A DNA stretch of 64,000 nucleotides, from the NCBI GenBank assembly GCA_021781655.1, contig JAJXWJ010000001.1, positions 1 to 64,000 on the forward strand. Direction: 5' to 3'. The position numbers and the translations under genes are program-made. This stretch comes from Bacillota bacterium. GTDB taxonomy: Bacteria; Bacillota; Clostridia; Clostridiales; Clostridiaceae. This document shows, one piece after another, positions 1 to 64,000 of the stretch. A model generated the notes under the pieces. That model saw nothing but the letters and a program-made list of their open reading frames with translations, was not told the origin of the DNA and ran no database searches. Position 1 is the first letter of the stretch; every line of letters begins with the position of its first letter.

Positions 1-115
1 TCCCTCCGTGCTCTGTAGTGTATTGCTATTCCATAAAAAAATATTATACCAAAGTGAGGATGGGTGCAACAATTTTTCATAACTTGTTTGTGCCTTGAGC
101 GAAGCGAAAGGAATG
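1..115. repeat. Imperfect inverted-repeat element, copy A (window edge)
   Basis: The first bases (CTCCGTGCTCTGTAGT) and a block near 90-113 (GTGCCTTGAGC, then AGGAATG) match the two ends of a similar-sized stretch at 38159-38275. The ends are roughly reverse complements of each other, while the interiors of the two copies are unrelated. Here it lies directly upstream of a kinase gene that has lost its 5' part. It could be a MITE-like element or the collapsed ends of an insertion sequence. The left boundary may lie outside the window. Confidence 0.35.
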
Positions 116-124
116 GGGTAAATT

Positions 125-919
125 ATGGAAAATGGAGACGATTCATCGGGAATTATAGTAAAACCGTCAAATTCTGAACAAAAAATATATAGTGATTTCA
201 TAAAAAGCGTTTATACTGAAAATTCAAATAAAATACTTCAGGTTCAAAATGAAATTAAAGAAAATACTGACTTTTTAACTGCTTGGGTTCATGAAATAAA
301 AACCCCAATAACAGCAATCAAACTAGTAACGGATAAAAATAATAATGAAGCTATAGAAATAATAAACGAAGAAATTGAAAGAATAGAGGATTATGTTCAA
401 AAAATGCTTTATTACACAAGAGTTAATGATTTTTCAAAAGACTATATAATCAATTCTTTCCAGATGGATAAGATAGTAAAGCAATGCATAAAAAAGCATT
501 CAATAATTTTCATTAAAAAACATATTAAATTACACTTAGAAAATTTAGATTTTTATATAGATACAGATATTAAGTGGATAAGCTTTATTATCGATCAAAT
601 ATTATCAAATGCACTTAAGTACACAAAAGAAAATGGAATTATATCTATAAGCATGTACGAAACTGAAATGGAATTTGTTCTTAAGGTTAAAGATAATGGA
701 ATAGGAATTAAGACAATTGATATACCACGACTTTTTACAAGAAGTTTTACTGGTTATAATGGAAGAATAGAAGCTTCAAATTCAACTGGTCTTGGATTAT
801 ATCTTTCTCAGAAACTAGCAAAAAAGCTAGGTCATTATATAACGGTTACGTCTAAAGAAAGTATTGGAACGGAGGTGTTAGTTCACTTCCCTAAATTGAG
901 TGATTATTATAAAATATAG
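125..919 (+). pseudogene. BceS-type sensor histidine kinase, N-terminally truncated
   Basis: This encodes the cytoplasmic part of a sensor kinase that would normally phosphorylate a BceR-type response regulator in response to peptide antibiotics. The phospho-acceptor His is in WVHEIKTPI (about residue 56), followed by the N box (DQILSNALKYT), the G1 box (DNGIGI) and a GLGLYLSQ motif. BceS kinases are usually around 330 residues with two membrane helices; this frame has 264 and none. A stop codon lies two codons before the ATG, right after the repeat at the window edge, so the membrane half has been lost. The next genes are the matching transporter. The response regulator is not in the window. 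A soluble product is possible, but normal sensing is unlikely. Confidence 0.75.
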
Positions 920-923
920 CAGC

Positions 924-937
924 TTACAAAAGTGTAA
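924..937 (+). promoter_or_regulatory. BceR-type response-regulator box
   Basis: TTACA-AAAG-TGTAA is a perfect match to the TNACA-N4-TGTAA consensus described for BceR-like regulators of Firmicutes. It lies about 140 bases before the transporter ATPase gene. A second half-site-like TGTAAGC follows at about 954-960. The site implies that the transporter was controlled by a BceRS pair. Confidence 0.6.
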
Positions 938-1047
938 GTTTTAAAGTGCAAATTGTAAGCTAATAAAATGGATTAAGGTTTAACCATAAAGTATTATTAA
1001 TACATGGAAATATAAACGCTTTATATTTTTAAAAATAAAACTTAATT

Positions 1048-1080
1048 GGGAGGGAAAGCTGGTTTTTCAGCGTATATATG
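1048..1080 (+). promoter_or_regulatory. Ribosome site separated from its start codon by a hairpin
   Basis: The only good Shine-Dalgarno sequence, GGGAGGG (1048-1054), ends 23 bases before the ATG, too far for normal initiation. Between them GCTG (1058-1061) and CAGC (1068-1071) can pair around a T-rich loop, which would bring the two to about 9 bases. No in-frame ATG, GTG or TTG lies nearer. The arrangement may be structural bypass or a translation control point. Confidence 0.4.
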
Positions 1081-1872
1081 AAGGTATTAACAATAAGTAA
1101 TTTAAAAAAGGTGTATGGCTCAAAACTGGGCAGCGTAAGGTATACTGCATTATTAGATATCAATCTAGAGGTTGAAAAGGGTGAATTTGTAGCGGTTATG
1201 GGACCTTCGGGGGCAGGTAAAAGTACACTTTTAAACGTAATATCTACCATTGATAAACCAACGAATGGTAAGGTTATTATAGATAATGAAGATATAACAA
1301 AGCTAAAAGAAGGAAAACTTTCAGCTTTTAGAAGAAATAAACTGGGGTTTGTATTTCAGGATTTTAATCTACTAGATACAATGAATTTAAAAGAAAATAT
1401 TATTCTCCCCCTGGTACTTTCAAAAACCCCGTATAAAGTTATTGATGAAAGAATTAAGGAAATTGCAGAGCAGCTTGGAATTTCTAGTATCTTAGAAAAA
1501 TATCCATATGAAGTTTCAGGAGGACAAAAACAAAGAGCTGCAGCAGCAAGGGCTTTAATTACGGAGCCAGCATTAATATTGGCAGATGAGCCAACAGGTG
1601 CCCTGGATTCAAAATCGGCCAAGGAACTTTTGCAGTGCTTTAAGGGTATAAACGAAAAAAGCAATGCAACTATTTTAATGGTAACTCATGATGTTTTTTC
1701 AGCAAGTTATTGCAAAAGAGTCATATTTATTAAGGATGGAGTTATGTTTAATGAACTTTACAAAGGTGATTTAGATAGAAAAGATTTTTACCAAAAAATA
1801 CTTATGGTGCTTTCTACACTAGAAACAGGTTCAAAAGAAAATAATGCATCCTTTAAGGTTGGTGAGAAGTAA
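1078..1872 (+). CDS. BceA-like ABC transporter ATP-binding protein
   Basis: ATPase of a BceAB-type transporter that protects the envelope against cell-wall-active peptides. It contains Walker A (GPSGAGKST, about residue 42), a signature motif written VSGGQKQR, Walker B with LILADEPTGALDS and the switch His in MVTHD. Its 264 residues are typical for the family. It overlaps the start of the permease gene by one base, so the two are translationally coupled. A BceR box lies upstream. Family assignment is firm; the substrate cannot be read from the sequence. Confidence 0.9.
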   Translation: MKVLTISNLKKVYGSKLGSVRYTALLDINLEVEKGEFVAVMGPSGAGKSTLLNVISTIDKPTNGKVIIDNEDITKLKEGKLSAFRRNKLGFVFQDFNLLDTMNLKENIILPLVLSKTPYKVIDERIKEIAEQLGISSILEKYPYEVSGGQKQRAAAARALITEPALILADEPTGALDSKSAKELLQCFKGINEKSNATILMVTHDVFSASYCKRVIFIKDGVMFNELYKGDLDRKDFYQKILMVLSTLETGSKENNASFKVGEK

Positions 1873-3782
1873 TGCTTTTAAAATTGGCAACTAAAAATGT
1901 TAAAAACAATTATAAAAGTTATGTAACCTACTTTTTGAGTGTTACCTTTGCTGTTATGATGGTATATTTATTTCTCGCTATATTTTATAATCCTATGGTT
2001 AATGATTCTTTAGGTAGTGATAAAAAATTTATGCTGATTTTCAATATATCATCAGTTGTAACTATATTATTTTCAGCTTTCTTTATTTGGTATTCTAATT
2101 CGTTTTTTATTAAGGCTAGAAAAAAAGAATTTGCAACTTACATGCTTTTAGGCATGTCAAGATTTGAAGTTTTCATATTGATATTTTTTGAAAACATAAT
2201 TATAATGTTTATTTCCTTTAGCTTTGGTATTTTCATAGGTGTTTTATTATCAAAATTTTTTATAATGATTCTAATGGCACTTATTAAATCAAATATTAAT
2301 GTAGCATTTAGATTTGAGTACAAAGCATTTTTATTTTCATCAAAAGCCTTTGCAGCAATTTTTGCACTAATTTCTATTCATAGTGCTACATTAGTTTACA
2401 AATATAAGCTTATAGATTTATTTAATGCCAATAAAAAGAAAGAGGAAGCACCAAAAACTTCTATTTTAACTGCTATTTTAGGAATAGCAGCAATAATAGC
2501 CATTATTTATGGATATTATTTAGCACTTACAAAAGGTTCAAAAGCCACTGATCTATATGTTTATGGTCAGTTTATGACTTTAATTTTGCTCGGCACATTT
2601 TTTTTGTTTTATTGTACGGTTATATTTTTTATTCAAATTGTGAGAAAAAACAAAAGCAGTTATTATAAAGGCACTAATTTAGTATCTATATCTCAGCTAC
2701 TTTATAGATATAAAGGAAATGCAGGAAGCTTAGCGGTAATAGCCGTTCTAAGTGCAGTAGCTATAACTGCAATGTGTTTTTGTTATAGTTTTTATACTAG
2801 AGTTAAAGAAAGTACGCAAGAAAATAGGCCACTTTCAATTCAATATATTGCTTCTAATAATGAGCTTAACAATGAAGTAGATAACATTATAAATAGCCAT
2901 AAAGAAGTTTACGTTAAAGCTAAAGATAATATGAAGCTTATAAAGGGAAATTTAACGTATAAAAACCTTCAGTATCCATGCTATATTATGTCTGAAAGCC
3001 AATACAACTCAATTGTTCATGATGAAAATTATGGCGATACAATTAATTTAAAAAGTAGAGGAGAATCGTATAATATTGATGTTGAATATTCTTCGCTACA
3101 GTCGAGTGTATTTAAAAATTCAAAGGAAAATATTAGCATAAATAATTATAGTAAAACTTTTACAATGGAAGGTTCGACAACTAAAAGATATATAGCTATA
3201 GATGACTTCCAATGGACTTTTGTCATATCGGATTCAGATTATAATGAATATCTTAAGCATGCTAGTATAGATGAAATAGTAAATATAAGAGGATACATGC
3301 TTTCAAATGACCTGAAAGCAGGAGCTTTAATAAATCAAATAAACAAAGTGATTCCAAAAGAAAATCAATTTTATTCATATTACATGCAGTATGAAGCTGT
3401 TTTTAAAGCAGTTGGAGTATTTGTATTTATTGGAGCCTTTATGGGCATCTTATTTATTCTTGCTACTGGTAGCATAATATATTTTAAACAAATTGTTGAA
3501 GCAAGTGAAGATAAATATAGATACTTAATTTTGTCTAAAATAGGTTTAGATGATAAGGAAATAAAACATGCAGTAATGAAGCAACTGGCATTAATATTTG
3601 GATTGCCGTTAATAGTTTCCATAGGACACAGCTATGTAGCTGCAGAGCTTTTTGGACAAATGTTTCATGCTGATTTAAATTACCAATATGGTATTGTACT
3701 TTTGTTTTATACAGCTCTTTATGTAGCATATTATTTTCTTACAGTTAGATCTTATACAAAATTAGTTACTGAAAATAATTAA
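1872..3782 (+). CDS. BceB-like ABC transporter permease (FtsX type)
   Basis: Membrane partner of the preceding ATPase. At 636 residues it has the BceB layout: hydrophobic segments near residues 17-39, 54-79, 98-138, 156-178, 197-219, 231-257 and 286-310, then a large extracytoplasmic domain of about 200 residues (about 311-505) that in this family senses the peptide, then three more segments to the C-terminus. In BceAB systems this protein also signals to the kinase, which here is truncated. No frameshift or premature stop is visible, so the transporter itself looks intact. Confidence 0.9.
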   Translation: MLLKLATKNVKNNYKSYVTYFLSVTFAVMMVYLFLAIFYNPMVNDSLGSDKKFMLIFNISSVVTILFSAFFIWYSNSFFIKARKKEFATYMLLGMSRFEVFILIFFENIIIMFISFSFGIFIGVLLSKFFIMILMALIKSNINVAFRFEYKAFLFSSKAFAAIFALISIHSATLVYKYKLIDLFNANKKKEEAPKTSILTAILGIAAIIAIIYGYYLALTKGSKATDLYVYGQFMTLILLGTFFLFYCTVIFFIQIVRKNKSSYYKGTNLVSISQLLYRYKGNAGSLAVIAVLSAVAITAMCFCYSFYTRVKESTQENRPLSIQYIASNNELNNEVDNIINSHKEVYVKAKDNMKLIKGNLTYKNLQYPCYIMSESQYNSIVHDENYGDTINLKSRGESYNIDVEYSSLQSSVFKNSKENISINNYSKTFTMEGSTTKRYIAIDDFQWTFVISDSDYNEYLKHASIDEIVNIRGYMLSNDLKAGALINQINKVIPKENQFYSYYMQYEAVFKAVGVFVFIGAFMGILFILATGSIIYFKQIVEASEDKYRYLILSKIGLDDKEIKHAVMKQLALIFGLPLIVSIGHSYVAAELFGQMFHADLNYQYGIVLLFYTALYVAYYFLTVRSYTKLVTENN

Positions 3783-3798
3783 ATTTGTTATTTACTAA

Positions 3799-3871
3799 TT
3801 GAATGTGCTGTTAATTATTATATAATAGATTATGAGTCTAAAAAAACTAATAGGTTTAAAATAAACAGCAC
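3799..3871 (+). promoter_or_regulatory. Promoter with paired inverted half-sites before the radical SAM gene
   Basis: TTGAAT (3799-3804) and TATAAT (3821-3826) form a promoter with a 16-base spacer. GTGCTGTT directly follows the -35 box (3805-3812) and its exact complement AACAGCAC lies at 3864-3871 in the leader. The pair could be two operator half-sites joined by looping or the base of a leader RNA stem. No regulator for it is recognised here. Confidence 0.45.
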
Positions 3872-3897
3872 AATTATAGTAGATAGGAGAACAATGT

Positions 3898-5022
3898 ATG
3901 AAAATTTCAAAGAAAGATGCACTTTCGTGGTTTGAGTTTTTTTCAATATTGCCAGAAGATGAGGAACTTATGACAAAACAAAAGGAGATCTTATTTTCAA
4001 CTTTTGCACAAATTGAAGAGGCAATTGATTATAGAAATGACATTTTGATGTCACAAATAAAGGGCTTGAAAAATTTAGAAAACAGAACTGTTTTTGTAGG
4101 AAAAGAAGAAAAATTTGCTAAAGGCTGTCGCTCTTGCCTTTTTGGAACAGGACTTAGTGCTATAAGAAAAACTAATAAATGCAATATAGAATGTAAATTT
4201 TGCTACAATTATGGTGAGCTAGACGATATAGCGCCTATTGGTGAAGGTATGTGGGAAATAGGTGGAACTAAGTTTTATGAAAAGGATATAGATTTACTTC
4301 TTTCTATTCAGAAAAAGCCAACGGGAGTTTCTTATGTTTATTTAGAACCTTTCATGGAAATTGAAAAGTATTACTCTATTATTGAAAAATTTAAAAGAGC
4401 AGGGATTCATCAACATTTATATACAAATGGTACTTTAGCAAAGGAAGAAACCCTTAAAGCACTTGGAGAAGCTGGTTTAGACGAAATACGTTTTAATCTT
4501 GGAGCTTCAAATTGTTCGGACAAGGTTATTGAAAATATTAAAATTGCAAAAAAATATATTAAAAATGTTGGTATTGAAACACCAATGACACCAGAATTTT
4601 TTGAAACCTTTTTTAAGAAAAAAGAAAATATTTTAGAAACAAAGCTAGACTTCATTAACTGTGCTGAGCTCCATTTAAATGAAAATAATATAGGCAATTA
4701 TGCTGGAGAAAACATGTATATAAGTAGACAAGGATATATTTCTCCAATTTGGAGTAGGGAGCTAACATTAAAATTCATGAAAATTGCAGATGAAGAAAAT
4801 TGGGATTTAGCAGTTCACGATTGTTCAAACCATACGAAATTTGCCAGGGATTTAAATCTTAGCAGCAAGGAAGGAAAGTGGTTTGGAGCAAGCAGTTATG
4901 GTTGTGAATTTTACAAAATGCCATACGATGCATTTTTACCAATATTACGAGACGAAAATTTTAAATTTTTAAGCGAAGAAGACCTTCCAGAAGGCTACAA
5001 GGCTGGAGAATTAATATTTTAG
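3898..5022 (+). CDS. Radical SAM domain protein
   Basis: The motif CNIECKFC (about residues 97-104, a CX3CX2C cluster) is the [4Fe-4S] ligand set of radical SAM enzymes, which split S-adenosylmethionine to make a 5'-deoxyadenosyl radical. Later motifs such as LYTNGTLA and DEIRFNLG fit the SAM barrel. Extra cysteines lie before the cluster (CRSC). The protein has 374 residues. The substrate is unknown. It stands alone with its own promoter and is followed by a terminator. An ATG four bases upstream is in another frame; this start has AGGAGA eight bases before it. Confidence 0.8.
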   Translation: MKISKKDALSWFEFFSILPEDEELMTKQKEILFSTFAQIEEAIDYRNDILMSQIKGLKNLENRTVFVGKEEKFAKGCRSCLFGTGLSAIRKTNKCNIECKFCYNYGELDDIAPIGEGMWEIGGTKFYEKDIDLLLSIQKKPTGVSYVYLEPFMEIEKYYSIIEKFKRAGIHQHLYTNGTLAKEETLKALGEAGLDEIRFNLGASNCSDKVIENIKIAKKYIKNVGIETPMTPEFFETFFKKKENILETKLDFINCAELHLNENNIGNYAGENMYISRQGYISPIWSRELTLKFMKIADEENWDLAVHDCSNHTKFARDLNLSSKEGKWFGASSYGCEFYKMPYDAFLPILRDENFKFLSEEDLPEGYKAGELIF

Positions 5023-5081
5023 TTTTTTATTAATTATGAGAAAAAACAAATAATTGCTCACGGGTATCAACATATATAATG

Positions 5082-5116
5082 GGACTGTCGCAATAGAAAT
5101 AATGTGCGACAGCCTC
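5082..5116. terminator. Terminator between convergent genes
   Basis: CTGTCGCA (5085-5092) pairs perfectly with TGCGACAG (5105-5112), extended by GG/CC outside a mismatch. A T-containing tail follows on the plus strand. It separates the radical SAM gene from the convergent oxidoreductase gene. Confidence 0.6.
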
Positions 5117-5129
5117 TATATTTTATGCA

Positions 5130-6407
5130 TTAGGCCAATTTCTTATTTAAAATATCACTAAGCTTAAGCTTATTAATTTTATTTTTAATAGCATCAACAT
5201 CTGTAGTATAAAGCCCCTCTTTTTTCATTCTCTCAAAATATATAGCCCCAGCAAAGGTGTATCGTTTTTTTCTACCTTCATTTGAAAGCATCATATAATT
5301 TGCATAGGTAATAATATCTCCAATTGCTATTTCTCTAGGTAAAATAAGCATTGGCATACAATGAGAATATCTTACTGCATTGTGACCAGCTAAAGAGCCA
5401 GTGCAAATAGCTTCAGTGTGACCTACGAAAAGTCCGCCTTTTTCACCAGCACAAAATAGATTATCGATTCCTTTAACCTTCATGTCGTCGGTTCTTGGAG
5501 CTACAGAAAGGTATCTTATAGAATTACCTTTACCACCAGCATATGGATCTATAAATTTAGCATTTTCGAGACCTTTGATTTTTCTCAATTTTTCTAAAGG
5601 ATAGAAGGTGGTCATAAGTTTTGCATGGCCAGTATCTAAAAGCACCACATTTTCTGCAAATTCTTTTAAGGCATACTGCTGACAAACCTTTAATTTAAGT
5701 TTATCTAAATTTATGTCTTCTGTAGGGATTTTTAAAACTACAACGCCTTTACAATTTAATTCGTTTACAATTTCTTCGCTTAAAGAATCTTTAGCCAATT
5801 TGCAGGAGCCGCTGAAGGCACCAAGGCTACCATCCTCTCTTTCACCTTGAAGGTCGTCAACACCAGCACGACTTGAAATACTTACTCTTGGTCCAAAAGA
5901 AGGACATCGCAAAATACACATAGAACAGCCATTTCCATATCTTAAACAGTTTCCCATTGGTCCAGTAGAACCAGTAGTCTCAACAAAAACGTCACCACCT
6001 ACAAAAGTTCCATCAGAAAGGTATATGCCTTCAATTTTATTTTTTGTTTTACGAACATCGATTACTCTTTTTATTAAATTAACTTTAATATTGAGGCTTT
6101 CCAAATAGCTTTTTACCTTTGGTTCAATTTTGTTAACGTCATAAAGCCATGCATGTTCATGACCAGGAAAATTAATATTTTTATGTCTAGAATTATTATC
6201 TGTAATATTAAAAAGGTCTCCACCGCCTAAAGCTATAAGTTCTTCAGTAGCAGTAAAACGCCCATTATTTCTCATTATTCCGCCAACGTTTCCTAGTCCT
6301 AAAACCATATCGGTTTTTTCAAAAATTTCAACTTCTGCACCAGCTTTTTTAGCTGAAATTCCAGCGGCACAGCCAGCCCAGCCAGCCCCGATTACTATAA
6401 CTTTCAT
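5130..6407 (-). CDS. FAD-dependent oxidoreductase E, GidA/TrmFO-like fold
   Basis: The N-terminus has a classic FAD-binding Rossmann motif (VIVIGAGWAGCAAG) and an acidic strand end (VEIFEK). A middle Cys cluster reads CSMCILRC. The C-terminal flavin motif NLFCAGEKGGLFVGH resembles GidA/TrmFO proteins. The protein has 425 residues. It is probably a flavin enzyme fed with electrons by the upstream gene F, from which it is 34 bases away, with TCGGAGG as ribosome site. The substrate is unknown. A broken second copy of this gene lies at 13.4 and 17.0-17.3 kb, and the codons around 6145-6162 (for HEHAW) match the integration site used there. Confidence 0.75.
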   Translation of the reverse strand: MKVIVIGAGWAGCAAGISAKKAGAEVEIFEKTDMVLGLGNVGGIMRNNGRFTATEELIALGGGDLFNITDNNSRHKNINFPGHEHAWLYDVNKIEPKVKSYLESLNIKVNLIKRVIDVRKTKNKIEGIYLSDGTFVGGDVFVETTGSTGPMGNCLRYGNGCSMCILRCPSFGPRVSISSRAGVDDLQGEREDGSLGAFSGSCKLAKDSLSEEIVNELNCKGVVVLKIPTEDINLDKLKLKVCQQYALKEFAENVVLLDTGHAKLMTTFYPLEKLRKIKGLENAKFIDPYAGGKGNSIRYLSVAPRTDDMKVKGIDNLFCAGEKGGLFVGHTEAICTGSLAGHNAVRYSHCMPMLILPREIAIGDIITYANYMMLSNEGRKKRYTFAGAIYFERMKKEGLYTTDVDAIKNKINKLKLSDILNKKLA

Positions 6408-6441
6408 TTAAATCCTCCGAAACAAATTTGTATAAGTAAAA

Positions 6442-7419
6442 TTAAATTAGTCGTCTTCCATCAAAAATATATTTTGGATCTATTTGAACCTTGCATAATT
6501 TTTTTACAACATGACCTTTGTACCTAACGCTACAGGTTCCACATATTCCTTCTCCACAGCACATTTTAGCATTATTGCAGCATGCTGTTTTTATGTCCTT
6601 TGGAATAAATTCTAAAATATTGCTAATCAAAATATCTGGTCCAGCACAGTAAACTAGATCAATTTCATTTTTATACTCATCAATTAAATTTTTTAACTCA
6701 GTACTTAATTTACCGTTATTTAAAAGTTTTGCTTTTATTATTTTTGCATTGCAAAGCTCAAAATAATTTTTAAAGTAATCAATAGAAAAATCCGTTTCGT
6801 CAATTATTGCTATTATTTTATTTCCCTTAGAATATAGCCTTTTCATTATTGGAATCATTGGTGCTATACCAATACCTCTTGCAATTAAAAGGCTAACTTT
6901 ATCAAAGCTAGAATAAATATTTTTTAATCCAAGAGCTCCGTTCCAAAAAGGACCACGAACAACAATATTGTCATTTTCATTAAGTTTATTTAGCATTTTA
7001 GTTTTTATTCCTTTAAGTTCTATAATAATTTTTAATCTGTTTTCTTCAGTGTCGGAATCCATTATTGAAATGGGGACATCGAAAAACTTGTTGGTTTCAG
7101 GATTTCTTAAAAAAATAAAACTTCCTGGATGTGATAATTCTTGTGCAAGCTTGTGCTTCACAAGTATAGTAAATGCGATTACATTTTCATTTATATAATG
7201 TTTTTTATAAATTTTACATAAAAAATCCTTTCTTTCTGCTTTTGGGAGGTCACCTTTCCAAACACTTTCTTGATAAATACATACCCCTTTCCAGTTTGTA
7301 CAATCACAAAAATCTTTACCCTGTAATTGGGAGCATAATATGCAGTCGCCTGTTTCGGATAGGTGGCAAGGACAAAATTCAGTTCCTGCATCGATACAAT
7401 CTATGATTTCATAATCCAT
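6442..7419 (-). CDS. Fe-S/flavin electron-transfer protein F (PyrK-like)
   Basis: First gene of the F-E operon. The N-terminal 47 residues hold eight cysteines (positions 8, 16, 18, 26, 29, 38, 40, 47), which suggests an extra metal cluster. The middle resembles a ferredoxin-reductase FAD/NAD module (VVRGPFWNGALGL, SLLIARGIGIAPM). The C-terminus has a [2Fe-2S] pattern (CCGEGICGTCS with a later Cys) like dihydroorotate dehydrogenase electron-transfer subunits. It probably passes electrons from NAD(P)H to E. The start has GGGGGA as ribosome site. Its first codons and promoter are duplicated at 10.6 and 18.1 kb. Confidence 0.8.
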   Translation of the reverse strand: MDYEIIDCIDAGTEFCPCHLSETGDCILCSQLQGKDFCDCTNWKGVCIYQESVWKGDLPKAERKDFLCKIYKKHYINENVIAFTILVKHKLAQELSHPGSFIFLRNPETNKFFDVPISIMDSDTEENRLKIIIELKGIKTKMLNKLNENDNIVVRGPFWNGALGLKNIYSSFDKVSLLIARGIGIAPMIPIMKRLYSKGNKIIAIIDETDFSIDYFKNYFELCNAKIIKAKLLNNGKLSTELKNLIDEYKNEIDLVYCAGPDILISNILEFIPKDIKTACCNNAKMCCGEGICGTCSVRYKGHVVKKLCKVQIDPKYIFDGRRLI

Positions 7420-7426
7420 ATAAATC

Positions 7427-7495
7427 CCCCATGGATAATAATTAAGTGCTACTTATATAATATTTTTAAATTTTAAAAATGTGACTAAATAATGG
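7427..7495 (-). promoter_or_regulatory. Promoter region of the F-E operon (one of three copies)
   Basis: Upstream of F the minus strand carries a short palindrome (TTTTTAAAATTTAAAAA) followed by TATATAA about 45 bases before the start codon. Nearly the same stretch occurs at 10676-10745 and 18168-18240. The tight conservation beside decayed genes suggests either recent duplication or a retained control region. Confidence 0.45.
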
Positions 7496-8066
7496 AAAAG
7501 ATTTTAACTTTAACAAATTTCAACTTAAAAAAGTTGCCCGTTACATAATGGGCTTATAGAGTTTAAGTATTAAGTATGTGGAGAAATTAAAAAAGTAGAC
7601 TTTTGATGCAAGCTTAGATTTTGTACATCTTGCGCTAAGAAAAAATGTATGGTGCTGAATTTTATTTTGAATGAGTAAGAATTAACAGATAAAAATTAGA
7701 ATGGTTTTGCGGTATAATTGCAAAATAATAATAGAAATATTGACTTTAGTAAATGATAAACATATAATAATATAATTTTGCAAATTATTATTGTAAGCTT
7801 GATTAAGACTAAAAGCAGTCTATAATTGATATTTTATTATATAATATATTTAACAATTAAAGTATCATATAAATTGTTAAATATATTAGAATCATTTTAA
7901 GTTAATTTTGGTAAGTCTCAATATAATTAAAGGAATTTTGGAAAAATTGTAGAATATAAAGAAATGAAATTGCCTTTTTAAAAGATAATAGTTTGAATTT
8001 AATATAAATAAAATTCTGATATTGTTGAGGTAATAATTTGGGATACACAAATAGAAGGATTTTTAT
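7496..8066. other. Intergenic stretch without a recognised gene
   Basis: Very AT-rich with stops in all frames. A small hairpin (GCCC...GGGC) lies near 7533-7551. The sequence GCGGTATAATTG near 7709 resembles the promoter-like repeats at 27.9 and 31.3 kb. A minus-strand frame at 7902-8147 has low-complexity composition and no ribosome site, so I do not call it. Confidence 0.4.
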
Positions 8067-8237
8067 ATAATAAAAAAATATAAAATCAAGAAAATTATTC
8101 GGATTGGCGCACCCCTTATAGCGGTAGTTATTTGTTGTTTTATACAAAACGGTAAACAGAAAGCGATTATAATGATATTTGGGATGATTATATTTGCTGT
8201 TGGCATTACATATTCACCAAAAGTAAATAAGTCATAA
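8067..8237 (+). CDS. Possible small two-helix membrane protein with no normal start codon
   Basis: An open frame without ATG, GTG or TTG reads as a basic N-terminus (KKYKIKKIIR), two hydrophobic segments (GAPLIAVVICCFI and IIMIFGMIIFAVGITY) and a polar tail. AGAAGG stands seven bases before two ATA codons, as if an ATG had mutated. It could be a decayed small membrane gene or chance. The composition looks protein-like but I recognise no family. Confidence 0.25.
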   Translation: MIKKYKIKKIIRIGAPLIAVVICCFIQNGKQKAIIMIFGMIIFAVGITYSPKVNKS

Positions 8238-8283
8238 TTTTTTTAAAGTGTGAAATAGTTAAAATAGGGATAGGAAGATGTGC

Positions 8284-8682
8284 ATGGAAGAAACTTACAG
8301 TATTAGGGATTTGGTGAAACAATTAGAGATTAATAAAGAGACTATAAGATATTATGAAAAAATAGGCTTACTTTCTGCACCTAAAAAGAATAAGAATGGT
8401 TATAGAGTATATTCAAAAAAGGATATAGAAATAATTAGATTTATACTTATAGCTAAAAATTTTGGGTTTTCACTGAGAGAAATAAGTATATTGATACATG
8501 ATGAAATATTATGTGGAAACATAGAAGATATCAAAAGAATTGTTGAAACTAAAATAATTGAATTAAATGCAAAAATAAATGAATTAGAGAAAAGTAAAAA
8601 GTTACTTGTAAAAGTCAAAAAAACCTTATTATTAAATGATATAGAATGTTGTAATGACATAAAAGTTTATTTAAATAAATAA
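8284..8682 (+). CDS. MerR-family transcriptional regulator
   Basis: The N-terminal winged helix (YSIRDLVKQLEINKETIRYYEK, shown in part: TIRYYEKIGLL) and GYRVYSKKDIEIIRFI are typical MerR signatures, followed by a coiled-coil dimerisation helix and a C-terminal CC pair (ECCND) that could bind metal or sense redox state. AGGAAG lies six bases before this ATG; an ATG two codons earlier touches it and is less likely. A promoter with a stretched spacer and a dyad sits in the gap before the next gene, its probable target. Confidence 0.85.
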   Translation: MEETYSIRDLVKQLEINKETIRYYEKIGLLSAPKKNKNGYRVYSKKDIEIIRFILIAKNFGFSLREISILIHDEILCGNIEDIKRIVETKIIELNAKINELEKSKKLLVKVKKTLLLNDIECCNDIKVYLNK

Positions 8683-8685
8683 GTG

Positions 8686-8717
8686 TTGACTGTGTACCAT
8701 AGTACTTAGTTTATAAT
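8686..8717 (+). promoter_or_regulatory. MerR-type promoter with 20-base spacer and dyad operator
   Basis: TTGACT (8686-8691) and TATAAT (8712-8717) are separated by 20 bases, longer than the 17 optimum and typical of promoters twisted open by MerR proteins. The spacer holds GTAC-CATA-GTAC, a dyad centred between the boxes. It lies just after the MerR gene and before the ferrodoxin gene. Confidence 0.65.
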
Positions 8718-8778
8718 ACCATTAGAAGCCAAAACATTTATAATGAAGCAAAAATATAAATAAAGGAGAGGTTTTTTT

Positions 8779-9579
8779 ATGGTAATAAAGAAAGATACAA
8801 TAATATATTTTTCAGGAACAGGTAACAGTTTACAAGTAGCTAAGGACATAAATAGTGAATTAATAGACTTTAAATTATGCAATGTATCGTCAATTATAAT
8901 GGAAGAGAAAATAAAAGTTGAAGGAAAAATATTTGGTATCGTTTTTCCAGTATTTTATGCACGGTTACCATTAATATTAGAAAAGGTTTTGCAAAAGCTA
9001 GAAATTAACAAAGATACTTATGTTTTTGCAATAGCAACTCATGGAGGAGCTCCTGCTGAAGTACTAACTAAATTGAGAAAAATATTAAAAAGCAAAGATA
9101 TAGTATTAAATTCTGGATTTTTAATGCACATGCCAGGAAATAATATTTTTTCATATGGTGCAAGCTCTGTAAAAAAACAAAACAAGATTTTTCAAATGGA
9201 AAAGAAGAAAGTAAAGAAAATAGTACATATAATTAGAGAAAGAAAAAACTACAAATGTGAATTGAGTAAAATAATAATTGATATAATAATTGACAGAGTT
9301 TTCATAAAAACAACGGACAAGATTGTGAAATATCTTAATATAAGGGATAAGTATTTTTGGGTTAATAACAATTGTAACAGATGTAGAATATGTGAGAGAA
9401 TTTGCCCAGTTAATAACATACAAATTAATACTGATAAACCGATATGGAAGCATAATTGTGAACAATGTGCAGCTTGTATTCAATATTGTCCTAGGGAAGC
9501 CATTCAATGGGGGGAAAAAACTATAAAGAGAAAGCGATATAAAAATCCTAATATTAATTTAATTGAGCTAATAAAATAA
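8779..9579 (+). CDS. EFR1-family ferrodoxin (flavodoxin-like plus two 4Fe-4S)
   Basis: The N-terminal half is flavodoxin-like (FSGTGNSLQVAKDI, an FMN phosphate loop). The C-terminal part has two ferredoxin clusters, CNRCRICERICP and CEQCAACIQYCP. EFR1 proteins combine both and probably carry electrons in anaerobes. The protein has 266 residues with a strong AAAGGAGAGG site upstream. The MerR gene and MerR-type promoter directly before it suggest induction by a small-molecule or redox signal. Confidence 0.85.
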   Translation: MVIKKDTIIYFSGTGNSLQVAKDINSELIDFKLCNVSSIIMEEKIKVEGKIFGIVFPVFYARLPLILEKVLQKLEINKDTYVFAIATHGGAPAEVLTKLRKILKSKDIVLNSGFLMHMPGNNIFSYGASSVKKQNKIFQMEKKKVKKIVHIIRERKNYKCELSKIIIDIIIDRVFIKTTDKIVKYLNIRDKYFWVNNNCNRCRICERICPVNNIQINTDKPIWKHNCEQCAACIQYCPREAIQWGEKTIKRKRYKNPNINLIELIK

Positions 9580-9651
9580 ATTCTAATTTGTTGTTGAGAT
9601 TATTAATTTTGGTAATAATTAATACTATAAAAATATAAGTAGGTGAATTGC

Positions 9652-9747
9652 ATGCCAATTAATGTTAAAAACGAAAATGAAAGATCTAAAATTAACTGTA
9701 CTTTAGAACATGAAATATTATTAAAAGGAGTTAAGTTATATGGATAA
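9652..9747 (+). pseudogene. Remnant of a nucleotidyltransferase antitoxin (C-terminal tail)
   Basis: A 31-codon frame ends in HEILLKGVKLYG, which resembles the tail of MNT-type nucleotidyltransferases that neutralise HEPN toxins. Its stop overlaps the start of the HEPN remnant, the usual coupling of such pairs. The catalytic GS...D part is absent. Assignment rests mainly on the partner. Confidence 0.35.
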
Positions 9748-9856
9748 TATAACTGTTTCTAAAGAATGGTTTAAATATGCTGAAAGAGATTTATAATCAG
9801 CAAGATTTTTGATAAAAATGCATCCAGTTCCAATAGGTAAAACTATAGAAATTTAA
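9740..9856 (+). pseudogene. HEPN-domain toxin remnant with premature stop
   Basis: The frame starts KEWFKYAERDL, the first helix of HEPN nucleases, then a TAA where a Gln codon (CAA) would fit, then SARFLIKMHPVPIGK in the same frame, then loss of homology. HEPN proteins normally run about 120-140 residues with an RX4-6H motif, which is missing. With the preceding tail this is a dead HEPN/MNT toxin-antitoxin module. Confidence 0.5.
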
Positions 9857-9927
9857 TATTATACGAAATAAACATTTTTCAATAAACATATTATATATTT
9901 TTGGCTTGAAAAGTTTGCTATAATAAA

Positions 9928-9994
9928 AGAATGCGATTTATTGCAGTTATTTGAAAGCAAAAGAAAAAGAAAAATATTGCAATTAATTCATTCT
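9928..9994 (+). other. Leader stem-loop before a small membrane protein gene
   Basis: AGAATG (9928-9933) pairs with CATTCT (9989-9994) and ATTGCA (9940-9945) with TGCAAT (9978-9983), giving a two-part stem around a purine-rich loop, 30 bases before the next start codon. It may shape the leader mRNA. No known riboswitch is recognised. Confidence 0.3.
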
Positions 9995-10025
9995 TTAAAA
10001 CTTAATTATATTGGAGGCTTAAACA

Positions 10026-10238
10026 ATGTATACTAAACTAAGTAAGAAAAAAAGAGTGTGTATTAGTTTATTTACCAGTATTATATTTTTAGCATTAGGC
10101 TTTCTATTTAAGATTTATGATGCTACATCTATTAAAAATTTAATTAGGATTCCTTTAGATTTTACTTTATGTTTTATCTTCATTTATCTTGGCTTTACAG
10201 AAATTAACGTAATAAAAGAAGGAAAAAAAGAAAATTAA
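10026..10238 (+). CDS. Small two-helix membrane protein
   Basis: A 70-residue protein with a basic start (KLSKKKR) and two hydrophobic segments, about residues 13-33 and 45-59, joined by a short loop, and a charged tail. TTGGAGG lies seven bases before the ATG. It is followed by a strong terminator. I recognise no family. Confidence 0.55.
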   Translation: MYTKLSKKKRVCISLFTSIIFLALGFLFKIYDATSIKNLIRIPLDFTLCFIFIYLGFTEINVIKEGKKEN

Positions 10239-10259
10239 GAATAGCAATTATACACAAAT

Positions 10260-10288
10260 TACTGGCTTGTTTTCAAAACAAGCCAGTA
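10260..10288. terminator. Perfect hairpin between convergent genes
   Basis: ACTGGCTTGTTTT and its exact complement meet around one base, giving a stem of up to 14 pairs with A/T runs that could serve both strands. It separates the membrane protein gene from the broken helix-turn-helix gene. Confidence 0.65.
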
Positions 10289-10300
10289 TAATCAAATTAT

Positions 10301-10621
10301 CTCAATTTTCCCATCTACTTCATGTCTCTTTAGTAACGCCAAAAACCACAGCTGCTTTTTCTTCAGTGAGAGAGTTTTTAATTCGCCAGCATTTTAAAAT
10401 TTCACTAAAATTTTTATCCTGAAAATCAAAGTATTCATCATAAAAATATTTATTACCAGTTTGGAATAAATCAGCTAATTTTTGTTGAGTCCAGCCTCTA
10501 AGTAATCTTTCTTTTTTTATTAATTGGCCTATGGTTTCAGTATCATTTTTATCATAGAGCACCGAGCGTAAGTTCAAATTATAGCATTTGGTTATCCTTT
10601 CCATTATCGCAGTTTGGTGTG
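10301..10621 (-). pseudogene. Broken copy of the tandem helix-turn-helix gene
   Basis: Parallel to the intact gene at 17689-18135: shared blocks include GQLIKKERLLRGW, KYFYDEY and EILKCWR. About 30 residues of the first helix-turn-helix domain are missing, the N-terminus is out of frame with the original start, and a conserved Trp codon near the end has become TGA (VTKET then stop). The two copies have diverged noticeably at DNA level, yet both are fused at the same point to the start of gene F. Confidence 0.7.
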
Positions 10622-10622
10622 T

Positions 10623-10745
10623 CAAGGACAAAATTCAGTTCCTGCATCAATACAATATATGATTTCATAATCCATATAAATCTCCCATGGATAATAATTA
10701 AGTGCTACTTATATAATATTTTTAAATTATAAAAATGTGACTAAA
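10623..10745 (-). repeat. Second copy of the F promoter and first codons
   Basis: This stretch matches the start and upstream region of gene F (7370-7495) nearly base for base. It encodes MDYEIIYCIDAGTEFCP, then a TGA created where F has TGC. The rest of F is replaced by the broken helix-turn-helix gene. Confidence 0.75.
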
Positions 10746-10773
10746 GAATGTACAAATCTATAAAAAATAATTA

Positions 10774-11001
10774 TTGGGGGATTTGATTTTGATTTGTGAA
10801 AATAAAAGTACATCAAGTGACAATCTATATGAAACTATAAAAAGCTTATTATGGGAAGCCAGAGCAAAATCAAACTTTTCAACAAATTTTTATACAGTTC
10901 AGGCTTATTGGAACTTAGGTAGAATGATTGTACTAGAACAAAAGGTTACACGTATGCTTGCGCTACCACTAGTTGTAGTATTATGTATAAGTTACTTTTA
11001 A
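10774..11001 (+). pseudogene. YhcG/DUF1016 nuclease, N-terminal fragment
   Basis: LYETIKSLLWEARAKS and AYWNLGRMIVLEQ match the N-terminal domain of YhcG-like PD-(D/E)XK proteins. After the IGR-like motif the frame drifts into unrelated residues and stops, and the nuclease domain is absent. It is a remnant of a roughly 340-residue gene. Confidence 0.6.
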
Positions 11002-11339
11002 GGATATTAAAAACACATACATATATAATATTATGATAGTATATGTAAAATAATTTTGTAAAAATAATAGCAATATATAGAAAAATATAGAATTAAAGAG
11101 CATAGTTCGTATAAAATGTACAAGATATAAATAAAGGGAAATTATGGTGAATTGCACATTTTGAATTTAGTAAGATAAAAAGTATAATTATTATAAAATA
11201 CGCTCACTAGGTAGTTTAATTTCTTTAGAAATTTTGACGGGATTAATTGGTGTAATAATAAATACAATAATTAAATAAATAAGATTATTTTTTATTTAAT
11301 TATTTTTATAATTTTTTAATAATCAAAGGTAGGATAATT
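11002..11339. other. AT-rich gap before an ABC transporter operon
   Basis: No convincing gene. A hydrophobic stretch near 11205-11276 (SLISLEILTGLIGVII) has no start codon or ribosome site. The leader of the ABC operon lies at the right edge, with AGGTAGGA before the start. Confidence 0.35.
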
Positions 11340-12188
11340 ATGGAAAATATAATTATAATGAAAGAAGTAAAAAAAATTTTCAAAGATAAAGAAGTTTTAA
11401 ATAATATTAGTTTTGAAGTGAAGAAAAATGAAATATTTGGACTATTAGGCCCTAGTGGTGCTGGTAAAACGACAACTATAAAAATATTAACTTCTCAGAT
11501 TATTCCGACATCTGGACAAGCAATTGTTCTTGACAATGATGTTTATTCTTTTGATAGAAGAATATTAAGTAGAGTTGGTATTTTAAGTGACAATAGCGGT
11601 GTTTATGAAAGACTTACAGTTTGGGACAACTTAAAACTTTTTGGCGATATATGTGGTGCGGATAAAAAATTTATGGAAGATATTTTAGAGAGAGTTGGAT
11701 TAGGGAATGATAAAAGAACAATTATCAAAAAACTTTCTAAAGGAATGAAACAAAGGCTACTATTAGCTCGAGCTATAATAAATAAACCTGAATTATTATT
11801 TTTAGATGAACCTACTTCCTCATTAGATCCATCCATTGCTAATGAAATACATAAACTTTTAAAAGAAATAAATTCACAGGGGACAACAATATTTTTAACT
11901 ACCCATGATATGGTTGAGGCAGACAAGTTGTGTGACCGTATAGCATTTTTAAATAATGGAACTATTGTTGAAATTGATTCCCCTGAAAATCTAAAATTAA
12001 AATATTCAAAACCTGTTATTCAAATTAGGCTGAGGGGTTATGATAAAAGAATATCCTTAATTAAAAATGCTGAAAATGCTGAAAAAATAAAATCTTGGAT
12101 TTTATCAGATGAACTTGAAGCTATACATTCTTATGAACCAAGTATTGAGGATATATTTCTTAAAGTTACTGGGAGGAAGCTAAAATGA
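11340..12188 (+). CDS. ABC-2 type transporter ATP-binding protein
   Basis: A 282-residue ATPase with Walker A (GPSGAGKTTT), signature LSKGMKQR, Walker B in LLFLDEPTSSLDP and the switch His in TTHDM. The C-terminal extension of about 70 residues is usual in CcmA/NatA-like exporters. The stop overlaps the next start by four bases (ATGA). Substrate unknown; drug, lipid or bacteriocin export are all possible. Confidence 0.85.
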   Translation: MENIIIMKEVKKIFKDKEVLNNISFEVKKNEIFGLLGPSGAGKTTTIKILTSQIIPTSGQAIVLDNDVYSFDRRILSRVGILSDNSGVYERLTVWDNLKLFGDICGADKKFMEDILERVGLGNDKRTIIKKLSKGMKQRLLLARAIINKPELLFLDEPTSSLDPSIANEIHKLLKEINSQGTTIFLTTHDMVEADKLCDRIAFLNNGTIVEIDSPENLKLKYSKPVIQIRLRGYDKRISLIKNAENAEKIKSWILSDELEAIHSYEPSIEDIFLKVTGRKLK

Positions 12189-12907
12189 AATCATCAATTA
12201 GGCATATTAAAGCTATATTTTTAAAAGAAATTCAAGATTATCGTAGAAATCCAGCAGTTTTAATTGTGATTAGTTCTATTTTTATAGTATTTTTAGTGTT
12301 ACTTGAAGTTTCTAGAATTAAGCATGGTAGTAATAATGGAATAAGTTATATTGCTATTGTTGAAATCTTAACCTGTAATATTTCTTTTCCGTGTACAGTT
12401 TTACCATCTTCTTATATTGTGGAAGAAAAAGAAAAACGGACTTTAGATGCCTTAATGCTTTCAGGTGTAAGTCCCTTAGAATTTCTTATTGGTAAAAATT
12501 TAGCAACAATATGTGTAACAATGGTAACAAGTACTGTAATATTGATTTTATTTAAAATTAATTTTATATATATTCCATCATTATTTATTTTAGTTTTTAT
12601 AATAATTATTAGTGAAGTAATATTAATGTCACTTATAGGAATTATAGCAAATAATTCGATACAGAACTTAATATATTCACTTGTATTTATTGTGATTCTA
12701 TTTTTAGCACCTACTTTTTCATATATTAAAGCTTTTTATAATATTAACAGGTTTATTAATGTTTCAAATATGAATTTTATGATAAAAAATATTTTAGATG
12801 GAAAAGGATTTTTTTATTCTCAGTACAGTTTAATAGTAATAACTCTTTGGCTAATAGTACCTCTTATGCTTTTTGTTTTAATATATAAGACAAAAAAATT
12901 ATATTAG
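12185..12907 (+). CDS. ABC-2 type transporter permease 1
   Basis: A 240-residue membrane protein. It begins with the amphipathic IKAIFLKEIQDYRRNP and has about six hydrophobic segments. The motif EEKEKRTLDALMLSGVSPLEFLIGK is typical of ABC-2 permeases (shown in part: RTLDALMLSGVSPLEF). GGGAGGAAG precedes the start inside the end of the ATPase gene. It probably pairs with the next, related permease. Confidence 0.8.
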   Translation: MKSSIRHIKAIFLKEIQDYRRNPAVLIVISSIFIVFLVLLEVSRIKHGSNNGISYIAIVEILTCNISFPCTVLPSSYIVEEKEKRTLDALMLSGVSPLEFLIGKNLATICVTMVTSTVILILFKINFIYIPSLFILVFIIIISEVILMSLIGIIANNSIQNLIYSLVFIVILFLAPTFSYIKAFYNINRFINVSNMNFMIKNILDGKGFFYSQYSLIVITLWLIVPLMLFVLIYKTKKLY

Positions 12908-12923
12908 ATATGGTGGTGTTAAA

Positions 12924-13391
12924 ATGAAATTTTCTACAAGAACAGTTAAAGCTATAATTGCTAAAGAATTTAAGGATTATTATAGAAACCCCATTATATT
13001 AATAGCAGTATTTTTACCAACTTTTTTTACTATATTTTATTCAAATATGTTCAATAATTCATTTCTTAAAATTTTATGTATAAATTCTAACATTATTTTT
13101 TGTGGGCTATTTATACCACCATACCTCATTACTGAAGAAAAAGAAAATAATACTCTAGATGCACTTATATTATTTTCTGTAAATTCTTTCGAATTTTTAA
13201 TAGGCAAAATTTTACCGTATATTTTTTTATCGTTATTTGCTAATTTATTAGCTTTATTATTTATATTAAAATTAGATTTTGTGAATTTTTTGCAGATTTT
13301 GTTTTTGATTTTTATTTCTTTAATTGGATTGATTTTAGTCGGAACTTTAGTTGGTTTTATATTCATGTTTTCTAAGAGGCTTTTTACCTGA
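12924..13391 (+). pseudogene. ABC-2 type transporter permease 2, C-terminally truncated
   Basis: Paralogue of the preceding permease (KAIIAKEFKDYYRNP; EEKENNTLDALILFSVNSFEF). Homology ends near 13376, after about 150 of the expected 240 residues. The reading frame then runs a few codons into a fragment of oxidoreductase E. The last two membrane segments are missing, so a two-permease transporter would be damaged unless permease 1 works alone. Confidence 0.7.
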
Positions 13392-13427
13392 GGCTCTATT
13401 TTATTAACATCATATAGCCATGCATGT
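13378..13427 (-). pseudogene. Oxidoreductase E' fragment, left of the insertion
   Basis: About 50 bases match gene E (6107-6156, codons for the HAWLYDVNKIEPKVKS region) and end at the attL-like site. The left junction with the truncated permease is abrupt, so a deletion removed the rest of E'. The other side of the same gene resumes at 17005. Confidence 0.65.
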
Positions 13428-13453
13428 GCATGATTTATTATATTGCGATGTTC
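13416..13453. other. attL-like junction
   Basis: The left half (AGCCATGC) continues the E gene; ATGT (13424-13427) is common to both ends and to the intact E gene; the right half (from 13428) is element DNA. The right half is an imperfect mirror of the element DNA at the other end: read outward, about 16 of 26 positions agree without gaps, including CATG, ATAT and GCGA. This is the layout of a serine-integrase attachment site. Confidence 0.6.
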
Positions 13454-13456
13454 TTG

Positions 13457-13860
13457 TTAAATGAGTCCATATCTAATTGGTTTTTTATCAGAACCCCATA
13501 AATCGATAGTAACATCTCTTGTTTCACCATTCCAATATATAGTATCAACAATAGATTCAATTTGAAATCTCTTCTCTTCCATACTGGGCAGATTTTCAAA
13601 ATAACTATTAAATTTTCTTATTGCTTCAATTAAAAATTCTGAATTTATTTGATTCAATAAATTTTGATTATTTTCCGTTTCCACATTATTTAGTTTATAT
13701 TCTAATTTTTTGATTTCTTCTCCAACCTCATTAATTCTATTTAAATAAACTCTGAAGTAATTGCATTTTGTGCTTTAGATAGTTGATCTAATAGAACTGA
13801 CAATTGTTGTTTTTTAAAATCAATTTCTAATTTTATATTATTAAGTGGCGAATTATTAAA
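13457..13860 (-). pseudogene. Large serine recombinase, frameshifted C-terminal remnant
   Basis: Two overlapping frames together read like the end of a phage-type large serine recombinase: a coiled-coil region (LEIDFKKQQLSVLLDQLSK), then after a frameshift near 13740 a helix, EEKRFQIESIVDTIYWNG and a final VTIDLWGSDKK. The N-terminal resolvase domain with its catalytic Ser is gone. The stop lies about 30 bases from the attL core, the usual place for such a gene. Confidence 0.65.
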
Positions 13861-13984
13861 CTTGGAGTTTATAGAAAATCCATAGGTGTAAATGGGACAT
13901 AAATAGTAAATCATTGAAAAATATATATCATAGGACAATCAATGTTTAACATAAATTTTATTATTAATCTAGGAGGTGTGAAAT

Positions 13985-14167
13985 ATGAAAAGAATGAAGA
14001 AATCAATTACTGTTACAGTAAATGAAACAATACCTGAACTTAAAGAACAATATGATGAAAGAGCTGCAGATGCATATGTAAGATGCATAGTTAACCATAC
14101 GATATTGGAAGAAATTAACAAATTGTTAATCGCTCTTAAGAAAAGAAATGGAATACCTTATGAATAA
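13985..14167 (+). CDS. Small hypothetical protein, 60 residues
   Basis: A basic, mostly helical protein (MKRMKKSITVTVNETIPELK at the start) with a strong AGGAGGTG site eight bases before the ATG. It lies inside the degenerate element, 39 bases before the tail-spike gene, and may be a phage accessory protein. No family is recognised. Confidence 0.6.
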   Translation: MKRMKKSITVTVNETIPELKEQYDERAADAYVRCIVNHTILEEINKLLIALKKRNGIPYE

Positions 14168-14206
14168 AATATGATTTAGTAATTAAAAGACAGGGAGGCT
14201 ATAAAA

Positions 14207-16960
14207 TTGACTTCTGCTGATGTTATAAATATAAAAAATTTTGGGGCAAAAGGTGATGGGCAAATAGATGATACTATTGCAATTCAAAATGCTATTAATG
14301 AACTAGCTTCAAAAAATATTAATCGACTTTATTTCCCATCAGGAACTTATAAAATTACCTCTGCCATAACAATACCAGAGATGGAAATGAAAATAATTGA
14401 TGGCGACGATGCAATGATTGTACAATATACTGATAATGTTCCTATACTTAGACCAATGCATTTTTCTACAGAGGTTGATACTTGGGGCATTTATATAGAA
14501 GGACTATTGTTTAAATATAATAATCCTCAAACACAGAGTGGTGCAATAGGATTAATGTTTGACAGCGATGCTTCTAACGGAAGTGGATTTTATCAATGGA
14601 CATTACATCATTGTTGGTTTTATAACTGTTATGTAGGTATATCACCAAACCCAGTTAATATTGCTAAGGGTTGGCAACTGGCAATTTGGGATTTAACCTT
14701 GGACGATGTTACTTTTCAAGAGACAAAACATAGAGTATTGAACTTAGAATGTGGAATTGGCATTCCCAATATAATTTTGAGGGATTTTAGAGTATTTAAT
14801 CAAAATGTTGTATCTGATGATATATGTTTGAATTTTACAGCTGCAGGAGTAGTAATTGAAAATGCTGATATGGAAGGCTGGCATAATTATTTATTAGCAT
14901 CAAGTGGAGGTAGTTTCATTACAATGCAAGATTTTCACATTGAACATCATAGTATAGATGGTGATTGTGACCAAGTATTTGTGCTCTCAAATGTAGGAAA
15001 TTTTATATTTAAAAATGCTGGAGTTAATTTTGTAATTAACACTACACCAGGATGGACTGGTAAAATTTTTAATGCTCATGGGGATGGTACAAATTTAATT
15101 TTAGAAAATATGATATATTCTGAAAGTAATAGTTCAAATAATCCTCGACCTGTATGGTTTGGTGCAGCAAATCTTAGTACGGTAAAAATAAGCAATCTGG
15201 ATACTTCGATTATAAGTGCTTATTTAGATTCAGATGATACACGAGATAAAATCATAAATATAGATAATAATTTTGTAAATGGTATTAAAATTAAAAATCA
15301 AAATATAGTTTATGGTACTTCTGCTCCAACATCTGGAACATGGAATAAGGGTGACAAAGTATTTAATTCTTCACCTCTTGAGAGTAGTCCATTTGGTTGG
15401 GTTTGTATAACCTCAGGAACACCTGGCGTATGGATAGAAGAAAATAGTTCGAAAAGTAAAGAAAATAATTATTATTTTAATTTAAATAATTCATGTTTAG
15501 AACATTATAGAAATTGCATTAATCCGAAAATAGTTGGATTTGGAGATTCAATATTAGCTGGTGCAGGTACAACCAATATATGGTCTTGCTTCATTAAAAA
15601 ATTTTCTGATATATTGCAAATATTCAAGGATAGCTACTATGGTACGGGGTACTCTTCTTTTAGCAATACTAGTGGTCTTACAAACTGGACTGTTGAAAGC
15701 CATGGAACTAATCAATTCAGAATAATATCTGGGGCTAATGCAAGTGATTGTGATTTAACTTTGGCTGTTACCAATCCTAAAACCCAATTAACAATTGATA
15801 TAATTTATTCTATGGAAACTGATGGTGGAAGTTTTGACATATTGGTAAATGGAAATACAGTTCAAACAGTTTCGTGCAATGGGAAACATAGTTATCATAA
15901 TAGTATTTCAATTATAGTTCCTGCAAATCAGAGTTTAAAAATACATCCTCATATAAATGAAAAAGTATATTTGGAAGGTTATGTGCATCGTGGTGCAAAT
16001 GGGTTGTCAGATGGGGTATTAGTGCATCAGCTTGGTCATCCTGGAGACTACCTTGAAGCATATTCAGATGATGAAATAGTGGCAAGTATATCTGCTTTGA
16101 AGCCTGATTTAACAATAATTGAACACATTATAAATTCGTCCGAAAAAGGAACTCCCGTATTATTTAAGCAAAAAATAACTACTGCAATTAAGGAAGCTAA
16201 AAAGACAGGAGATGTACTTCTATTAATACCATGTAGAGGAAAAACTTCGTATAATTACGATAGTTATGTTACTATTCTTAAAAATTTGGCAGAACAATAT
16301 TATTGTGGTTTTTTAAACATCGATGCTTTTATAGGTGGATATACTAATGGGCAAAGCTTAAGGTTAATGTCAGATGATACACACCCTAATCAATATGGAC
16401 ATGATATAATTACTAGATTATTAATTAACTTCTTAATATCCCCATTAAGTGACATTAATTATTTAATAGGTCATTTTGCCGATGAAGGAAATTATTATTC
16501 AACAGAATTTAATATATCAAAGCTTTTAGGCAATTTAAGATTTTCAAATTCTCCTATTGAATTTAAAAAATTACAAGGATATAGAGGAGCAAACCTTCAA
16601 ATTGGGAATGCAAATATAGTTGATTCTAATGGAAATATTATAATTTGTTTAGCTAATTATGGGGATAATACAGGTGCAATGATGCAACTAAATGATTTTA
16701 CCTCAAATAAATTTTTTCAAATGTATACAGCATATGGACACTCTTATATTTATCCTTCTAAAGATTTGATTTTTGATACTCAAGCTACCGATAAGATAAA
16801 TTATTATGTTACATTTAATCAAAGAATCCTTTGTAATAACGGATGTACAATTGCACCAATTTCATCACAAAATGCTTCTCCAAGAACTATATTTGTAGAT
16901 AGTGTCGATGATATATTAAAATACAAAGATATTAGTGGGGTTATTCATAATTTATATTAA
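14207..16960 (+). CDS. Tail-spike-like protein: pectate-lyase fold plus SGNH hydrolase
   Basis: A 917-residue protein with no signal peptide or membrane segment. Residues about 5-60 (IKNFGAKGDGQIDDTIAIQ) match the pectate-lyase-3 beta-helix start used by phage tail spikes. A linker near 375-420 (GTSAPTSGTWNKGDKVFN) is typical of such fibres. An SGNH/GDSL esterase follows: GDS with the nucleophile Ser near 450 and DDTHPNQYGH near 725 with the catalytic Asp/His. The C-terminal 170 residues look like a receptor-binding or trimerisation part. It probably bound and deacylated or cut surface polysaccharide. TTG start with GGGAGG seven to eight bases upstream. It appears intact inside a dead element. 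Confidence 0.75.
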   Translation: MTSADVINIKNFGAKGDGQIDDTIAIQNAINELASKNINRLYFPSGTYKITSAITIPEMEMKIIDGDDAMIVQYTDNVPILRPMHFSTEVDTWGIYIEGLLFKYNNPQTQSGAIGLMFDSDASNGSGFYQWTLHHCWFYNCYVGISPNPVNIAKGWQLAIWDLTLDDVTFQETKHRVLNLECGIGIPNIILRDFRVFNQNVVSDDICLNFTAAGVVIENADMEGWHNYLLASSGGSFITMQDFHIEHHSIDGDCDQVFVLSNVGNFIFKNAGVNFVINTTPGWTGKIFNAHGDGTNLILENMIYSESNSSNNPRPVWFGAANLSTVKISNLDTSIISAYLDSDDTRDKIINIDNNFVNGIKIKNQNIVYGTSAPTSGTWNKGDKVFNSSPLESSPFGWVCITSGTPGVWIEENSSKSKENNYYFNLNNSCLEHYRNCINPKIVGFGDSILAGAGTTNIWSCFIKKFSDILQIFKDSYYGTGYSSFSNTSGLTNWTVESHGTNQFRIISGANASDCDLTLAVTNPKTQLTIDIIYSMETDGGSFDILVNGNTVQTVSCNGKHSYHNSISIIVPANQSLKIHPHINEKVYLEGYVHRGANGLSDGVLVHQLGHPGDYLEAYSDDEIVASISALKPDLTIIEHIINSSEKGTPVLFKQKITTAIKEAKKTGDVLLLIPCRGKTSYNYDSYVTILKNLAEQYYCGFLNIDAFIGGYTNGQSLRLMSDDTHPNQYGHDIITRLLINFLISPLSDINYLIGHFADEGNYYSTEFNISKLLGNLRFSNSPIEFKKLQGYRGANLQIGNANIVDSNGNIIICLANYGDNTGAMMQLNDFTSNKFFQMYTAYGHSYIYPSKDLIFDTQATDKINYYVTFNQRILCNNGCTIAPISSQNASPRTIFVDSVDDILKYKDISGVIHNLY

Positions 16961-16986
16961 GGAAGTATGTATTAAATAGTTTTATG

Positions 16987-17022
16987 TATGTTCGCGATAT
17001 GGTAAGCCATGGATGTTCATGA
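16987..17022. other. attR-like junction
   Basis: The left arm (to 17012) is element DNA, ATGT (17013-17016) is the shared core, and the right half (TCATGACCAGG) returns to gene E. Against the intact E sequence the only mismatch in an 18-base stretch is on the element side, and the same holds in mirror image at attL. That places the crossover within ATGT. Confidence 0.6.
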
Positions 17023-17266
17023 CCAGGGAAATTAACATTTTTATGTCTTGCGTTTTTGTCAGTTATATTTATAAGTTCGCCACAACCAAGGGTGATAAGT
17101 TCTTCTGCAGCAGTAAACCTACCTTTGTTTCTCATTATGACTCCAACATTTCCAAGTCCCAGCACCATATCTGTTTTCTCGAAAAGCTCAACGTCAGCAC
17201 CAGCTTTTTTGCGGCAATTGAAGCTGCACAGCCGGCCCAACCTGAACCGATTACGATTAATTTCAT
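17005..17266 (-). pseudogene. Oxidoreductase E' fragment, N-terminal part
   Basis: Encodes the first 87 or so codons of a second E copy, starting MKLIVIGSGWAGCAA. One base is missing from an A run after about 20 codons, which breaks the frame. It ends at the attR-like site; 13378-13427 is its continuation on the far side of the element. The ribosome site AGGAGG and spacing to F' are retained. Confidence 0.75.
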
Positions 17267-17304
17267 TTAGATCCTCCTCTTTTAGATAATTAATCTACAT
17301 GAAG

Positions 17305-17478
17305 CTAAATAAGTTTTCTTCCATCCAATATATACTTAGGGGCTATTTGAACCTTGCATAATTTTTTTACGATACGACTCTTATAGCGTACGCTGCAAGT
17401 ACCACAAATACCTTCTCCGCAACACATTTTTGCATTGTTACAGCAAGCGGTTTTTATATCATCGGGAAAATAGTATCA
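17305..17478 (-). pseudogene. F' fragment, C-terminal [2Fe-2S] part
   Basis: Encodes the last 58 or so residues of a second F copy, including NNAKMCCGEGICGTCSV and the end DGRKLI. Homology stops near 17478. The start of the same gene lies at 18111-18163, so the middle of F' was replaced by the DNA between. Confidence 0.75.
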
Positions 17479-17592
17479 CTTAGAACAATACTGTTCCAAA
17501 GAGATGGTAGTTGTGTATTATTATGTGATTTTGTATTGGATCAAGAGCATGGATTAGGTATGCAAGTATTGCCAGACTTTAAAATAGGTTAG
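17479..17592 (+). pseudogene. C-terminal fragment of an unrecognised protein
   Basis: A plus-strand frame reads FQRDGSCVLLCDFVLDQEHG then LGMQVLPDFKIG and a stop. It looks like the end of a small globular protein; the DQEHGLG motif recalls short immunity-like proteins, but the family is not certain. It has no start and sits inside F'. Confidence 0.3.
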
Positions 17593-17614
17593 CAAGACGT
17601 TTTCTTGTAACATA

Positions 17615-17671
17615 ATTAGAAAAATAGGGAACATCCGCAGATTTTTGATTTACACAAATTTGTGGATGTTC
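17615..17671 (-). terminator. Terminator after the helix-turn-helix gene
   Basis: GAACATCC (17629-17636) pairs with GGATGTTC (17664-17671). On the minus strand the stem is followed by CCCTATTTTTC, a T-rich tail, just after the stop of the helix-turn-helix gene. Confidence 0.5.
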
Positions 17672-17688
17672 TCGTTCATATTTTAAAA

Positions 17689-18135
17689 TTATTTCAATAC
17701 CAATTTAAATTTCTCATAGTTTTTTCTATCCATTTTTCCTCCATTTTCCCATCTGTTCCAAGTTTCCTTAGTGACACTAAAAGTCTCAGCTGCTTTTTCC
17801 ACTGAAATAGATTTTTTATTTCTCCAACATTTTAAAATTTCATCAGTGTTTTTATCGAGAAAATTATAGTATTCATCATAAAAATATTTAAGTCTTGTTT
17901 TGAATAAGTTTGCTAGGTTCATAGATAATTCTGGGGGAGGATACAAAGCTCTTGTTTCATAATCCTTTATTATATATCTGCCTTGTTTTTCACTCAATTC
18001 TAATTTTGCAGCTAATTCTTTTTGACTCCAACCTCTTAGTAGTCTTTCTTTTTTTATAAGGTCACCTATAGAATTTAAATTGTTTTTTCCATTATCGCAG
18101 TTTGGTGTGTCAAGGACAAAATTCAGTTCCTGCAT
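17689..18135 (-). CDS. Tandem helix-turn-helix regulator fused into F'
   Basis: A 148-residue DNA-binding protein. An XRE-like domain (LIKKERLLRGWSQKELAAKL) is followed by KDYETRALYPPPE and then a second helix-turn-helix (SVEKAAETFSVTKETWNRWE). The ATG lies inside the leftover start of gene F, in another frame, so the first ten residues (MQELNFVLDT) come from F DNA. A 17-codon F leader peptide overlaps it. The F promoter probably drives it, which would place the regulator under the same signal as the redox operon. A broken relative lies at 10.3 kb. Confidence 0.65.
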   Translation of the reverse strand: MQELNFVLDTPNCDNGKNNLNSIGDLIKKERLLRGWSQKELAAKLELSEKQGRYIIKDYETRALYPPPELSMNLANLFKTRLKYFYDEYYNFLDKNTDEILKCWRNKKSISVEKAAETFSVTKETWNRWENGGKMDRKNYEKFKLVLK

Positions 18136-18240
18136 CGATACAATCTATGATTTCATAATCCATATAAATCCCCCATAGATAATAATTAAGTGCTACTTAT
18201 TTTATATTTTTAAATTTTAAAAATGTGACTAAAATAGGAA
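18110..18240 (-). repeat. Third copy of the F promoter and first codons
   Basis: Nearly identical to 7370-7495. A leader frame (18110-18163) encodes MDYEIIDCIDAGTEFCP and stops at TGA, where F has TGC. The copies at 10.6 and 18.1 kb share the same junction to helix-turn-helix DNA, so the fusion happened before they separated. Confidence 0.75.
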
Positions 18241-18500
18241 AAGATTTCAATATTTAATTTTGATAGGTTATAATATAAAAAAGTATTAATTACGAGGGCC
18301 TTATTTTAATAATGAAGAAATATTTTATGAAGTGAGGATTTATTAAATTTCGATAATCGTTGTTATGGTGAAGAGTATATATTAATAGATTAACTATCTA
18401 AAAGATAAAGTAAAGTGGTATAATACTCCTAAGAAATATTTATTCGGGGAAAATTACTTGAAAATAATATAATAAAATTTGATTAATAGAGGATAAATTT
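18241..18500. other. AT-rich gap with divergent promoters
   Basis: Holds the upstream side of the F-type promoter on the left and the leader of the Fic gene on the right (AGAGGAT before its ATG). No gene is visible. Confidence 0.35.
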
Positions 18501-19235
18501 ATGTTTAATGAGATTGATGAAAAGAAAAAAATACTTGATAGTAAAAGACCATTTGACAAAGCTGTAATTAAAAATTTGAAACAGTATTTTGATGTTGAGC
18601 TTACATATAACTCAAATGCTATTGAAGGAAATACACTTACAATTACAGAAACTAAAGTGATTTTAGAAGATGGAATAACTATTGGAAAAGGAAAAACTCT
18701 CAAAGAACATTTAGAAGTTATTAATCATAAAGAAGCTATTGATTATGTTGAAGATATAGTAAATCGTAATATTGATATAGATCAGAAGGTTATTAGAGAT
18801 TTGCATTATATTATTCTTAAGAGTATAAACAATGAAAATGCTGGTACATATAGGAGTGTTAATGTTTTAATCAGTGGTAGTAAACATATACCTCCAGAAC
18901 ATTTTTTAGTAGAGCAGGAAATGGAAAAATTAATTGAATGGTATAATGACAACAAAAATAAAATACATCCCATAAGACTCGCAGCAGAAATGCATTATAG
19001 GTTCACATTCATACATCCATTTATAGATGGAAATGGTAGAAGTGGAAGACTGTTAATGAATTTAATTCTTATGAGAAATGGATATCCAATAACTGTTATA
19101 AGAATGGAAGATATAAATGAATATATGAGTGCACTTGAAAAAGCAAGCGTGGAAAATAGTCTTGAACATTTTGTGAAAATAGTTGAAGATTCAATAAATA
19201 GAAGCTTAGATATGTATTTATTTATAACAAAATGA
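18501..19235 (+). CDS. Fic-domain protein (probable AMP transferase)
   Basis: A 244-residue protein with the Fic active-site motif HPFIDGNGRSGR (about residues 173-184) and an N-terminal SNAIEG (about 35-40) that fits the S/TxxxE(G/N) inhibitory helix of self-restrained class II Fic proteins. These usually attach AMP to Ser, Thr or Tyr of target proteins; targets cannot be inferred. It has its own leader and no visible antitoxin gene, consistent with the built-in inhibitory motif. Confidence 0.85.
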   Translation: MFNEIDEKKKILDSKRPFDKAVIKNLKQYFDVELTYNSNAIEGNTLTITETKVILEDGITIGKGKTLKEHLEVINHKEAIDYVEDIVNRNIDIDQKVIRDLHYIILKSINNENAGTYRSVNVLISGSKHIPPEHFLVEQEMEKLIEWYNDNKNKIHPIRLAAEMHYRFTFIHPFIDGNGRSGRLLMNLILMRNGYPITVIRMEDINEYMSALEKASVENSLEHFVKIVEDSINRSLDMYLFITK

Positions 19236-19306
19236 GATAAATATATTAGACAAAGTTTTATGGGTCAGATTTTAGATAGGATTGTAGATAATTAAGGAGG
19301 CAATTT

Positions 19307-20215
19307 ATGTATTTTGAGAAAGCTAGGAACTTTATTTACAAGAATGCTAGACCACTTGATATAGCAAGATGGAAATACATGTTTGAAAATGGTAGTAAGG
19401 AAGATGTTATTACAGCATTAACTACTTATCAAAATGATGATGGTGGATTTGGAAGTGCACTTGAGATAGACTGCTGGAATCCTAATTCATCTCCAGTACA
19501 AACTTGGGTTGCTACAGAAATCATTAAAGAAATAAAGCTTGAAGATAAAAATCACCCTATTATAAAAGGAATATTGAACTACTTGTCTTTGGGAAAGGAT
19601 TTTGATGGGCATACTTGGTCAAATACAGTGCCCACTAACGATGATTTTCCTCACGCACCCTGGTGGAATTATGAGCCTTCAAAGGAAACTTTGTATAATC
19701 CCACTGCAAGCTTTATTGGTTTTATATTGAAATTTGCAGATAGAAATAGCAAAATTTTTGAGTTGGGCTGTATTCTAGCTAAAGAAATTTACAGTTATTT
19801 TAAAATGAATTTTCCAATAGAATCAATGCATACTGTTTATTGCTTTGTTGAACTTTATGAGTATATAAAGGAAAGCTCGATTTACGATATTTTAGATATA
19901 GAGGAATTCGGTAATTTAATACATAAACAGATTCAACATGTAATAACATACGATACATCAAAGTGGGAAGTTGAATACGTATGTAAACCATCATTATTCA
20001 TAGGTACTAAAAACAGTGATTTTTATATGGTCAATAAAGAAATTTGCGATTATGAGTGCAAATTTCTTTTAAATACACAACAATCAGATGGAACCTGGCA
20101 AATTACATGGTCATGGACGGACTACCTTGAACAATGGAGCATCACGAAGAATTGGTGGAAATCAGATATGATTATAAAAAATGTACATTATATTAAAGAA
20201 ATCTACTGCAAATAG
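19307..20215 (+). CDS. Prenyltransferase/squalene-cyclase-repeat protein
   Basis: Repeats of the alpha-alpha barrel type are visible: TTYQNDDGGFG (about residue 48) and TQQSDGTWQITW (about residue 262), the QW-like motifs of terpene cyclases and prenyltransferases. The 302-residue length is short for a true cyclase and no DXDD motif is seen, so the activity is uncertain. AAGGAGG precedes the ATG. The stop codon lies within the first bases of the repeat element that follows, so that insertion may have reset the end of the gene. A decayed fragment of a related gene lies at 39.7 kb. Confidence 0.65.
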   Translation: MYFEKARNFIYKNARPLDIARWKYMFENGSKEDVITALTTYQNDDGGFGSALEIDCWNPNSSPVQTWVATEIIKEIKLEDKNHPIIKGILNYLSLGKDFDGHTWSNTVPTNDDFPHAPWWNYEPSKETLYNPTASFIGFILKFADRNSKIFELGCILAKEIYSYFKMNFPIESMHTVYCFVELYEYIKESSIYDILDIEEFGNLIHKQIQHVITYDTSKWEVEYVCKPSLFIGTKNSDFYMVNKEICDYECKFLLNTQQSDGTWQITWSWTDYLEQWSITKNWWKSDMIIKNVHYIKEIYCK

Positions 20216-20370
20216 TAATTTAAGTGACGCTCTAAATCTTTGATTTAGCTAGCGGTAATTACTCCTACGTATAGTAGCGAAGTAGGAGTTTCCTATAGTA
20301 TGTGATGCTACAAATGCCTATATATCAAGTTTTTATCATTTTTTAAAGGAAACACCTACTCCATTTCATT
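20210..20370. repeat. MITE-like element, copy 1 (right end missing)
   Basis: Starts AAATAGTAATTTAAGTGA and runs through an internal hairpin (CTCCTAC...GTAGGAG) and AAAGGAAACACCTACTCC, matching copy 2 at about 90 percent. It lacks the right terminal repeat. It begins inside the final codons of the preceding gene. Confidence 0.7.
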
Positions 20371-20464
20371 CAATTAAAAAAGTTCACTCTTGCAATAAAT
20401 AAAATATTATAAGATAATATAAATTAAATAAAAAACGTGATTCATGCAGAAAGAAAGGATAAAG

Positions 20465-20782
20465 ATGGATTTAGTAAAAGTTTTTAAAGCACTAGGAAAT
20501 GAAACTAGACTAAATATATTGATATGGTTAAAAAATCCTGAAGAAAATTTTGAACCGCAAATACACTTATCAGTTATGGATGATTTTCAAGAAGGAGTGT
20601 GCGTTGGTGCTATTAGAAAAAAGGCAGGATTAAGTCAGTCAACTATTTCAGGTTTTTTATCTGTTTTAGAAGAAGCCCAATTGGTGGAATCTAGAAACAT
20701 AGGTCAATATACATATTATAGAAGAAATGAAACGGTTATAAATGAAATATCTAAGTTGTTAAAACTTGAGTTAGAAAAGTAG
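20465..20782 (+). CDS. ArsR-family regulator
   Basis: A 105-residue winged-helix protein: VFKALGNETRLNILIWL at the start and GLSQSTISGFLSVLEEAQLV as recognition helix with the following turn. A single CVGA Cys lies before it; there is no clear metal-binding CxC. AAAGGA stands six bases before this ATG; the ATG seven codons earlier lacks a site. It precedes an Old Yellow Enzyme gene with a perfect palindrome between, which is its likely operator. Confidence 0.8.
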   Translation: MDLVKVFKALGNETRLNILIWLKNPEENFEPQIHLSVMDDFQEGVCVGAIRKKAGLSQSTISGFLSVLEEAQLVESRNIGQYTYYRRNETVINEISKLLKLELEK

Positions 20783-20880
20783 TATGAGAGTAATGAATAG
20801 ATTGGTTAAGGTAACTAAAATGCTATTTACTACTCTTTTTATCTTGTAATATAATTATAAATATGTTAATCTGTAAAAGG

Positions 20881-20918
20881 CGATTTAATTAATCTATATT
20901 TATAGATTAATTAAATCG
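20881..20918. promoter_or_regulatory. Perfect 18-base inverted repeat before the flavin oxidoreductase gene
   Basis: CGATTTAATTAATCTATA and its exact complement are separated by two bases. It lies between the ArsR gene and the oxidoreductase gene, about 40 bases before the latter. AT content is too high for a good terminator; an operator is more likely. Confidence 0.5.
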
Positions 20919-20955
20919 TATTTATAAGATTAACAATAATAGGAGAGTGAATATT

Positions 20956-22017
20956 TTGAATAAACTATTTTCAGAATTTGAAATCAAAAACTTAAAAATT
21001 AAAAATCGTATTTGTGTACCTCCAATGGTAGTTGGATTAACTGAAGATGGGTATGTTACAGAGGCAAACATAGAAAGATATAGACAACTCGCTAAAGGTG
21101 GAGCTGGTCTTATTATTCAGGAAGCTACTTGCATTAATATTGATGGAAGATTGTCTAGTAAGCAGCTTGGAATATGGGAAGATACACAAATTGAAGGACT
21201 AAAGAAAATAGTAGAGGCTGTTCATTTAGAAGATTCAAAAATATTTGTACAAATTCATCATGCAGGAGTTGTTGGGATTTCTGAAAGTCCATTATGTCCA
21301 AGTCCCTATGAATATAAAAAAATAGAAGGGACTGTTATAGGACGTGAAATGACTTATGAAGACATAAAATCAGTTCAAAAGGATTTTATAGAAGCTGCCA
21401 GAAGAGCATATGAGGCTGGTTATGATGGAATCGAGTTGCATGGATGTCATGGTTATTTAATTAGCCAATTCTTTAATAAAAAAGTAAATACAAGAAATGA
21501 TGAATATGGAGTAAATAAAGAAAAATTTGTAATTGAAATAATAGAAGGAATTAGGAAAGTAACACCAGAAGAATTTATTGTTGGTATCCGTTTAGCTGGT
21601 TTTGAACCTTCAATAGAAGATGGAATAAGCCATGCAAAGATTTTAGATAAAAGTGGAATAGACTTTTTTGATATATCCTATGGTTTTTCAGATGAACAAG
21701 AGATAAATGTAGCTGAAGGCTATAAATTCTCTAATGCGGTTTATGCAGCAGAGATTATAAAAAAAGAAGTTTCAGCTCCAGTATTCGGGGTTAATAAAAT
21801 CACTTCAGCTAAAATTGCAGAAGAAGTTTTAAAGGAAACAGGGATAGATATGGTTGATATTGGTAAAGGAACTTTAATAAATCCTAATTGGGCTAATGAC
21901 GCTAGAGAAGGAAAAGATACAGGAAAGTGCGTAAATTGTGCTAAGTGTGTTTGGTTCATAAATGATGGAGCAAAATGTCCTGGGAAAGTTATTTATGAAA
22001 GAAATAAAAACAAATAG
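20956..22017 (+). CDS. NADH:flavin oxidoreductase, Old Yellow Enzyme family
   Basis: An FMN-dependent ene-reductase-type barrel: RICVPPMVVGLTEDGYVT at the first strand, QIHHAG, and IELHGCHGYLISQFF with the typical active-site region. The C-terminus has CVNCAKC and a further Cys (AKCPGK), a possible iron-sulfur or zinc site in a protein of only 353 residues. I prefer the TTG with AGGAG ten bases upstream; a GTG three codons earlier touches the ribosome site. It is likely controlled by the adjacent ArsR protein. Confidence 0.85.
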   Translation: MNKLFSEFEIKNLKIKNRICVPPMVVGLTEDGYVTEANIERYRQLAKGGAGLIIQEATCINIDGRLSSKQLGIWEDTQIEGLKKIVEAVHLEDSKIFVQIHHAGVVGISESPLCPSPYEYKKIEGTVIGREMTYEDIKSVQKDFIEAARRAYEAGYDGIELHGCHGYLISQFFNKKVNTRNDEYGVNKEKFVIEIIEGIRKVTPEEFIVGIRLAGFEPSIEDGISHAKILDKSGIDFFDISYGFSDEQEINVAEGYKFSNAVYAAEIIKKEVSAPVFGVNKITSAKIAEEVLKETGIDMVDIGKGTLINPNWANDAREGKDTGKCVNCAKCVWFINDGAKCPGKVIYERNKNK

Positions 22018-22100
22018 ATTCTAAAAAATTTAGTTAAGACAATTGATTAGTAAAGAATGTCCAAGCTATATAAAGTATTGGAAAATCTTACAGATTAAGA

Positions 22101-22146
22101 ACTTGAAGCAGAAGTAACGTGTGTTCTTTCGCTTCAAGTATTTTTG
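22101..22146 (+). terminator. Terminator after the flavin oxidoreductase gene
   Basis: ACTTGAAGC (22101-22109) pairs with GCTTCAAGT (22131-22139), followed by ATTTTTGG. It lies between the oxidoreductase gene and a convergent nuclease gene. Confidence 0.65.
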
Positions 22147-22166
22147 GTTTACAAGCGCCTATAAGA

Positions 22167-23252
22167 TTACTTTTTATTAATATCCAATATTAGTTTTTCT
22201 AATGAAACATATAAAGCTGTCTCATTATTTAATGTTTCATTAGAAATAATCTCATATTTACAGTTGTTGCTTTCATTTTTAAGATAAGAAAAAACAATAT
22301 TCATTTCATCGATTTCATCTATTCCAATCTCAGTTTTTTTTCTATTATTACTAAAATTAAATAAAATTTCTTTTTTAAGTTCATCTTTTAAATCTTCTAA
22401 AGATGCGTTATTCAAATCATATTTATTACTGAAAATTATATTATTCCCTTTTAAAAGGATGAATTTTACGATATTTTCTGTTAAGTGTTCCATAACAGCT
22501 ATATTCTCATTTTCTTTTGTAAATTTTACTGGCTTTGCAGAGTTAAGAACATATTTTATTGCACTAATATAATCTCTATACTTTGTTGCATTTTCAAAGT
22601 CAAATTTTTCTGAAGCATTATTCATTTTTATTATTATTTCTTCAAGTATGCTATTATCTTCACCCTTAAGTAAAGCTATTATTCTCGTTATTATTGCTGA
22701 GTACTGATCTGTTAAGTTATCAGCTGTGCACATCCCGATGCAGTTTTTTAAATAATAATTTAAGCAGGCAGAAGGTTTTTTTGATAAATTACTAGAACAT
22801 AATATTTTACAATTTTCTTTGATCCCATCTATAGCTCTATTAACTGTATTTGAGCTTGTATATGGGCCAAAATAAATATTTCCGTCAGTTTTATCGTTTT
22901 TTTTGCAGGTTTCAATGTCAGGATACTTGTCCATAATATTAATTTTAATGTAGCAGTAAGCTTTAGTGTTTTTCATTAATCTATTATAAGCTGGCTTAAT
23001 TTCCCTTATGAGCTTACATTCAAGTAAAAGAGCTTCAAATTCAGTGTCTGTTACTATATATTCAAAATCCTTTAAATTTTTCACCATCTTAATAACCTTT
23101 GGCGAATGTGCTTTTGAATTTTGAAAATATGAGGATACTCTGTTTTTTAAAGCTTTCGATTTTCCTACATAAATTATTGTGCGGTTAGAATCTAACATTA
23201 GATACACGCCAGGTGAAGCAGGAAGGTTTTTTGCTTTTTCTTTTACGTCCAA
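22167..23252 (-). CDS. UvrC-like/Cho-like GIY-YIG nuclease
   Basis: The first 80 residues are a UvrC-type GIY-YIG domain (PASPGVYLMLDS, IIYVGKSKALKNRVSSYF). A Cys-containing linker and a UVR-like segment (KFDFENATKYRDYI) follow. At 361 residues it lacks the C-terminal RNase H-like endonuclease and helix-hairpin-helix parts of full UvrC. Such paralogues may make the 3' incision in nucleotide excision repair, as Cho does. No truncation scar is visible, so I take it as a complete short paralogue. Confidence 0.75.
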   Translation of the reverse strand: MDVKEKAKNLPASPGVYLMLDSNRTIIYVGKSKALKNRVSSYFQNSKAHSPKVIKMVKNLKDFEYIVTDTEFEALLLECKLIREIKPAYNRLMKNTKAYCYIKINIMDKYPDIETCKKNDKTDGNIYFGPYTSSNTVNRAIDGIKENCKILCSSNLSKKPSACLNYYLKNCIGMCTADNLTDQYSAIITRIIALLKGEDNSILEEIIIKMNNASEKFDFENATKYRDYISAIKYVLNSAKPVKFTKENENIAVMEHLTENIVKFILLKGNNIIFSNKYDLNNASLEDLKDELKKEILFNFSNNRKKTEIGIDEIDEMNIVFSYLKNESNNCKYEIISNETLNNETALYVSLEKLILDINKK

Positions 23253-23378
23253 ATTAAAACCTCGCTTTTGTTAATATTTTAGATATAGGTAAAAGTATTA
23301 TCATGAGTATAAAACACAGAAAAATAATTATCAAGTTGAAAATAATCTTAGAAATCATCATCAAGTGACGAAACAGCT

Positions 23379-24083
23379 GTGATACCCAACTTTGAAGAAG
23401 ATGTTAGTCATTGGATAAAGTATCTCAGATTTGTCCATAATATAATAAAATACTTTAAACTTGAAGGTGAATTTATAGGGACCTTCTATTATTGGTCAAA
23501 AATGTACATTGAGCAGTTGAAGTCTGGAGATAAATTTAGTAAACTAAAGAAAACAATAACTATTAATATTTTGGATTATAAAAGCATAAAAAATGAAAAA
23601 TTTCATAATTGTTTTCATTTATTAGAAGATGAATCTGGACTAAAATTGACAGACACCATAGAAGTACACTTTTTAGAAATACTAAAACTCCATGAAAGAA
23701 AAGACATAGATATAGATGATAACCTTATACAATGGATGATGTTTTTAGATTCTGAATCAAAGGAGGGGTTCGATATGCTTGCTGCTAAAAATAAAGAAAT
23801 AGAGAAGGCTTACAATATATTACAAGTAATTAGCAAAGATGCTGAAGCTAGGGCTTTGTATTTAGCTAGAGAAATGGCCTTACATGATGAGGTTACTAGA
23901 TTAGAAGAAGCAGAAGAAAAAGGAATTGAAAAAGGATTAGAGAAGGGTAGACAAGAAAGCCAAATGAATATTGCAAAAAATTTACTTAATATAGGAATTG
24001 ATGAAGTGAGCATTGCAAAGGCAACAGGCTTAAGCGAAGATGTTATAATAAAGTTAAAGCAAGAAATTACCACAATAGAATAG
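23379..24083 (+). pseudogene. Rpn-family recombination-promoting nuclease, N-terminus missing
   Basis: HNCFHLLEDESGLKLTDTIEVHFLEI and the C-terminal EEKGIEKGLEKGRQES (both shown in part or whole) are typical of Rpn/PD-(D/E)XK transposase-like proteins, ending in a small helix-turn-helix-like tail (SIAKATGLSEDVI). The family has about 300 residues with the catalytic PD...(D/E)XK core in the first 100; this frame begins after most of it, with a GTG and no ribosome site. It is a truncated relic. Confidence 0.65.
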
Positions 24084-24141
24084 AAATAGTTACAAAATAT
24101 AGATTGTTACAGGTGAAAATTTTTATATTAATGGAAGTGAT

Positions 24142-26010
24142 TTGACTTTGAAAAAACCATTAGAAAAATATGAGAATCGGAGAGCTAAATTTAGTAAATT
24201 ACTTGAAAAACAGAACAAAACGTTAAGCAAATTAAGTTTCTTAAGATTCCTAGTTTTTGCAATTGGCATAGTAGTTTCAATAAAATTGTATTTTGTAAAT
24301 TATTATATATTTACATCTTCGGTTTTATGTACAGTTGTTTTATTTTTGTACCTTGTCTATATATACATGAAAGTTAATAAAAATTTATTATACACATCAA
24401 AATTAATAGAAATTAATGAAAAAGCTATAAAAAGATTTGATGGAAAATGGAAGGATTTTAAAGACTGCGCGGAAGATTTTATAGACGAAAACCATAATTT
24501 TTCTTATGATTTAGACTTATTTGGAAAGGGCTCTTTATTTCAATGGACGAATGAAGCAAACACTTATTGTGGTAGGGAAAATCTAAAGTCCTTACTAACT
24601 GAGAAACCCAAAGGTCTAAATATAGTATATCTTCGTCAAGCTGCAATAATAGAATTAGCAAAGAAAATATCCTTTAGGCAAAGACTTAGCGTAGAAGGAA
24701 TTCTTGCAAAAAAGAACAATTATCCAATTAAAGAACTATTTGAATGGCTTAAAGAAAAAAATGAAGATGGTTTAGGAGAAAAGTCTGAAATGGTAATAAG
24801 AGCCCTACCGTTAGTTACAATGTTTTCTTTTTTGCCCTTGTTATATAAATATATAGTATTTTTACTAACAAATTATGCTGATTTTAAAATTGCTGTACCA
24901 AATTTTATTTCCATTGTGCCAACATACTTACCATTAATATTTATTTTGCTGCAATACATATTACTTAAATATAGAAAGGATACAAGAACTAAAAATATAG
25001 TTATAGCTGAAAAATATTGCGAAGATGTAAAATTATATAGAAATATTATTAAGCTTATTGAAAAAAATAAATTTGAATCAGACTACAATATGGCACTATA
25101 CGAAGCATTATACAATAATAAGGAAATCAGCGCTTCTAAAATAATAGATAAATTTGCAAAAATCTGTGATAGTACGAGAGGGAGACGTGGTATGTTATTT
25201 CCCACACTCAATGTGCTTTTTATGCTTGAATATAGCTGGACTTTTAAGCTTAATAAGTGGAGGTATGAAGCTGGAGGGGATTTTGAAACTTGGCTTCAAG
25301 TTGTTGGTGAATTTGAGGCTCTATCAAGCCTTTCAATAATAAGCTATGATAATCCTAACTGGGTAATGCCAAAGTTTATAATGGATACTTCAAGCTTTAC
25401 TGCTAAAAATATGGGACATCCACTTTTAGGAGAAAAAAGAGTTTGCAATAATGTCCAAATAAAAGAACCTAGCGCTGTAATGCTTGTAACAGGCTCTAAT
25501 ATGTCTGGTAAAAGTACACTAATGAGAACTGTCGGTGTTAATTTAGTTCTGTCCTATGCAGGTGCAGCAGTTTGTGCCGATAAGTTTGAGTGCAAAATTA
25601 TGGATTTATATAGCTGTATGAGAATAAATGACAATCTTGATAAAAATATATCATCATTTTATGCTGAGATTCTTAAAATAAAAAGGATTGTTGAAGCTGT
25701 TAATAAAGGGAAACAAGTATTCTTTTTATTAGATGAAATATTTAGAGGGACAAATTCCCGAGACAGGCATACAGGAGCAGCAATTTTGATTAGACAGCTT
25801 ACGAGGGAAGGTAATCTTGGTTTTGTTTCAACCCACGATTTGGAACTTGGTGAAATGGAAAGTGAGAGGAATTCAAAGGTGAAAAACTATCATTTTTCTG
25901 AATACTATAAAGATAATGAGATTTGTTTTGATTATAAATTGAAGCCTGGGATTTCTACTACAAGGAATGCTGTTTATTTAATGAAGCTGGCGGGTATTGA
26001 AATTATGTGA
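24142..26010 (+). CDS. Membrane-anchored MutS-family ATPase
   Basis: The C-terminal third is a MutS ATPase: Walker A (TGSNMSGKSTLMRT, about residue 453), SSFYAEILKIK, Walker B (VFFLLDEIFRGTNSRDR) and STHDLELGE. The first two thirds lack the mismatch-recognition domain and hold hydrophobic pairs near residues 33-75 and 218-275, so the protein is likely membrane-bound. It is a known clostridial MutS paralogue of unknown role rather than the repair enzyme, whose gene lies at 50.7 kb. TTG start; a second in-frame TTG two codons on is equally possible. Confidence 0.75.
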   Translation: MTLKKPLEKYENRRAKFSKLLEKQNKTLSKLSFLRFLVFAIGIVVSIKLYFVNYYIFTSSVLCTVVLFLYLVYIYMKVNKNLLYTSKLIEINEKAIKRFDGKWKDFKDCAEDFIDENHNFSYDLDLFGKGSLFQWTNEANTYCGRENLKSLLTEKPKGLNIVYLRQAAIIELAKKISFRQRLSVEGILAKKNNYPIKELFEWLKEKNEDGLGEKSEMVIRALPLVTMFSFLPLLYKYIVFLLTNYADFKIAVPNFISIVPTYLPLIFILLQYILLKYRKDTRTKNIVIAEKYCEDVKLYRNIIKLIEKNKFESDYNMALYEALYNNKEISASKIIDKFAKICDSTRGRRGMLFPTLNVLFMLEYSWTFKLNKWRYEAGGDFETWLQVVGEFEALSSLSIISYDNPNWVMPKFIMDTSSFTAKNMGHPLLGEKRVCNNVQIKEPSAVMLVTGSNMSGKSTLMRTVGVNLVLSYAGAAVCADKFECKIMDLYSCMRINDNLDKNISSFYAEILKIKRIVEAVNKGKQVFFLLDEIFRGTNSRDRHTGAAILIRQLTREGNLGFVSTHDLELGEMESERNSKVKNYHFSEYYKDNEICFDYKLKPGISTTRNAVYLMKLAGIEIM

Positions 26011-26183
26011 TTAAAGAGGTTAAAATAACTATATATTTTTTTCTTGGAAGATATGATTATCAAGTTGCTTCCATTGTTGCAGAAAAAATTAACAAGCTGA
26101 TGGTTGATAAGGTATTTGGAAATATTTTTTATATTATCGGGAAAGCAGGAAGTAAATTCATAACTATTACATATAAAAAATAA
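26007..26183 (+). pseudogene. Alpha/beta hydrolase C-terminal fragment
   Basis: A frame overlapping the end of the MutS-family gene reads VKITIYFFLGRYDYQVASIV, close to the VPVYFFLGRYDY strand of alpha/beta hydrolases that carries the catalytic Asp, followed by drifted residues. No nucleophile elbow and no start remain. Confidence 0.4.
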
Positions 26184-26208
26184 CGACTTTAAAGGTCGTT
26201 ATTTTTTT
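26182..26208 (+). terminator. Rho-independent terminator
   Basis: AACGAC and GTCGTT pair around an AT loop, followed by ATTTTTTT. It closes the MutS-family transcript before the PadR promoter. Confidence 0.7.
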
Positions 26209-26228
26209 ATAGGCAAATAAATTAACCT

Positions 26229-26289
26229 TTGACAACTATATCATTTATTGATATATTATATTTAATGATATATCAATAAATGATATAGT
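26229..26289 (+). promoter_or_regulatory. PadR promoter with paired operators
   Basis: TTGACA (26229-26234) and TATATT (26252-26257) have a 17-base spacer. A perfect 22-base inverted repeat (26235-26256 and 26268-26289) covers the spacer and the start region. Each arm holds its own dyad (TATCATTTATTGATA and TATCAATAAATGATA), with centres 32 bases apart, about three helical turns. Autorepression by the PadR protein is likely. Confidence 0.65.
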
Positions 26290-26311
26290 AAGAGATATGA
26301 AGGAGAAATTT

Positions 26312-26632
26312 ATGCCAAGAAAGGATTCTATATATATTGGGGAATTAACAGATACTGCTTTTTATATTTTATCAAGTGTAATAGAGGAAAAGCATGGATA
26401 CCTAATTATGAAAACTATTGAGAAGTTTACTAATAGTGAAGTTACTGTTGGTCCTGCATCGCTTTATACAACCTTGAAAAAGCTTTTAGCTGCAGATTTA
26501 GTGGAATTAATTTGCGATACAGATGAAAATAAAAAAATATACAAAATAACGGATAAAGGACGAGAGATGCTTATTAAAGAGATTGAACGTAAAAAGCAGA
26601 TGGTTAAATTTGCAGAAGTTTTTTTAGATTAG
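26312..26632 (+). CDS. PadR-family regulator
   Basis: A 106-residue winged-helix protein: DTAFYILSSVIEEKHGYLIM, VGPASLYTTLKKLL as recognition helix region and KIYKITDKGREML as wing. AAGGAG lies seven bases before this ATG; the upstream ATG is part of the ribosome-site region. It shares a transcript with a DUF2812 gene 17 bases downstream, a common PadR pairing. Confidence 0.85.
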   Translation: MPRKDSIYIGELTDTAFYILSSVIEEKHGYLIMKTIEKFTNSEVTVGPASLYTTLKKLLAADLVELICDTDENKKIYKITDKGREMLIKEIERKKQMVKFAEVFLD

Positions 26633-26649
26633 AAAGTGGGGGAATAATT

Positions 26650-27390
26650 TTGAAAAATAAATATGTAAAAATCAATGGACTTGCTTTTAGTGAAGAAAGT
26701 GATATGGAAAAGCTACAAAAGTATGCTAGGAAAGGCTGGATATTAGAAAGTATTGTAGGAGGGTTTTTCTATAAACTAAGAAAAGATAAACCTCAAAATA
26801 TTATATATAATTTGGATTATCAAACAGAAGCAAATGCGGAATACTTCGCTATATTTAAAGAAGCAGGCTGGGAAATTGTTGTTTCTATAGGCAATTATAT
26901 GCACATTTTTTCAGCACAAGCAGGAACAAAGCCTATTTATACTGATTGTGAATCAGAGATAGATAAATATACTAGTATAAGAGATCTAACAAGAAAAGGA
27001 GCTTTATATTCTTCAATATTAGGAATACCAATAATTGGTTTGCTTGTTGTTTCTTTAATTGAAATTAATCCAATATATTTTATTTTTCTTGGATTACTAA
27101 TTATTGATTTATTTGTATTTGTATTTGTATTTAATTTTATGCCTTTTTTATCATACAATTCGAGAATTAAAAAACTAAAAAAAGATGGCACTCGTAAAGA
27201 TAAAAAAATTAGTAACAAAACCTGGTGGAAAATAAATATTGTTTTTGGCATTATAATTTTGGCGTTTGGAATAATAGATTTGCTTGATAAAAATTATTTT
27301 GCAGTATTACTTATAATTTCAGGAGCGATAGCTATAGTTTCAAGTTATAAAAAATATAAAAAGTATAAATATCCATATACAAATCAATAA
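26650..27390 (+). CDS. DUF2812 membrane protein
   Basis: A 246-residue protein with the DUF2812 domain in the first 100 residues (EKLQKYARKGWILESIVGG, YNLDYQ, FKEAGWE) followed by four hydrophobic segments near residues 118-138, 140-165, 197-212 and 216-232. In Firmicutes it commonly follows a PadR gene and may respond to membrane stress; its action is unknown. TTG start with GGGGGA upstream. Confidence 0.75.
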   Translation: MKNKYVKINGLAFSEESDMEKLQKYARKGWILESIVGGFFYKLRKDKPQNIIYNLDYQTEANAEYFAIFKEAGWEIVVSIGNYMHIFSAQAGTKPIYTDCESEIDKYTSIRDLTRKGALYSSILGIPIIGLLVVSLIEINPIYFIFLGLLIIDLFVFVFVFNFMPFLSYNSRIKKLKKDGTRKDKKISNKTWWKINIVFGIIILAFGIIDLLDKNYFAVLLIISGAIAIVSSYKKYKKYKYPYTNQ

Positions 27391-27550
27391 AATCCGATTA
27401 TTAAAATATTTGAATTTAAAAAGGAAACAAAAACAATTGATATTATGACTATAACTGTAGAAAGTAAAATAGAAGATAATTTCGTTTGTTCAGAAAAACA
27501 TAGACAAACAATTTGAATACAACATATATATTAGAGATTCGAACTTATAG

Positions 27551-27680
27551 GTTAAAGAAATTGAGTAATATAGTAAAAAATTATGTTGAAATAGTATGCT
27601 TAATTTTATCAAAAGAAGCAATAAAGAAATATATCAATATTGAATTTGCTAAAAAGATAGATATTTATATTAATTCATAA
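27551..27680 (+). pseudogene. GNAT acetyltransferase tail, decayed copy
   Basis: Reads RLKKLSNIVKNYVEIVCLIL then SKEAIKKYINIEFAKK, a degraded version of the C-terminal strand-helix of a GNAT protein. The same piece, better kept, lies at 30443-30580. The surrounding 27391-27550 and 27681-27868 hold no gene; CAAAATTGTT near 27700 pairs with AACAATTTTG near 27737 as a weak stem. Confidence 0.4.
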
Positions 27681-27868
27681 AGGATATACAATGAAAACAA
27701 AATTGTTACAAAAGATTAAACGGAGTGGATGCAACAATTTTGTGCTGATTTCACTTCTTTTTTTATTTAAATACTTAATATAAGTTATTTGAAAAACCAA
27801 TATTGTAAATTGATGGGACAAGTTGTATTATGTAAATATCACAGTTAAAATGATATTAAATATGGATT

Positions 27869-27944
27869 GACAAATTGTAGAAATAAGGATTTTTCAAGAA
27901 GATTGACGGTATAATTGAAATGTAAAACAAATAGTAATTTGTTT
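27869..27944 (+). repeat. 75-base promoter-like repeat, copy 1
   Basis: AAATTGTAGAAATAAG, GGTATAATTGA and AAAACAAATAGT match 31239-31310 at roughly 80 percent. Here it sits just before the next gene and may be its promoter region. Copy 2 runs directly into MITE-like copy 3, whose first bases (AAATAGT) are also present here. Confidence 0.5.
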
Positions 27945-27970
27945 AATAAGTTATTGGAGGGATAAGTAAA

Positions 27971-28942
27971 ATGACATTAGACGAATTTTTGGGTCTAAAT
28001 TCACCAGAAAAATATGATTTTTCAAATGATGGTGCAAATAAGGATTATATTAAATTAGACAATAATGGAATAAAGAAATTTTTTGTTTATGTGGCTGTGG
28101 CTAATAAATTTAAATGTGACGAAGAAAATATAATGAAAATAGGTTCGATGTATGCGAAAAACTGTGCTGAAAAATATAAAGGAATTCCTGACCCTGATAG
28201 TGATAGTAAACTCCTTCAAGAAATATACAAATATCTATGGGAAGATAAAAATATTATTAATTTTTGTATCGAAGGAGATACAATCAAAGGGGATACAATG
28301 AACTCTCAAAACACAACTCTAAATTTAACATATAAATATATAGAATCTCCAGAGCAAAAGAGGGAACGAGAACAGATAAAAACAAAAAATGGATGCCAAC
28401 AAGTTTCTATAAAATATATTCTGAGTAGATATGCAGAGGATTCCAGTAAAATTGAAGATGATTTTAGTAATATAGAAGGACTAGAATCATGTATAATGAT
28501 TTATCATACATTGGGAAACTTTTTGCCTGTTCCAGTAGGGTGCAATGGTCCAAGGGGAATAGGCGCGTTAAGTGATTATTGGGATTTAACATTAAAACGC
28601 ATTCATGATTACTATATAAATAATATAGATAGAATTAATGAAATAGTAGGAGATATAAAGGCTGTAGATTATAGAAAATGGTTAGATAGTTTTAAAGAAG
28701 AAAATGGGAATAACAGCTGGAAATGTTTTGTAGAGAAGAATTATATGCAAGACTTTGTAAATAAAGATAATAAGAATTGTGGTTATGGTTGTCCTAAAGA
28801 ATTATGGGAAGGTCACTTTAGTGGAGAAGTACTACCAAAAAATATAACCCAATTTGAGCAATATTACGTAAATTCCTCATGTTGTATTATAGCTCGAAGC
28901 ATTAGAATGATATCAAAATTAAAAAGTTTATATAGTAAATAA
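27971..28942 (+). CDS. Hypothetical protein, 323 residues
   Basis: A soluble, acidic protein with a clear TTGGAGG site. Notable conserved-looking blocks are YHTLGNFLPVP (about residue 178), RGIGALSDYWDLTLKRI and a Cys-rich CGYGCPKELWEGH. I have seen the YHTLGNF...DYWD pattern in accessory proteins of Firmicutes but cannot name a function. No membrane segment or signal peptide. The gene stands alone before a repeat element. Confidence 0.65.
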   Translation: MTLDEFLGLNSPEKYDFSNDGANKDYIKLDNNGIKKFFVYVAVANKFKCDEENIMKIGSMYAKNCAEKYKGIPDPDSDSKLLQEIYKYLWEDKNIINFCIEGDTIKGDTMNSQNTTLNLTYKYIESPEQKREREQIKTKNGCQQVSIKYILSRYAEDSSKIEDDFSNIEGLESCIMIYHTLGNFLPVPVGCNGPRGIGALSDYWDLTLKRIHDYYINNIDRINEIVGDIKAVDYRKWLDSFKEENGNNSWKCFVEKNYMQDFVNKDNKNCGYGCPKELWEGHFSGEVLPKNITQFEQYYVNSSCCIIARSIRMISKLKSLYSK

Positions 28943-28990
28943 TATTACGATATTGTATAAAATAAATTCCAATTTAACATTGAGTATTAT

Positions 28991-29212
28991 AAATAGTAAT
29001 TTAAGTGACGCTCTAAATCTTTGATTTAGCTAGCGGAACTTACTCCTACGTAGAGTAGCGAAGTAGGAGTTTCCTATAATATGTGATACTATAAGTGCCT
29101 GTATATCAAGTTTTTGTTATTTTTTAAAGGAAACACCTACTCCTTTTCATTACGTAGGTGTAAGTTTGACTGGCCAAATATAAAATTTGGAGTCTCACTT
29201 AAATTCCAATTT
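28991..29212. repeat. MITE-like element, copy 2 (complete)
   Basis: The reference copy, 222 bases. Left terminal repeat AAATAGTAATTTAAGTGA and right terminal repeat TCACTTAAATTCCAATTT are complementary at 16 of 18 positions. Inside are a hairpin (CTCCTAC...GTAGGAG) and a longer-range pairing of GGAGTTTCC with GGAAACACCTACTCC. No coding capacity. Movement would need a transposase acting in trans. Confidence 0.75.
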
Positions 29213-29369
29213 GTAGAGTAGATTAAAATAACTATTTATATCAATGTAATAATATAATATAATTTTAATATAGTTAGGTAAGTTTTTGATTGAATCAGAG
29301 CAGGAATGAAGTTTTTACGTAAAGAAGTTTTACTATAACTAAAAGTTATGAGTAAGTGAAAAATATTAA

Positions 29370-29400
29370 TTGGACATGTATAAGTGTTTCCTTGTATAAT
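29370..29400 (+). promoter_or_regulatory. Possible promoter of the nitroreductase gene
   Basis: TTGGAC (29370-29375) and TATAAT (29395-29400) have a 19-base spacer. The rest of 29213-29511 is AT-rich with no gene. Confidence 0.35.
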
Positions 29401-29511
29401 TATAACATATCGTAAATATATAATTGCAATTACATAAAATTAATATGAATTCGATTTATAGAAAATTGCTAAAAGTGAAGTTCTTAATAAATTAAAAGGA
29501 GAAGATTTAAT

Positions 29512-30333
29512 ATGATGATAGTAAACGCTGAGAAATGTATTGGCTGCAGCCAATGTGTTAAGGATTGCTTTCCAAGGGATATAGAAATTGTTGATGGGAA
29601 AGCAAAGATTAATAATGTAACTTGTATAAAATGTGGACACTGTATAGCAGTGTGTCCTAAAGCAGCAATAACAACAGATGAATACAACATGGAAGAGGTT
29701 AAAGATTATAATAAAGAGGAATTTAATGTAGAAGCAGACAACCTTATGAACTTCATTAAGTTTAGAAGAACTGTTAGAAGATTTAAAAATATTGATGTAG
29801 AAAAAGAAAAGCTATTGAAAATTATTGAAGCTGGAAGATTTACTCAAACAGGAAGTAATATGCAGGATGTGTCTTATATAGTAGTTAAAGAGGAACTTGA
29901 TGAACTTAAAAGTATGACCTTTGAAAGTCTAAAGGTTATAGCAGAAAACATGCTTGCAAATCCAACTCCTGAAACAGTTGCATTTACAAGATATGCTAAG
30001 ATGTGGCTGGATATGTGTGAAAAGTATAAAGAAGATCCTAAGGCTAATGATAGACTTTTCTTTAATGCACCAGCAGTTATAGTAGTAACGGCGAACTCGG
30101 ATGTAAATGGAGCATTAGCTTCTTCCAATATGGAACTTATGACTAACGCTTTAGGGCTTGGAACATTTTTCAGCGGTTTCTTTGTAAGAGCTGCTGCTGG
30201 AAACAAACAGATATCAGATTTTCTTAGTGTACCAGAAGGAAAACATATAGTAACCTGTATGGTAATAGGATATCCAGATGTTAAGTATTTAAGAACTGTG
30301 CCAAGAAAAGCAGCAGAAATAAACTGGAAGTAA
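29512..30333 (+). CDS. Nitroreductase with N-terminal 2x[4Fe-4S] domain
   Basis: Residues 1-60 form a bacterial ferredoxin with CIGCSQCVKDCFP and CIKCGHCIAVCP. The rest is a nitroreductase-type FMN domain (FIKFRRTVRRFKN; NALGLGTFFSGF). The protein has 273 residues. Such fusions pass ferredoxin electrons to flavin and reduce nitro or other electron-poor compounds in anaerobes; the physiological substrate is unknown. AAAGGAG precedes the start, and the gene has its own terminator. Confidence 0.85.
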   Translation: MMIVNAEKCIGCSQCVKDCFPRDIEIVDGKAKINNVTCIKCGHCIAVCPKAAITTDEYNMEEVKDYNKEEFNVEADNLMNFIKFRRTVRRFKNIDVEKEKLLKIIEAGRFTQTGSNMQDVSYIVVKEELDELKSMTFESLKVIAENMLANPTPETVAFTRYAKMWLDMCEKYKEDPKANDRLFFNAPAVIVVTANSDVNGALASSNMELMTNALGLGTFFSGFFVRAAAGNKQISDFLSVPEGKHIVTCMVIGYPDVKYLRTVPRKAAEINWK

Positions 30334-30350
30334 TATATTTACCATAATGT

Positions 30351-30395
30351 AAGACTGTTTCTTATTTCCTTTTGGAGTATGGACAGTCTTTCTTT
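30351..30395 (+). terminator. Terminator after the nitroreductase gene
   Basis: AAGACTGT (30351-30358) pairs with ACAGTCTT (30383-30390), followed by TCTTTTATTTT. Confidence 0.65.
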
Positions 30396-30442
30396 TATTT
30401 TAGAATTATTAACACAAGATAAGCTAAATTTGAGCAACTTAT

Positions 30443-30580
30443 ATGGTAAAGAAATTGATTAATATAGCAAAAAATAATGTTGGCATGATATGTTTAAATT
30501 CATCAAAAGAAGCAATGCAGCTATATAGTAATATTGGATTTATTAAAAAGGATAGATATTTGATTTATTATTTATATTAA
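30443..30580 (+). pseudogene. GNAT acetyltransferase C-terminal fragment
   Basis: MVKKLINIAKNNVGMICLNS then SKEAMQLYSNIGFIKKDRY is the last strand-helix-strand of a GNAT protein (Y-NIGF motif). The acetyl-CoA-binding RGxGxA part is absent. A more decayed copy with the same downstream bases lies at 27551-27680. Confidence 0.5.
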
Positions 30581-30606
30581 TTCATAAAGGATATATTCTA
30601 AAGATA

Positions 30607-31118
30607 ATGATGTTAAGTTTTTTGGGATTGAAACTAATTGACGGTGATGAAAAATTAGAATATCTATCTCAAAAAATAATTTGTGGTGAACATTTAACTA
30701 ATCAAGATATTTTAACTTTGACATTTGTACCACTAATGAGAGGTAAAACTACTAAAAGCGATAGAAGTATAAAAAGTATTATTTTAGCTGAAAAATATCG
30801 GATAGTGAAGAAAAGTTAAAATGTTTGACTTTATTGTATGATTTATTTGATAAATTTGGAGAGAGTAATTTGAAAGAAAAATTCATGGAAGTGGTAAGTA
30901 TGACTGAGATTGGCAAAATGTTAAGTAATGAAAGAAAAGCAGAAGGAAAGGCTGAACTTGTGATAAAATTATTAATTAAAAGGTTCAAAAGTGTACCAAG
31001 TGATTATAAAGAGAAAATTAAAAAGTTATCATCAGAAACTATTGATGTTATGGCAACAGATATTTTTGACATAAAGAACTTAGAGAAAATTGAAAAATAT
31101 TTTGAAAAAAATAAGTAA
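30607..31118 (+). pseudogene. Rpn-family nuclease fragment, frameshifted
   Basis: Two frames join near 30800-30815: first LTLTFVPLMRGKTTKSDRSI with ILAEKY, then SEEKLKCLTLLYDLFDKFGE with a KAEGKAELVIKLLIKRF tail. Together they are the C-terminal two thirds of an Rpn/DUF4351-type protein. The nuclease core is missing and one base change breaks the frame. Confidence 0.6.
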
Positions 31119-31167
31119 GAATAATGGCTTTAAATATAAGAAATAAATTTAATATTTGTTTTTACGT

Positions 31168-31220
31168 AGAGCATATTTACCTAAGAAGCATTAAAATTGG
31201 TAGGGATGCTCTTTGTTTTT
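31168..31220 (+). terminator. Terminator-like hairpin
   Basis: AGAGCAT (31168-31174) pairs with ATGCTCT (31206-31212), with inner TTACC/GGTA pairing, followed by TTGTTTTTG. Confidence 0.5.
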
Positions 31221-31238
31221 GTTTTGAAAAATAGGGAG

Positions 31239-31302
31239 CAAATATAAATTGTAGAAATAAGACTTTTCGCAGAGAATTAATGGTATAATTGAGATATAAA
31301 AC
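31239..31302 (+). repeat. 75-base promoter-like repeat, copy 2
   Basis: Matches 27869-27944 (AAATTGTAGAAATAAG; GGTATAATTGAGAT). It abuts the next repeat element. Confidence 0.5.
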
Positions 31303-31376
31303 AAATAGTGATTTAGCTAGCGGAACTTGCGCCTACGTAGAGTAGCGAAGTAGGAGTTTCACTTAAATTCCAATTT
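31303..31376. repeat. MITE-like element, copy 3 (internally deleted)
   Basis: Keeps both extreme ends (AAATAGT and CACTTAAATTCCAATTT) and the hairpin AGTAGCGAAGTAGGAG, but lacks about 25 bases near the left and about 125 in the middle and right compared with copy 2. Confidence 0.65.
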
Positions 31377-31444
31377 AGAGATGCTATTATTTAAAGTCAG
31401 AATGACTTGATTAAATTACTAAATATAAGTTTGAGGAGGTTAAC

Positions 31445-32269
31445 ATGAAGATACATGAAAAAAATAAGGGAAGATTAGAGCAATTAAAAGTAGATTGTTT
31501 AAAATGCAGTGGTTTATGTTGTACAGCATTATTTTTTTCAAAAATAGATGGTTTTCCAGAGAATAAAAAAGCAGGTAAACCTTGTACAAAGCTACAAAAT
31601 AATTATCATTGTAAGATTCATCATGAATTGGAAATGCATAATATGAAAGGTTGCATAGGATATGATTGCTTTGGAGCAGGACAGCATGTAACACAATATA
31701 TTTATAAAGGTGAGACATGGCAAACCTCACAAGAGCAATCAAATGAAATATTTGATGTCTTTGTGATGGTTTTTCAATTATATCAAATACGTTACTTTTT
31801 AGAAGAATCAAAAATAATAATTCCAGCAAAAGAATTATGGAGTGATATTCAAAATTTGATTAATGAAAATGAAGCCCTATGTAATTCTACACAACAAAGT
31901 ATCATTGAAACTGATATTGAGAGTTATAGAAATAAAGTTAATATTATATTAAAGCAAGTCTGTAATTGCATTATAAAGTGTTTTAAAGATAGTGATAATA
32001 AGAGGTTAACAGAGTTTTTAGGAAGAAATTTAAAAAAAAGAGATATGAGCGGATTAGACTTGAGCATGAAATTATTAATTGCAACTAATTTTGATAGTTG
32101 TATATTTGACGGAACAGTTTTTTTAGGAGCAGACACAAGAGATACTAATTTTAGTAATGCTGATTTAAGAGAGGCTGTTTTCTTAACACAAGGACAAATT
32201 AATTCTGCTAAAGGAAATAGAAATACGAAACTACCAAAACATTTGGATTATCCAGTAACATGGAAGTAA
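31445..32269 (+). CDS. Pentapeptide-repeat protein with N-terminal Cys cluster
   Basis: The first 90 residues are Cys-rich (CLKCSGLCCTALFF, CTKLQ, CKIH, CIGYDCFG), like metal-binding clusters of YkgJ-type proteins. The C-terminal 75 residues hold pentapeptide repeats (DMSGLDLSMKLLIATNFDSC, then ADTRDTNFSNADLREAVF) that form a right-handed beta-helix. The middle is helical. The protein has 274 residues. Some pentapeptide proteins protect gyrase, but here the role is unknown. GAGGAGG precedes the ATG. Confidence 0.75.
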   Translation: MKIHEKNKGRLEQLKVDCLKCSGLCCTALFFSKIDGFPENKKAGKPCTKLQNNYHCKIHHELEMHNMKGCIGYDCFGAGQHVTQYIYKGETWQTSQEQSNEIFDVFVMVFQLYQIRYFLEESKIIIPAKELWSDIQNLINENEALCNSTQQSIIETDIESYRNKVNIILKQVCNCIIKCFKDSDNKRLTEFLGRNLKKRDMSGLDLSMKLLIATNFDSCIFDGTVFLGADTRDTNFSNADLREAVFLTQGQINSAKGNRNTKLPKHLDYPVTWK

Positions 32270-32307
32270 TAAATAAAATCAAATTCTAAATTTGAAGGGG
32301 CGATAGC

Positions 32308-33114
32308 GTGAATATAAGACAAGCTACCAAAATAGATTTAGATACCATAAAAAACATAACATATGAAACAATACAAACAATATATCCTCATTATTATCCC
32401 AGAGGAGCAGTAGATTTTTTCGTACAATATCATAGTTATGAAAATATAGTTACTGACATTGAGTCAGATAAAGTGTTTGTTTTGGAAAAAGACAAAACAG
32501 CAGTAGGAACAGTCACTATTAATGGTATTGAAATCTGTCGTTTATTTGTTTTACCACATTATCAAAGAAAAGGGTATGGTAAAACTTTACTTGAATTTTC
32601 AGAGAAGTACATATCGAAAAAATCTAAAAAGATACGGTTAGATTCTTCGTTGCCAGCTAAAGAAATTTATTTAAATCGAGGTTATAAAGAAATAGAATCA
32701 CATTCTATAGTAACCCCAAATGGTGATTATTTATGTTACGATGTTATGGAGAAAAACTCAAGCTCACCTTTGATGATGATAAATTATGATGGGAAAATAT
32801 TTGTCCCTAAAATAAATACTGAGAATGGTGAAATAGATAATAAAACAACATTTAAATATCACCAAAATGAACATATTGTTTGGGCTGAGTATATTAGTGG
32901 TGATATTATCAGAGGCAATATAATTGGTACTGTTTCTGGAAAAGGTGTGTTAGATTTTTATTATCAACATGTCAATAAACAAGGTCAACAAAGAATTGGA
33001 AAATGCCATAGTGTACCACATACTTTGGAAAATGGTAAATTAGAACTACATGAAGAATGGCAATGGTTAAATGGTGATAAGTCTACAGGTTCATCTATTA
33101 TAGCTGAACTTTAA
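32308..33114 (+). CDS. GNAT acetyltransferase fused to an N-acetylglutamate-synthase-like small domain
   Basis: Residues 1-150 are a GNAT domain (CRLFVLPHYQRKGYGKTLLE, acetyl-CoA loop). Residues about 158-268 (NYDGKIFVPKINTENGEI, KCHSVPHTLENGKLELHEEW) match small stand-alone proteins often labelled n-acetylglutamate synthase in Firmicutes. A fusion of the two is unusual. GTG start behind GAAGGGG. The substrate is unknown and the second label is historical rather than proven. Confidence 0.75.
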   Translation: MNIRQATKIDLDTIKNITYETIQTIYPHYYPRGAVDFFVQYHSYENIVTDIESDKVFVLEKDKTAVGTVTINGIEICRLFVLPHYQRKGYGKTLLEFSEKYISKKSKKIRLDSSLPAKEIYLNRGYKEIESHSIVTPNGDYLCYDVMEKNSSSPLMMINYDGKIFVPKINTENGEIDNKTTFKYHQNEHIVWAEYISGDIIRGNIIGTVSGKGVLDFYYQHVNKQGQQRIGKCHSVPHTLENGKLELHEEWQWLNGDKSTGSSIIAEL

Positions 33115-33194
33115 ATTCTAATTCCGATTTATGGAAGTAATCAGAATGTGTGGAATGAAATCCGATTATTAAAATAAAAAAATCGGAGGTATAT

Positions 33195-33671
33195 ATGAAA
33201 TATATTATTAGAGAAATGCAATCAAAAGAATACTTTCTGCTTGATGATTTTCTATATGAAGCAATCTTTCAACGAGATGAGGTAAATTTATTACCTAAAT
33301 CAATTATTAACAAACCAGAACTTCAAATATATGTTAACAAATTTGGGGAAAAGAAAGATGATTATTGTTTGTGTGTAGAAGTTGAAGGAAGAGTAGTTGG
33401 TGCAGTTTGGGTAAGAAATATTAAGGGATATGGATGTGTTGATGAGATTACACCAGAATTTGCCATAGCACTTTATAAAAATTTTCGTGGTTATGGTATT
33501 GGAACAAAAATGATGAAGAAAATGTTAAAATATTTAAAGGAAGTCGGGTATTCAAAATCATCTTTAGCTGTACAAAAAGACAATTATGCAGTAAAAATGT
33601 ATTTAGATGTGGGATTTCAAATAATTGATGAGAATAAAGAAGAATACATCATGGTACATTACTTAAAGTAA
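33195..33671 (+). CDS. GNAT acetyltransferase
   Basis: A 158-residue GNAT protein: ALYKNFRGYGIGTKMMKKML is the acetyl-CoA pyrophosphate loop and helix, and AVQKDNYAVKMYLDVGFQII the last strand and helix. TCGGAGG lies five bases before the ATG. One of several GNAT genes in this stretch; the substrate is unknown. Confidence 0.8.
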   Translation: MKYIIREMQSKEYFLLDDFLYEAIFQRDEVNLLPKSIINKPELQIYVNKFGEKKDDYCLCVEVEGRVVGAVWVRNIKGYGCVDEITPEFAIALYKNFRGYGIGTKMMKKMLKYLKEVGYSKSSLAVQKDNYAVKMYLDVGFQIIDENKEEYIMVHYLK

Positions 33672-33686
33672 AATGTATTTTTAATT

Positions 33687-33956
33687 TTGGAGGCTAGTAC
33701 TGATACAAATGTTGAAAAGTTTTACAAGTCGGATATTGAAAATAAACAAAGCTTATTGATTCAAATTGCTAATTTAGAACATAGTTTATGGAAAGTAAAT
33801 GTTTTTAAAATTAAAGATAGGGTTTTTGTGAATGTTGAATTAAATGTAAATTGGGTTAGTCCATCGGATTTGTATGAATTTAAGAAAAATAAATTGATTT
33901 ATATCAATAGTTTCCCCGAAGGAACGGAAATTAAACAAATTTGTTCAATTAATTAA
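33687..33956 (+). CDS. Small hypothetical protein or gene fragment, 89 residues
   Basis: The frame has good coding character (SLWKVNVFKIKDRVFVNVEL) but the only start is a TTG that overlaps the GGAGG sequence, so it may be the 3' part of a longer lost gene. I recognise no family. Confidence 0.35.
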   Translation: MEASTDTNVEKFYKSDIENKQSLLIQIANLEHSLWKVNVFKIKDRVFVNVELNVNWVSPSDLYEFKKNKLIYINSFPEGTEIKQICSIN

Positions 33957-34019
33957 AAGTGCTTAAATAAAAACAAGTAATTTTGTGAAGCAATTTTATA
34001 AAACACAGGGAGAAAGAAA

Positions 34020-34469
34020 ATGACTGAAAAAGAAATGTGGAATAAATACATTAAAGTTAATAATAAAGCTAAAAGTTACGAAGCGTGGTCCTTTGGTGGA
34101 AATACACCTGAAGTTACTGATATATTGGCGGGATTAGTATTAAAGGGTATAAAAACTGCAACTGCAAGCGCCTACCCATGTTACGTTGCAGAAAATGCTC
34201 CATTACCATCAGTTGGTGAGTATAATTTGATATTAAATACAAAAGGTGAAGCTGTCTGCATAACTGAAACCGTAAAAGTATATACAATACCTTTCAATCA
34301 AGTTGATAAAGAACATGCATTTAAAGAAGGTGAATTTGATCGCACCCTTTCATATTGGAGAAAGTGTCATTCTGAATTTTTTGCCAAGGAGCTTAAAGAT
34401 ATTGGGCAAGAATTTTCTGAAGATATGCTTGTAGTTTGTGAAGAATTCAAGGTTGTATACCCAATCTAA
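34020..34469 (+). CDS. ASCH-domain protein
   Basis: A 149-residue ASCH protein: WSFGGNTPEVTDILAGLVLK, GIKTATASAYPCY and the closing CEEFKVVYP strand. ASCH folds resemble PUA and probably bind RNA or nucleotides; some are amidohydrolases for acetylated cytidine. GGGAGAAAG precedes the start. A remnant of a second copy, made by an internal deletion, lies at 40317-40365. Confidence 0.8.
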   Translation: MTEKEMWNKYIKVNNKAKSYEAWSFGGNTPEVTDILAGLVLKGIKTATASAYPCYVAENAPLPSVGEYNLILNTKGEAVCITETVKVYTIPFNQVDKEHAFKEGEFDRTLSYWRKCHSEFFAKELKDIGQEFSEDMLVVCEEFKVVYPI

Positions 34470-34547
34470 TGAGTGTAAGTAGTAGTTTATACGTAACATT
34501 TTGATGCTTAGTAATATGAATATTAATAGTTTATAGAGGTGGTTAAC

Positions 34548-35151
34548 ATGAAAAAGTTGGGATTAATCGGAGGAATGGGGCCAGAGTCAACAATTACATA
34601 CTATCATGACATTGTGTATGGAGTTCAAAGGAAAGTGGGGAAAAAAATTTTCCCTAATCTGACTATTGAGAGCCAGCGGTGTAGATTTTATAGCTTTATC
34701 GGCAAATACAACACACATCGTTTTTGATGAGCTGCAGAAACGTACACCAATCCAGCTCGTTAGTATTATTGAGGCCACTTGCAAAGAAGCGAAAAGACGT
34801 AATATATATAAAATAGGATTGCTCGGAACAATTTTTACTATGAATGGAGATTTTTTTAAAAAGCCTTTTTTGAAAAATCATATTGAAGTTATAACACCAT
34901 CTGAAGAGGAAAAGAGTTATATCAATGAAAAGATTTCTGAGGAGTTAGAATTTGGTATTGTAAATGAAGAAACTCTATCAGCAGTTTTAAAAATTATACA
35001 GAGAATGAAAGATGAAAATGGAATACAAGCGGTTGCTTTAGCCTGTACTGAATTGCCGTTGTTGTTTAAAGGAGTTAAAATTCCAGTAGATTGTTTAGAT
35101 ACAATGCAGATACATATTGAGACTCTTATTAAAATGATAATAGAGGATTAA
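34548..35151 (+). pseudogene. Aspartate/glutamate racemase with internal deletion
   Basis: Starts MKKLGLIGGMGPESTITYYH, a typical racemase N-terminus, and after 34663 resumes in another frame at ASGVDFIALSANTTH (first catalytic Cys position reads Ala-Asn-Thr-Thr) through ALACTELPLLF with the second catalytic Cys. About 40 residues are lost and the frame is shifted at the joint. The C-terminal 160 codons are open but would lack the nucleotide start. Confidence 0.75.
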
Positions 35152-35248
35152 ATCAAACGTCATCATAAAGTTGACTATAAAAAATATTAATTTGATGAGG
35201 TATATTATTAGTTATTATAAAAAATACCATAAGCGGAGGAAAATAAAC

Positions 35249-35716
35249 ATGGCAATAAGAATAGCAGATATAAATGATTTTGAAGAAGTGTATAAACTAT
35301 TAGAACAAATTTTAAAGTTTCATCTTTATAGAAGACCAGATATATTTAAAGATGGGACAGTAATTACGGAGAAGCAATATATGGAAATGATAGAAAACCC
35401 AAATGAAGCTATATTATTATGGATAGAAGATGATAAAGTGGTTGGATTATGCCATATGATTAAAAAAGAAATTATAGGAATGGCTATTTTAAATGATAGG
35501 GTACAAGCATTTATTGAAGATTTTGTTGTAGATTCTGAGTATAGATTTAAAGGAATTGGAAGAAAGCTTTTTGAAAAAGCTAAGGAGCAAGCTAAAGAGT
35601 GGAAGGTAGCCTCTTTGGAATTGAATGTATGGGAAGTAAATAAAGAAGCCGTATGTTTTTACAACAAAATGGGGTTAAAGGTAAAAAGCAGACGGATGGA
35701 ATGCATAATAGAGTAA
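35249..35716 (+). CDS. GNAT acetyltransferase
   Basis: A 155-residue GNAT: MAIRIADINDFEEVYKLLEQ, EDFVVDSEYRFKGIGRKLFE (acetyl-CoA loop RFKGIG) and VNKEAVCFYNKMGLKVKSRR. This ATG has GCGGAGG seven bases upstream; the frame is open 26 codons further back but without a ribosome site. Substrate unknown. Confidence 0.8.
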   Translation: MAIRIADINDFEEVYKLLEQILKFHLYRRPDIFKDGTVITEKQYMEMIENPNEAILLWIEDDKVVGLCHMIKKEIIGMAILNDRVQAFIEDFVVDSEYRFKGIGRKLFEKAKEQAKEWKVASLELNVWEVNKEAVCFYNKMGLKVKSRRMECIIE

Positions 35717-35751
35717 AACAACAAATTATGATAAGGATGCAATATTGAAAA

Positions 35752-36033
35752 GTGAGGAGAAGAATAGGAATGGGACGATTGATTGGAGATGGCTTATATT
35801 ATACTATCGTTGATATTGTTGTAGCTCCAGAGTTTCAAGGCAAAGGGATTGGGACAAGCATTGTTAATCATATAATGAATTATATAGGTGAAAATATTCC
35901 AAAGGGAGGACGAGTTAGTGTTCAACTTATTTCCGAAAAAGGAAAAGAGCCTTTTTATGAGAAACTAGGATTTGAAACAATTCCTAATGATAATTGCGGT
36001 TCTGGAATGAATAAGATAATAAATAATAACTAG
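35752..36033 (+). pseudogene. GNAT acetyltransferase, N-terminus missing
   Basis: GMGRLIGDGLYYTIVDIVVA and PEFQGKGIGTSIVNHIM are the central strands and acetyl-CoA loop of a GNAT protein, ending PFYEKLGFETIP. About 40 N-terminal residues are missing and the frame starts at a GTG with no spacing for a ribosome site. Confidence 0.6.
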
Positions 36034-36047
36034 AGAGGATGATATTT

Positions 36048-36173
36048 ATGTGTATTATTTGTGATAGAATCTCTATGATAAAAGAAGGTAAAAATAAATA
36101 TTTTGTAAAAGAGTTGGAGACAGGCTATGTAGTTATTGGGGATAATCAGTTTTTTAAAGGTTATTCGTGGTAG
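36048..36173 (+). pseudogene. HIT-family protein, N-terminal fragment
   Basis: MCIICDRISMIKEGKNKYFV and GYVVIGDNQFFKGYSW match the start of clostridial HIT (histidine-triad) proteins, then a stop. The HxHxH active site is absent. AGAGGAT precedes the ATG. Confidence 0.55.
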
Positions 36174-36255
36174 ATTACTTATGAATTTAATAAAAAGTAA
36201 TGAACTAAGATTTTTTATTGATTATTGAGGTTGCAAAACAGGGAGAGTTTGTTAA

Positions 36256-36672
36256 ATGAGTGATTATATATCGATATTTAAAGGTGGAAAAATAAATCAA
36301 GATCAAGAAGAGATGATTAATGGTGTAATGAATTGTATGGATAAATTTGCAATATGTTTTGAAAATGAAGATATAGCTGGTATGGATGAATGTTGTCATT
36401 TTCCCCATTATTTAATTAGCGGAAATGAAGTTATTTGCTGGAGAGAAAAGGGACAAATAACAAAGAAATTTTTTCAAGATTTAAAGAGCCAAGGTTTTGC
36501 TAAAACAATTGTTGATTATAGAGAAGTAATTCTTGTCTGTGAAAATAAGGTTCACTTGAAATACGGTTATTCAAGAGTTGCAATTGATGGAACTATCATG
36601 AGCAGACATAATAATGTGTGGATTTTAACATACTTAGATAAAAAGTGGGGAATACAATTTAGATCATATTAA
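36256..36672 (+). CDS. NTF2-like/SnoaL-type small protein
   Basis: A 138-residue protein: an N-terminal helix (MNCMDKFAICFENEDIAGMD), GNEVICWREKGQITKKFFQD and a C-terminal sheet ending NNVWILTYLDKKWGIQFRS. This fits the cone-shaped NTF2/SnoaL fold, which often binds small hydrophobic ligands. GGGAGAG precedes the ATG. Function unknown. Confidence 0.6.
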   Translation: MSDYISIFKGGKINQDQEEMINGVMNCMDKFAICFENEDIAGMDECCHFPHYLISGNEVICWREKGQITKKFFQDLKSQGFAKTIVDYREVILVCENKVHLKYGYSRVAIDGTIMSRHNNVWILTYLDKKWGIQFRSY

Positions 36673-36802
36673 TGTAGATTGTATGAATCAAATAAAAATT
36701 TGTAGAGATAGTTAACTTGAAAGAAAAGTTAGGTGTGAGAACTAATTTTAGGCATAACAAAAAGACCTTAAAAAGAAGGCAAAAAAAATTAGAAGTATGT
36801 GA

Positions 36803-37993
36803 TTAAGTTGTTATAGGTGATATATCATTATCAATTTTATTTACTTCAAATCCTTGAGATTGGAGAAAAAGAATAATTCTATCTAAATTAGGACTAATGT
36901 GTTTACTAGTGTTTTCTCTTTTTAAATATTCTTCATATATAGAATTATCAAAAGCTTCATTTTTCAAGAGCATATTGTATATACAAGTTAATAGCATTCT
37001 TGCTATTGCAATGATTGCACGCTTATGTTCACGTCTTTTCTTTATAGAATCATAGCGATGCTTAAAGTAAGGGCAAGACTTGTCTTTTATTGCTGCATTT
37101 GCACATTGAACCAGAATAGCCTTGAGATAAACACCAGCAAGACTTATGTGAACATTTTTCTTTTTACCAGCACTTTCATTATTTTGAGGAACAACACCAG
37201 CCCAAGAACAAATATGCTTGGCATCCTTGAAAAAAGACATATTAGTGCCGACTTCAGAGATAATTGTTGTAGCAGATTGAGGTGTTATACCGGGTGCAGA
37301 TGAAACAAGTTTAATTTGTGAAGCAAAATCACTAGAAAGCAATTCTATTGCATTGTCAAGTTGAAATATACACTGATGAATATAAGCATAATGATTTAAG
37401 CAAATAGACATTTTTGATTTCTGCTCTTTGGAAATATTGCCTTGCATTGAGAGTTTGATTTCATCAGCTTTAGATATCATACTCTTGTGTAAAAATTGAG
37501 TGTAATCTATATCTAATTTATCAGGATGCTACATAGCATATTTTATTATAGCTGATGAGGATTTTCCAAAAGTATCTGATACAACACTTGAAATCATTAT
37601 ATTAGAAACTGTAAGAGAATTTTGTAATCTGTTTTTCTCACTTGAACGAATATTAGTAAGCTTAAAGCGATAACGCATGAGGTCTCTAAGTTCTCTGACG
37701 TTTTTAGGTGGAATGAAGCTTCCAGGTACAAGACCATGTTTGTGTAAATCAGCAAGCCATAGAGCATCTCGCTTGTCAGTTTTTTTACCAGGTATGTTTC
37801 TAACATACTTAGGGTTGGCTAAAGTAATGTTGCAAGAATTTTCAAGAACATTGAAAATTAGAATCCAATACTTTCCTGTGCTCTTCATACAAATGTCTTT
37901 ACAGTTTTGATTATTTGTATAAGCAATTGTTGCAACAACAAATTTCTTGTGAATATCGATACCACAGCAAATTTGACAAACAATTTTTAACAA
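36803..37993 (-). pseudogene. IS110-family transposase, degraded
   Basis: N-terminal RuvC-like DEDD domain: CGIDIHKKFVVATI with the first Asp and KKTDKRDALWLADLHKHG with the last two. The second catalytic position reads MKSTGKYW, where ESTG is expected, so the Glu is lost. About 40 residues before it are missing. A TAG follows AIIKYAM, then the C-terminal domain continues in frame (SAPGITPQSATTIISEVG, SWAGVVPQNNES). The whole is dead by several independent changes. TTG start. Confidence 0.8.
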
Positions 37994-38158
37994 ATATATT
38001 ACCTACAAATAAAAAAATATAGTACACATGTGTTGACTGAATACTCATGACCTTAAATGGTCTTTGTTTAAACAAAGATTAACTTACGTGCTCATTAGCA
38101 CAATTATTTGTACTTAAAAAAGTATTCGGCACATGTTAATATGCGGATTAAAATCACA
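37994..38158 (-). ncRNA. Candidate bridge-RNA region of the IS110 element
   Basis: IS110-group elements carry a structured guide (bridge) RNA in the non-coding end before the transposase gene. This 165-base stretch sits there and holds nested inverted repeats: GTGCT/AGCAC, the palindrome TCTTTGTTTAAACAAAGA, GACC/GGTC and an outer AATACT/AGTATT. The placement fits; the loops were not checked against target sequence. Confidence 0.35.
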
Positions 38159-38275
38159 CTTCCTCCGCCGTGCTCTGTAGTACACCTGTATATTAGTCTA
38201 TATTGTTGACAGATTTTTAAATATTAATAACTTTAATATATTTTTGTGCCTAGAGCACAGTGAGAGGAATGAATG
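38159..38275. repeat. Imperfect inverted-repeat element, copy B
   Basis: TTCCTCCGCCGTGCTCTGTAG at the left and GTGCCTAGAGCACAGTGAG (then AGGAATG) at the right are inverted copies with small gaps; the left bases are quoted one short of full length where needed. The ends match copy A at 1-115 but the interior does not. It lies between the IS110 remnant and a nitrilase pseudogene. AT-rich interior, no gene. Confidence 0.4.
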
Positions 38276-38280
38276 TTAAT

Positions 38281-38829
38281 ATGAAAGTTGCAATTTGTCA
38301 AAGTAATATAGTTTGGGAAGACAAGGTTACAAATTATAAAAATGCCAAAAACTTCATTAACGAAGCGGCAGAACAAACTACAGACTCAATATTATTTCCA
38401 TAAATGAGTTTTACAGGTTTTTCTATGAATATAGAAAAAACAAAGGAAACAAATGAAGAAACTATAAACATTATAAAAACATATGCATTAGAGCATAAAA
38501 TCAACATAGGTTTTGGATGGGTTAAAAGTAATGGAAATATGGCAGAAAATCACTATACAATCATAAACTGTGAAGGAGAAATTATATTAGATTATATCAA
38601 AATTCATCCCTTTAGTTATTCAGGTGAAGATATATAGTTTATTCCTGGCAATAAACTAAACTATTGCAGCATAAATGGAATAAAATTAAGTACTTTTATT
38701 TGTTATGATCTTAGATTTCCAGAAATTTTTCAAGTTGCTTCGTATAGAGCCACAATTATCATAGTACCAGTTAAAGCTGATAGAAAAGTTGAGCTGTATA
38801 AAAATTTGCATGATACAAGAAGAAAATAG
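38281..38829 (+). pseudogene. Carbon-nitrogen hydrolase (nitrilase family), two internal stops
   Basis: Starts MKVAICQSNIVWEDKVTNY. The first stop (38401-38403) replaces the catalytic Glu of the LFPEMSFTGF motif. The Lys (YIKIHPF) is kept, then a second stop occurs at 38635-38637, then the Cys motif (STFICYDLRFPE) survives. After VPVKADR the homology ends and the frame closes. Family length is about 260 residues; roughly 180 codons remain. Confidence 0.8.
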
Positions 38830-38847
38830 GTCTGGAAAACACAGACC
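38829..38847. terminator. Short hairpin between convergent pseudogenes
   Basis: GGTCTG and CAGACC pair around a seven-base loop, followed by ATATTCTTT. Confidence 0.4.
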
Positions 38848-38856
38848 ATATTCTTT

Positions 38857-39590
38857 CTATAAATGTTTTATTGCGTCTTCTAAAGTACTAAAATCAAAAA
38901 TTTCATCTACTATTACTTCTAGTTGATCCAAATTTGCTTTGAATATTTTTTTTGTTACTTCTGTTGGTAATACTCCGAAACGTTTTGTTAGTTGTTTTGT
39001 AACTGTTTTTACTAATTCGTCTTTCCTTCCCTTGACTACTCCCTGCACAATGACTTGCACAATGCCTTGTTCAATACCTTGTTCAACGCCTTGTTCTGTA
39101 AACTTTTTATCTAGTTCAAACTTTTTGATTGCATCTAGTAAAAAACTCATATTATCTTCACTAAGTTTTGCCATTCCCATATTCTTTACCTCCTCCATAA
39201 TTTCTTCTAAATTATTATCTGTTAATATATCCATTATAGTTAGATATAGTGACTCTTTTGAATTTTTAAAGTATTCATTTATCCAATTCCGTAATAAATC
39301 TCTATCATCATGTTCCTTTTGTAATAATTTTAAGTATTCAGCATCTGTTTTTTCTAATTCCTTTATTACAATTAATTGAGTAGTAATATCCGTTCCATTT
39401 ATATAATATATTCCTGGATATTTCTTCTCTATCCCTATATTTTTGCTTTTAATATACTTTACTAGTTTCTGCGGAAAATTTGTACTAGTTAATGTTATTG
39501 TAATATCATCAATATCTATACCATTTTCTTTTGAATATAATACTTTATAAAGATAAGCATATATTGGTTTTATGTCATTATTATTATTAT
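38857..39590 (-). pseudogene. Rpn-family nuclease-like protein, N-terminus missing
   Basis: The frame is open from about 39590 without any ATG for 119 codons: KPIYAYLYKVLYSKENGIDI, FPQKLVKYIKSKNIG, then a Gln-Gly repeat (EQGVEQGIEQGIVQ) and a DUF4351-like end (LTKRFGVLPTEVTKKIF). The first ATG (39234) is internal. The catalytic domain is lost. Third Rpn relic in the window. Confidence 0.6.
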
Positions 39591-39680
39591 ATCATTACAA
39601 ATAAATGTTATTCAACTATTGAAACTTATTTTGGTATGTCTTATCATAAAAGTTGTAAAAATCATGCGGATGTTGCATTT

Positions 39681-39742
39681 GTAGTAAGTAAGATGTCCTA
39701 ACAGCATTAATTGCTTACCAAAATGATGATGATGCAAATCAG
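39681..39742 (+). pseudogene. Fragment of a prenyltransferase-repeat gene
   Basis: DVLTALIAYQNDDD matches DVITALTTYQNDDG of the gene at 19307-20215, about 40 bases at high identity with a stop just before. The rest of 39591-39812 holds no gene. Confidence 0.4.
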
Positions 39743-39812
39743 ATTTAATTATAAAAAAACTAAGATATATAAGAGCAATTCAAGACTAAATACTAATTTA
39801 ACGAGGTAAAAA

Positions 39813-40310
39813 ATGATTTATTTAAAGAAAGCAAATTTAGAAGATGCTAAAAAGCAGTATGAATTTTTAAAGGATACACCTGAGGATGAAAATGGGTTTT
39901 TAAACAAATATTACAGTTATTCATATGAAGATTTTGTAGATTTTGCATTGCCAGAAATGATTAAATATTCACAAGGCATAGATTTGCCAAAAGGCTATGT
40001 TCCACAAACATTCTATTTTATGTGGGATGACAATAATATTGTGGGCTTATTTAAGTTGAGGCACATATTAACAGATTCTTTAAGAAATGGTGCAGGACAT
40101 ATTGGTTACGCTATTCATAAAAGTTATCGTGGCAAGGGGTATGCGACAAAGGGATTAGTAATAGAAAAGGCAAAGGAAGTAATAAAAGAAAATGAAATAT
40201 ATTTAAGTGTTCATATAAATAATTATGCATCATTAAAAGTGCAACTGAATAATAGGGCTTATATTCACCATTCTGATGAAAACGAACATTATACAAGAAT
40301 AAAAATATGA
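39813..40310 (+). CDS. GNAT acetyltransferase
   Basis: A 165-residue GNAT: FYFMWDDNNIVGLFKLRHIL, GYAIHKSYRGKGYATKGLVI (acetyl-CoA loop) and ASLKVQLNNRAYIHHSDENE near the end. ACGAGGT precedes the ATG. Intact and alone between remnants. Substrate unknown. Confidence 0.8.
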   Translation: MIYLKKANLEDAKKQYEFLKDTPEDENGFLNKYYSYSYEDFVDFALPEMIKYSQGIDLPKGYVPQTFYFMWDDNNIVGLFKLRHILTDSLRNGAGHIGYAIHKSYRGKGYATKGLVIEKAKEVIKENEIYLSVHINNYASLKVQLNNRAYIHHSDENEHYTRIKI

Positions 40311-40316
40311 TACTAT

Positions 40317-40365
40317 CCTTAAATATAAATAAGTAATTTTGTGAAGAATTCAAGGTTGTATATAC
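40317..40365 (+). pseudogene. Remnant of a second ASCH gene after internal deletion
   Basis: The first part matches the leader of the ASCH gene (33963-33993, AAGTAATTTTGTGAAG) and continues into bases that match the end of that gene (GTGAAGAATTCAAGGTTGTA). The joint lies in a repeat (TTTGTGAAG) present at both places, so a recombination between short repeats removed the gene body. Confidence 0.5.
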
Positions 40366-40371
40366 AAAGCT

Positions 40372-40797
40372 TTGATGAATTATTTATTTAATAAATTAAA
40401 TATAAAAAATAAAATGTTTTGTTGCAGGATTTACGAGTCTGATGACTATGATAATTTTGAAGAAGAAGAACATATGCATTGCTTTTTGCTTTACTATTTA
40501 AATAATAAAGTTTATCATATAGAACATCCTAATATTAAAAAAAAGGGGATATATGAATATGAGTGTGAAAAATCTGCAATACAAGCTATTGTTAAATACT
40601 ACAAAGAACTACGAGATGGAATGGCACCAAAGGGGTCAGGCACCAAGGTGCCTGACCCCTTTAATACTAAAAAAATGAAATTGAGATTGTTATTGAATCA
40701 TTTACTAAGTAATGAGCGGTGTTTTCTTCTATTTTATAATAGATTTTTAATGATTCAACTTCGTTTAATTTATGTTCTTTTGTCCACTCTTCGTTAA
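40372..40797 (+). pseudogene. Transglutaminase-like domain, C-terminal fragment
   Basis: EEEHMHCFLLYYLNNKVYHIE, GIYEYECEKSAIQAIVKYY resemble the end of bacterial transglutaminase-like proteins (the His strand); quoted only in part, the first motif is HMHCFLLYYL. The catalytic Cys region is missing. Beyond codon 85 the frame runs through a GC-rich palindrome into the 3' end of the opposite gene, so the last 55 codons are not native. Confidence 0.45.
40629..40662. repeat. GC-rich perfect palindrome (REP-like)
   Basis: AAAGGGGTCAGGCACC and its exact complement are separated by two bases. The GC content is far above the surroundings. Near-identical GGTGCCTGAC palindromes are scattered in many Firmicutes and tied to single-tyrosine transposases. 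It may also end the opposing transcripts. Confidence 0.65.
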
Positions 40798-41272
40798 ATT
40801 TCTGAATTAGCGTTTGCTCGCTAACTTCTTTGCCAAAGTATTGAATGTATATTGTTTTTTCTATTGGTTTTGCTTTGGGAATTGATTTTTTAACAGAATC
40901 GATTATTTCTTCTGATTTTTTACTTATAGTTTTTTTAGCAGTTGTAGAAACTTCCTTAACCTTTTTCGTAGTTGCTTTAGGAACTGTTGTTGCTACTTCC
41001 TTGATTTCGTTTAAGTTCTTTTCAATATTTTCTTTAGTAATATTTTGAGGAACGGATTCAATTGCTTTAACAGCTTTTGTTTTAACTGCATCAGTAGCTT
41101 TGGCAGCTTTAACTGCTTTAGATGCTACTAATTCTGCAGCTTCTGCAGCTTTACTTATTACAGCCTCAGCCTCTTTTGCAACAGCTTCGATTTTTCCTGA
41201 ATTTATAGAGTTGGTATTAGCTGTCGAAGTTTTAGATTTTGTTGTTGGATTAGTTTTCTTTGTATTCATCAT
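40667..41272 (-). CDS. DUF6465-type protein with Lys/Ala-rich N-terminus
   Basis: A 201-residue protein. Residues 1-125 are low-complexity and Lys/Ala/Thr-rich (KAAEAAELVASKAVKAAKA), like a histone-type tail that could bind DNA or polymers. The last 70 residues (KTIYIQYFGKEVSEQTLIQK, then LNEVESLKIYYKIEENTAHY) match a small clostridial domain of unknown function. GGGGGT precedes the ATG pair. Cytoplasmic by sequence. Confidence 0.75.
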   Translation of the reverse strand: MMNTKKTNPTTKSKTSTANTNSINSGKIEAVAKEAEAVISKAAEAAELVASKAVKAAKATDAVKTKAVKAIESVPQNITKENIEKNLNEIKEVATTVPKATTKKVKEVSTTAKKTISKKSEEIIDSVKKSIPKAKPIEKTIYIQYFGKEVSEQTLIQKFNEEWTKEHKLNEVESLKIYYKIEENTAHYLVNDSITISISFF

Positions 41273-41480
41273 ATACCCCCTAAAAAATAATAAGCATCAA
41301 TTTATTTTATCATTTGTAGAAAATAATGACAATACGCTAAGATATATTGTAAACGGCTACAATTGTTAATTTCTATCTATTGCTAATGTTTATGCCTAAA
41401 TTTTATCATTTTATAACCTTGCTTTAATAATGTTTCAATTATATAATCCATGTATATGATTATAAATTAGGAGAGATTAC

Positions 41481-42191
41481 ATGGAAGAAAGATTACAAAA
41501 ATATATGGCAAGCTGTGGTGTTGCATCAAGAAGAAACTCAGAAAGAATGATAGTAGCTGGAAGAGTAAAAGTTAATGGCGTTACCAAACTAGAGCTTGGT
41601 TTAAAAATAGATCCATCTATTGATATTGTTGAAGTTGATGGTGTTAAAATAAATTTGGAAAAAAGAAAGATTTACATTGTATTAAATAAGCCAGAAGGAT
41701 ATTTATGTACTTTAAAGGATGAGAGAGGAAGAAAGACGGTACTAGACTTAGTTAAAACGGAAGAGAGAATTTTCCCCATTGGAAGATTAGATTATGATAC
41801 CTCTGGATTATTGATTATGACAAATGATGGTGAAATTTATAATAAAGTTATACATCCTAGGGAAAAAATAAATAAAGTCTACGAAGCAGAAATAAGTGGA
41901 AACCCAAACCTTGAAGAAATTAATAAATTTTGTGGTGGAGTAGATATCGGCGGATATATAACAGCACCAGCTAATTTTGAGATAATAGAAAAATATAAAG
42001 AAAATACATTAGTTAAAATAACTATACATGAGGGGAAAAAAAGACAAATACGAAGGATGTGTAAAGAAATAAATCATCCGGTTATAAAATTAAAAAGAAT
42101 TTCTATAGGACAAATATCTCTTAGAAACCTTGAAAAAGGTCATTGGCGTTTCTTAAGTGATGAAGAGCTTGAATATCTAAATACGTTATAA
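41481..42191 (+). CDS. Ribosomal pseudouridine synthase, RsuA/RluB family
   Basis: An S4 RNA-binding domain at residues 1-60 (LQKYMASCGVASRRNSERMI) is followed by the catalytic motif GRLDYDTSGLLIMTNDGE with its Asp and by GKKRQIRRMCKEINHPV. It isomerises a uridine in rRNA, probably 23S as RluB does. The 236-residue length fits. GGAGAG precedes the ATG. Confidence 0.85.
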   Translation: MEERLQKYMASCGVASRRNSERMIVAGRVKVNGVTKLELGLKIDPSIDIVEVDGVKINLEKRKIYIVLNKPEGYLCTLKDERGRKTVLDLVKTEERIFPIGRLDYDTSGLLIMTNDGEIYNKVIHPREKINKVYEAEISGNPNLEEINKFCGGVDIGGYITAPANFEIIEKYKENTLVKITIHEGKKRQIRRMCKEINHPVIKLKRISIGQISLRNLEKGHWRFLSDEELEYLNTL

Positions 42192-42281
42192 AATGAATAT
42201 GTCATTGATTAATAATTCATTTGGTGATAAAATTATTTTTGATATTAATAGCGATTTTAGTTCTGAAAGGACAGGGGTTTC

Positions 42282-43154
42282 ATGAATAGCGATAAAGACG
42301 ATCTTATGGGGTTAATTCAAATTAAATTTAAGGGATTTAGCAAAGGTCAAAAATTGATTGCTGAATATATATTAGAACACTATGATAAAGCGGCATTTAT
42401 GACTGCAGCAAAGCTTGGTTTAAAGGTTGGCGTAAGTGAATCTACGGTAGTTAGATTTGCTAATGAGCTTGGATATATTGGCTATCCTAAGCTTCAAAGA
42501 GCACTTCAAGAGCTTATTAAAAATAAACTTACAACAGTACAAAGATTAGAGCTTTCAAATAATTTTGTATGTGAAGAAAATGCATTAAAGGGAGTATTAA
42601 AATCTGATATTGAAAACATTAGAACTACCCTTGAAAAAATCAGCAACAATACTTTTGATGATGTAGTTAATTCCATATTTGAAGCTAAGAGGATATACAT
42701 AATAGGTCTTAGAAGTTCAACGGCGCTTGCTGAGTTTTTAGGCTTTTATTTAAATTTGATATTAGATAACGTAAATATGGTAGGTTACGGTATAAGTGAT
42801 ATTTTTGAACAAATAATAAACATTTCTGAAGATGATTTATTAATAGGGATTGGTTTCCCAAGGTATGCATCTAGAACAATAGATGCTTTAAGTTATGCTC
42901 AAAAAAAAGGAGCAAAGGTTGTGGCAATAACAGATAGTCAAGCTTCACCACTTGCTGATAAAGCCGATTATGCTTTGGTTGCACAAAGTAATATGGCTTC
43001 TTTTGTTGATTCTTTAGTTGCACCTTTAAGTGTAATAAATGCATTAATTGTAGCAGTTGGTCTAAGGGAAAAAGATAAAATAGCAGCAACCTTTAAAAAT
43101 CTAGAAAATATATGGAAGGATTATCAAGTGTATAATAAGAAAGAAATAAATTAA
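42282..43154 (+). CDS. RpiR/MurR-family regulator
   Basis: N-terminal helix-turn-helix of the RpiR type (KGQKLIAEYILEHYDKAAFM, VSESTVVRFANELGYIGYPK), then a SIS sugar-phosphate-binding domain (IIGLRSSTALAEFLGFYLN; GIGFPRYASRTIDALSYA). The protein has 290 residues. It probably responds to a sugar phosphate, but no sugar gene is adjacent. GGACAGGGG precedes the start. Confidence 0.85.
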   Translation: MNSDKDDLMGLIQIKFKGFSKGQKLIAEYILEHYDKAAFMTAAKLGLKVGVSESTVVRFANELGYIGYPKLQRALQELIKNKLTTVQRLELSNNFVCEENALKGVLKSDIENIRTTLEKISNNTFDDVVNSIFEAKRIYIIGLRSSTALAEFLGFYLNLILDNVNMVGYGISDIFEQIINISEDDLLIGIGFPRYASRTIDALSYAQKKGAKVVAITDSQASPLADKADYALVAQSNMASFVDSLVAPLSVINALIVAVGLREKDKIAATFKNLENIWKDYQVYNKKEIN

Positions 43155-43178
43155 AGTAGGTTATATCCTGCTTTTATT
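43154..43178 (+). terminator. Terminator after the RpiR gene
   Basis: AAGTAGG and CCTGCTT pair with one G-U around TTATAT, followed by TTATTT. Confidence 0.45.
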
Positions 43179-43250
43179 TATATTACTATTGAATAAATAA
43201 TAAATATGTATTAAATTATAAACAATAACAACTACGAAGGAAGTGGTTTT

Positions 43251-44465
43251 ATGGCACAAGTTGTAGTTATAGGCGGCGGACCTTCTGGAATGATGGCTGC
43301 TATTAAAGCTTCAGAAAAGCATAAAGTAATACTTGTTGAAAAAAACGAAAAACTTGGTAAGAAAATGTATATAACCGGTAAAGGCAGATGTAATGTGACA
43401 AATGATAAGGATATATCAGAATTTTTCGATTATATTCCTAAAAATTCACAGTTTTTATATAGTGCACTGTATACATTCACAAACAAGGATGTAATACAAT
43501 TTTTAGAAAAAGAAGGGGTAAAGCTAAAGGTTGAAAGAGGTGACAGAGTTTTTCCGGTTTCCGATAAATCTTCCGAAATCATCGATGCTTTTAAAAAGAA
43601 GCTGGTTAATGCAGATGTTGAAATAATGTTAAACAGTAAGGTGACCTCTTTAATAAAAGACAATGACAAAATTGTGGCAGCACAAATTAACGGTAATAAG
43701 TTAATAAAAGGCGATTATTTTATAGTTTGCACTGGCGGAGTTTCATATCCTCAAACAGGTTCTACAGGTGATGGTTATGAGTTTGCAAAGAAGCTTGGGA
43801 TAAAGGTTACTAAAACGGTTCCTTCACTAGTGCCAATAGAAGTTAAAGAAGCATTTATAAGCGATTTACAAGGTTTGTCTCTTAAAAATGTTACCTTAAC
43901 TATTAAAGAAAATAAAAAAGTTTTGTTTTCTGAATTTGGTGAGATGCTATTTACTCACTACGGAATTTCTGGACCAATAGTATTAAGTGGAAGTTCTGTT
44001 ATAGGAGAAAAAAAGGGCCTTATGGCAAGCATTAATTTGAAACCAGCTTTAAAGCCTGAAGAATTGGATAGAAGAATACAAAAAGACTTTTTAAAATATA
44101 ATAATAAAGATTTTAAAAATAGTTTGAATGAACTTCTGCCTCAAAAATTAATTAGCGTTATAGTTATGCTTTCTGGAATTGATGAAAATAAGAAAGTTAA
44201 TTCTATTACTAAAGATGAGAGGAAAAAACTTGTAAACCTGTTGCAAAATTTGACTTTTGAAATTAAGGGTTTAAGGCCAATAGCAGAAGCTATAATTACT
44301 TCTGGTGGAGTAGATGTTAGAGAACTAGATGCATCTACTATGAAAGCAAAACAAGTGTCTAATTTAAGTTTTGCTGGAGAGGTTATTGATATAGATGCCT
44401 ATACTGGAGGTTTTAACATTCAACTTGCACTTTCAACAGGATATTTGGCAGGTAGCAAGCTATAA
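43251..44465 (+). CDS. YhiN/HI0933-family flavoprotein
   Basis: A 404-residue FAD protein. It starts AQVVVIGGGPSGMMAAIKA, then EKNEKLGKKMYITGKGRCNV, a signature of the HI0933/YhiN family, and ends YTGGFNIQLALSTGYLAGSK. It is a putative NAD(P)/FAD oxidoreductase whose substrate is unknown in most bacteria; some relatives act on bile-acid intermediates (BaiN). It precedes cmk, as in many clostridia. Confidence 0.85.
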   Translation: MAQVVVIGGGPSGMMAAIKASEKHKVILVEKNEKLGKKMYITGKGRCNVTNDKDISEFFDYIPKNSQFLYSALYTFTNKDVIQFLEKEGVKLKVERGDRVFPVSDKSSEIIDAFKKKLVNADVEIMLNSKVTSLIKDNDKIVAAQINGNKLIKGDYFIVCTGGVSYPQTGSTGDGYEFAKKLGIKVTKTVPSLVPIEVKEAFISDLQGLSLKNVTLTIKENKKVLFSEFGEMLFTHYGISGPIVLSGSSVIGEKKGLMASINLKPALKPEELDRRIQKDFLKYNNKDFKNSLNELLPQKLISVIVMLSGIDENKKVNSITKDERKKLVNLLQNLTFEIKGLRPIAEAIITSGGVDVRELDASTMKAKQVSNLSFAGEVIDIDAYTGGFNIQLALSTGYLAGSKL

Positions 44466-44551
44466 AATAAAATTATAAATTTAAAAGGAATTTTATATTT
44501 TGCATAGAATATATATAGTTGTACTTTTTTATCAAGAAAGGCGGTAAAACA

Positions 44552-45211
44552 TTGAATTTATCTGTAGCAGTTGATGGACCTGCAGGAGCAGGAAAGAGTA
44601 CTATAGCAAAAATATTGAGCAAAAACTTAAATCTAATGTATATTAACACAGGAGCAATGTATAGGGCAGTAACTTTGATGGCTATTAAAAATAATATTAT
44701 GCCTGAAGCTGTTGAGGACATACTAAAGCTTACTGAGTCACTTGAAATGCATTTTGAAGGTGATAATCTAATTTTAAATGGAGAAGATGTGAGCGAAAGA
44801 GTAAATATGCCTGATATTAGCGAAAAGGTTTCGAGTTATGCCTCTATACCTTTAATAAGAGAAAAGATGGTTAAGGCTCAAAGGGAAATTGCTAAAAATT
44901 ACAATGTTATTATGGATGGAAGAGATATTGGTACAGTTGTTTTAAAAGATGCACCCTTTAAGTTTTTTTTAACTGCATCTGCAGAAAAAAGAGCGGAAAG
45001 AAGATGCAAAGAACTTTTAGAAAAAAACATAAAAGTAGAGTATGAAAAAGTTTTAAGTGATATAATAGAAAGAGATTATGCAGATACTCATAGAGAGGTT
45101 GATCCTCTTAAAAAAGCGGCTTCAGCAATTGAAATAGATTGTACCTATTTATCTATTGAAGAAGTTGTAGAGAAAATTACCTGCTGTATTTTAAATTCTA
45201 AAAATAATTGA
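44552..45211 (+). CDS. cmk: Cytidylate kinase
   Basis: Phosphorylates CMP and dCMP with ATP. P-loop VDGPAGAGKSTIAK at residues 6-19, INTGAMYRAVTL, DGRDIGTVVLKDAPFKFFL and ERDYADTHREVDPLKKA are all typical. The protein has 219 residues from the TTG that follows AAAGGCGG by six bases; an ATG eleven codons upstream has no ribosome site. It lies nine bases before the ispH-rpsA fusion gene, a conserved clostridial order. Confidence 0.9.
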   Translation: MNLSVAVDGPAGAGKSTIAKILSKNLNLMYINTGAMYRAVTLMAIKNNIMPEAVEDILKLTESLEMHFEGDNLILNGEDVSERVNMPDISEKVSSYASIPLIREKMVKAQREIAKNYNVIMDGRDIGTVVLKDAPFKFFLTASAEKRAERRCKELLEKNIKVEYEKVLSDIIERDYADTHREVDPLKKAASAIEIDCTYLSIEEVVEKITCCILNSKNN

Positions 45212-45220
45212 GGTAAATAT

Positions 45221-47143
45221 ATGAAAAAAATAATTTTAGCAGAGTCATCAGGATTTTGTTTTGGTGTAAAAAGAGCAGTTGATACTGCAATTTCTATTCA
45301 AAAGAGGTATAATAAAAAGATATACACCTTAGGACCACTTATTCATAATAATGATGTTGTAAAATATTTAGAAGAAAATAATATCTATTCCATGAATATA
45401 GATGATATTGCTTTGTTAGAACAAGGGGAAGTTATCATAATAAGGTCTCATGGTATAGCACCAGAGGTTTTAGAAAAACTTAAGGATAAGCAATTAGAAA
45501 TCATTGATGCTACTTGTCCTTTTGTTTCAAAAATACAGCAAAAGGTTAAAAAGTATTACGAATTAGGCTATGAAATAGTAATAGTAGGAGACAAAGACCA
45601 TCCTGAGGTCATAGGCATAAATGGATTTTGTAATAATCAAGCTGTGATTTCTAAGAATGGCGAAAATTTAGAAAATATAAAAGATAAAGTATGTGTAGTG
45701 TCACAAACAACAGAAAAACAGGAAAATTTTCAAAATGTGCTTTCTATTTTAACTAAAATGTCTAAAGAGATTCTTTCTTTTAATACTATTTGTAGTGCTA
45801 CAGAAGTTAGACAAAAGAATGCAGATGAATTATCTAAAGATGTGGATTTGATGGTAATAATAGGTGGCAAACATAGTTCAAATACAACTAAGTTATATGA
45901 AATTTGTAAAAGAAATTGTTATAATACTATTCATGTTGAAAATTCAGGTGAAATTCCTGATGAATTATATAAATATGATAAAAATATGAAAATAGGTGTT
46001 ACAGCAGGTGCTTCAACACCAGATTGGATAATAAAGGAGGCAATAATTAAAATGGGTGACGAACAAAATTTACAGGAAATGAATGATTTTATTAAATTAA
46101 TGGATGAAAATGATAAGAAAATTTATGCAGGTGCATTAGTTAAAGGAGAAATTATCCAAATTAATGAAAAGGAAGCGTTTTTAAACATAGGTTATAAGCA
46201 TGACGGTATTCTTCCAGTAGGAGAGGTAACTCGTGAAGCAGATGTTAAAATGACCGATTTGTTTAAGGTTGGAGATGAAGTAGAAGCAAAAGTAATCAAA
46301 TTAAAAAATGAAGATAATTATGTTGTGCTTTCTAAAGTTGAACTTGAAAGAGTTTCAGCATTTAAATTATTAAGGGAAGCATTTGAGAATAAGGAATCTA
46401 TTGTTGTTACTGTGAAAGAAGCAGTTAATGGAGGTCTTGTTGCAAACTTTAAAGGTATTAGAGTATTTATACCAGCATCTCATGTTGAATTATTCCACGT
46501 AGAAGATTTAGATAAATATATTGGCAAAGAAATCCAAGTGAAATTAATTGAGTTTAATGAAAAGAAAAATACAACAAGAATCGTTGGTTCAAGAAGAGAT
46601 CTTCTAAAAGCAGAAAAAGAAATAAAAGAAAACAGCGTATGGGAAAACTTAGAAAAGGATCAAGTGGTAGAAGGCGAAGTTAAGAGATTAACTGACTTTG
46701 GTGCATTTATCGATATAAGTGGTGTAGATGGTTTACTACACGTTTCAGAAATTTCTTGGGGAAGAATAAATAAAGCTTCTGATGCATTAAAAATTGGGGA
46801 TAAGGTTAAGGTTTATATTTTAGAAGTAGACAAAGAAAATAAAAAATTGTCCCTTAGCATTAAAAAGTTAATAGGTGACCCATGGGAAAGCGTAGATGAA
46901 AAATATCCTGTTGGTTCCGTTGTACTTGGTAAGGTTGTACGTTTTGCAAATTTCGGTGCTTTTGTTGAATTAGAACCTGGAGTGGATGCATTAGTACATA
47001 TATCAGAAATAAGCCATAAAAGAATAGCAAAACCTTCAGATGTTTTAGCTATAGGTGATGAAATTAAAGCTAAAATTTTAGATGTTAAAAAAGATTCAAA
47101 GAAGATTGGTTTAAGTATTAAAGAAGTAGAAGAAGAAGTATAA
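45221..47143 (+). CDS. ispH: IspH fused to ribosomal protein S1
   Basis: Residues 1-280 are 4-hydroxy-3-methylbut-2-enyl diphosphate reductase of the MEP pathway, with the cluster cysteines in SGFCFGVKRAV, DATCPFVSKIQ and NTICSATEVRQ. Residues about 295-640 hold four S1 RNA-binding domains (GEIIQINEKEAFLNIGYKHD and later GEVKRLTDFGAFIDISGVDG). The single 640-residue chain is the known clostridial fusion. No internal stop or frameshift is seen; an AAAGGAGG before an internal ATG (46052) might allow separate S1 synthesis. Confidence 0.9.
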   Translation: MKKIILAESSGFCFGVKRAVDTAISIQKRYNKKIYTLGPLIHNNDVVKYLEENNIYSMNIDDIALLEQGEVIIIRSHGIAPEVLEKLKDKQLEIIDATCPFVSKIQQKVKKYYELGYEIVIVGDKDHPEVIGINGFCNNQAVISKNGENLENIKDKVCVVSQTTEKQENFQNVLSILTKMSKEILSFNTICSATEVRQKNADELSKDVDLMVIIGGKHSSNTTKLYEICKRNCYNTIHVENSGEIPDELYKYDKNMKIGVTAGASTPDWIIKEAIIKMGDEQNLQEMNDFIKLMDENDKKIYAGALVKGEIIQINEKEAFLNIGYKHDGILPVGEVTREADVKMTDLFKVGDEVEAKVIKLKNEDNYVVLSKVELERVSAFKLLREAFENKESIVVTVKEAVNGGLVANFKGIRVFIPASHVELFHVEDLDKYIGKEIQVKLIEFNEKKNTTRIVGSRRDLLKAEKEIKENSVWENLEKDQVVEGEVKRLTDFGAFIDISGVDGLLHVSEISWGRINKASDALKIGDKVKVYILEVDKENKKLSLSIKKLIGDPWESVDEKYPVGSVVLGKVVRFANFGAFVELEPGVDALVHISEISHKRIAKPSDVLAIGDEIKAKILDVKKDSKKIGLSIKEVEEEV

Positions 47144-47150
47144 TACATTA

Positions 47151-47175
47151 GGGACTGTTTGTACAGTCTCTTTTG
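47151..47175 (+). terminator. Terminator after ispH-rpsA
   Basis: GGGACTGT and ACAGTCTC pair around TTGT, followed by TTTTGC. Confidence 0.7.
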
Positions 47176-47250
47176 CATTCATCTGAAATTTGACATACGT
47201 GATATATTTTATTTATAATAAAAAATAAAATAAAATTATTGAGGTATATG

Positions 47251-48114
47251 ATGTATAATTGTATTCAGTTTAGTGAAAAGTATTTGGAACCTCTGGAAAA
47301 ATTAAATAAATTAAGTGCGAATTTTAATCCTTGCAACAAAAACTTTTTAGAACGATATAATAAATTAAGTTATATACAGAGGTATTTTGAGAAGAAGAAG
47401 GTTAAACTATTAAAATACAACGATGAATATGTTGGCTTTATATGGTTAAGGCACATTAAAGTAAGATTGTTTAATATAGAAGCTTTATATGTTATTCCAT
47501 GCGAAAAGGAGCTTCAACATTATAAAGAATTATTAACACTTGCAGAAATAAATGCAGAATATACATACGAATGCGAAAAAAATGAAACTAACTTTGATGT
47601 TCTTTCTAATTTAGGCTTTACAAAAAAGGAAGGAACAATAGAAATGTATTGTGACCTTCAAGAAAAAAATGATATTCAATTTGAAAGTGACATAACTATT
47701 AGAAAGTTTGTACAAAATAAAGATGAAAAATTAAGGTGTTCAATTCAAAATGAAATCTTTATGAAGGAAGGCAGAATACCGATTTCTGTTGAAGACATTT
47801 ATTACGATATGGCTCAGCCATATTATTACGATGATGGCGTTTTTTTTATAAATTTTAAGGATGAGATTATTGGATATGGACAAATTATTATTGATAAGGG
47901 CAAAGCCTTTATAGTGAACTTCGGAATTAAAAAGAATTATAGAGGAAAAGGATATTCAAAGTGTTTAATGTCATTTTTGCTTAATTTCCTAAAGGATAAT
48001 AATTTTAAAATAGTTTACATTAAGGTTGATTGTTCTAATAAAATAGCTTACAATTTGTACACTAGTTTTGGCTTTAAAATGGAAAAAGAAATTTATGTGT
48101 GGGAAAGATCATAA
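47251..48114 (+). CDS. GNAT acetyltransferase with extended N-terminal half
   Basis: A 287-residue protein. The C-terminal half is a clear GNAT domain (IVNFGIKKNYRGKGYSKCLM, IAYNLYTSFGFKMEKEIYVW). The N-terminal half resembles a degenerate second GNAT fold (KYNDEYVGFIWLRHI; LSNLGFTKKEGTI), so a tandem architecture is likely. GAGGT precedes; of two adjacent ATGs the second has better spacing. Confidence 0.75.
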   Translation: MYNCIQFSEKYLEPLEKLNKLSANFNPCNKNFLERYNKLSYIQRYFEKKKVKLLKYNDEYVGFIWLRHIKVRLFNIEALYVIPCEKELQHYKELLTLAEINAEYTYECEKNETNFDVLSNLGFTKKEGTIEMYCDLQEKNDIQFESDITIRKFVQNKDEKLRCSIQNEIFMKEGRIPISVEDIYYDMAQPYYYDDGVFFINFKDEIIGYGQIIIDKGKAFIVNFGIKKNYRGKGYSKCLMSFLLNFLKDNNFKIVYIKVDCSNKIAYNLYTSFGFKMEKEIYVWERS

Positions 48115-48118
48115 AAAG

Positions 48119-48157
48119 GATTAAATGAGATTATTTTGTTAATAACCTCATTTAATC
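48119..48157. terminator. Hairpin between convergent genes
   Basis: GATTAAATGAG (48119-48129) pairs with CTCATTTAATC (48147-48157), with inner TTATT/AATAA pairing. It serves both the GNAT gene and the small gene on the other strand. Confidence 0.55.
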
Positions 48158-48162
48158 TTAAA

Positions 48163-48306
48163 TCATTGCAAAATATTTTCAATTGGCACATGACAAGATT
48201 TAGCTTTAAAAAGATTGTCATTTTCTGAATTTTTAAAATAGCCTCTGTTTCCAATTGCTTCGCAAGTATCTTTATCTTCTTTTTCATCTTCTTTTGCATC
48301 ATACAT
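48163..48306 (-). CDS. Small acidic protein, 47 residues
   Basis: The frame reads MYDAKEDEKEDKDTCEAIGN and ends HVPIENILQ. AAGGAGTG lies ten bases before the ATG, and a hairpin follows the stop. Charged N-terminus, two cysteines (residues 15 and 38). The ribosome site, terminator and neat fit between neighbours favour a real gene. No family is known to me. Confidence 0.5.
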   Translation of the reverse strand: MYDAKEDEKEDKDTCEAIGNRGYFKNSENDNLFKAKSCHVPIENILQ

Positions 48307-48408
48307 TTAGCATCACTCCTTAAAAATAATAAGAACATTACACAATATTAGTATTCACATAAAATAAAAAAAATATCACTTATAGCAAAATAAGAATAGG
48401 AGCAGTAT

Positions 48409-49260
48409 ATGAGTAATTACATAAAATTAACAAGGCCACATCAGTGGATTAAAAACTTTTTTGTTTTTGGAGCTTTGATTTTTTCTCATGAATTTTTAAA
48501 TATAAATAATGTGTTTAAGGTATTTGTTGCATTCATATGCTTTTGCTTAATTTCTTCTACCGTATACGTAATGAATGACATTGTAGATGTAAATAAGGAT
48601 AGAATGCACCCACAAAAGAAGAATAGACCTATAGCTAGCAAAAAGGTATCTGTAAATCAGGCAAAGGTGCTTTTCGTAATTTTATTAGCTTCAAGTTTTG
48701 TTATTAGTTTTATATTTAATTGGAAGCTATCAATTATCGTAGGATTATATTTTTTGAATAATATTGCATATTCTTTTAAACTCAAAAACATTGTACTTTT
48801 AGATGTTATTTCCATAGCCGTGGGCTTCTTGTTAAGAATTATTGCTGGTGGTATTATTATAAATGTAACGCTCTCATCATGGTTACTTTTATGTACTTTA
48901 TTTATTTCTCTTTTTTTAGGACTAGAAAAGAGAAAAGGAGAGATAACATCGCTAAAAGAAGATTCTTCAAAGCATAGAAAAATACTTGACGATTATTCTA
49001 TTGAAATGATTAATGATCTTTCAAATATAGTATGTACAGGAACTATTATATTTTATGCATTATATACCGTTTTGGCCTATAAAAATCAATATATGGTTAT
49101 AACAAATATTTTTGTAGTTTACGGTGTATTTAGATATAAGTATCTCAGTGAAACAAAAGGTTGCGGAAATCCCACAGAGATGATATTAACAGACAAAGGG
49201 ATACTTGGAATTAGTATTTTATGGGCAATAACTTGCATTATAATTCTCATTACGACTTAG
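48409..49260 (+). CDS. UbiA-family prenyltransferase (decaprenyl-phosphate phosphoribosyltransferase-like)
   Basis: An integral membrane enzyme of 283 residues. It starts LTRPHQWIKNFFVFGALIFS; the motif NDIVDVNKDRMHPQKKNRPI is the metal-binding Asp-rich region in the form seen in Rv3806c-like proteins, which move phosphoribosyl groups to prenyl phosphates. About eight hydrophobic segments follow. The lipid substrate is inferred by family only. GGAGCAG precedes the ATG. Confidence 0.75.
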   Translation: MSNYIKLTRPHQWIKNFFVFGALIFSHEFLNINNVFKVFVAFICFCLISSTVYVMNDIVDVNKDRMHPQKKNRPIASKKVSVNQAKVLFVILLASSFVISFIFNWKLSIIVGLYFLNNIAYSFKLKNIVLLDVISIAVGFLLRIIAGGIIINVTLSSWLLLCTLFISLFLGLEKRKGEITSLKEDSSKHRKILDDYSIEMINDLSNIVCTGTIIFYALYTVLAYKNQYMVITNIFVVYGVFRYKYLSETKGCGNPTEMILTDKGILGISILWAITCIIILITT

Positions 49261-49281
49261 AAAGTTCTAAGTCATTTTTTA
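49254..49281 (+). terminator. Terminator overlapping a stop codon
   Basis: GACTTAGAA (49254-49262, which includes the TAG stop) pairs with TTCTAAGTC (49265-49273), followed by ATTTTTTAT. Confidence 0.65.
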
Positions 49282-49380
49282 TATAAAAACATAAATGCTA
49301 TTGGGAGAGCTATTGATAAATTTCTTTCCTTTTGTTAAAATTAAATTTACTGAAAAAGATAAATCGGAGGATTAAATTTA

Positions 49381-50712
49381 ATGGAAAAACAAAAAAATAA
49401 ACTATTCTATATTGAAACTTGGGGTTGTCAAATGAATGAGGAAGACTCAGAAAAACTATCAGGAATGTTAAAACTAAGTGGATATATTAGAACTGATAAT
49501 AGAAAAGATGCACAGCTTATTATATTTAATACTTGCTGTGTAAGAGAAAATGCAGAACTTAAGGTGTTTGGAAATCTTGGAGCTTTAAAAAATGAAAAGA
49601 AAAAAAATCCAGATTTAATTATTGCCATTTGTGGTTGTATGATGCAACAGGAAGGAATGGCAGACAGTATTATAAAAAAATTCCCTTTTGTTGATATTAT
49701 TTTTGGAACTCACAATTCTCATATGCTTATAGAGTATTTAACTAGAGTAAAACAAGAAGGTGTGGCGATTAAAGAAATATGGGATAAGGAAAAGGGAATT
49801 GTTGAAGGACTTCCAATAGATAGATTAAGCGATGTTAAAGCTTTTGTAACTATAATGTATGGTTGCAATAATTTTTGCACTTATTGCATAGTTCCTTATG
49901 TTAGAGGAAGAGAAAGAAGCAGAACACCAGAAGACATTGAAAAAGAGATTATACAATTAGTTAATAAAGGTTATAAAGAAATTACCCTGCTTGGTCAGAA
50001 TGTTAATTCCTATGGTAAAGACTTAGAGCCTAAAATTGATTTTGCAGATCTTTTGAGAAGAATAAATAAAATAGAAGGTCTTTTAAGAATTAGATTTATG
50101 ACATCTCATCCAAAGGATTTAACCTTTAAGGTTGTGGAAGCTATAAGAGATTCAGAAAAAATATGCGAGCAAATCCATTTACCTGTGCAATCTGGTTCTA
50201 CAAATATATTAAAGAAAATGAATCGTCATTATGATAGAAAATATTATTTAGAATTAATTAAAAAAATCAAAGAAGAAATACCAGATATAGCAATCACAAC
50301 GGATATAATAGTAGGTTTTCCTGGTGAAACAGAAGAAGATTTTAATGAAACCCTTAGTCTTTGTAAAGAAGTAGAATATGATTCTGCATTTACTTTCCTT
50401 TATTCAAAAAGGCATGGAACTCCTGCAGCAGAGATGGAAGAAGTGATTGATGAAGAAGTTAAACATAATAGGTTTAATAGATTAGTAGAAACAATTAATG
50501 AAATTAGTGCTAGAAAAAATAAGGAATATGAAGGTAAAATCGTAGAGGTTTTAGTTGAAGGAAAAAGTAAAAATGATGACAGCAAATTTATGGGTAGGAC
50601 AAGAACCGGTAAGCTTGTAAATTTTGAAGGAAGAGAAGATAACATAGGAAAATTAGTTCAGGTTAAGATTACTAAAGCTCAATCTTTTTCTTTGTTTGGT
50701 AAAGAGCTTTAA
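49381..50712 (+). CDS. miaB: tRNA methylthiotransferase MiaB
   Basis: Adds a methylthio group at C2 of i6A37 in tRNA. Three domains are visible: N-terminal UPF0004 with its cluster cysteines ([32 protein letters not shown]), radical SAM with [20 protein letters not shown], and a C-terminal TRAM segment ([20 protein letters not shown]). The protein has 443 residues. CGGAGG precedes the start. It works on the product of MiaA, whose gene is in the same cluster. Confidence 0.95.
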
Positions 50713-50738
50713 TAATTTTATATTAAGGAGAATGAATT

Positions 50739-53345
50739 ATGGCTTTAACTCCAATGATGCAGCAATATCTTAATGTTAAAGAAAAATGTGAAGATTCCAT
50801 TTTATTTTTTAGACTTGGCGATTTTTATGAAATGTTTTTTGAAGATGCTAAAATTGCTTCAAGAGAATTAGAACTTGTATTGACAGGAAAAGATTGTGGA
50901 CTTTCTGAAAGGGCACCAATGTGTGGTGTTCCCTTTCATTCTGCTAATATGTATATTACAAAGCTTATAAGTAAAGGTTATAAGGTAGCCATTGGTGAAC
51001 AACTTGAAGATCCTGCTTTAGCTAAAGGAATAGTTAAAAGAGATATAGTTAAAATAATAACTCCAGGCACATATACTGATTCTTCTTTTCTAGAAGAAAC
51101 TAAAAATAATTATTTAATGTGCATATTCGTAGAGAATATGAATTTTGGAATGAGTATATGTGATTTATCTACAGGTGAATTTTTGAGCACTTCTTGGAAC
51201 TTTGATAGCGATATTATTATAAGCGAAATATCAAAATATTCACCAAAGGAAATAATAGTTCAAAAAGGGTTAGATGTAAAATTGCTTGCCCTAATTAAGG
51301 AAAGGTTTAGCTGTGCCTTCACTTATTTTGATAACGATTATTTTATTGATGAAATTGATATTAAGGACCAGTTTAAAGCTTTTAACAGCAGTTTATATGA
51401 TAGAGTAACACTTAAATGTACAAATGCACTATTAAAATATTTAAAGAGTACACAAAAGATTTCTCTTGCTCATATAGATAAATTTGAATACTACAATGTT
51501 GTGGATTACATGAGCATAGATGTAAATTCTAGAAGAAACCTAGAACTTACAGAGACTTTAAAAGATAAGAGCAAAAAGGGCTCGCTACTATGGGTACTTG
51601 ATAAAACAAGTACCGCCATGGGAGGTAGACAGCTAAGGAAGTTTATTGAAAATCCACTGCTTAATAAAAATGCCATTAATGATAGGTTAGATGCAGTAGA
51701 GGAGCTTATTAATAATTACTCTTTAGGTGAGGACTTAAAGGCTATATTAAGGCAAATTTACGATATAGAGAGATTAGTAGGAAAAATTTCAACTCAAAGT
51801 GTAAATGCAAAAGAATTTATATTTTTAAAAAACTCAATTGAAAAGCTCCCAGAGGTAAAAAATATTTTACGTAAATTTTCATCTGATTTATTAAAGGAAA
51901 AATTTGACAAATTAGATGATTTACAAGATATTTACAACATAATAGATGAATCTATAAATGATTCACCCTCTATGTCCGTTAAGGAAGGTAATATTATTAA
52001 AACAGGCTATAACTTAGAGGTTGATGAATTAAGATTAGCAAAAGCAGAAGGAAAACAGTGGATAGCAAGCCTTGAGGAAGGGGAAAGGGCAGCAACAAAT
52101 ATTAAATCCTTAAAGGTTAGTTATAATAAGGTTTTCGGATATTATATCGAAGTTACAAAGTCAAATTTAAGCAATGTGCCAGCAGGAAGATACATTAGAA
52201 AACAAACTTTAGCTAACTGTGAGAGGTATATTACAGAAGAGCTCAAGGTAATGGAAGAAAAAATATTAGGAGCAGAAGATAAATTAGTAGCTTTAGAATA
52301 TAATTTATTTGCTCAAATAAGAGATGAAATAACAAAACACATTGAAAGAATGAAGGAAAGTGCAAAAAATTTAGCTGAATTAGACTGTTTATGCTCCTTC
52401 GCAACTGTTTCAATGGAGAATAATTACTGCAAGCCAATAATTGGTGAAGATGGAGAAATATCAATTGTTGAAGGACGTCACCCTGTAGTCGAAAATGTAA
52501 TTCCATCTGGAACCTTCGTAGCTAACGATACAAAGCTTAATTGCACGGAAGAGCAGCTTATGCTTATAACTGGACCGAATATGGCAGGAAAATCCACATA
52601 CATGAGACAAGTAGCATTAATAGTTATTATTGCACAGCTAGGATGTTTTGTACCTGCAAAAGAAGCTAAAATTTCTATTTGTGACAAAATATTTACAAGA
52701 ATAGGAGCTTCAGATGATTTAGCTTCTGGGAAGAGTACTTTCATGGTGGAGATGTGGGAAGTTTCAAATATTTTAAAAAATGCCACGGCTAAAAGTTTAA
52801 TAATTTTAGATGAAGTAGGAAGAGGAACTAGTACTTATGATGGATTAAGTATTGCATGGTCGGTGGTTGAATATATTTGCAAAAGTGATAAAATGAAATG
52901 TAAAACCTTGTTTGCTACTCACTATCATGAATTAACAAGTTTAGAAGGTGTAGTAAAGGGGCTTAAAAATTATTCTATAGCCGTAAAAAAAATAGAAGAT
53001 GAAATAGTTTTTTTAAGAAAAATTATTCCTGGTGGTGCAGACGAATCTTATGGAATCGAAGTTGCAAAGCTTGCAGGACTACCAGATAAAGTCATTGATA
53101 GAGCAAGAGAGATTTTAATTCATCTTGAAAAGGAAAATAAAAAAGAATTTGAAGCACAAACTATATATGAGCAAAAAACACCAAAAAAGAAAGAAAAACA
53201 AATGGTACAATTAGATTTTTTAGATCTTGAAAAAAACAACTTTTTAGAACAACTAGCTGAGATAGATATTTTAAATCTTACACCTATGGAAAGCATGAAT
53301 AAACTATTTGAAATGGTTAAAAAAGCAAAGAATTTGAAAAAATAA
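50739..53345 (+). CDS. mutS: DNA mismatch repair protein MutS
   Basis: Recognises mismatches at the start of mismatch repair. The N-terminus has the Phe-X-Glu mismatch-binding motif ([15 protein letters not shown]), the clamp and lever follow, and the ATPase has [13 protein letters not shown] (about residue 617), [34 protein letters not shown] and [10 protein letters not shown]. The protein has 868 residues, full length. AAGGAG precedes the start. It lies 12 bases before mutL. Confidence 0.95.
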
Positions 53346-53357
53346 AGGTGATTTACT

Positions 53358-55145
53358 TTGAAGAGGATTAATGTTTTAAATGAAGAGACTTCAAACAAAA
53401 TAGCAGCTGGAGAAGTAGTAGAAAGGCCAGCTTCAGTAGTTAAGGAGCTTATAGAAAATAGTATTGATGCAAATGCTAAAGTAATTAATATAGAAATTTT
53501 AGAAGGTGGCCAAAAATATATTAAGATAACTGATGATGGAGACGGAATTTATCCGGAAGATATTGAAAAGGCTTTTATGCCTCATGGAACGAGTAAAATA
53601 AAGGCTATAGAAGATATATATTCAATTAATACCCTTGGCTTTAGAGGAGAAGCTCTCCCTAGTATTGCTGCAATTTCCAATACAACATTAAGGAGTAGGA
53701 TTTCAGGAAATGATATAGGCTCAGAAATTCAAATAAATGGTGGAAATATACAATACATAAAAGAGGTTGGCTGTAGTCTTGGAACCACAATAGAAGTTGA
53801 AAATATTTTTTATAACGTTCCAGCAAGACAAAAGTTTTTAAAATCTTCACAAAGAGAAGCTGCTTTAATATCGGATATAGTAGAGAGATTAGCACTTGCA
53901 AATTCTAAGATTTCTTTTAAGCTTTGTAGTAACGGAAAAGTTTCGTTAAAGACCTTTTCAACGGAAAAGGTTTTTGATACTATTAGAACTATATACGGTA
54001 AGAACACTTCCGATAATATTATAAAGTTTGAAAAACATAATGATATTGCTTCTGTTCATGGATATGTTGGAAATGCAGAAATAAGTAGAGGCAGCAGGAA
54101 TAATCAAAGTGTCTTTATAAACAATAGGTACATTAAAAATAAGCTGATTGCTACAGCAGTAGAGAGTGCAGTTAAGTCTTTTTATATGATTAATAAATAT
54201 CCTTTCTTTGTACTGTTTTTAGATATGTATCCTGAATATATAGATGTTAATGTGCATCCAACAAAGGCAGAAGTAAAGTTCCAAAATGATAGGGAAGTGT
54301 TTAAGCTTGTATTTGATGCTGTCCACGAAGCTATGAGGGACAGTTTAAGAGGTAGCTTTGAATTTGAAATAGAGCAGTCCGTTATAAATTTAAATGAGAC
54401 TATTCCAGAAAAGCTTGAAACAATACAGCTTCCTATGGATTTTAAACATAATGAAAAAGAAATTGAAGTATTTTATGAAAAACCAAAAGAAATTATTAAA
54501 GAACCTTTTAAAAATAAAGAAATAATTGTTACAAAAGCTTTACCGACTATTGAAAAAGTAGCAAAATTTCCAGAGCTTAAGGTTATTGGACAATTTCATA
54601 GCTCCTATATAATAGCTGAAGCATTTGATGAGCTATATTTAATAGACCAGCATGCTGCTCACGAAAAGATACTTTTTGAAAAATACACAAAAGAAATAAA
54701 AGAAAATGAAGTTTCAGCTCAGATTTTATTAACTCCAGAAGTAATAGAATTAACGTCTGAAGATTACATTTTTTATGTTGAAAATAAGGAAATATGTAAA
54801 AGTGCAGGCTTTTTTATTGAGGAGTTTGGAGAAAATACTATTAAATTGAGTGAAGTTCCCAATTTTCTTGGTAAGCCTCAACTTAAAGAGTTCTTTATGT
54901 CTATATTAGAAAACTTAAAAAGGTTAGGCTCTGGAGAAACATATGAGGTAAAATATAATAAAATAGCTTCTCTTTCTTGTAAGGCTGCAGTTAAAGCAAA
55001 TGATGTGCTTTCTTTTGATGAAATGAGAGCATTAATAAATAATTTAAGATTTTTAGAGGATCCTTTTAATTGTCCACATGGAAGACCTACTATTATAAAA
55101 ATGTCACTAATGGAGTTTGAAAAGAAATTTAAAAGGATTCAGTAA
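53358..55145 (+). CDS. mutL: DNA mismatch repair protein MutL
   Basis: Links MutS to downstream repair steps. N-terminal GHKL ATPase: [42 protein letters not shown] and [17 protein letters not shown]-type motif. The C-terminal dimerisation domain has [14 protein letters not shown], the metal-binding motif DQHA(X)2E(X)4E of endonuclease-type MutL, and FNCPHGRPT at the end. The protein has 595 residues. TTG start behind AAAGGTGA. Confidence 0.95.
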
Positions 55146-55155
55146 GGAAATAAAT

Positions 55156-56082
55156 ATGATAGATTTAATTATAATTGCAGGTCCTACAGGTGTAGGTAAA
55201 ACAGATATTTCAATAGAACTTGCAAAAAAACTTAATGGAGAAATAATTTCAGCCGATTCTATGCAAATTTATAAGTACATGGATATTGGCTCAGCAAAAA
55301 TTTTAAAAGAAGAAATGAAGGGTGTTACTCATCATTTAATCGATATTATCGAGCCAGATGCACCTTACAGCGTAGCAAGCTTTAAAAAGGATGCAGAAAA
55401 TGCAATTAAAGATATAAATAGCAGAGGTAAGTATCCTATTTTAGTTGGTGGGACAGGTTTATATATAAATTCATTAATATATAACTATGAGTTTTCAAAA
55501 ACATATAAGGATATAGATTATAGAAATGAATTAGAAAATATTGCAAAAGAAAAAGGAAAAGAATTTGTTCATGAAATGCTTAAAGAAATAGATATAGATT
55601 CTTATAATAGGCTATTCCCTAATGATTTGAAAAGAGTAATAAGAGCTCTTGAAGTCCATAAGCTAACAGGTAAAACTGTTGGACAATTAAATGAGTCTCA
55701 ACATATTTACGATATACCATATAACATTAATTATTTTGTTTTAAATATGGATAGACATAAGCTTTATGATAGAATAAATAAAAGAGTTGATGTTATGGTT
55801 GAAAAAGGTCTTATTAATGAGGTGGAAAAATTAAAGGAATTAGGGTATAATTCAAATATGCAGTCTATGAAGGGTATTGGTTATAAAGAAATACTTTCTT
55901 ATCTAGATGGAAAACTTTCTTTTGAGGAAGCTATTGATAAAGTTAAACAAGGTAGCAGAAATTATGCTAAAAGACAGCTTACTTGGTTTAGAAAGGATTC
56001 TAGAGTAGAGTGGATACATAAACAGCAGTTTAAAGATGAGGCTGAAATAGCATCATTTATGTATTCTAAGGTTAATAAATGA
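55156..56082 (+). CDS. miaA: tRNA dimethylallyltransferase MiaA
   Basis: Transfers a dimethylallyl group to A37 of tRNA, the substrate of MiaB. P-loop [35 protein letters not shown], and [16 protein letters not shown] are typical. The protein has 308 residues from the ATG seven bases after AAGGA; an in-frame ATG 13 codons earlier lies inside mutL and has no ribosome site. Confidence 0.95.
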
Positions 56083-56129
56083 TTTATATAAATCTTTATA
56101 CAAAATTAAAAAATGCGGAGGGTAAAATA

Positions 56130-56384
56130 ATGAATAATACTAAGTCTACTAACAATTTGCAAGATATATTTTTAAACAGTGCAAGGAAAAATAAAATATC
56201 GGTAATAATTCACCTAACAAATGGTTTCCAATTGAAAGGTAATGTAAAAGGCTTTGATAGCTTTACAGTAATTTTGGATAGTGATGGAAAGCAGATGATG
56301 ATATACAAACATGCTATTTCAACTATTACACCTTTTAAACCGATTTTGTTTAATCAAAGTTTTGATGGAGAAAACCTAGAATAG
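56130..56384 (+). CDS. hfq: RNA chaperone Hfq
   Basis: An 84-residue Sm-like protein: [40 protein letters not shown] (Sm1) and [13 protein letters not shown] (Sm2 with YKHA, the usual YKHAIST). Binds small RNAs and A-rich mRNA as a hexamer. This ATG follows GCGGAGGG; the upstream in-frame ATG overlaps the end of miaA and lacks a site. The miaA-hfq order is widely conserved. Confidence 0.95.
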
Positions 56385-56406
56385 GCAAAAGCCTATTCTT
56401 TTTTTG
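56379..56406 (+). terminator. Terminator after hfq
   Basis: GAATAGGC and GCCTATTC pair around AAAA, followed by seven T. The stem begins in the last codons and stop of hfq. Confidence 0.8.
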
Positions 56407-56446
56407 TACAAAATATATATTGCTTTGACGTATGGAGGAAAAATAC

Positions 56447-57727
56447 ATGTTAAAAGAAACAAAGGAATTTTTAAAAAATAAATATAAGATTTCAGAAGAG
56501 GTTATAAGCCTTTCGAATAAAACGTTAGAAGATATAAATGAGCAGTTTGTAAAATTTGATGAAATAAGAGAATACAATCAGCTTAAGGTGTTAAACGCCA
56601 TGCAAGAAGAAAAAATAAGTGAAGCCCACTTCACCAATAGTTCAGGCTATGGCTATGGTGATATTGGAAGAGACAGTTTAGATAAGGTTTATGCACGAGT
56701 TTTTAATGCAGAAAGCGCATTAGTTAGACCACATTTTGTAAATGGTACCCATGCAATAGGTGCAGCTCTTTTTGGAAATTTAAGACCTAACGATACGATG
56801 CTTTCCATATGCGGAACTCCATACGATACACTTCATAATATAATTGGTATAAGTAGTGATAAAAATATTGGTTCTTTAATGGAGTATGGAGTTAAATATA
56901 AGATGCTGGATTTAACTTCAAATGGAAAAATTAATACAGAGGAAGTTATTAGCCAATTAAAAAATGATGACACTATAAAATTAATTCATATTCAAAGATC
57001 AACAGGCTATGGTTTTAGAAATTCTTTAACAATAGATGAAATTGAAGAAATAATAAAAGAAATTAGAAAAGTTAAAGAAGAAGTCATTGTTTTTGTAGAT
57101 AACTGCTATGGTGAATTTATCGATACGAAAGAACCTACAGATGTAGGTGCTGATTTAGTAGCTGGCTCATTAATTAAAAATATTGGAGGGGGAATCGCAC
57201 CTACTGGAGGATACATAGCTGGAAAAGAAGCATATGTTACCCAGGCAGCCTATAGGTTAACTATACCTGGAATAGGAGGAGAGTGTGGCTCTACCTTTGG
57301 GGTTATGAGATCTTTATTTCAAGGTTTATTCATGGCTCCTCATGTGGCAATTGAAGCGTTAAAGGGAGCAGTATTTTGTGCAAGGATTATGGAATTAAAA
57401 GGCTTTCAAGTATTGCCAAAATATAATGATAAAAGAAGCGATATTATACAAGCAGTTAAATTTGGAGACAAAGAAAAGGTGATTAAATTTTGTAAGGGAA
57501 TACAAAAAGGTTCTCCTGTTGATGCTTTTGTACAATGTGAACCATGGGATATGCCTGGTTATGAGGATCAAGTTATAATGGCAGCAGGAGCTTTTGTTCA
57601 GGGAGCTTCAATAGAATTATCTGCAGATGCACCTATTAGAGAGCCTTATATTGCATATTTACAAGGAGGATTAACCTTTGAGCATGCTAAGATAGGAATA
57701 CTTATTGCTCTTTCAAATTTAGGGTGA
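56447..57727 (+). CDS. PLP-dependent lyase, aluminium-resistance/YnbB family
   Basis: A 426-residue pyridoxal-phosphate protein of the methionine gamma-lyase-like group: HFTNSSGYGYGDIGRDSLDK, RPHFVNGTHAIGAALFGNLR, VFVDNCYGEFIDTKEPTDVG, then SLIKNIGGGIAPTGGYIAGK with the PLP-binding Lys. Labelled aluminium resistance protein in databases, but its substrate is probably a sulfur amino acid. This ATG follows TGGAGG; the upstream ATG is within the ribosome site region. The order hfq-ynbB-lexA is common in clostridia. Confidence 0.85.
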   Translation: MLKETKEFLKNKYKISEEVISLSNKTLEDINEQFVKFDEIREYNQLKVLNAMQEEKISEAHFTNSSGYGYGDIGRDSLDKVYARVFNAESALVRPHFVNGTHAIGAALFGNLRPNDTMLSICGTPYDTLHNIIGISSDKNIGSLMEYGVKYKMLDLTSNGKINTEEVISQLKNDDTIKLIHIQRSTGYGFRNSLTIDEIEEIIKEIRKVKEEVIVFVDNCYGEFIDTKEPTDVGADLVAGSLIKNIGGGIAPTGGYIAGKEAYVTQAAYRLTIPGIGGECGSTFGVMRSLFQGLFMAPHVAIEALKGAVFCARIMELKGFQVLPKYNDKRSDIIQAVKFGDKEKVIKFCKGIQKGSPVDAFVQCEPWDMPGYEDQVIMAAGAFVQGASIELSADAPIREPYIAYLQGGLTFEHAKIGILIALSNLG

Positions 57728-57733
57728 TGAATT

Positions 57734-57815
57734 AAAAAAATTGCGATGCATTTTTTAAAGTTTACAGTTGGTATATCCCATTTAAAACGTTAAAAAGCTG
57801 CATCGCAATTTTTTT
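57734..57815. terminator. Bidirectional terminator between the PLP lyase gene and lexA
   Basis: AAAAAAATTGCGATGCA (57734-57750) and its exact complement (57799-57815) flank a 48-base loop, giving A and T runs in the right places for both strands. Confidence 0.75.
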
Positions 57816-58425
57816 AGTATTTTCTATATATTCCTACAAGTTTTCCGATTATTTGACAGTCAGCCACTATAATTGGTTCCATAGAACTATTTTCTGGCTG
57901 AAGTCTAATATGTCCGTCTTCTTTGAAAAATCTTTTAATAGTTGCTTCATTTTCAATTAATGCAACTACTATTTCGCCGTTTGAGGCAGAAGAAGTTTTT
58001 TCGATTATAGCTAAATCTCCATCATAAATTCCTGCTTCTATCATACTTTCCCCTGAAATTTTTAAAATAAAAAGTTCATTTTTATTTTTAACAAATTCAA
58101 GAGGCATAGTAAAAGTATCTTCTATGTTTTCTACAGCAAGTATTGGCTGACCAGCATTTACTTTGCCTACTATTGGGATGTTTACCAATTCTTTTCTGTA
58201 TTCATAATCTAATAAAAGCTCAATTGCCCTTGGTTTTGATGGATCCCTTTTAATTAATCCTTTTTTTTCTAATCTTGAAAGATGACCATGAACCGTAGAA
58301 GTAGAACTTAAGCCAACCTTAGCACAAATTTCTCTAACAGAAGGAGGGTAGCCCTTTGTTGATACTTCTGATTTTAAAAATTCATATATTTCCGATTGCA
58401 TGTCTCTTTTTATATTTTGAGTCAT
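57814..58425 (-). CDS. lexA: SOS repressor LexA
   Basis: Represses SOS genes until RecA-stimulated self-cleavage. N-terminal winged helix ([20 protein letters not shown]), cleavage site Ala-Gly in [16 protein letters not shown], nucleophile Ser in [20 protein letters not shown] and the general-base Lys in [10 protein letters not shown]. The protein has 203 residues. A LexA box lies upstream, so it is probably autoregulated. Confidence 0.95.
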
Positions 58426-58493
58426 TTATGACACCTCTCTGACATTTATATGTATTATATTAATAAATTATAGCATATATAAAAATGATATGC

Positions 58494-58505
58494 AAACTTA
58501 CGTTC
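58494..58505 (-). promoter_or_regulatory. LexA box upstream of lexA
   Basis: Read on the minus strand, GAACGTAAGTTT fits the GAAC-N4-GTTY form of Gram-positive LexA sites. It lies about 70 bases before the lexA start and could also affect the divergent DHH gene. Confidence 0.65.
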
Positions 58506-58610
58506 TTGAATACAAAATATATGAAAAGTTAACTTATTATATATGTATATTGTCATTAGTTTATGATAGGATAAATAGAGATAATTTTGAGACTAATGGG
58601 GGGATATTTT

Positions 58611-59606
58611 ATGATAAACCTTGAAAATGAAAATAAAGTGAATAGATTAAAGTTACAAAATTTAATTAATGTTTTAAAACCAGAAAAAAGAGTTTTTATT
58701 CAAGCCCATAACTTTCCAGATCACGATGCAATTGCATCAGCTTATGGTTTGCAATACTTATTAAATGAATTTGGAATAAAATCAGAGATTATTTATAAGG
58801 GAAATATTCAAAGAGAATCATTAAAAAAAATGATAGAAAAATTAAAAATAGAGGCAAATAGCTATGAAAAATTCAATATAACTAATAAAGATAAGATTAT
58901 CATAATTGATGCTTGCAAAGGAAATAGTAATTTATTTGATTTAAAAGGATACCAATTTGCAGTTATAGATCATCATAATGTGGAGACAGATGAACAAATG
59001 TTTTATCAAGACATTAGGCCATCTTATGGTGCATGTTCAACTATAATTTATTCTTATTTTAAAAGTTTAAATATTGAAATTAATGAAGCTTTGGCAACAG
59101 CACTCCTTATTGGGATAGATATAGATACAGCATTGTTAACGAGAGGAGTTTCAGAATATGATATAGAAGCGTTTTCTAATATATATCATTTATCGGATAT
59201 AACATTTGTAAATTTTGTTGTAAGAAATCATATTTCAAAACAAGATTTAATCTATTATAAGTATTTATTAGAAAATGTAACAATAGACGGTAACTTTGGT
59301 TTTTGCTATTTTGAAAATGGATGTAGTCAAAATTTGCTTGGCATTTTAGCTGATTATCTTTTATCTGTTCAAGAAATAAACTTTGTAGTACTATGTTCAA
59401 AGAATGGCGAAGTTGTCAATTTATCCATTAGAAATGAACTTAAACAGCTTGATGCTTCTAAAATTATTCAAGAAGTACTAGAAGGAATTGGCTTAGGAGG
59501 AGGACATACTATGCTTGCAGGTGGGGTAATATCTAAAGCTTCAGATTTTAAATTAGATTATATTTATAATCAATTTAAAAATAGATTAAAGCATATTAAA
59601 AATTAA
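58611..59606 (+). CDS. DHH-family phosphoesterase (NrnA-like)
   Basis: A 331-residue protein with AHNFPDHDAIASAYGLQYLL (DHD), IIIDACKG, AVIDHHNVE (DHH) and the C-terminal DHHA1 glycine motif GLGGGHTMLAGGVI. Relatives degrade nano-RNA, pAp or cyclic dinucleotides with Mn ions. This ATG follows GGGGGGA; a TTG eight codons before is less likely. Divergent from lexA. Confidence 0.85.
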   Translation: MINLENENKVNRLKLQNLINVLKPEKRVFIQAHNFPDHDAIASAYGLQYLLNEFGIKSEIIYKGNIQRESLKKMIEKLKIEANSYEKFNITNKDKIIIIDACKGNSNLFDLKGYQFAVIDHHNVETDEQMFYQDIRPSYGACSTIIYSYFKSLNIEINEALATALLIGIDIDTALLTRGVSEYDIEAFSNIYHLSDITFVNFVVRNHISKQDLIYYKYLLENVTIDGNFGFCYFENGCSQNLLGILADYLLSVQEINFVVLCSKNGEVVNLSIRNELKQLDASKIIQEVLEGIGLGGGHTMLAGGVISKASDFKLDYIYNQFKNRLKHIKN

Positions 59607-59631
59607 TATTACTAAGAATAACAACAATGGG

Positions 59632-59740
59632 GTTATCACAAAATAGATTACGAACTAAATTAAAAATCCTTGCTGTTTTCTATCAAAGAAATTTTACAAA
59701 GGAATTGGTTCGTAATCTATTATTAAAGGTGCGATAGCCG
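59632..59740. repeat. Long imperfect stem-loop between convergent genes
   Basis: AATAGATTACGAAC (59642-59655) and its exact complement (59708-59721) form a 14-pair stem; outside it GGTTATCAC pairs with GTGCGATAGCC with bulges, and inside AATCCTT faces AAGGAATT. About 108 bases in all. It could be a terminator or a small mobile palindrome; no T-run follows directly. Confidence 0.5.
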
Positions 59741-59749
59741 TACATTAAA

Positions 59750-60752
59750 TTAATTTAAAATAGTGACTTGTACATTTTTTCTTCCAAAGCTGTTACAATC
59801 AGCATCTGTATTAAAAAATAAGTCGATTCTATTTCCGATAATATCAGTACCTGTGTCTGCCGCTATGGCATAGCCATAGCCAGCTATATATAATTTTGTG
59901 CCAAGTGGTATTGTCCCAGGAAAAACAGCAACGGTACTATAGCCACTAGGATTTCTACTAGTTTGAATACCATAGGAGGTTGCTCCTCCTTTATCATATG
60001 CTGTTGCATCCATAGTAATTGTAGTTCCTTTTACTGGTGGAGAAATAACAACACTTGCATTAGCTTGTGCGGCAGCTTTTGCAGCAGCAGCAGCTGCCGC
60101 CGCTGCATCCATAGAGGCTTTTTGTGCTAAAAGAGAATTTTCTTTTTGCGTAGCCGAAACTAATAGCTTGTTTTGAGATGTTATTTCGGCATTTAAGTCT
60201 TTTAAGCTTTGCTCAATAGCTTTTTGGTCATTAGCAATAGCATTATTTTCAGCTTGTAAATTAGTTTTTTCTAAAGCTATAGAGTTTCTTTGAGATTTAA
60301 TGTTATCTATTATTTGATTGTCATAATTTGCGATTTTTGCAAGCATGTCCATTCTAGCAAAAAAGTCACTAATACTTCCGGATGAAAGAATTACTTGCAG
60401 AGCACTATTGCTTCCGCTCATGTACAAAGATCTCATTCTTTTATCAAGAAAATTTTGTTTTGAAGATAATTCGATTTCTTTATTTTTTAAATCTTGATCA
60501 AGTTGGTTTGACTTTTTTGTTATTTCATTTATTTTTTCCTTTTTTAAATCGATTTCTTCTAATGTGTTTTTTATTTTAGTATTTAAAGCTTGTATATTCG
60601 ATTGTATTGCATTTTTATCATTTTGTGCTTGTTGAATCTGATTGGTAAGGTCAGAAGCTTGGTCTGCTTTACAATAAATATTGAATGAAAAAGTTAAAAG
60701 AAGTACAGAAATCGTTAGTAAAGTTCTTTTAAAATAAGTAAATTTATTAATA
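59750..60752 (-). CDS. Secreted coiled-coil/3D-domain protein with non-AUG start
   Basis: A signal peptide (FKRTLLTISVLLLTFSFNIY), a long coiled coil (about residues 35-185, EEIDLKKEKINEITKKSN), an Ala-rich hinge (AAAAAAAAAKAAAQA) and a C-terminal 3D domain (MDATAYDKGGATSYGIQTSR, ADTGTDIIGNRIDLFF) like resuscitation-promoting or lytic wall proteins. The frame is open to a TGA at 60767, has no ATG, GTG or TTG before residue 106, and AGAGGTGA lies upstream. I place the start at the ATT at 60752 (ATA at 60758 also possible). An automatic call at the ATG 60436 would cut off the signal peptide. Confidence 0.7.
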
Positions 60753-60897
60753 TTTATTGAGGATCACCTCTGCTTTCTACTTAAATATAAGGATATTCGT
60801 ATATATATTATATCATATTTTAGATTTTAGCAAATTTAATGCTATTTTTTAGATAATGAGCCAGTATTTTTCTTGCGTCTTCACATCAAGAGAGTAG

Positions 60898-60978
60898 TTT
60901 ACATAATATAAATTATGTAAAGACTATTTTATGTAAACAGCCTATAATATTGACATTTATACCTAAATACGATATATT
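60898..60978 (+). promoter_or_regulatory. Promoter and dyad upstream of the NatAB-like operon
   Basis: TTGACA (60950-60955) and TATATT (60973-60978) have a 17-base spacer. Upstream, TTTACATAAT and ATTATGTAAA form a dyad (60898-60921), and TTTATGTAAAC follows at 60927-60937, a third half-site. No regulator gene is adjacent. The rest of 60753-61063 holds the leader of the neighbouring minus-strand gene and nothing else recognised. Confidence 0.5.
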
Positions 60979-61063
60979 ATCAATAAGTCTCTATAAGGTA
61001 ATAGCATGAGTACCTTACTATATAAAGAGAATTTAAAATTTAGTAAAGAAGGAGATGAATAAA

Positions 61064-61792
61064 TTGATAAAGGTTGAAGGATTAAGTAAAGATTTTAAAA
61101 AAATCAAAGCAGTTGACAGTATAAGCTTTGAAGTTAGGGAAGGAGAAATAGTTGGCCTTTTAGGGGAAAATGGTGCAGGTAAAACTACAACTTTAAGAAT
61201 GATATCGACTATGCTTAAAGCAACCTCTGGTACAGCATTAATAAATGGTTTCGACATTAATAAAGAAAGTAGTAAGGTAAGAGGAGAAATAGGTATACTG
61301 TTTGGTGGTGAAGTTGGTCTTTATGATAGGCTAACAGCAAAGGAAAATATTAAATATTTTGCGGAACTTAATGGTATGAGTAATGAAGAAGCTGAAAAAA
61401 GTATAAAGTACCTTACAGGAAAATTAAAGATGGAAGAATACATAAATAGAAGGGTCGGAAAATTTTCTAGGGGTATGAAACAGAAGGTTGCTATAGCAAG
61501 ATCCATTGTTCACGAACCTTCAGTAATTCTTTTGGACGAGCCTACAGCGGGACTGGATGTATCTGCTTCAAAGCTTATCCATGATTTTATAAAAGATTGT
61601 AAGAGGGATAATAAAGCTATTGTTTTTTCTAGTCACTCAATGTCAGAAGTTGAAAAACTTTGTGATAGGATAGTCATAATTCACAAAGGAAAAATAATTG
61701 AACAAGGAACGATTGAAGAGTTAAAAGCAAAATATTCAAAAGATAGTATGGAAGACATATTTATGGGTTTGGTAGGTGATAGCAATGTATAG
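61064..61792 (+). CDS. NatA-like ABC transporter ATP-binding protein
   Basis: ATPase of an ABC-2 exporter resembling NatAB (sodium or drug export). Walker A LGENGAGKTTTLRM, signature FSRGMKQKVAIARS, Walker B VILLDEPTAGLDV and FSSHSMSEVEKL. The protein has 242 residues. AAGGAG touches an ATG at 61055, so I prefer the TTG nine bases after it. The next gene overlaps its end by eight bases. Confidence 0.85.
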   Translation: MIKVEGLSKDFKKIKAVDSISFEVREGEIVGLLGENGAGKTTTLRMISTMLKATSGTALINGFDINKESSKVRGEIGILFGGEVGLYDRLTAKENIKYFAELNGMSNEEAEKSIKYLTGKLKMEEYINRRVGKFSRGMKQKVAIARSIVHEPSVILLDEPTAGLDVSASKLIHDFIKDCKRDNKAIVFSSHSMSEVEKLCDRIVIIHKGKIIEQGTIEELKAKYSKDSMEDIFMGLVGDSNV

Positions 61793-62978
61793 TACTATTT
61801 TTACAGTTTTTAAAAAAGAAATGATAGATTTATATCGAGATAAAAAGACTATAATATTTGGGCTTCTCATTCCCCTTTTAATGTTTCCGTTAATTTTTGG
61901 AATAATGGGTCATGCAATTAAAAGCTCACAAGAAAGCGTGCAAAATAATTTAAAGATTGAATTAACAGATCCGTCTAATAGTTCTCTTGGTAATTTTATT
62001 AAAAACCAAAAAAACATAAACCTTGTCAAAAGTTCAAATCCAACTCAAGATGTTAAAGATGGAAAAATATATTTAGCAATAGAAATTCCAAATAATTTTG
62101 ATGAAGAAATTAAAAGTGAAACTCAAACTAACATAAAAGTTATTTATGATAATTCTAGTGAAAACTCCAGTACAGCCTTAGCTATAATAAACTCAACTTT
62201 AGATGCTTATTCAAAAGTTGTTGTAAACCAAAGACTTCAAGAAAGAAAAATAAACACCGATATTTTAACACCAGTAAATATGGTACAAACTTCAGTAGAA
62301 AAAGATAATAGTGGTACCGCTAAACTTATTTTAGCTATGATACTTCCTTTAATGCTTGTAATTTATAGTGTTACAGGACCTATGTCTTCTGCAATTGACT
62401 TAGGCGTAGGAGAAAAAGAAAGGGGCACCTTGGAGCCATTATTAACAACAAAGGCAGGAAGACTATCAATGCTTTGGGGTAAATTTTTAGCTATTACCGT
62501 AATTGGTGTGCAAACCTCAATTGCATCTATTTTAGGACTTTACATATCGATGAAGCAAAACTCCAGCATTTTTGCTGGGGCAGGCTCTAGCATATCCTCT
62601 GCAGGAATAAGCATTCCGTCATTAATTATAATAGCAATTTTTATTACTTTAATGACTATGGTATTTGGAGCACTAGAACTTTCTTTAAGTATTTATGCTA
62701 AATCCTTTAAAGAAGCCTCTACCTATACTTCTCCTTTAATGATAGTAGCAATGGTTCCTACCTATGCAACATATATGCTAGATGCTAAAAACATTTCATT
62801 TTTTTATTTTAGTATACCAATAGCAAATGTTTGCTGTATTTTAAAGGAACTTATATCAGGTATTTATAATGTTCCACATCTTTTGATAACCTTTGCTTGG
62901 ATATTAGTGTACGTTATGTGCAGCATACTATTTGCTAGGTATATGTTTAGCAGAGAAGATGTAATTTTTAGAACTTGA
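61785..62978 (+). CDS. NatB-like ABC transporter permease
   Basis: A 397-residue ABC-2 permease: FKKEMIDLYRDKKTIIFGLL at the first membrane segment, a large external domain (about residues 45-180), then VGEKERGTLEPLLTTKAGRL, the typical ABC-2 motif, and four to five more segments. Paired with the preceding ATPase, AGGTGA before the ATG. Export of sodium or amphiphiles is likely by family. Converges on and slightly overlaps the next gene. Confidence 0.85.
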   Translation: MYSTIFTVFKKEMIDLYRDKKTIIFGLLIPLLMFPLIFGIMGHAIKSSQESVQNNLKIELTDPSNSSLGNFIKNQKNINLVKSSNPTQDVKDGKIYLAIEIPNNFDEEIKSETQTNIKVIYDNSSENSSTALAIINSTLDAYSKVVVNQRLQERKINTDILTPVNMVQTSVEKDNSGTAKLILAMILPLMLVIYSVTGPMSSAIDLGVGEKERGTLEPLLTTKAGRLSMLWGKFLAITVIGVQTSIASILGLYISMKQNSSIFAGAGSSISSAGISIPSLIIIAIFITLMTMVFGALELSLSIYAKSFKEASTYTSPLMIVAMVPTYATYMLDAKNISFFYFSIPIANVCCILKELISGIYNVPHLLITFAWILVYVMCSILFARYMFSREDVIFRT

Positions 62979-63456
62979 TTTTAATAAAATGTGCCTTATA
63001 ATAATCCCAGGATTTATTGTAAGGCACATTTTTAGCTTCAAAGGTATGCTGACATACCAAAGGAAGGCTGTTAGAAAAATTAGTGATTATCATGGAGTGA
63101 AAAATTACATTTTTAATGTCTTGAAAAAAAATCAAATCGCCTATAGATAAATCTGATGTTTCAAAAACTTCATATCCAATTGAAGATATCTTTATATGCC
63201 AATATAAAGAATTTGCAACAGCCCAAGAAACTGACCATGTATCATAGCTTCTCCCTCGGCTATTTCTTGTATACCACCATGGACTATTTCCATTATAAAT
63301 CATAGGGATGTTACCACTATAAAGACATTGAGAAATAAAATTGCTGCAATCACCACTACTATTACCGATTAACGGGAAATACCTATAATAAGGGTTAGGT
63401 TTTAGTGCATAAGTTAAAGCATAATTTACGGCATTCTGCCTATTGTATTTATACAT
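62968..63456 (-). CDS. Putative amidase-domain protein (Amidase_6)
   Basis: A 162-residue protein of the NlpC/P60-like amidase_6 type: NAVNYALTYALKPNPYYRYF, GDCSNFISQCLY with the catalytic Cys, WSVSWAVANSLY and FHSMIITNFS with the His. No signal peptide, so a sporulation or cytoplasmic role is possible. The 3' end overlaps the permease gene by 11 bases and contains its terminator. Confidence 0.8.
   Translation of the reverse strand: MYKYNRQNAVNYALTYALKPNPYYRYFPLIGNSSGDCSNFISQCLYSGNIPMIYNGNSPWWYTRNSRGRSYDTWSVSWAVANSLYWHIKISSIGYEVFETSDLSIGDLIFFQDIKNVIFHSMIITNFSNSLPLVCQHTFEAKNVPYNKSWDYYKAHFIKIKF
62987..63031 (+). terminator. Terminator inside an opposing coding region
   Basis: AAATGTGCCTTA (62987-62998) pairs with TAAGGCACATTT (63020-63031), followed by a T-run. 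It ends the NatAB-like transcript but lies within the last codons of the amidase gene on the other strand. Confidence 0.7.
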
Positions 63457-63537
63457 AACACACTCCTAAAATTATTGTTATATAAAATAATAATTGAATG
63501 TATAATATTATAAAGTAATAATATAAGAGGCTTAATT

Positions 63538-64000
63538 TTGTATAAAAAATTGATGAGGTGTGCAATTCTTTTAATTATAATAGTGTTATTAACTGTTTTT
63601 ATTAAAAATTATTTTCAACCTTTTTTTACTATATTGTTTTTATTTATATTTACTACACCTATTTATAACTTTATGAATAAACTTAATATTTTTAACAATA
63701 AAATTAATGCGGTTTTAAGTGTTGTTTTTGTAAATGTTATATTAATAGTTGCAATTGCATTATTTGGCAATGTAGCAGCAGTTAAAATAAAGGAATTATA
63801 TTTATCCTTTATAGAAAGCTTTTATTTAAAACCAGCAAACAACAATATTATTAATAATCTTAACTTAAATAACTTTCAAAATAATTTTAAAGAACTTTTA
63901 AACGGCGATTTTCTTAGAAAAAGTGCACTCTATACTACAGATACACTAGTGGCATATTTTGTTGGAAACATAAGTTGTTACTTTATTTTGGTGGACAAAT
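63538..64000 (+). CDS. AI-2E/PerM-family transporter, 5' part (runs off the window)
   Basis: The frame from the TTG seven bases after AAGAGG stays open to the window end (154 codons). Three hydrophobic segments (AILLIIIVLLTVFI, FFTILFLFIFTTPIYNF, LSVVFVNVILIVAIALFGNV) with a soluble loop after them match the N-terminus of AI-2E exporter family proteins, which have seven to eight segments and move small molecules or sodium. The rest is outside. Confidence 0.65.
   Translation, partial: MYKKLMRCAILLIIIVLLTVFIKNYFQPFFTILFLFIFTTPIYNFMNKLNIFNNKINAVLSVVFVNVILIVAIALFGNVAAVKIKELYLSFIESFYLKPANNNIINNLNLNNFQNNFKELLNGDFLRKSALYTTDTLVAYFVGNISCYFILVDK

Follow-up and report, generated by a model that had tools for sequence, protein, structure and literature searches.

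A gene for a FAD-dependent oxidoreductase of the Clostridiaceae, here termed gene E, was found to be interrupted at three fixed sites by elements of the large serine recombinase (LSR) type, and a relic of one such element was identified in a 64,000-nucleotide stretch of a Bacillota bacterium genome (contig JAJXWJ010000001.1, positions 1 to 64,000; hereafter the window). The initial annotation had treated this element as degenerate and isolated; degenerate it is, but as a relic it represents a large family that occupies three sites in the same gene. We consider it probable that E belongs to the mother-cell genes and is split by LSR elements resembling skin. The window carries what is left of one of the LSR elements. 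The insertion sites, the att structure, the recombinases, the order of pieces that keeps the reading frame, the inherited splits with purifying selection and the SpoIIID-like box ahead of the F-E gene pair can all be read from the DNA itself, and we infer that excision of the elements is specific to the mother cell.

The relic element and its host gene

The features of the window that bear on the element are as follows.

5130–6407, minus strand: intact gene E, for a GIDA-like FAD-dependent oxidoreductase of 425 aa; 189 of the 207 Clostridiaceae genomes have an orthologue
6145–6162, minus strand: unoccupied attB in gene E, at the HEHAW codons; core at 6154–6155, the same as the element core
6442–7419, minus strand: gene F, operon partner of E; sulfide/dihydroorotate dehydrogenase-like FAD/NAD-binding protein, NF004470
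13355–13433, minus strand: downstream half of the paralogue E', about residues 83–108 of E; 80% identity to E
13425–13448, minus strand: att junction beside the recombinase tail; core at 13425–13426, arm TCGCAATA, given in E sense, at 13441–13448, 14 nt apart
13460–13872, minus strand: frameshifted C-terminal remnant of an LSR, in E' orientation and ending beside the downstream half of E'; at most 43% identity to intact LSR tails
13985–14167, plus strand: intact 60-aa ORF, candidate directionality factor (RDF), divergent from the recombinase; HMM match E 2.7e-9
14207–16960, plus strand: intact 917-aa tail-spike-like ORF with a pectate-lyase-like N terminus and a GDSL/SGNH-hydrolase-like part
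16992–17015, minus strand: att junction on the side of the N-terminal E' half; core at 17014–17015, arm TATCGCGA, given in E sense, at 16992–16999, 14 nt apart
17004–17266, minus strand: upstream half of E', residues 1–88; 81% amino acid identity to E
17308–17472, minus strand: 3' end of F', residues 271–325; 84% amino acid identity

An 18-base site, AGCCATGCATGTTCATGA, had been reported to occur three times in the window, and this was borne out: the copy within E at 6145–6162 had no mismatch, those at 13416–13433 and 17005–17022 had one each, shuffles of the window gave a mean of 0.04 matches and in no shuffle were three copies found. The single mismatches, at 13428 and 17012, fell, as claimed, on that side of the crossover which belongs to the element. 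A search of the 3.7-Mb genome gave no other copy at two mismatches or fewer, and the 18-base match is not the dispersed repeat that the initial annotation had itself named as the counter-case. Positions 13355–13433 were 80% identical to gene E, and positions 17004–17210 were 79% identical, with the likeness running on through the end of gene F to 17468. The flanks bordering the element are the two halves of one paralogue, E', and the insertion into the HEHAW codons of a flavin oxidoreductase gene, as had been proposed, is real.

The recombined dinucleotide was TG, read as CA along E, and lay at 13425–13426 and 17014–17015, and the element spans 13426–17014, or 3,589 bases core to core. Read along E, intact elements in other genomes had the structure TCGCAATA-14 nt-CA-14 nt-TATTGCGA, and the second His codon contains the CA. 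The arms in the window, TCGCAATA-TAATAAATCATGCA-CA-TCCATGGCTTACCA-TATCGCGA, kept the spacing of the intact elements and differed at one base. The attP rebuilt previously was slightly off in its gapless ATGT centre, about which 16 of 26 positions are mirrored as against 17 of 26 about TG/CA, and the chance of the latter score at a single position in the window was 2e-4. The window element has what is expected of an LSR element at its ends, namely a core repeated on both sides with attB-derived flanks and arms that are symmetrical about the dinucleotide. An exact match to TCGCAATA-N14-CA was also seen at 5088–5111, just beyond the stop codon of E, which is probably due to chance.

The recombinase tail noted beside one att end proved to be genuine, as it matched the C termini of 526–577-aa recombinases from many Clostridiaceae (best E 1.7e-22). 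Scans of the tail against Pfam and PHROGs yielded nothing useful, and the matches came from whole-genome comparison. The tail is frameshifted near 13747–13756 and is all that remains in the window of an LSR with resolvase, recombinase and zinc-ribbon domains, which is intact in relatives (PF00239, PF07508 and PF13408 in locus L080, for example). No second similar tail was found in the genome, despite six matches to PF07508. The nearest relatives of the tail were all LSRs of site A (see below); it is too short for a tree, and no supported set placed it inside the site A group.

The 60-aa ORF, preceded by a good ribosome-binding site, belongs to a set of 17 homologous ORFs of 48–60 aa that diverge from LSRs in elements at sites A, B and C. 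When a profile was built from the 16 others, with the window's own left out, the window ORF was recovered at the E value listed above among 531 small ORFs. The family had no match in Pfam or PHROGs, and from its position and size the 60-aa protein is likely to be a directionality factor. The 917-aa ORF may be cargo or a prophage remnant. Comparison with the 207 family genomes gave weak partial relatives in five, and by BLAST the element DNA shared only short tail-fibre matches with phage genomes. The element as a whole looks like a prophage remnant that has lost most of its recombinase, and it is immobile by itself.

The host copy is also degraded. Homology to E stops after about residue 108, where an ABC-permease ORF abuts and the remainder of E' is missing, while F' has been cut down to its first 19 codons, containing a stop, and its last 55. 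With F' curtailed, the recombinase disrupted and its own distal part lost, E' is dead; because of that loss, excision could not restore a reading frame here. Intact copies of E and F lie 7 kb away, and dN between E' and E was 0.112, compared with 0.187 between E' and the E of another genome, which makes E' a probable lineage-specific duplicate. The events are most simply ordered as duplication, insertion into one of the copies, recombinase loss and decay. By attP x attB recombination, an LSR element would have entered E' at the CA in the codon for the second His of HEHAW, a deletion would then have taken most of the recombinase, and E' may have decayed as a copy made dispensable by the intact E. 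Separately, the promoter and 19 first codons of F, followed by a stop, were seen joined to an XRE-type helix-turn-helix ORF in two copies, at 10301–10745 and 17739–18233. The body of F' appears to have been replaced by an XRE-type regulator ORF (17689–18135); decay has gone further in the other copy.

Interruption of gene E across the Clostridiaceae

The distribution of E was studied in 207 Clostridiaceae genomes, of which 189 encode it. A search with E of the loci carrying relatives of the recombinase found an E orthologue cut beside many of these recombinases, and a second search, restricted to genomes lacking a whole high-scoring copy of E, located the pieces in E coordinates. The comparison of clostridial genomes proposed in the initial annotation thus returned full elements with intact LSRs at the same HEHAW codons, with attL and attR of like form and spacing, and the empty sites are provided by unsplit E in at least about 140 genomes. 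The cuts fell at site A (about residue 86, 14 genomes), site B (about residue 262, 17 genomes) and site C (about residue 331, 15 genomes). Leaving the window's genome apart, this amounts to 46 insertions in 37 of 188 genomes, or about 20% of species. The smallest element measured 3.0 kb and the largest about 70 kb, and many were remnants of 3–4 kb. All three sites were filled in genome G025 (3.4, 53 and 4 kb), sites A and B were filled by small elements in G200, and, independently, IMG/VR proviruses with related recombinases had pieces of E at their ends for all three sites.

The three sites are served by recombinases that are related to one another. The 13 recombinases from site A formed one group (support 72/78), with one long-branched site C member nearby, and the 10 from site B formed another (100/100), while those from site C fell into two or more groups. 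Site labels were clustered on the recombinase tree relative to shuffles, the site following the LSR lineage, and the pattern reads as one integrase family having radiated over a single gene. Inverted arms were seen at the B and C junctions too, and in site A elements the recombinase could lie on either side of attP with the core unchanged. Note, however, that no free attP was found when viral contigs were scanned with a strict attP pattern, which speaks against the favoured reading. The association of these recombinases with E extends beyond close relatives, since provirus L238 (IMG/VR 2630968963_000002) carries a related recombinase by a piece of a distant E (56% identity, residues 257–336).

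Some individual elements deserve mention. At both junctions of the site A element of G124 (locus L086) the core was AA rather than CA and the host codon AAT rather than CAT, and core and codon seem to have changed together. The 6.8-kb site A element of G204 carries as cargo a gene of the choloylglycine-hydrolase family (L085:2644-3633; PF02275, E 3e-121) and a LysR-type regulator. Small site A elements of two species (L080:758-1774 and L083:7328-8386) have in common two cargo genes whose products look secreted or lipoprotein-like, of about 102–106 and 222–241 aa, the larger of which had no PHROGs match.

The split genes were rejoined in silico. In relatives, joining the pieces restored the gene in frame: 423–424 codons without a stop were obtained in 11 fully covered split genomes, and in two further split genomes the covered parts had no stop. 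Splits at both A and B are common to genomes G169 and G177; dS was 0.373 for the site A recombinase and 0.389 for E, and dN/dS for E was 0.016/0.389, or about 0.04. In the pair G171 and G172, dS was 0.197 for the recombinase and 0.184 for E, with dN/dS of 0.012/0.184, or about 0.065. Because the dS of the LSR matches that of E, element and gene diverged together, and the split was inherited in both pairs. In both, E is under purifying selection. As the split is older than the divergence of the species and selection was nevertheless kept, E must be rejoined in some cells.

Conserved protein codons suit attB, several of the elements are large and some are prophage-like, and phages with related integrases (46% identity) exist. 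It could be that E is an ordinary hotspot for temperate phages and their remnants by virtue of its conserved codons, with excision that is not tied to sporulation, and that split genes survive either through the recency of the insertions or through active lysogeny, in which elements leave often enough in growing cells for the population to maintain E. We regard this as unlikely, given that the insertions are not recent in the two host pairs, where the split was inherited under strong purifying selection, and that the many 3–4-kb remnants are hardly infectious. Moreover, the occupancy of a single gene at three sites, with 37 of 188 genomes affected, is high, whereas spoIVA, taken as a yardstick, is hardly ever fragmented in those 207 genomes. 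A second alternative, namely that the elements are neutral relics and that E is a dispensable gene disabled for good everywhere, holds for E' in the window, where the distal part is lost and the element lacks a working recombinase, and a few split copies elsewhere do carry stops or reach contig ends. For the family it is very improbable and largely refuted by the reassembled split genes without stops, by their low dN/dS and by the presence of E in nearly all of the genomes. That the 18-base repeats are coincidental, or come from a dispersed repeat with no recombinase connection, has next to no probability left in view of their uniqueness in the genome, the halves of one gene on both flanks and arms matching those of intact elements at fixed spacing.

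A probable link to sporulation

The reading of E as a mother-cell gene draws on its distribution and on the promoter of the F-E pair. Among the 207 genomes, 187 had both E and spoIVA, 10 had neither, eight had spoIVA alone and two, both incomplete, had E alone. Fisher's test gave p = 8e-11, a value uncorrected for kinship and confounded by phylogeny, as the asporogenic genomes belong to four genera. All nine genomes of at least 82% completeness that lacked spoIVA also lacked E. On the other hand, three of the eight spoIVA-positive genomes without E are small but nearly complete, and several split genomes also have a whole E paralogue (55–61% identical); both observations count against the favoured reading.

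The hexamer GTAACA was present upstream of F in 40 of 54 loci, mostly 58–70 bases ahead, as compared with 1.9 in shuffles and 22 of 328 other ORFs in the same loci. When ATAnnnTA was sought 14–18 bases further on, 39 of the 54 regions retained the match (0.1 in shuffles; 15 of 328 other ORFs), and the -10-like part is one that we take to fit an element of the sigma-K/sigma-E type. The consensus for SpoIIID in C. difficile is KRTAACARK (PMC5025042). The fuller form KRTAACAR was found in only 13 of the 54 upstream regions, the promoter of F in the window itself reads GTCACA, and the promoters of the RDF candidates gave scattered matches with no uniform sigma-E/SpoIIID signature; these three results weigh against the favoured reading. 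In C. difficile the directionality factor of skin is driven by SpoIIID with sigma-E (PMC5025042). Elements of the same architecture in spore formers split the sporulation genes sigK, spsM, spoVFB, spoVR, gerE and yabG.

The mother cell is indicated because E follows spoIVA, a SpoIIID-type box precedes F-E and known elements of this kind sit in sporulation genes. Our favoured interpretation of these data is that E, whose orthologues in the Clostridiaceae host, at three fixed sites, a family of LSR elements ranging from 3-kb remnants to about 70 kb, is a mother-cell sporulation gene. The LSR and the 48–60-aa RDF would excise the element in the doomed mother cell and so rebuild E, and the spore would retain the split gene, as with skin and sigK. 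The data suggest that excision takes place when E is needed, which is probably in spore formation.

Known elements and significance

The closest parallel is skin in sigK of Clostridioides difficile (LSR CD1231, RDF CD1234), likewise an LSR element that splits a gene and gives the frame back on excision (PMC5025042, PMC10747680). Its RDF has 53 aa (PMC10747680), within the range of the E-element candidates, and the SpoIIID box lies upstream of the RDF gene in skin and upstream of F-E here (PMC5025042, PMC10747680). Unlike skin, the elements described here target E instead of sigK and use three sites with their own LSR groups, their excision is deduced, and the copy in the window is dead. Two other gene-intervening elements, gin in gerE of Bacillus cereus (GirC and the 42-aa GirX) and SPbeta in spsM (SprA/SprB), resemble the E elements in pairing an LSR with a very small RDF, a candidate one in the case of E (PMC5595907, PMC4191935); gin, however, is 28.6 kb long with three recombinases and another target, whereas E elements go down to 3 kb. 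The prophage-like element yin in yabG of Clostridium botulinum V73 is clostridial and carries a recombinase and a putative RDF, like the E elements (PMC10747680), but was reported to be unique to one strain, while E elements are spread over many genera. Among annotated phage LSRs, the nearest to the site A LSR of G025 was the integrase of Terrisporobacter phage TPELB_ph1 (46% identity over 99%), which was only 27% identical to the window tail.

An LSR element that splits a gene is of a known kind. Within the open-access literature, novelty appears to lie in the gene that is targeted, in its three sites and the integrase groups particular to them, in how often they are occupied and in the family of 48–60-aa proteins. 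No paper in that literature was found to name E or an E-like oxidoreductase as the target of an intervening element; an earlier account in subscription journals is possible.

With somewhat more reserve than for the reading as a whole, we favour the view that F-E is an uncharacterised mother-cell sporulation gene pair in which E has been colonised at three sites by related serine integrases. Some clostridia would then need two or three independent excisions within E before it could work in sporulation, E would be among the most interrupted spore genes of the Clostridiaceae, and the proteins of about 55 aa would make up a new family of directionality factors. The developmental excisions known so far turned up singly; E, by contrast, is conserved in nearly all sporulating Clostridiaceae and has elements at one or more of three sites in some 20% of species. 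The inherited split, together with selection on E, points to an unstudied spore function of the F-E redox pair. Matched LSR, RDF and att triples with a clear site code should be useful for tracing shifts in LSR specificity, and ordinary strains allow a direct test of what makes elements of this type settle in genes of the mother cell.
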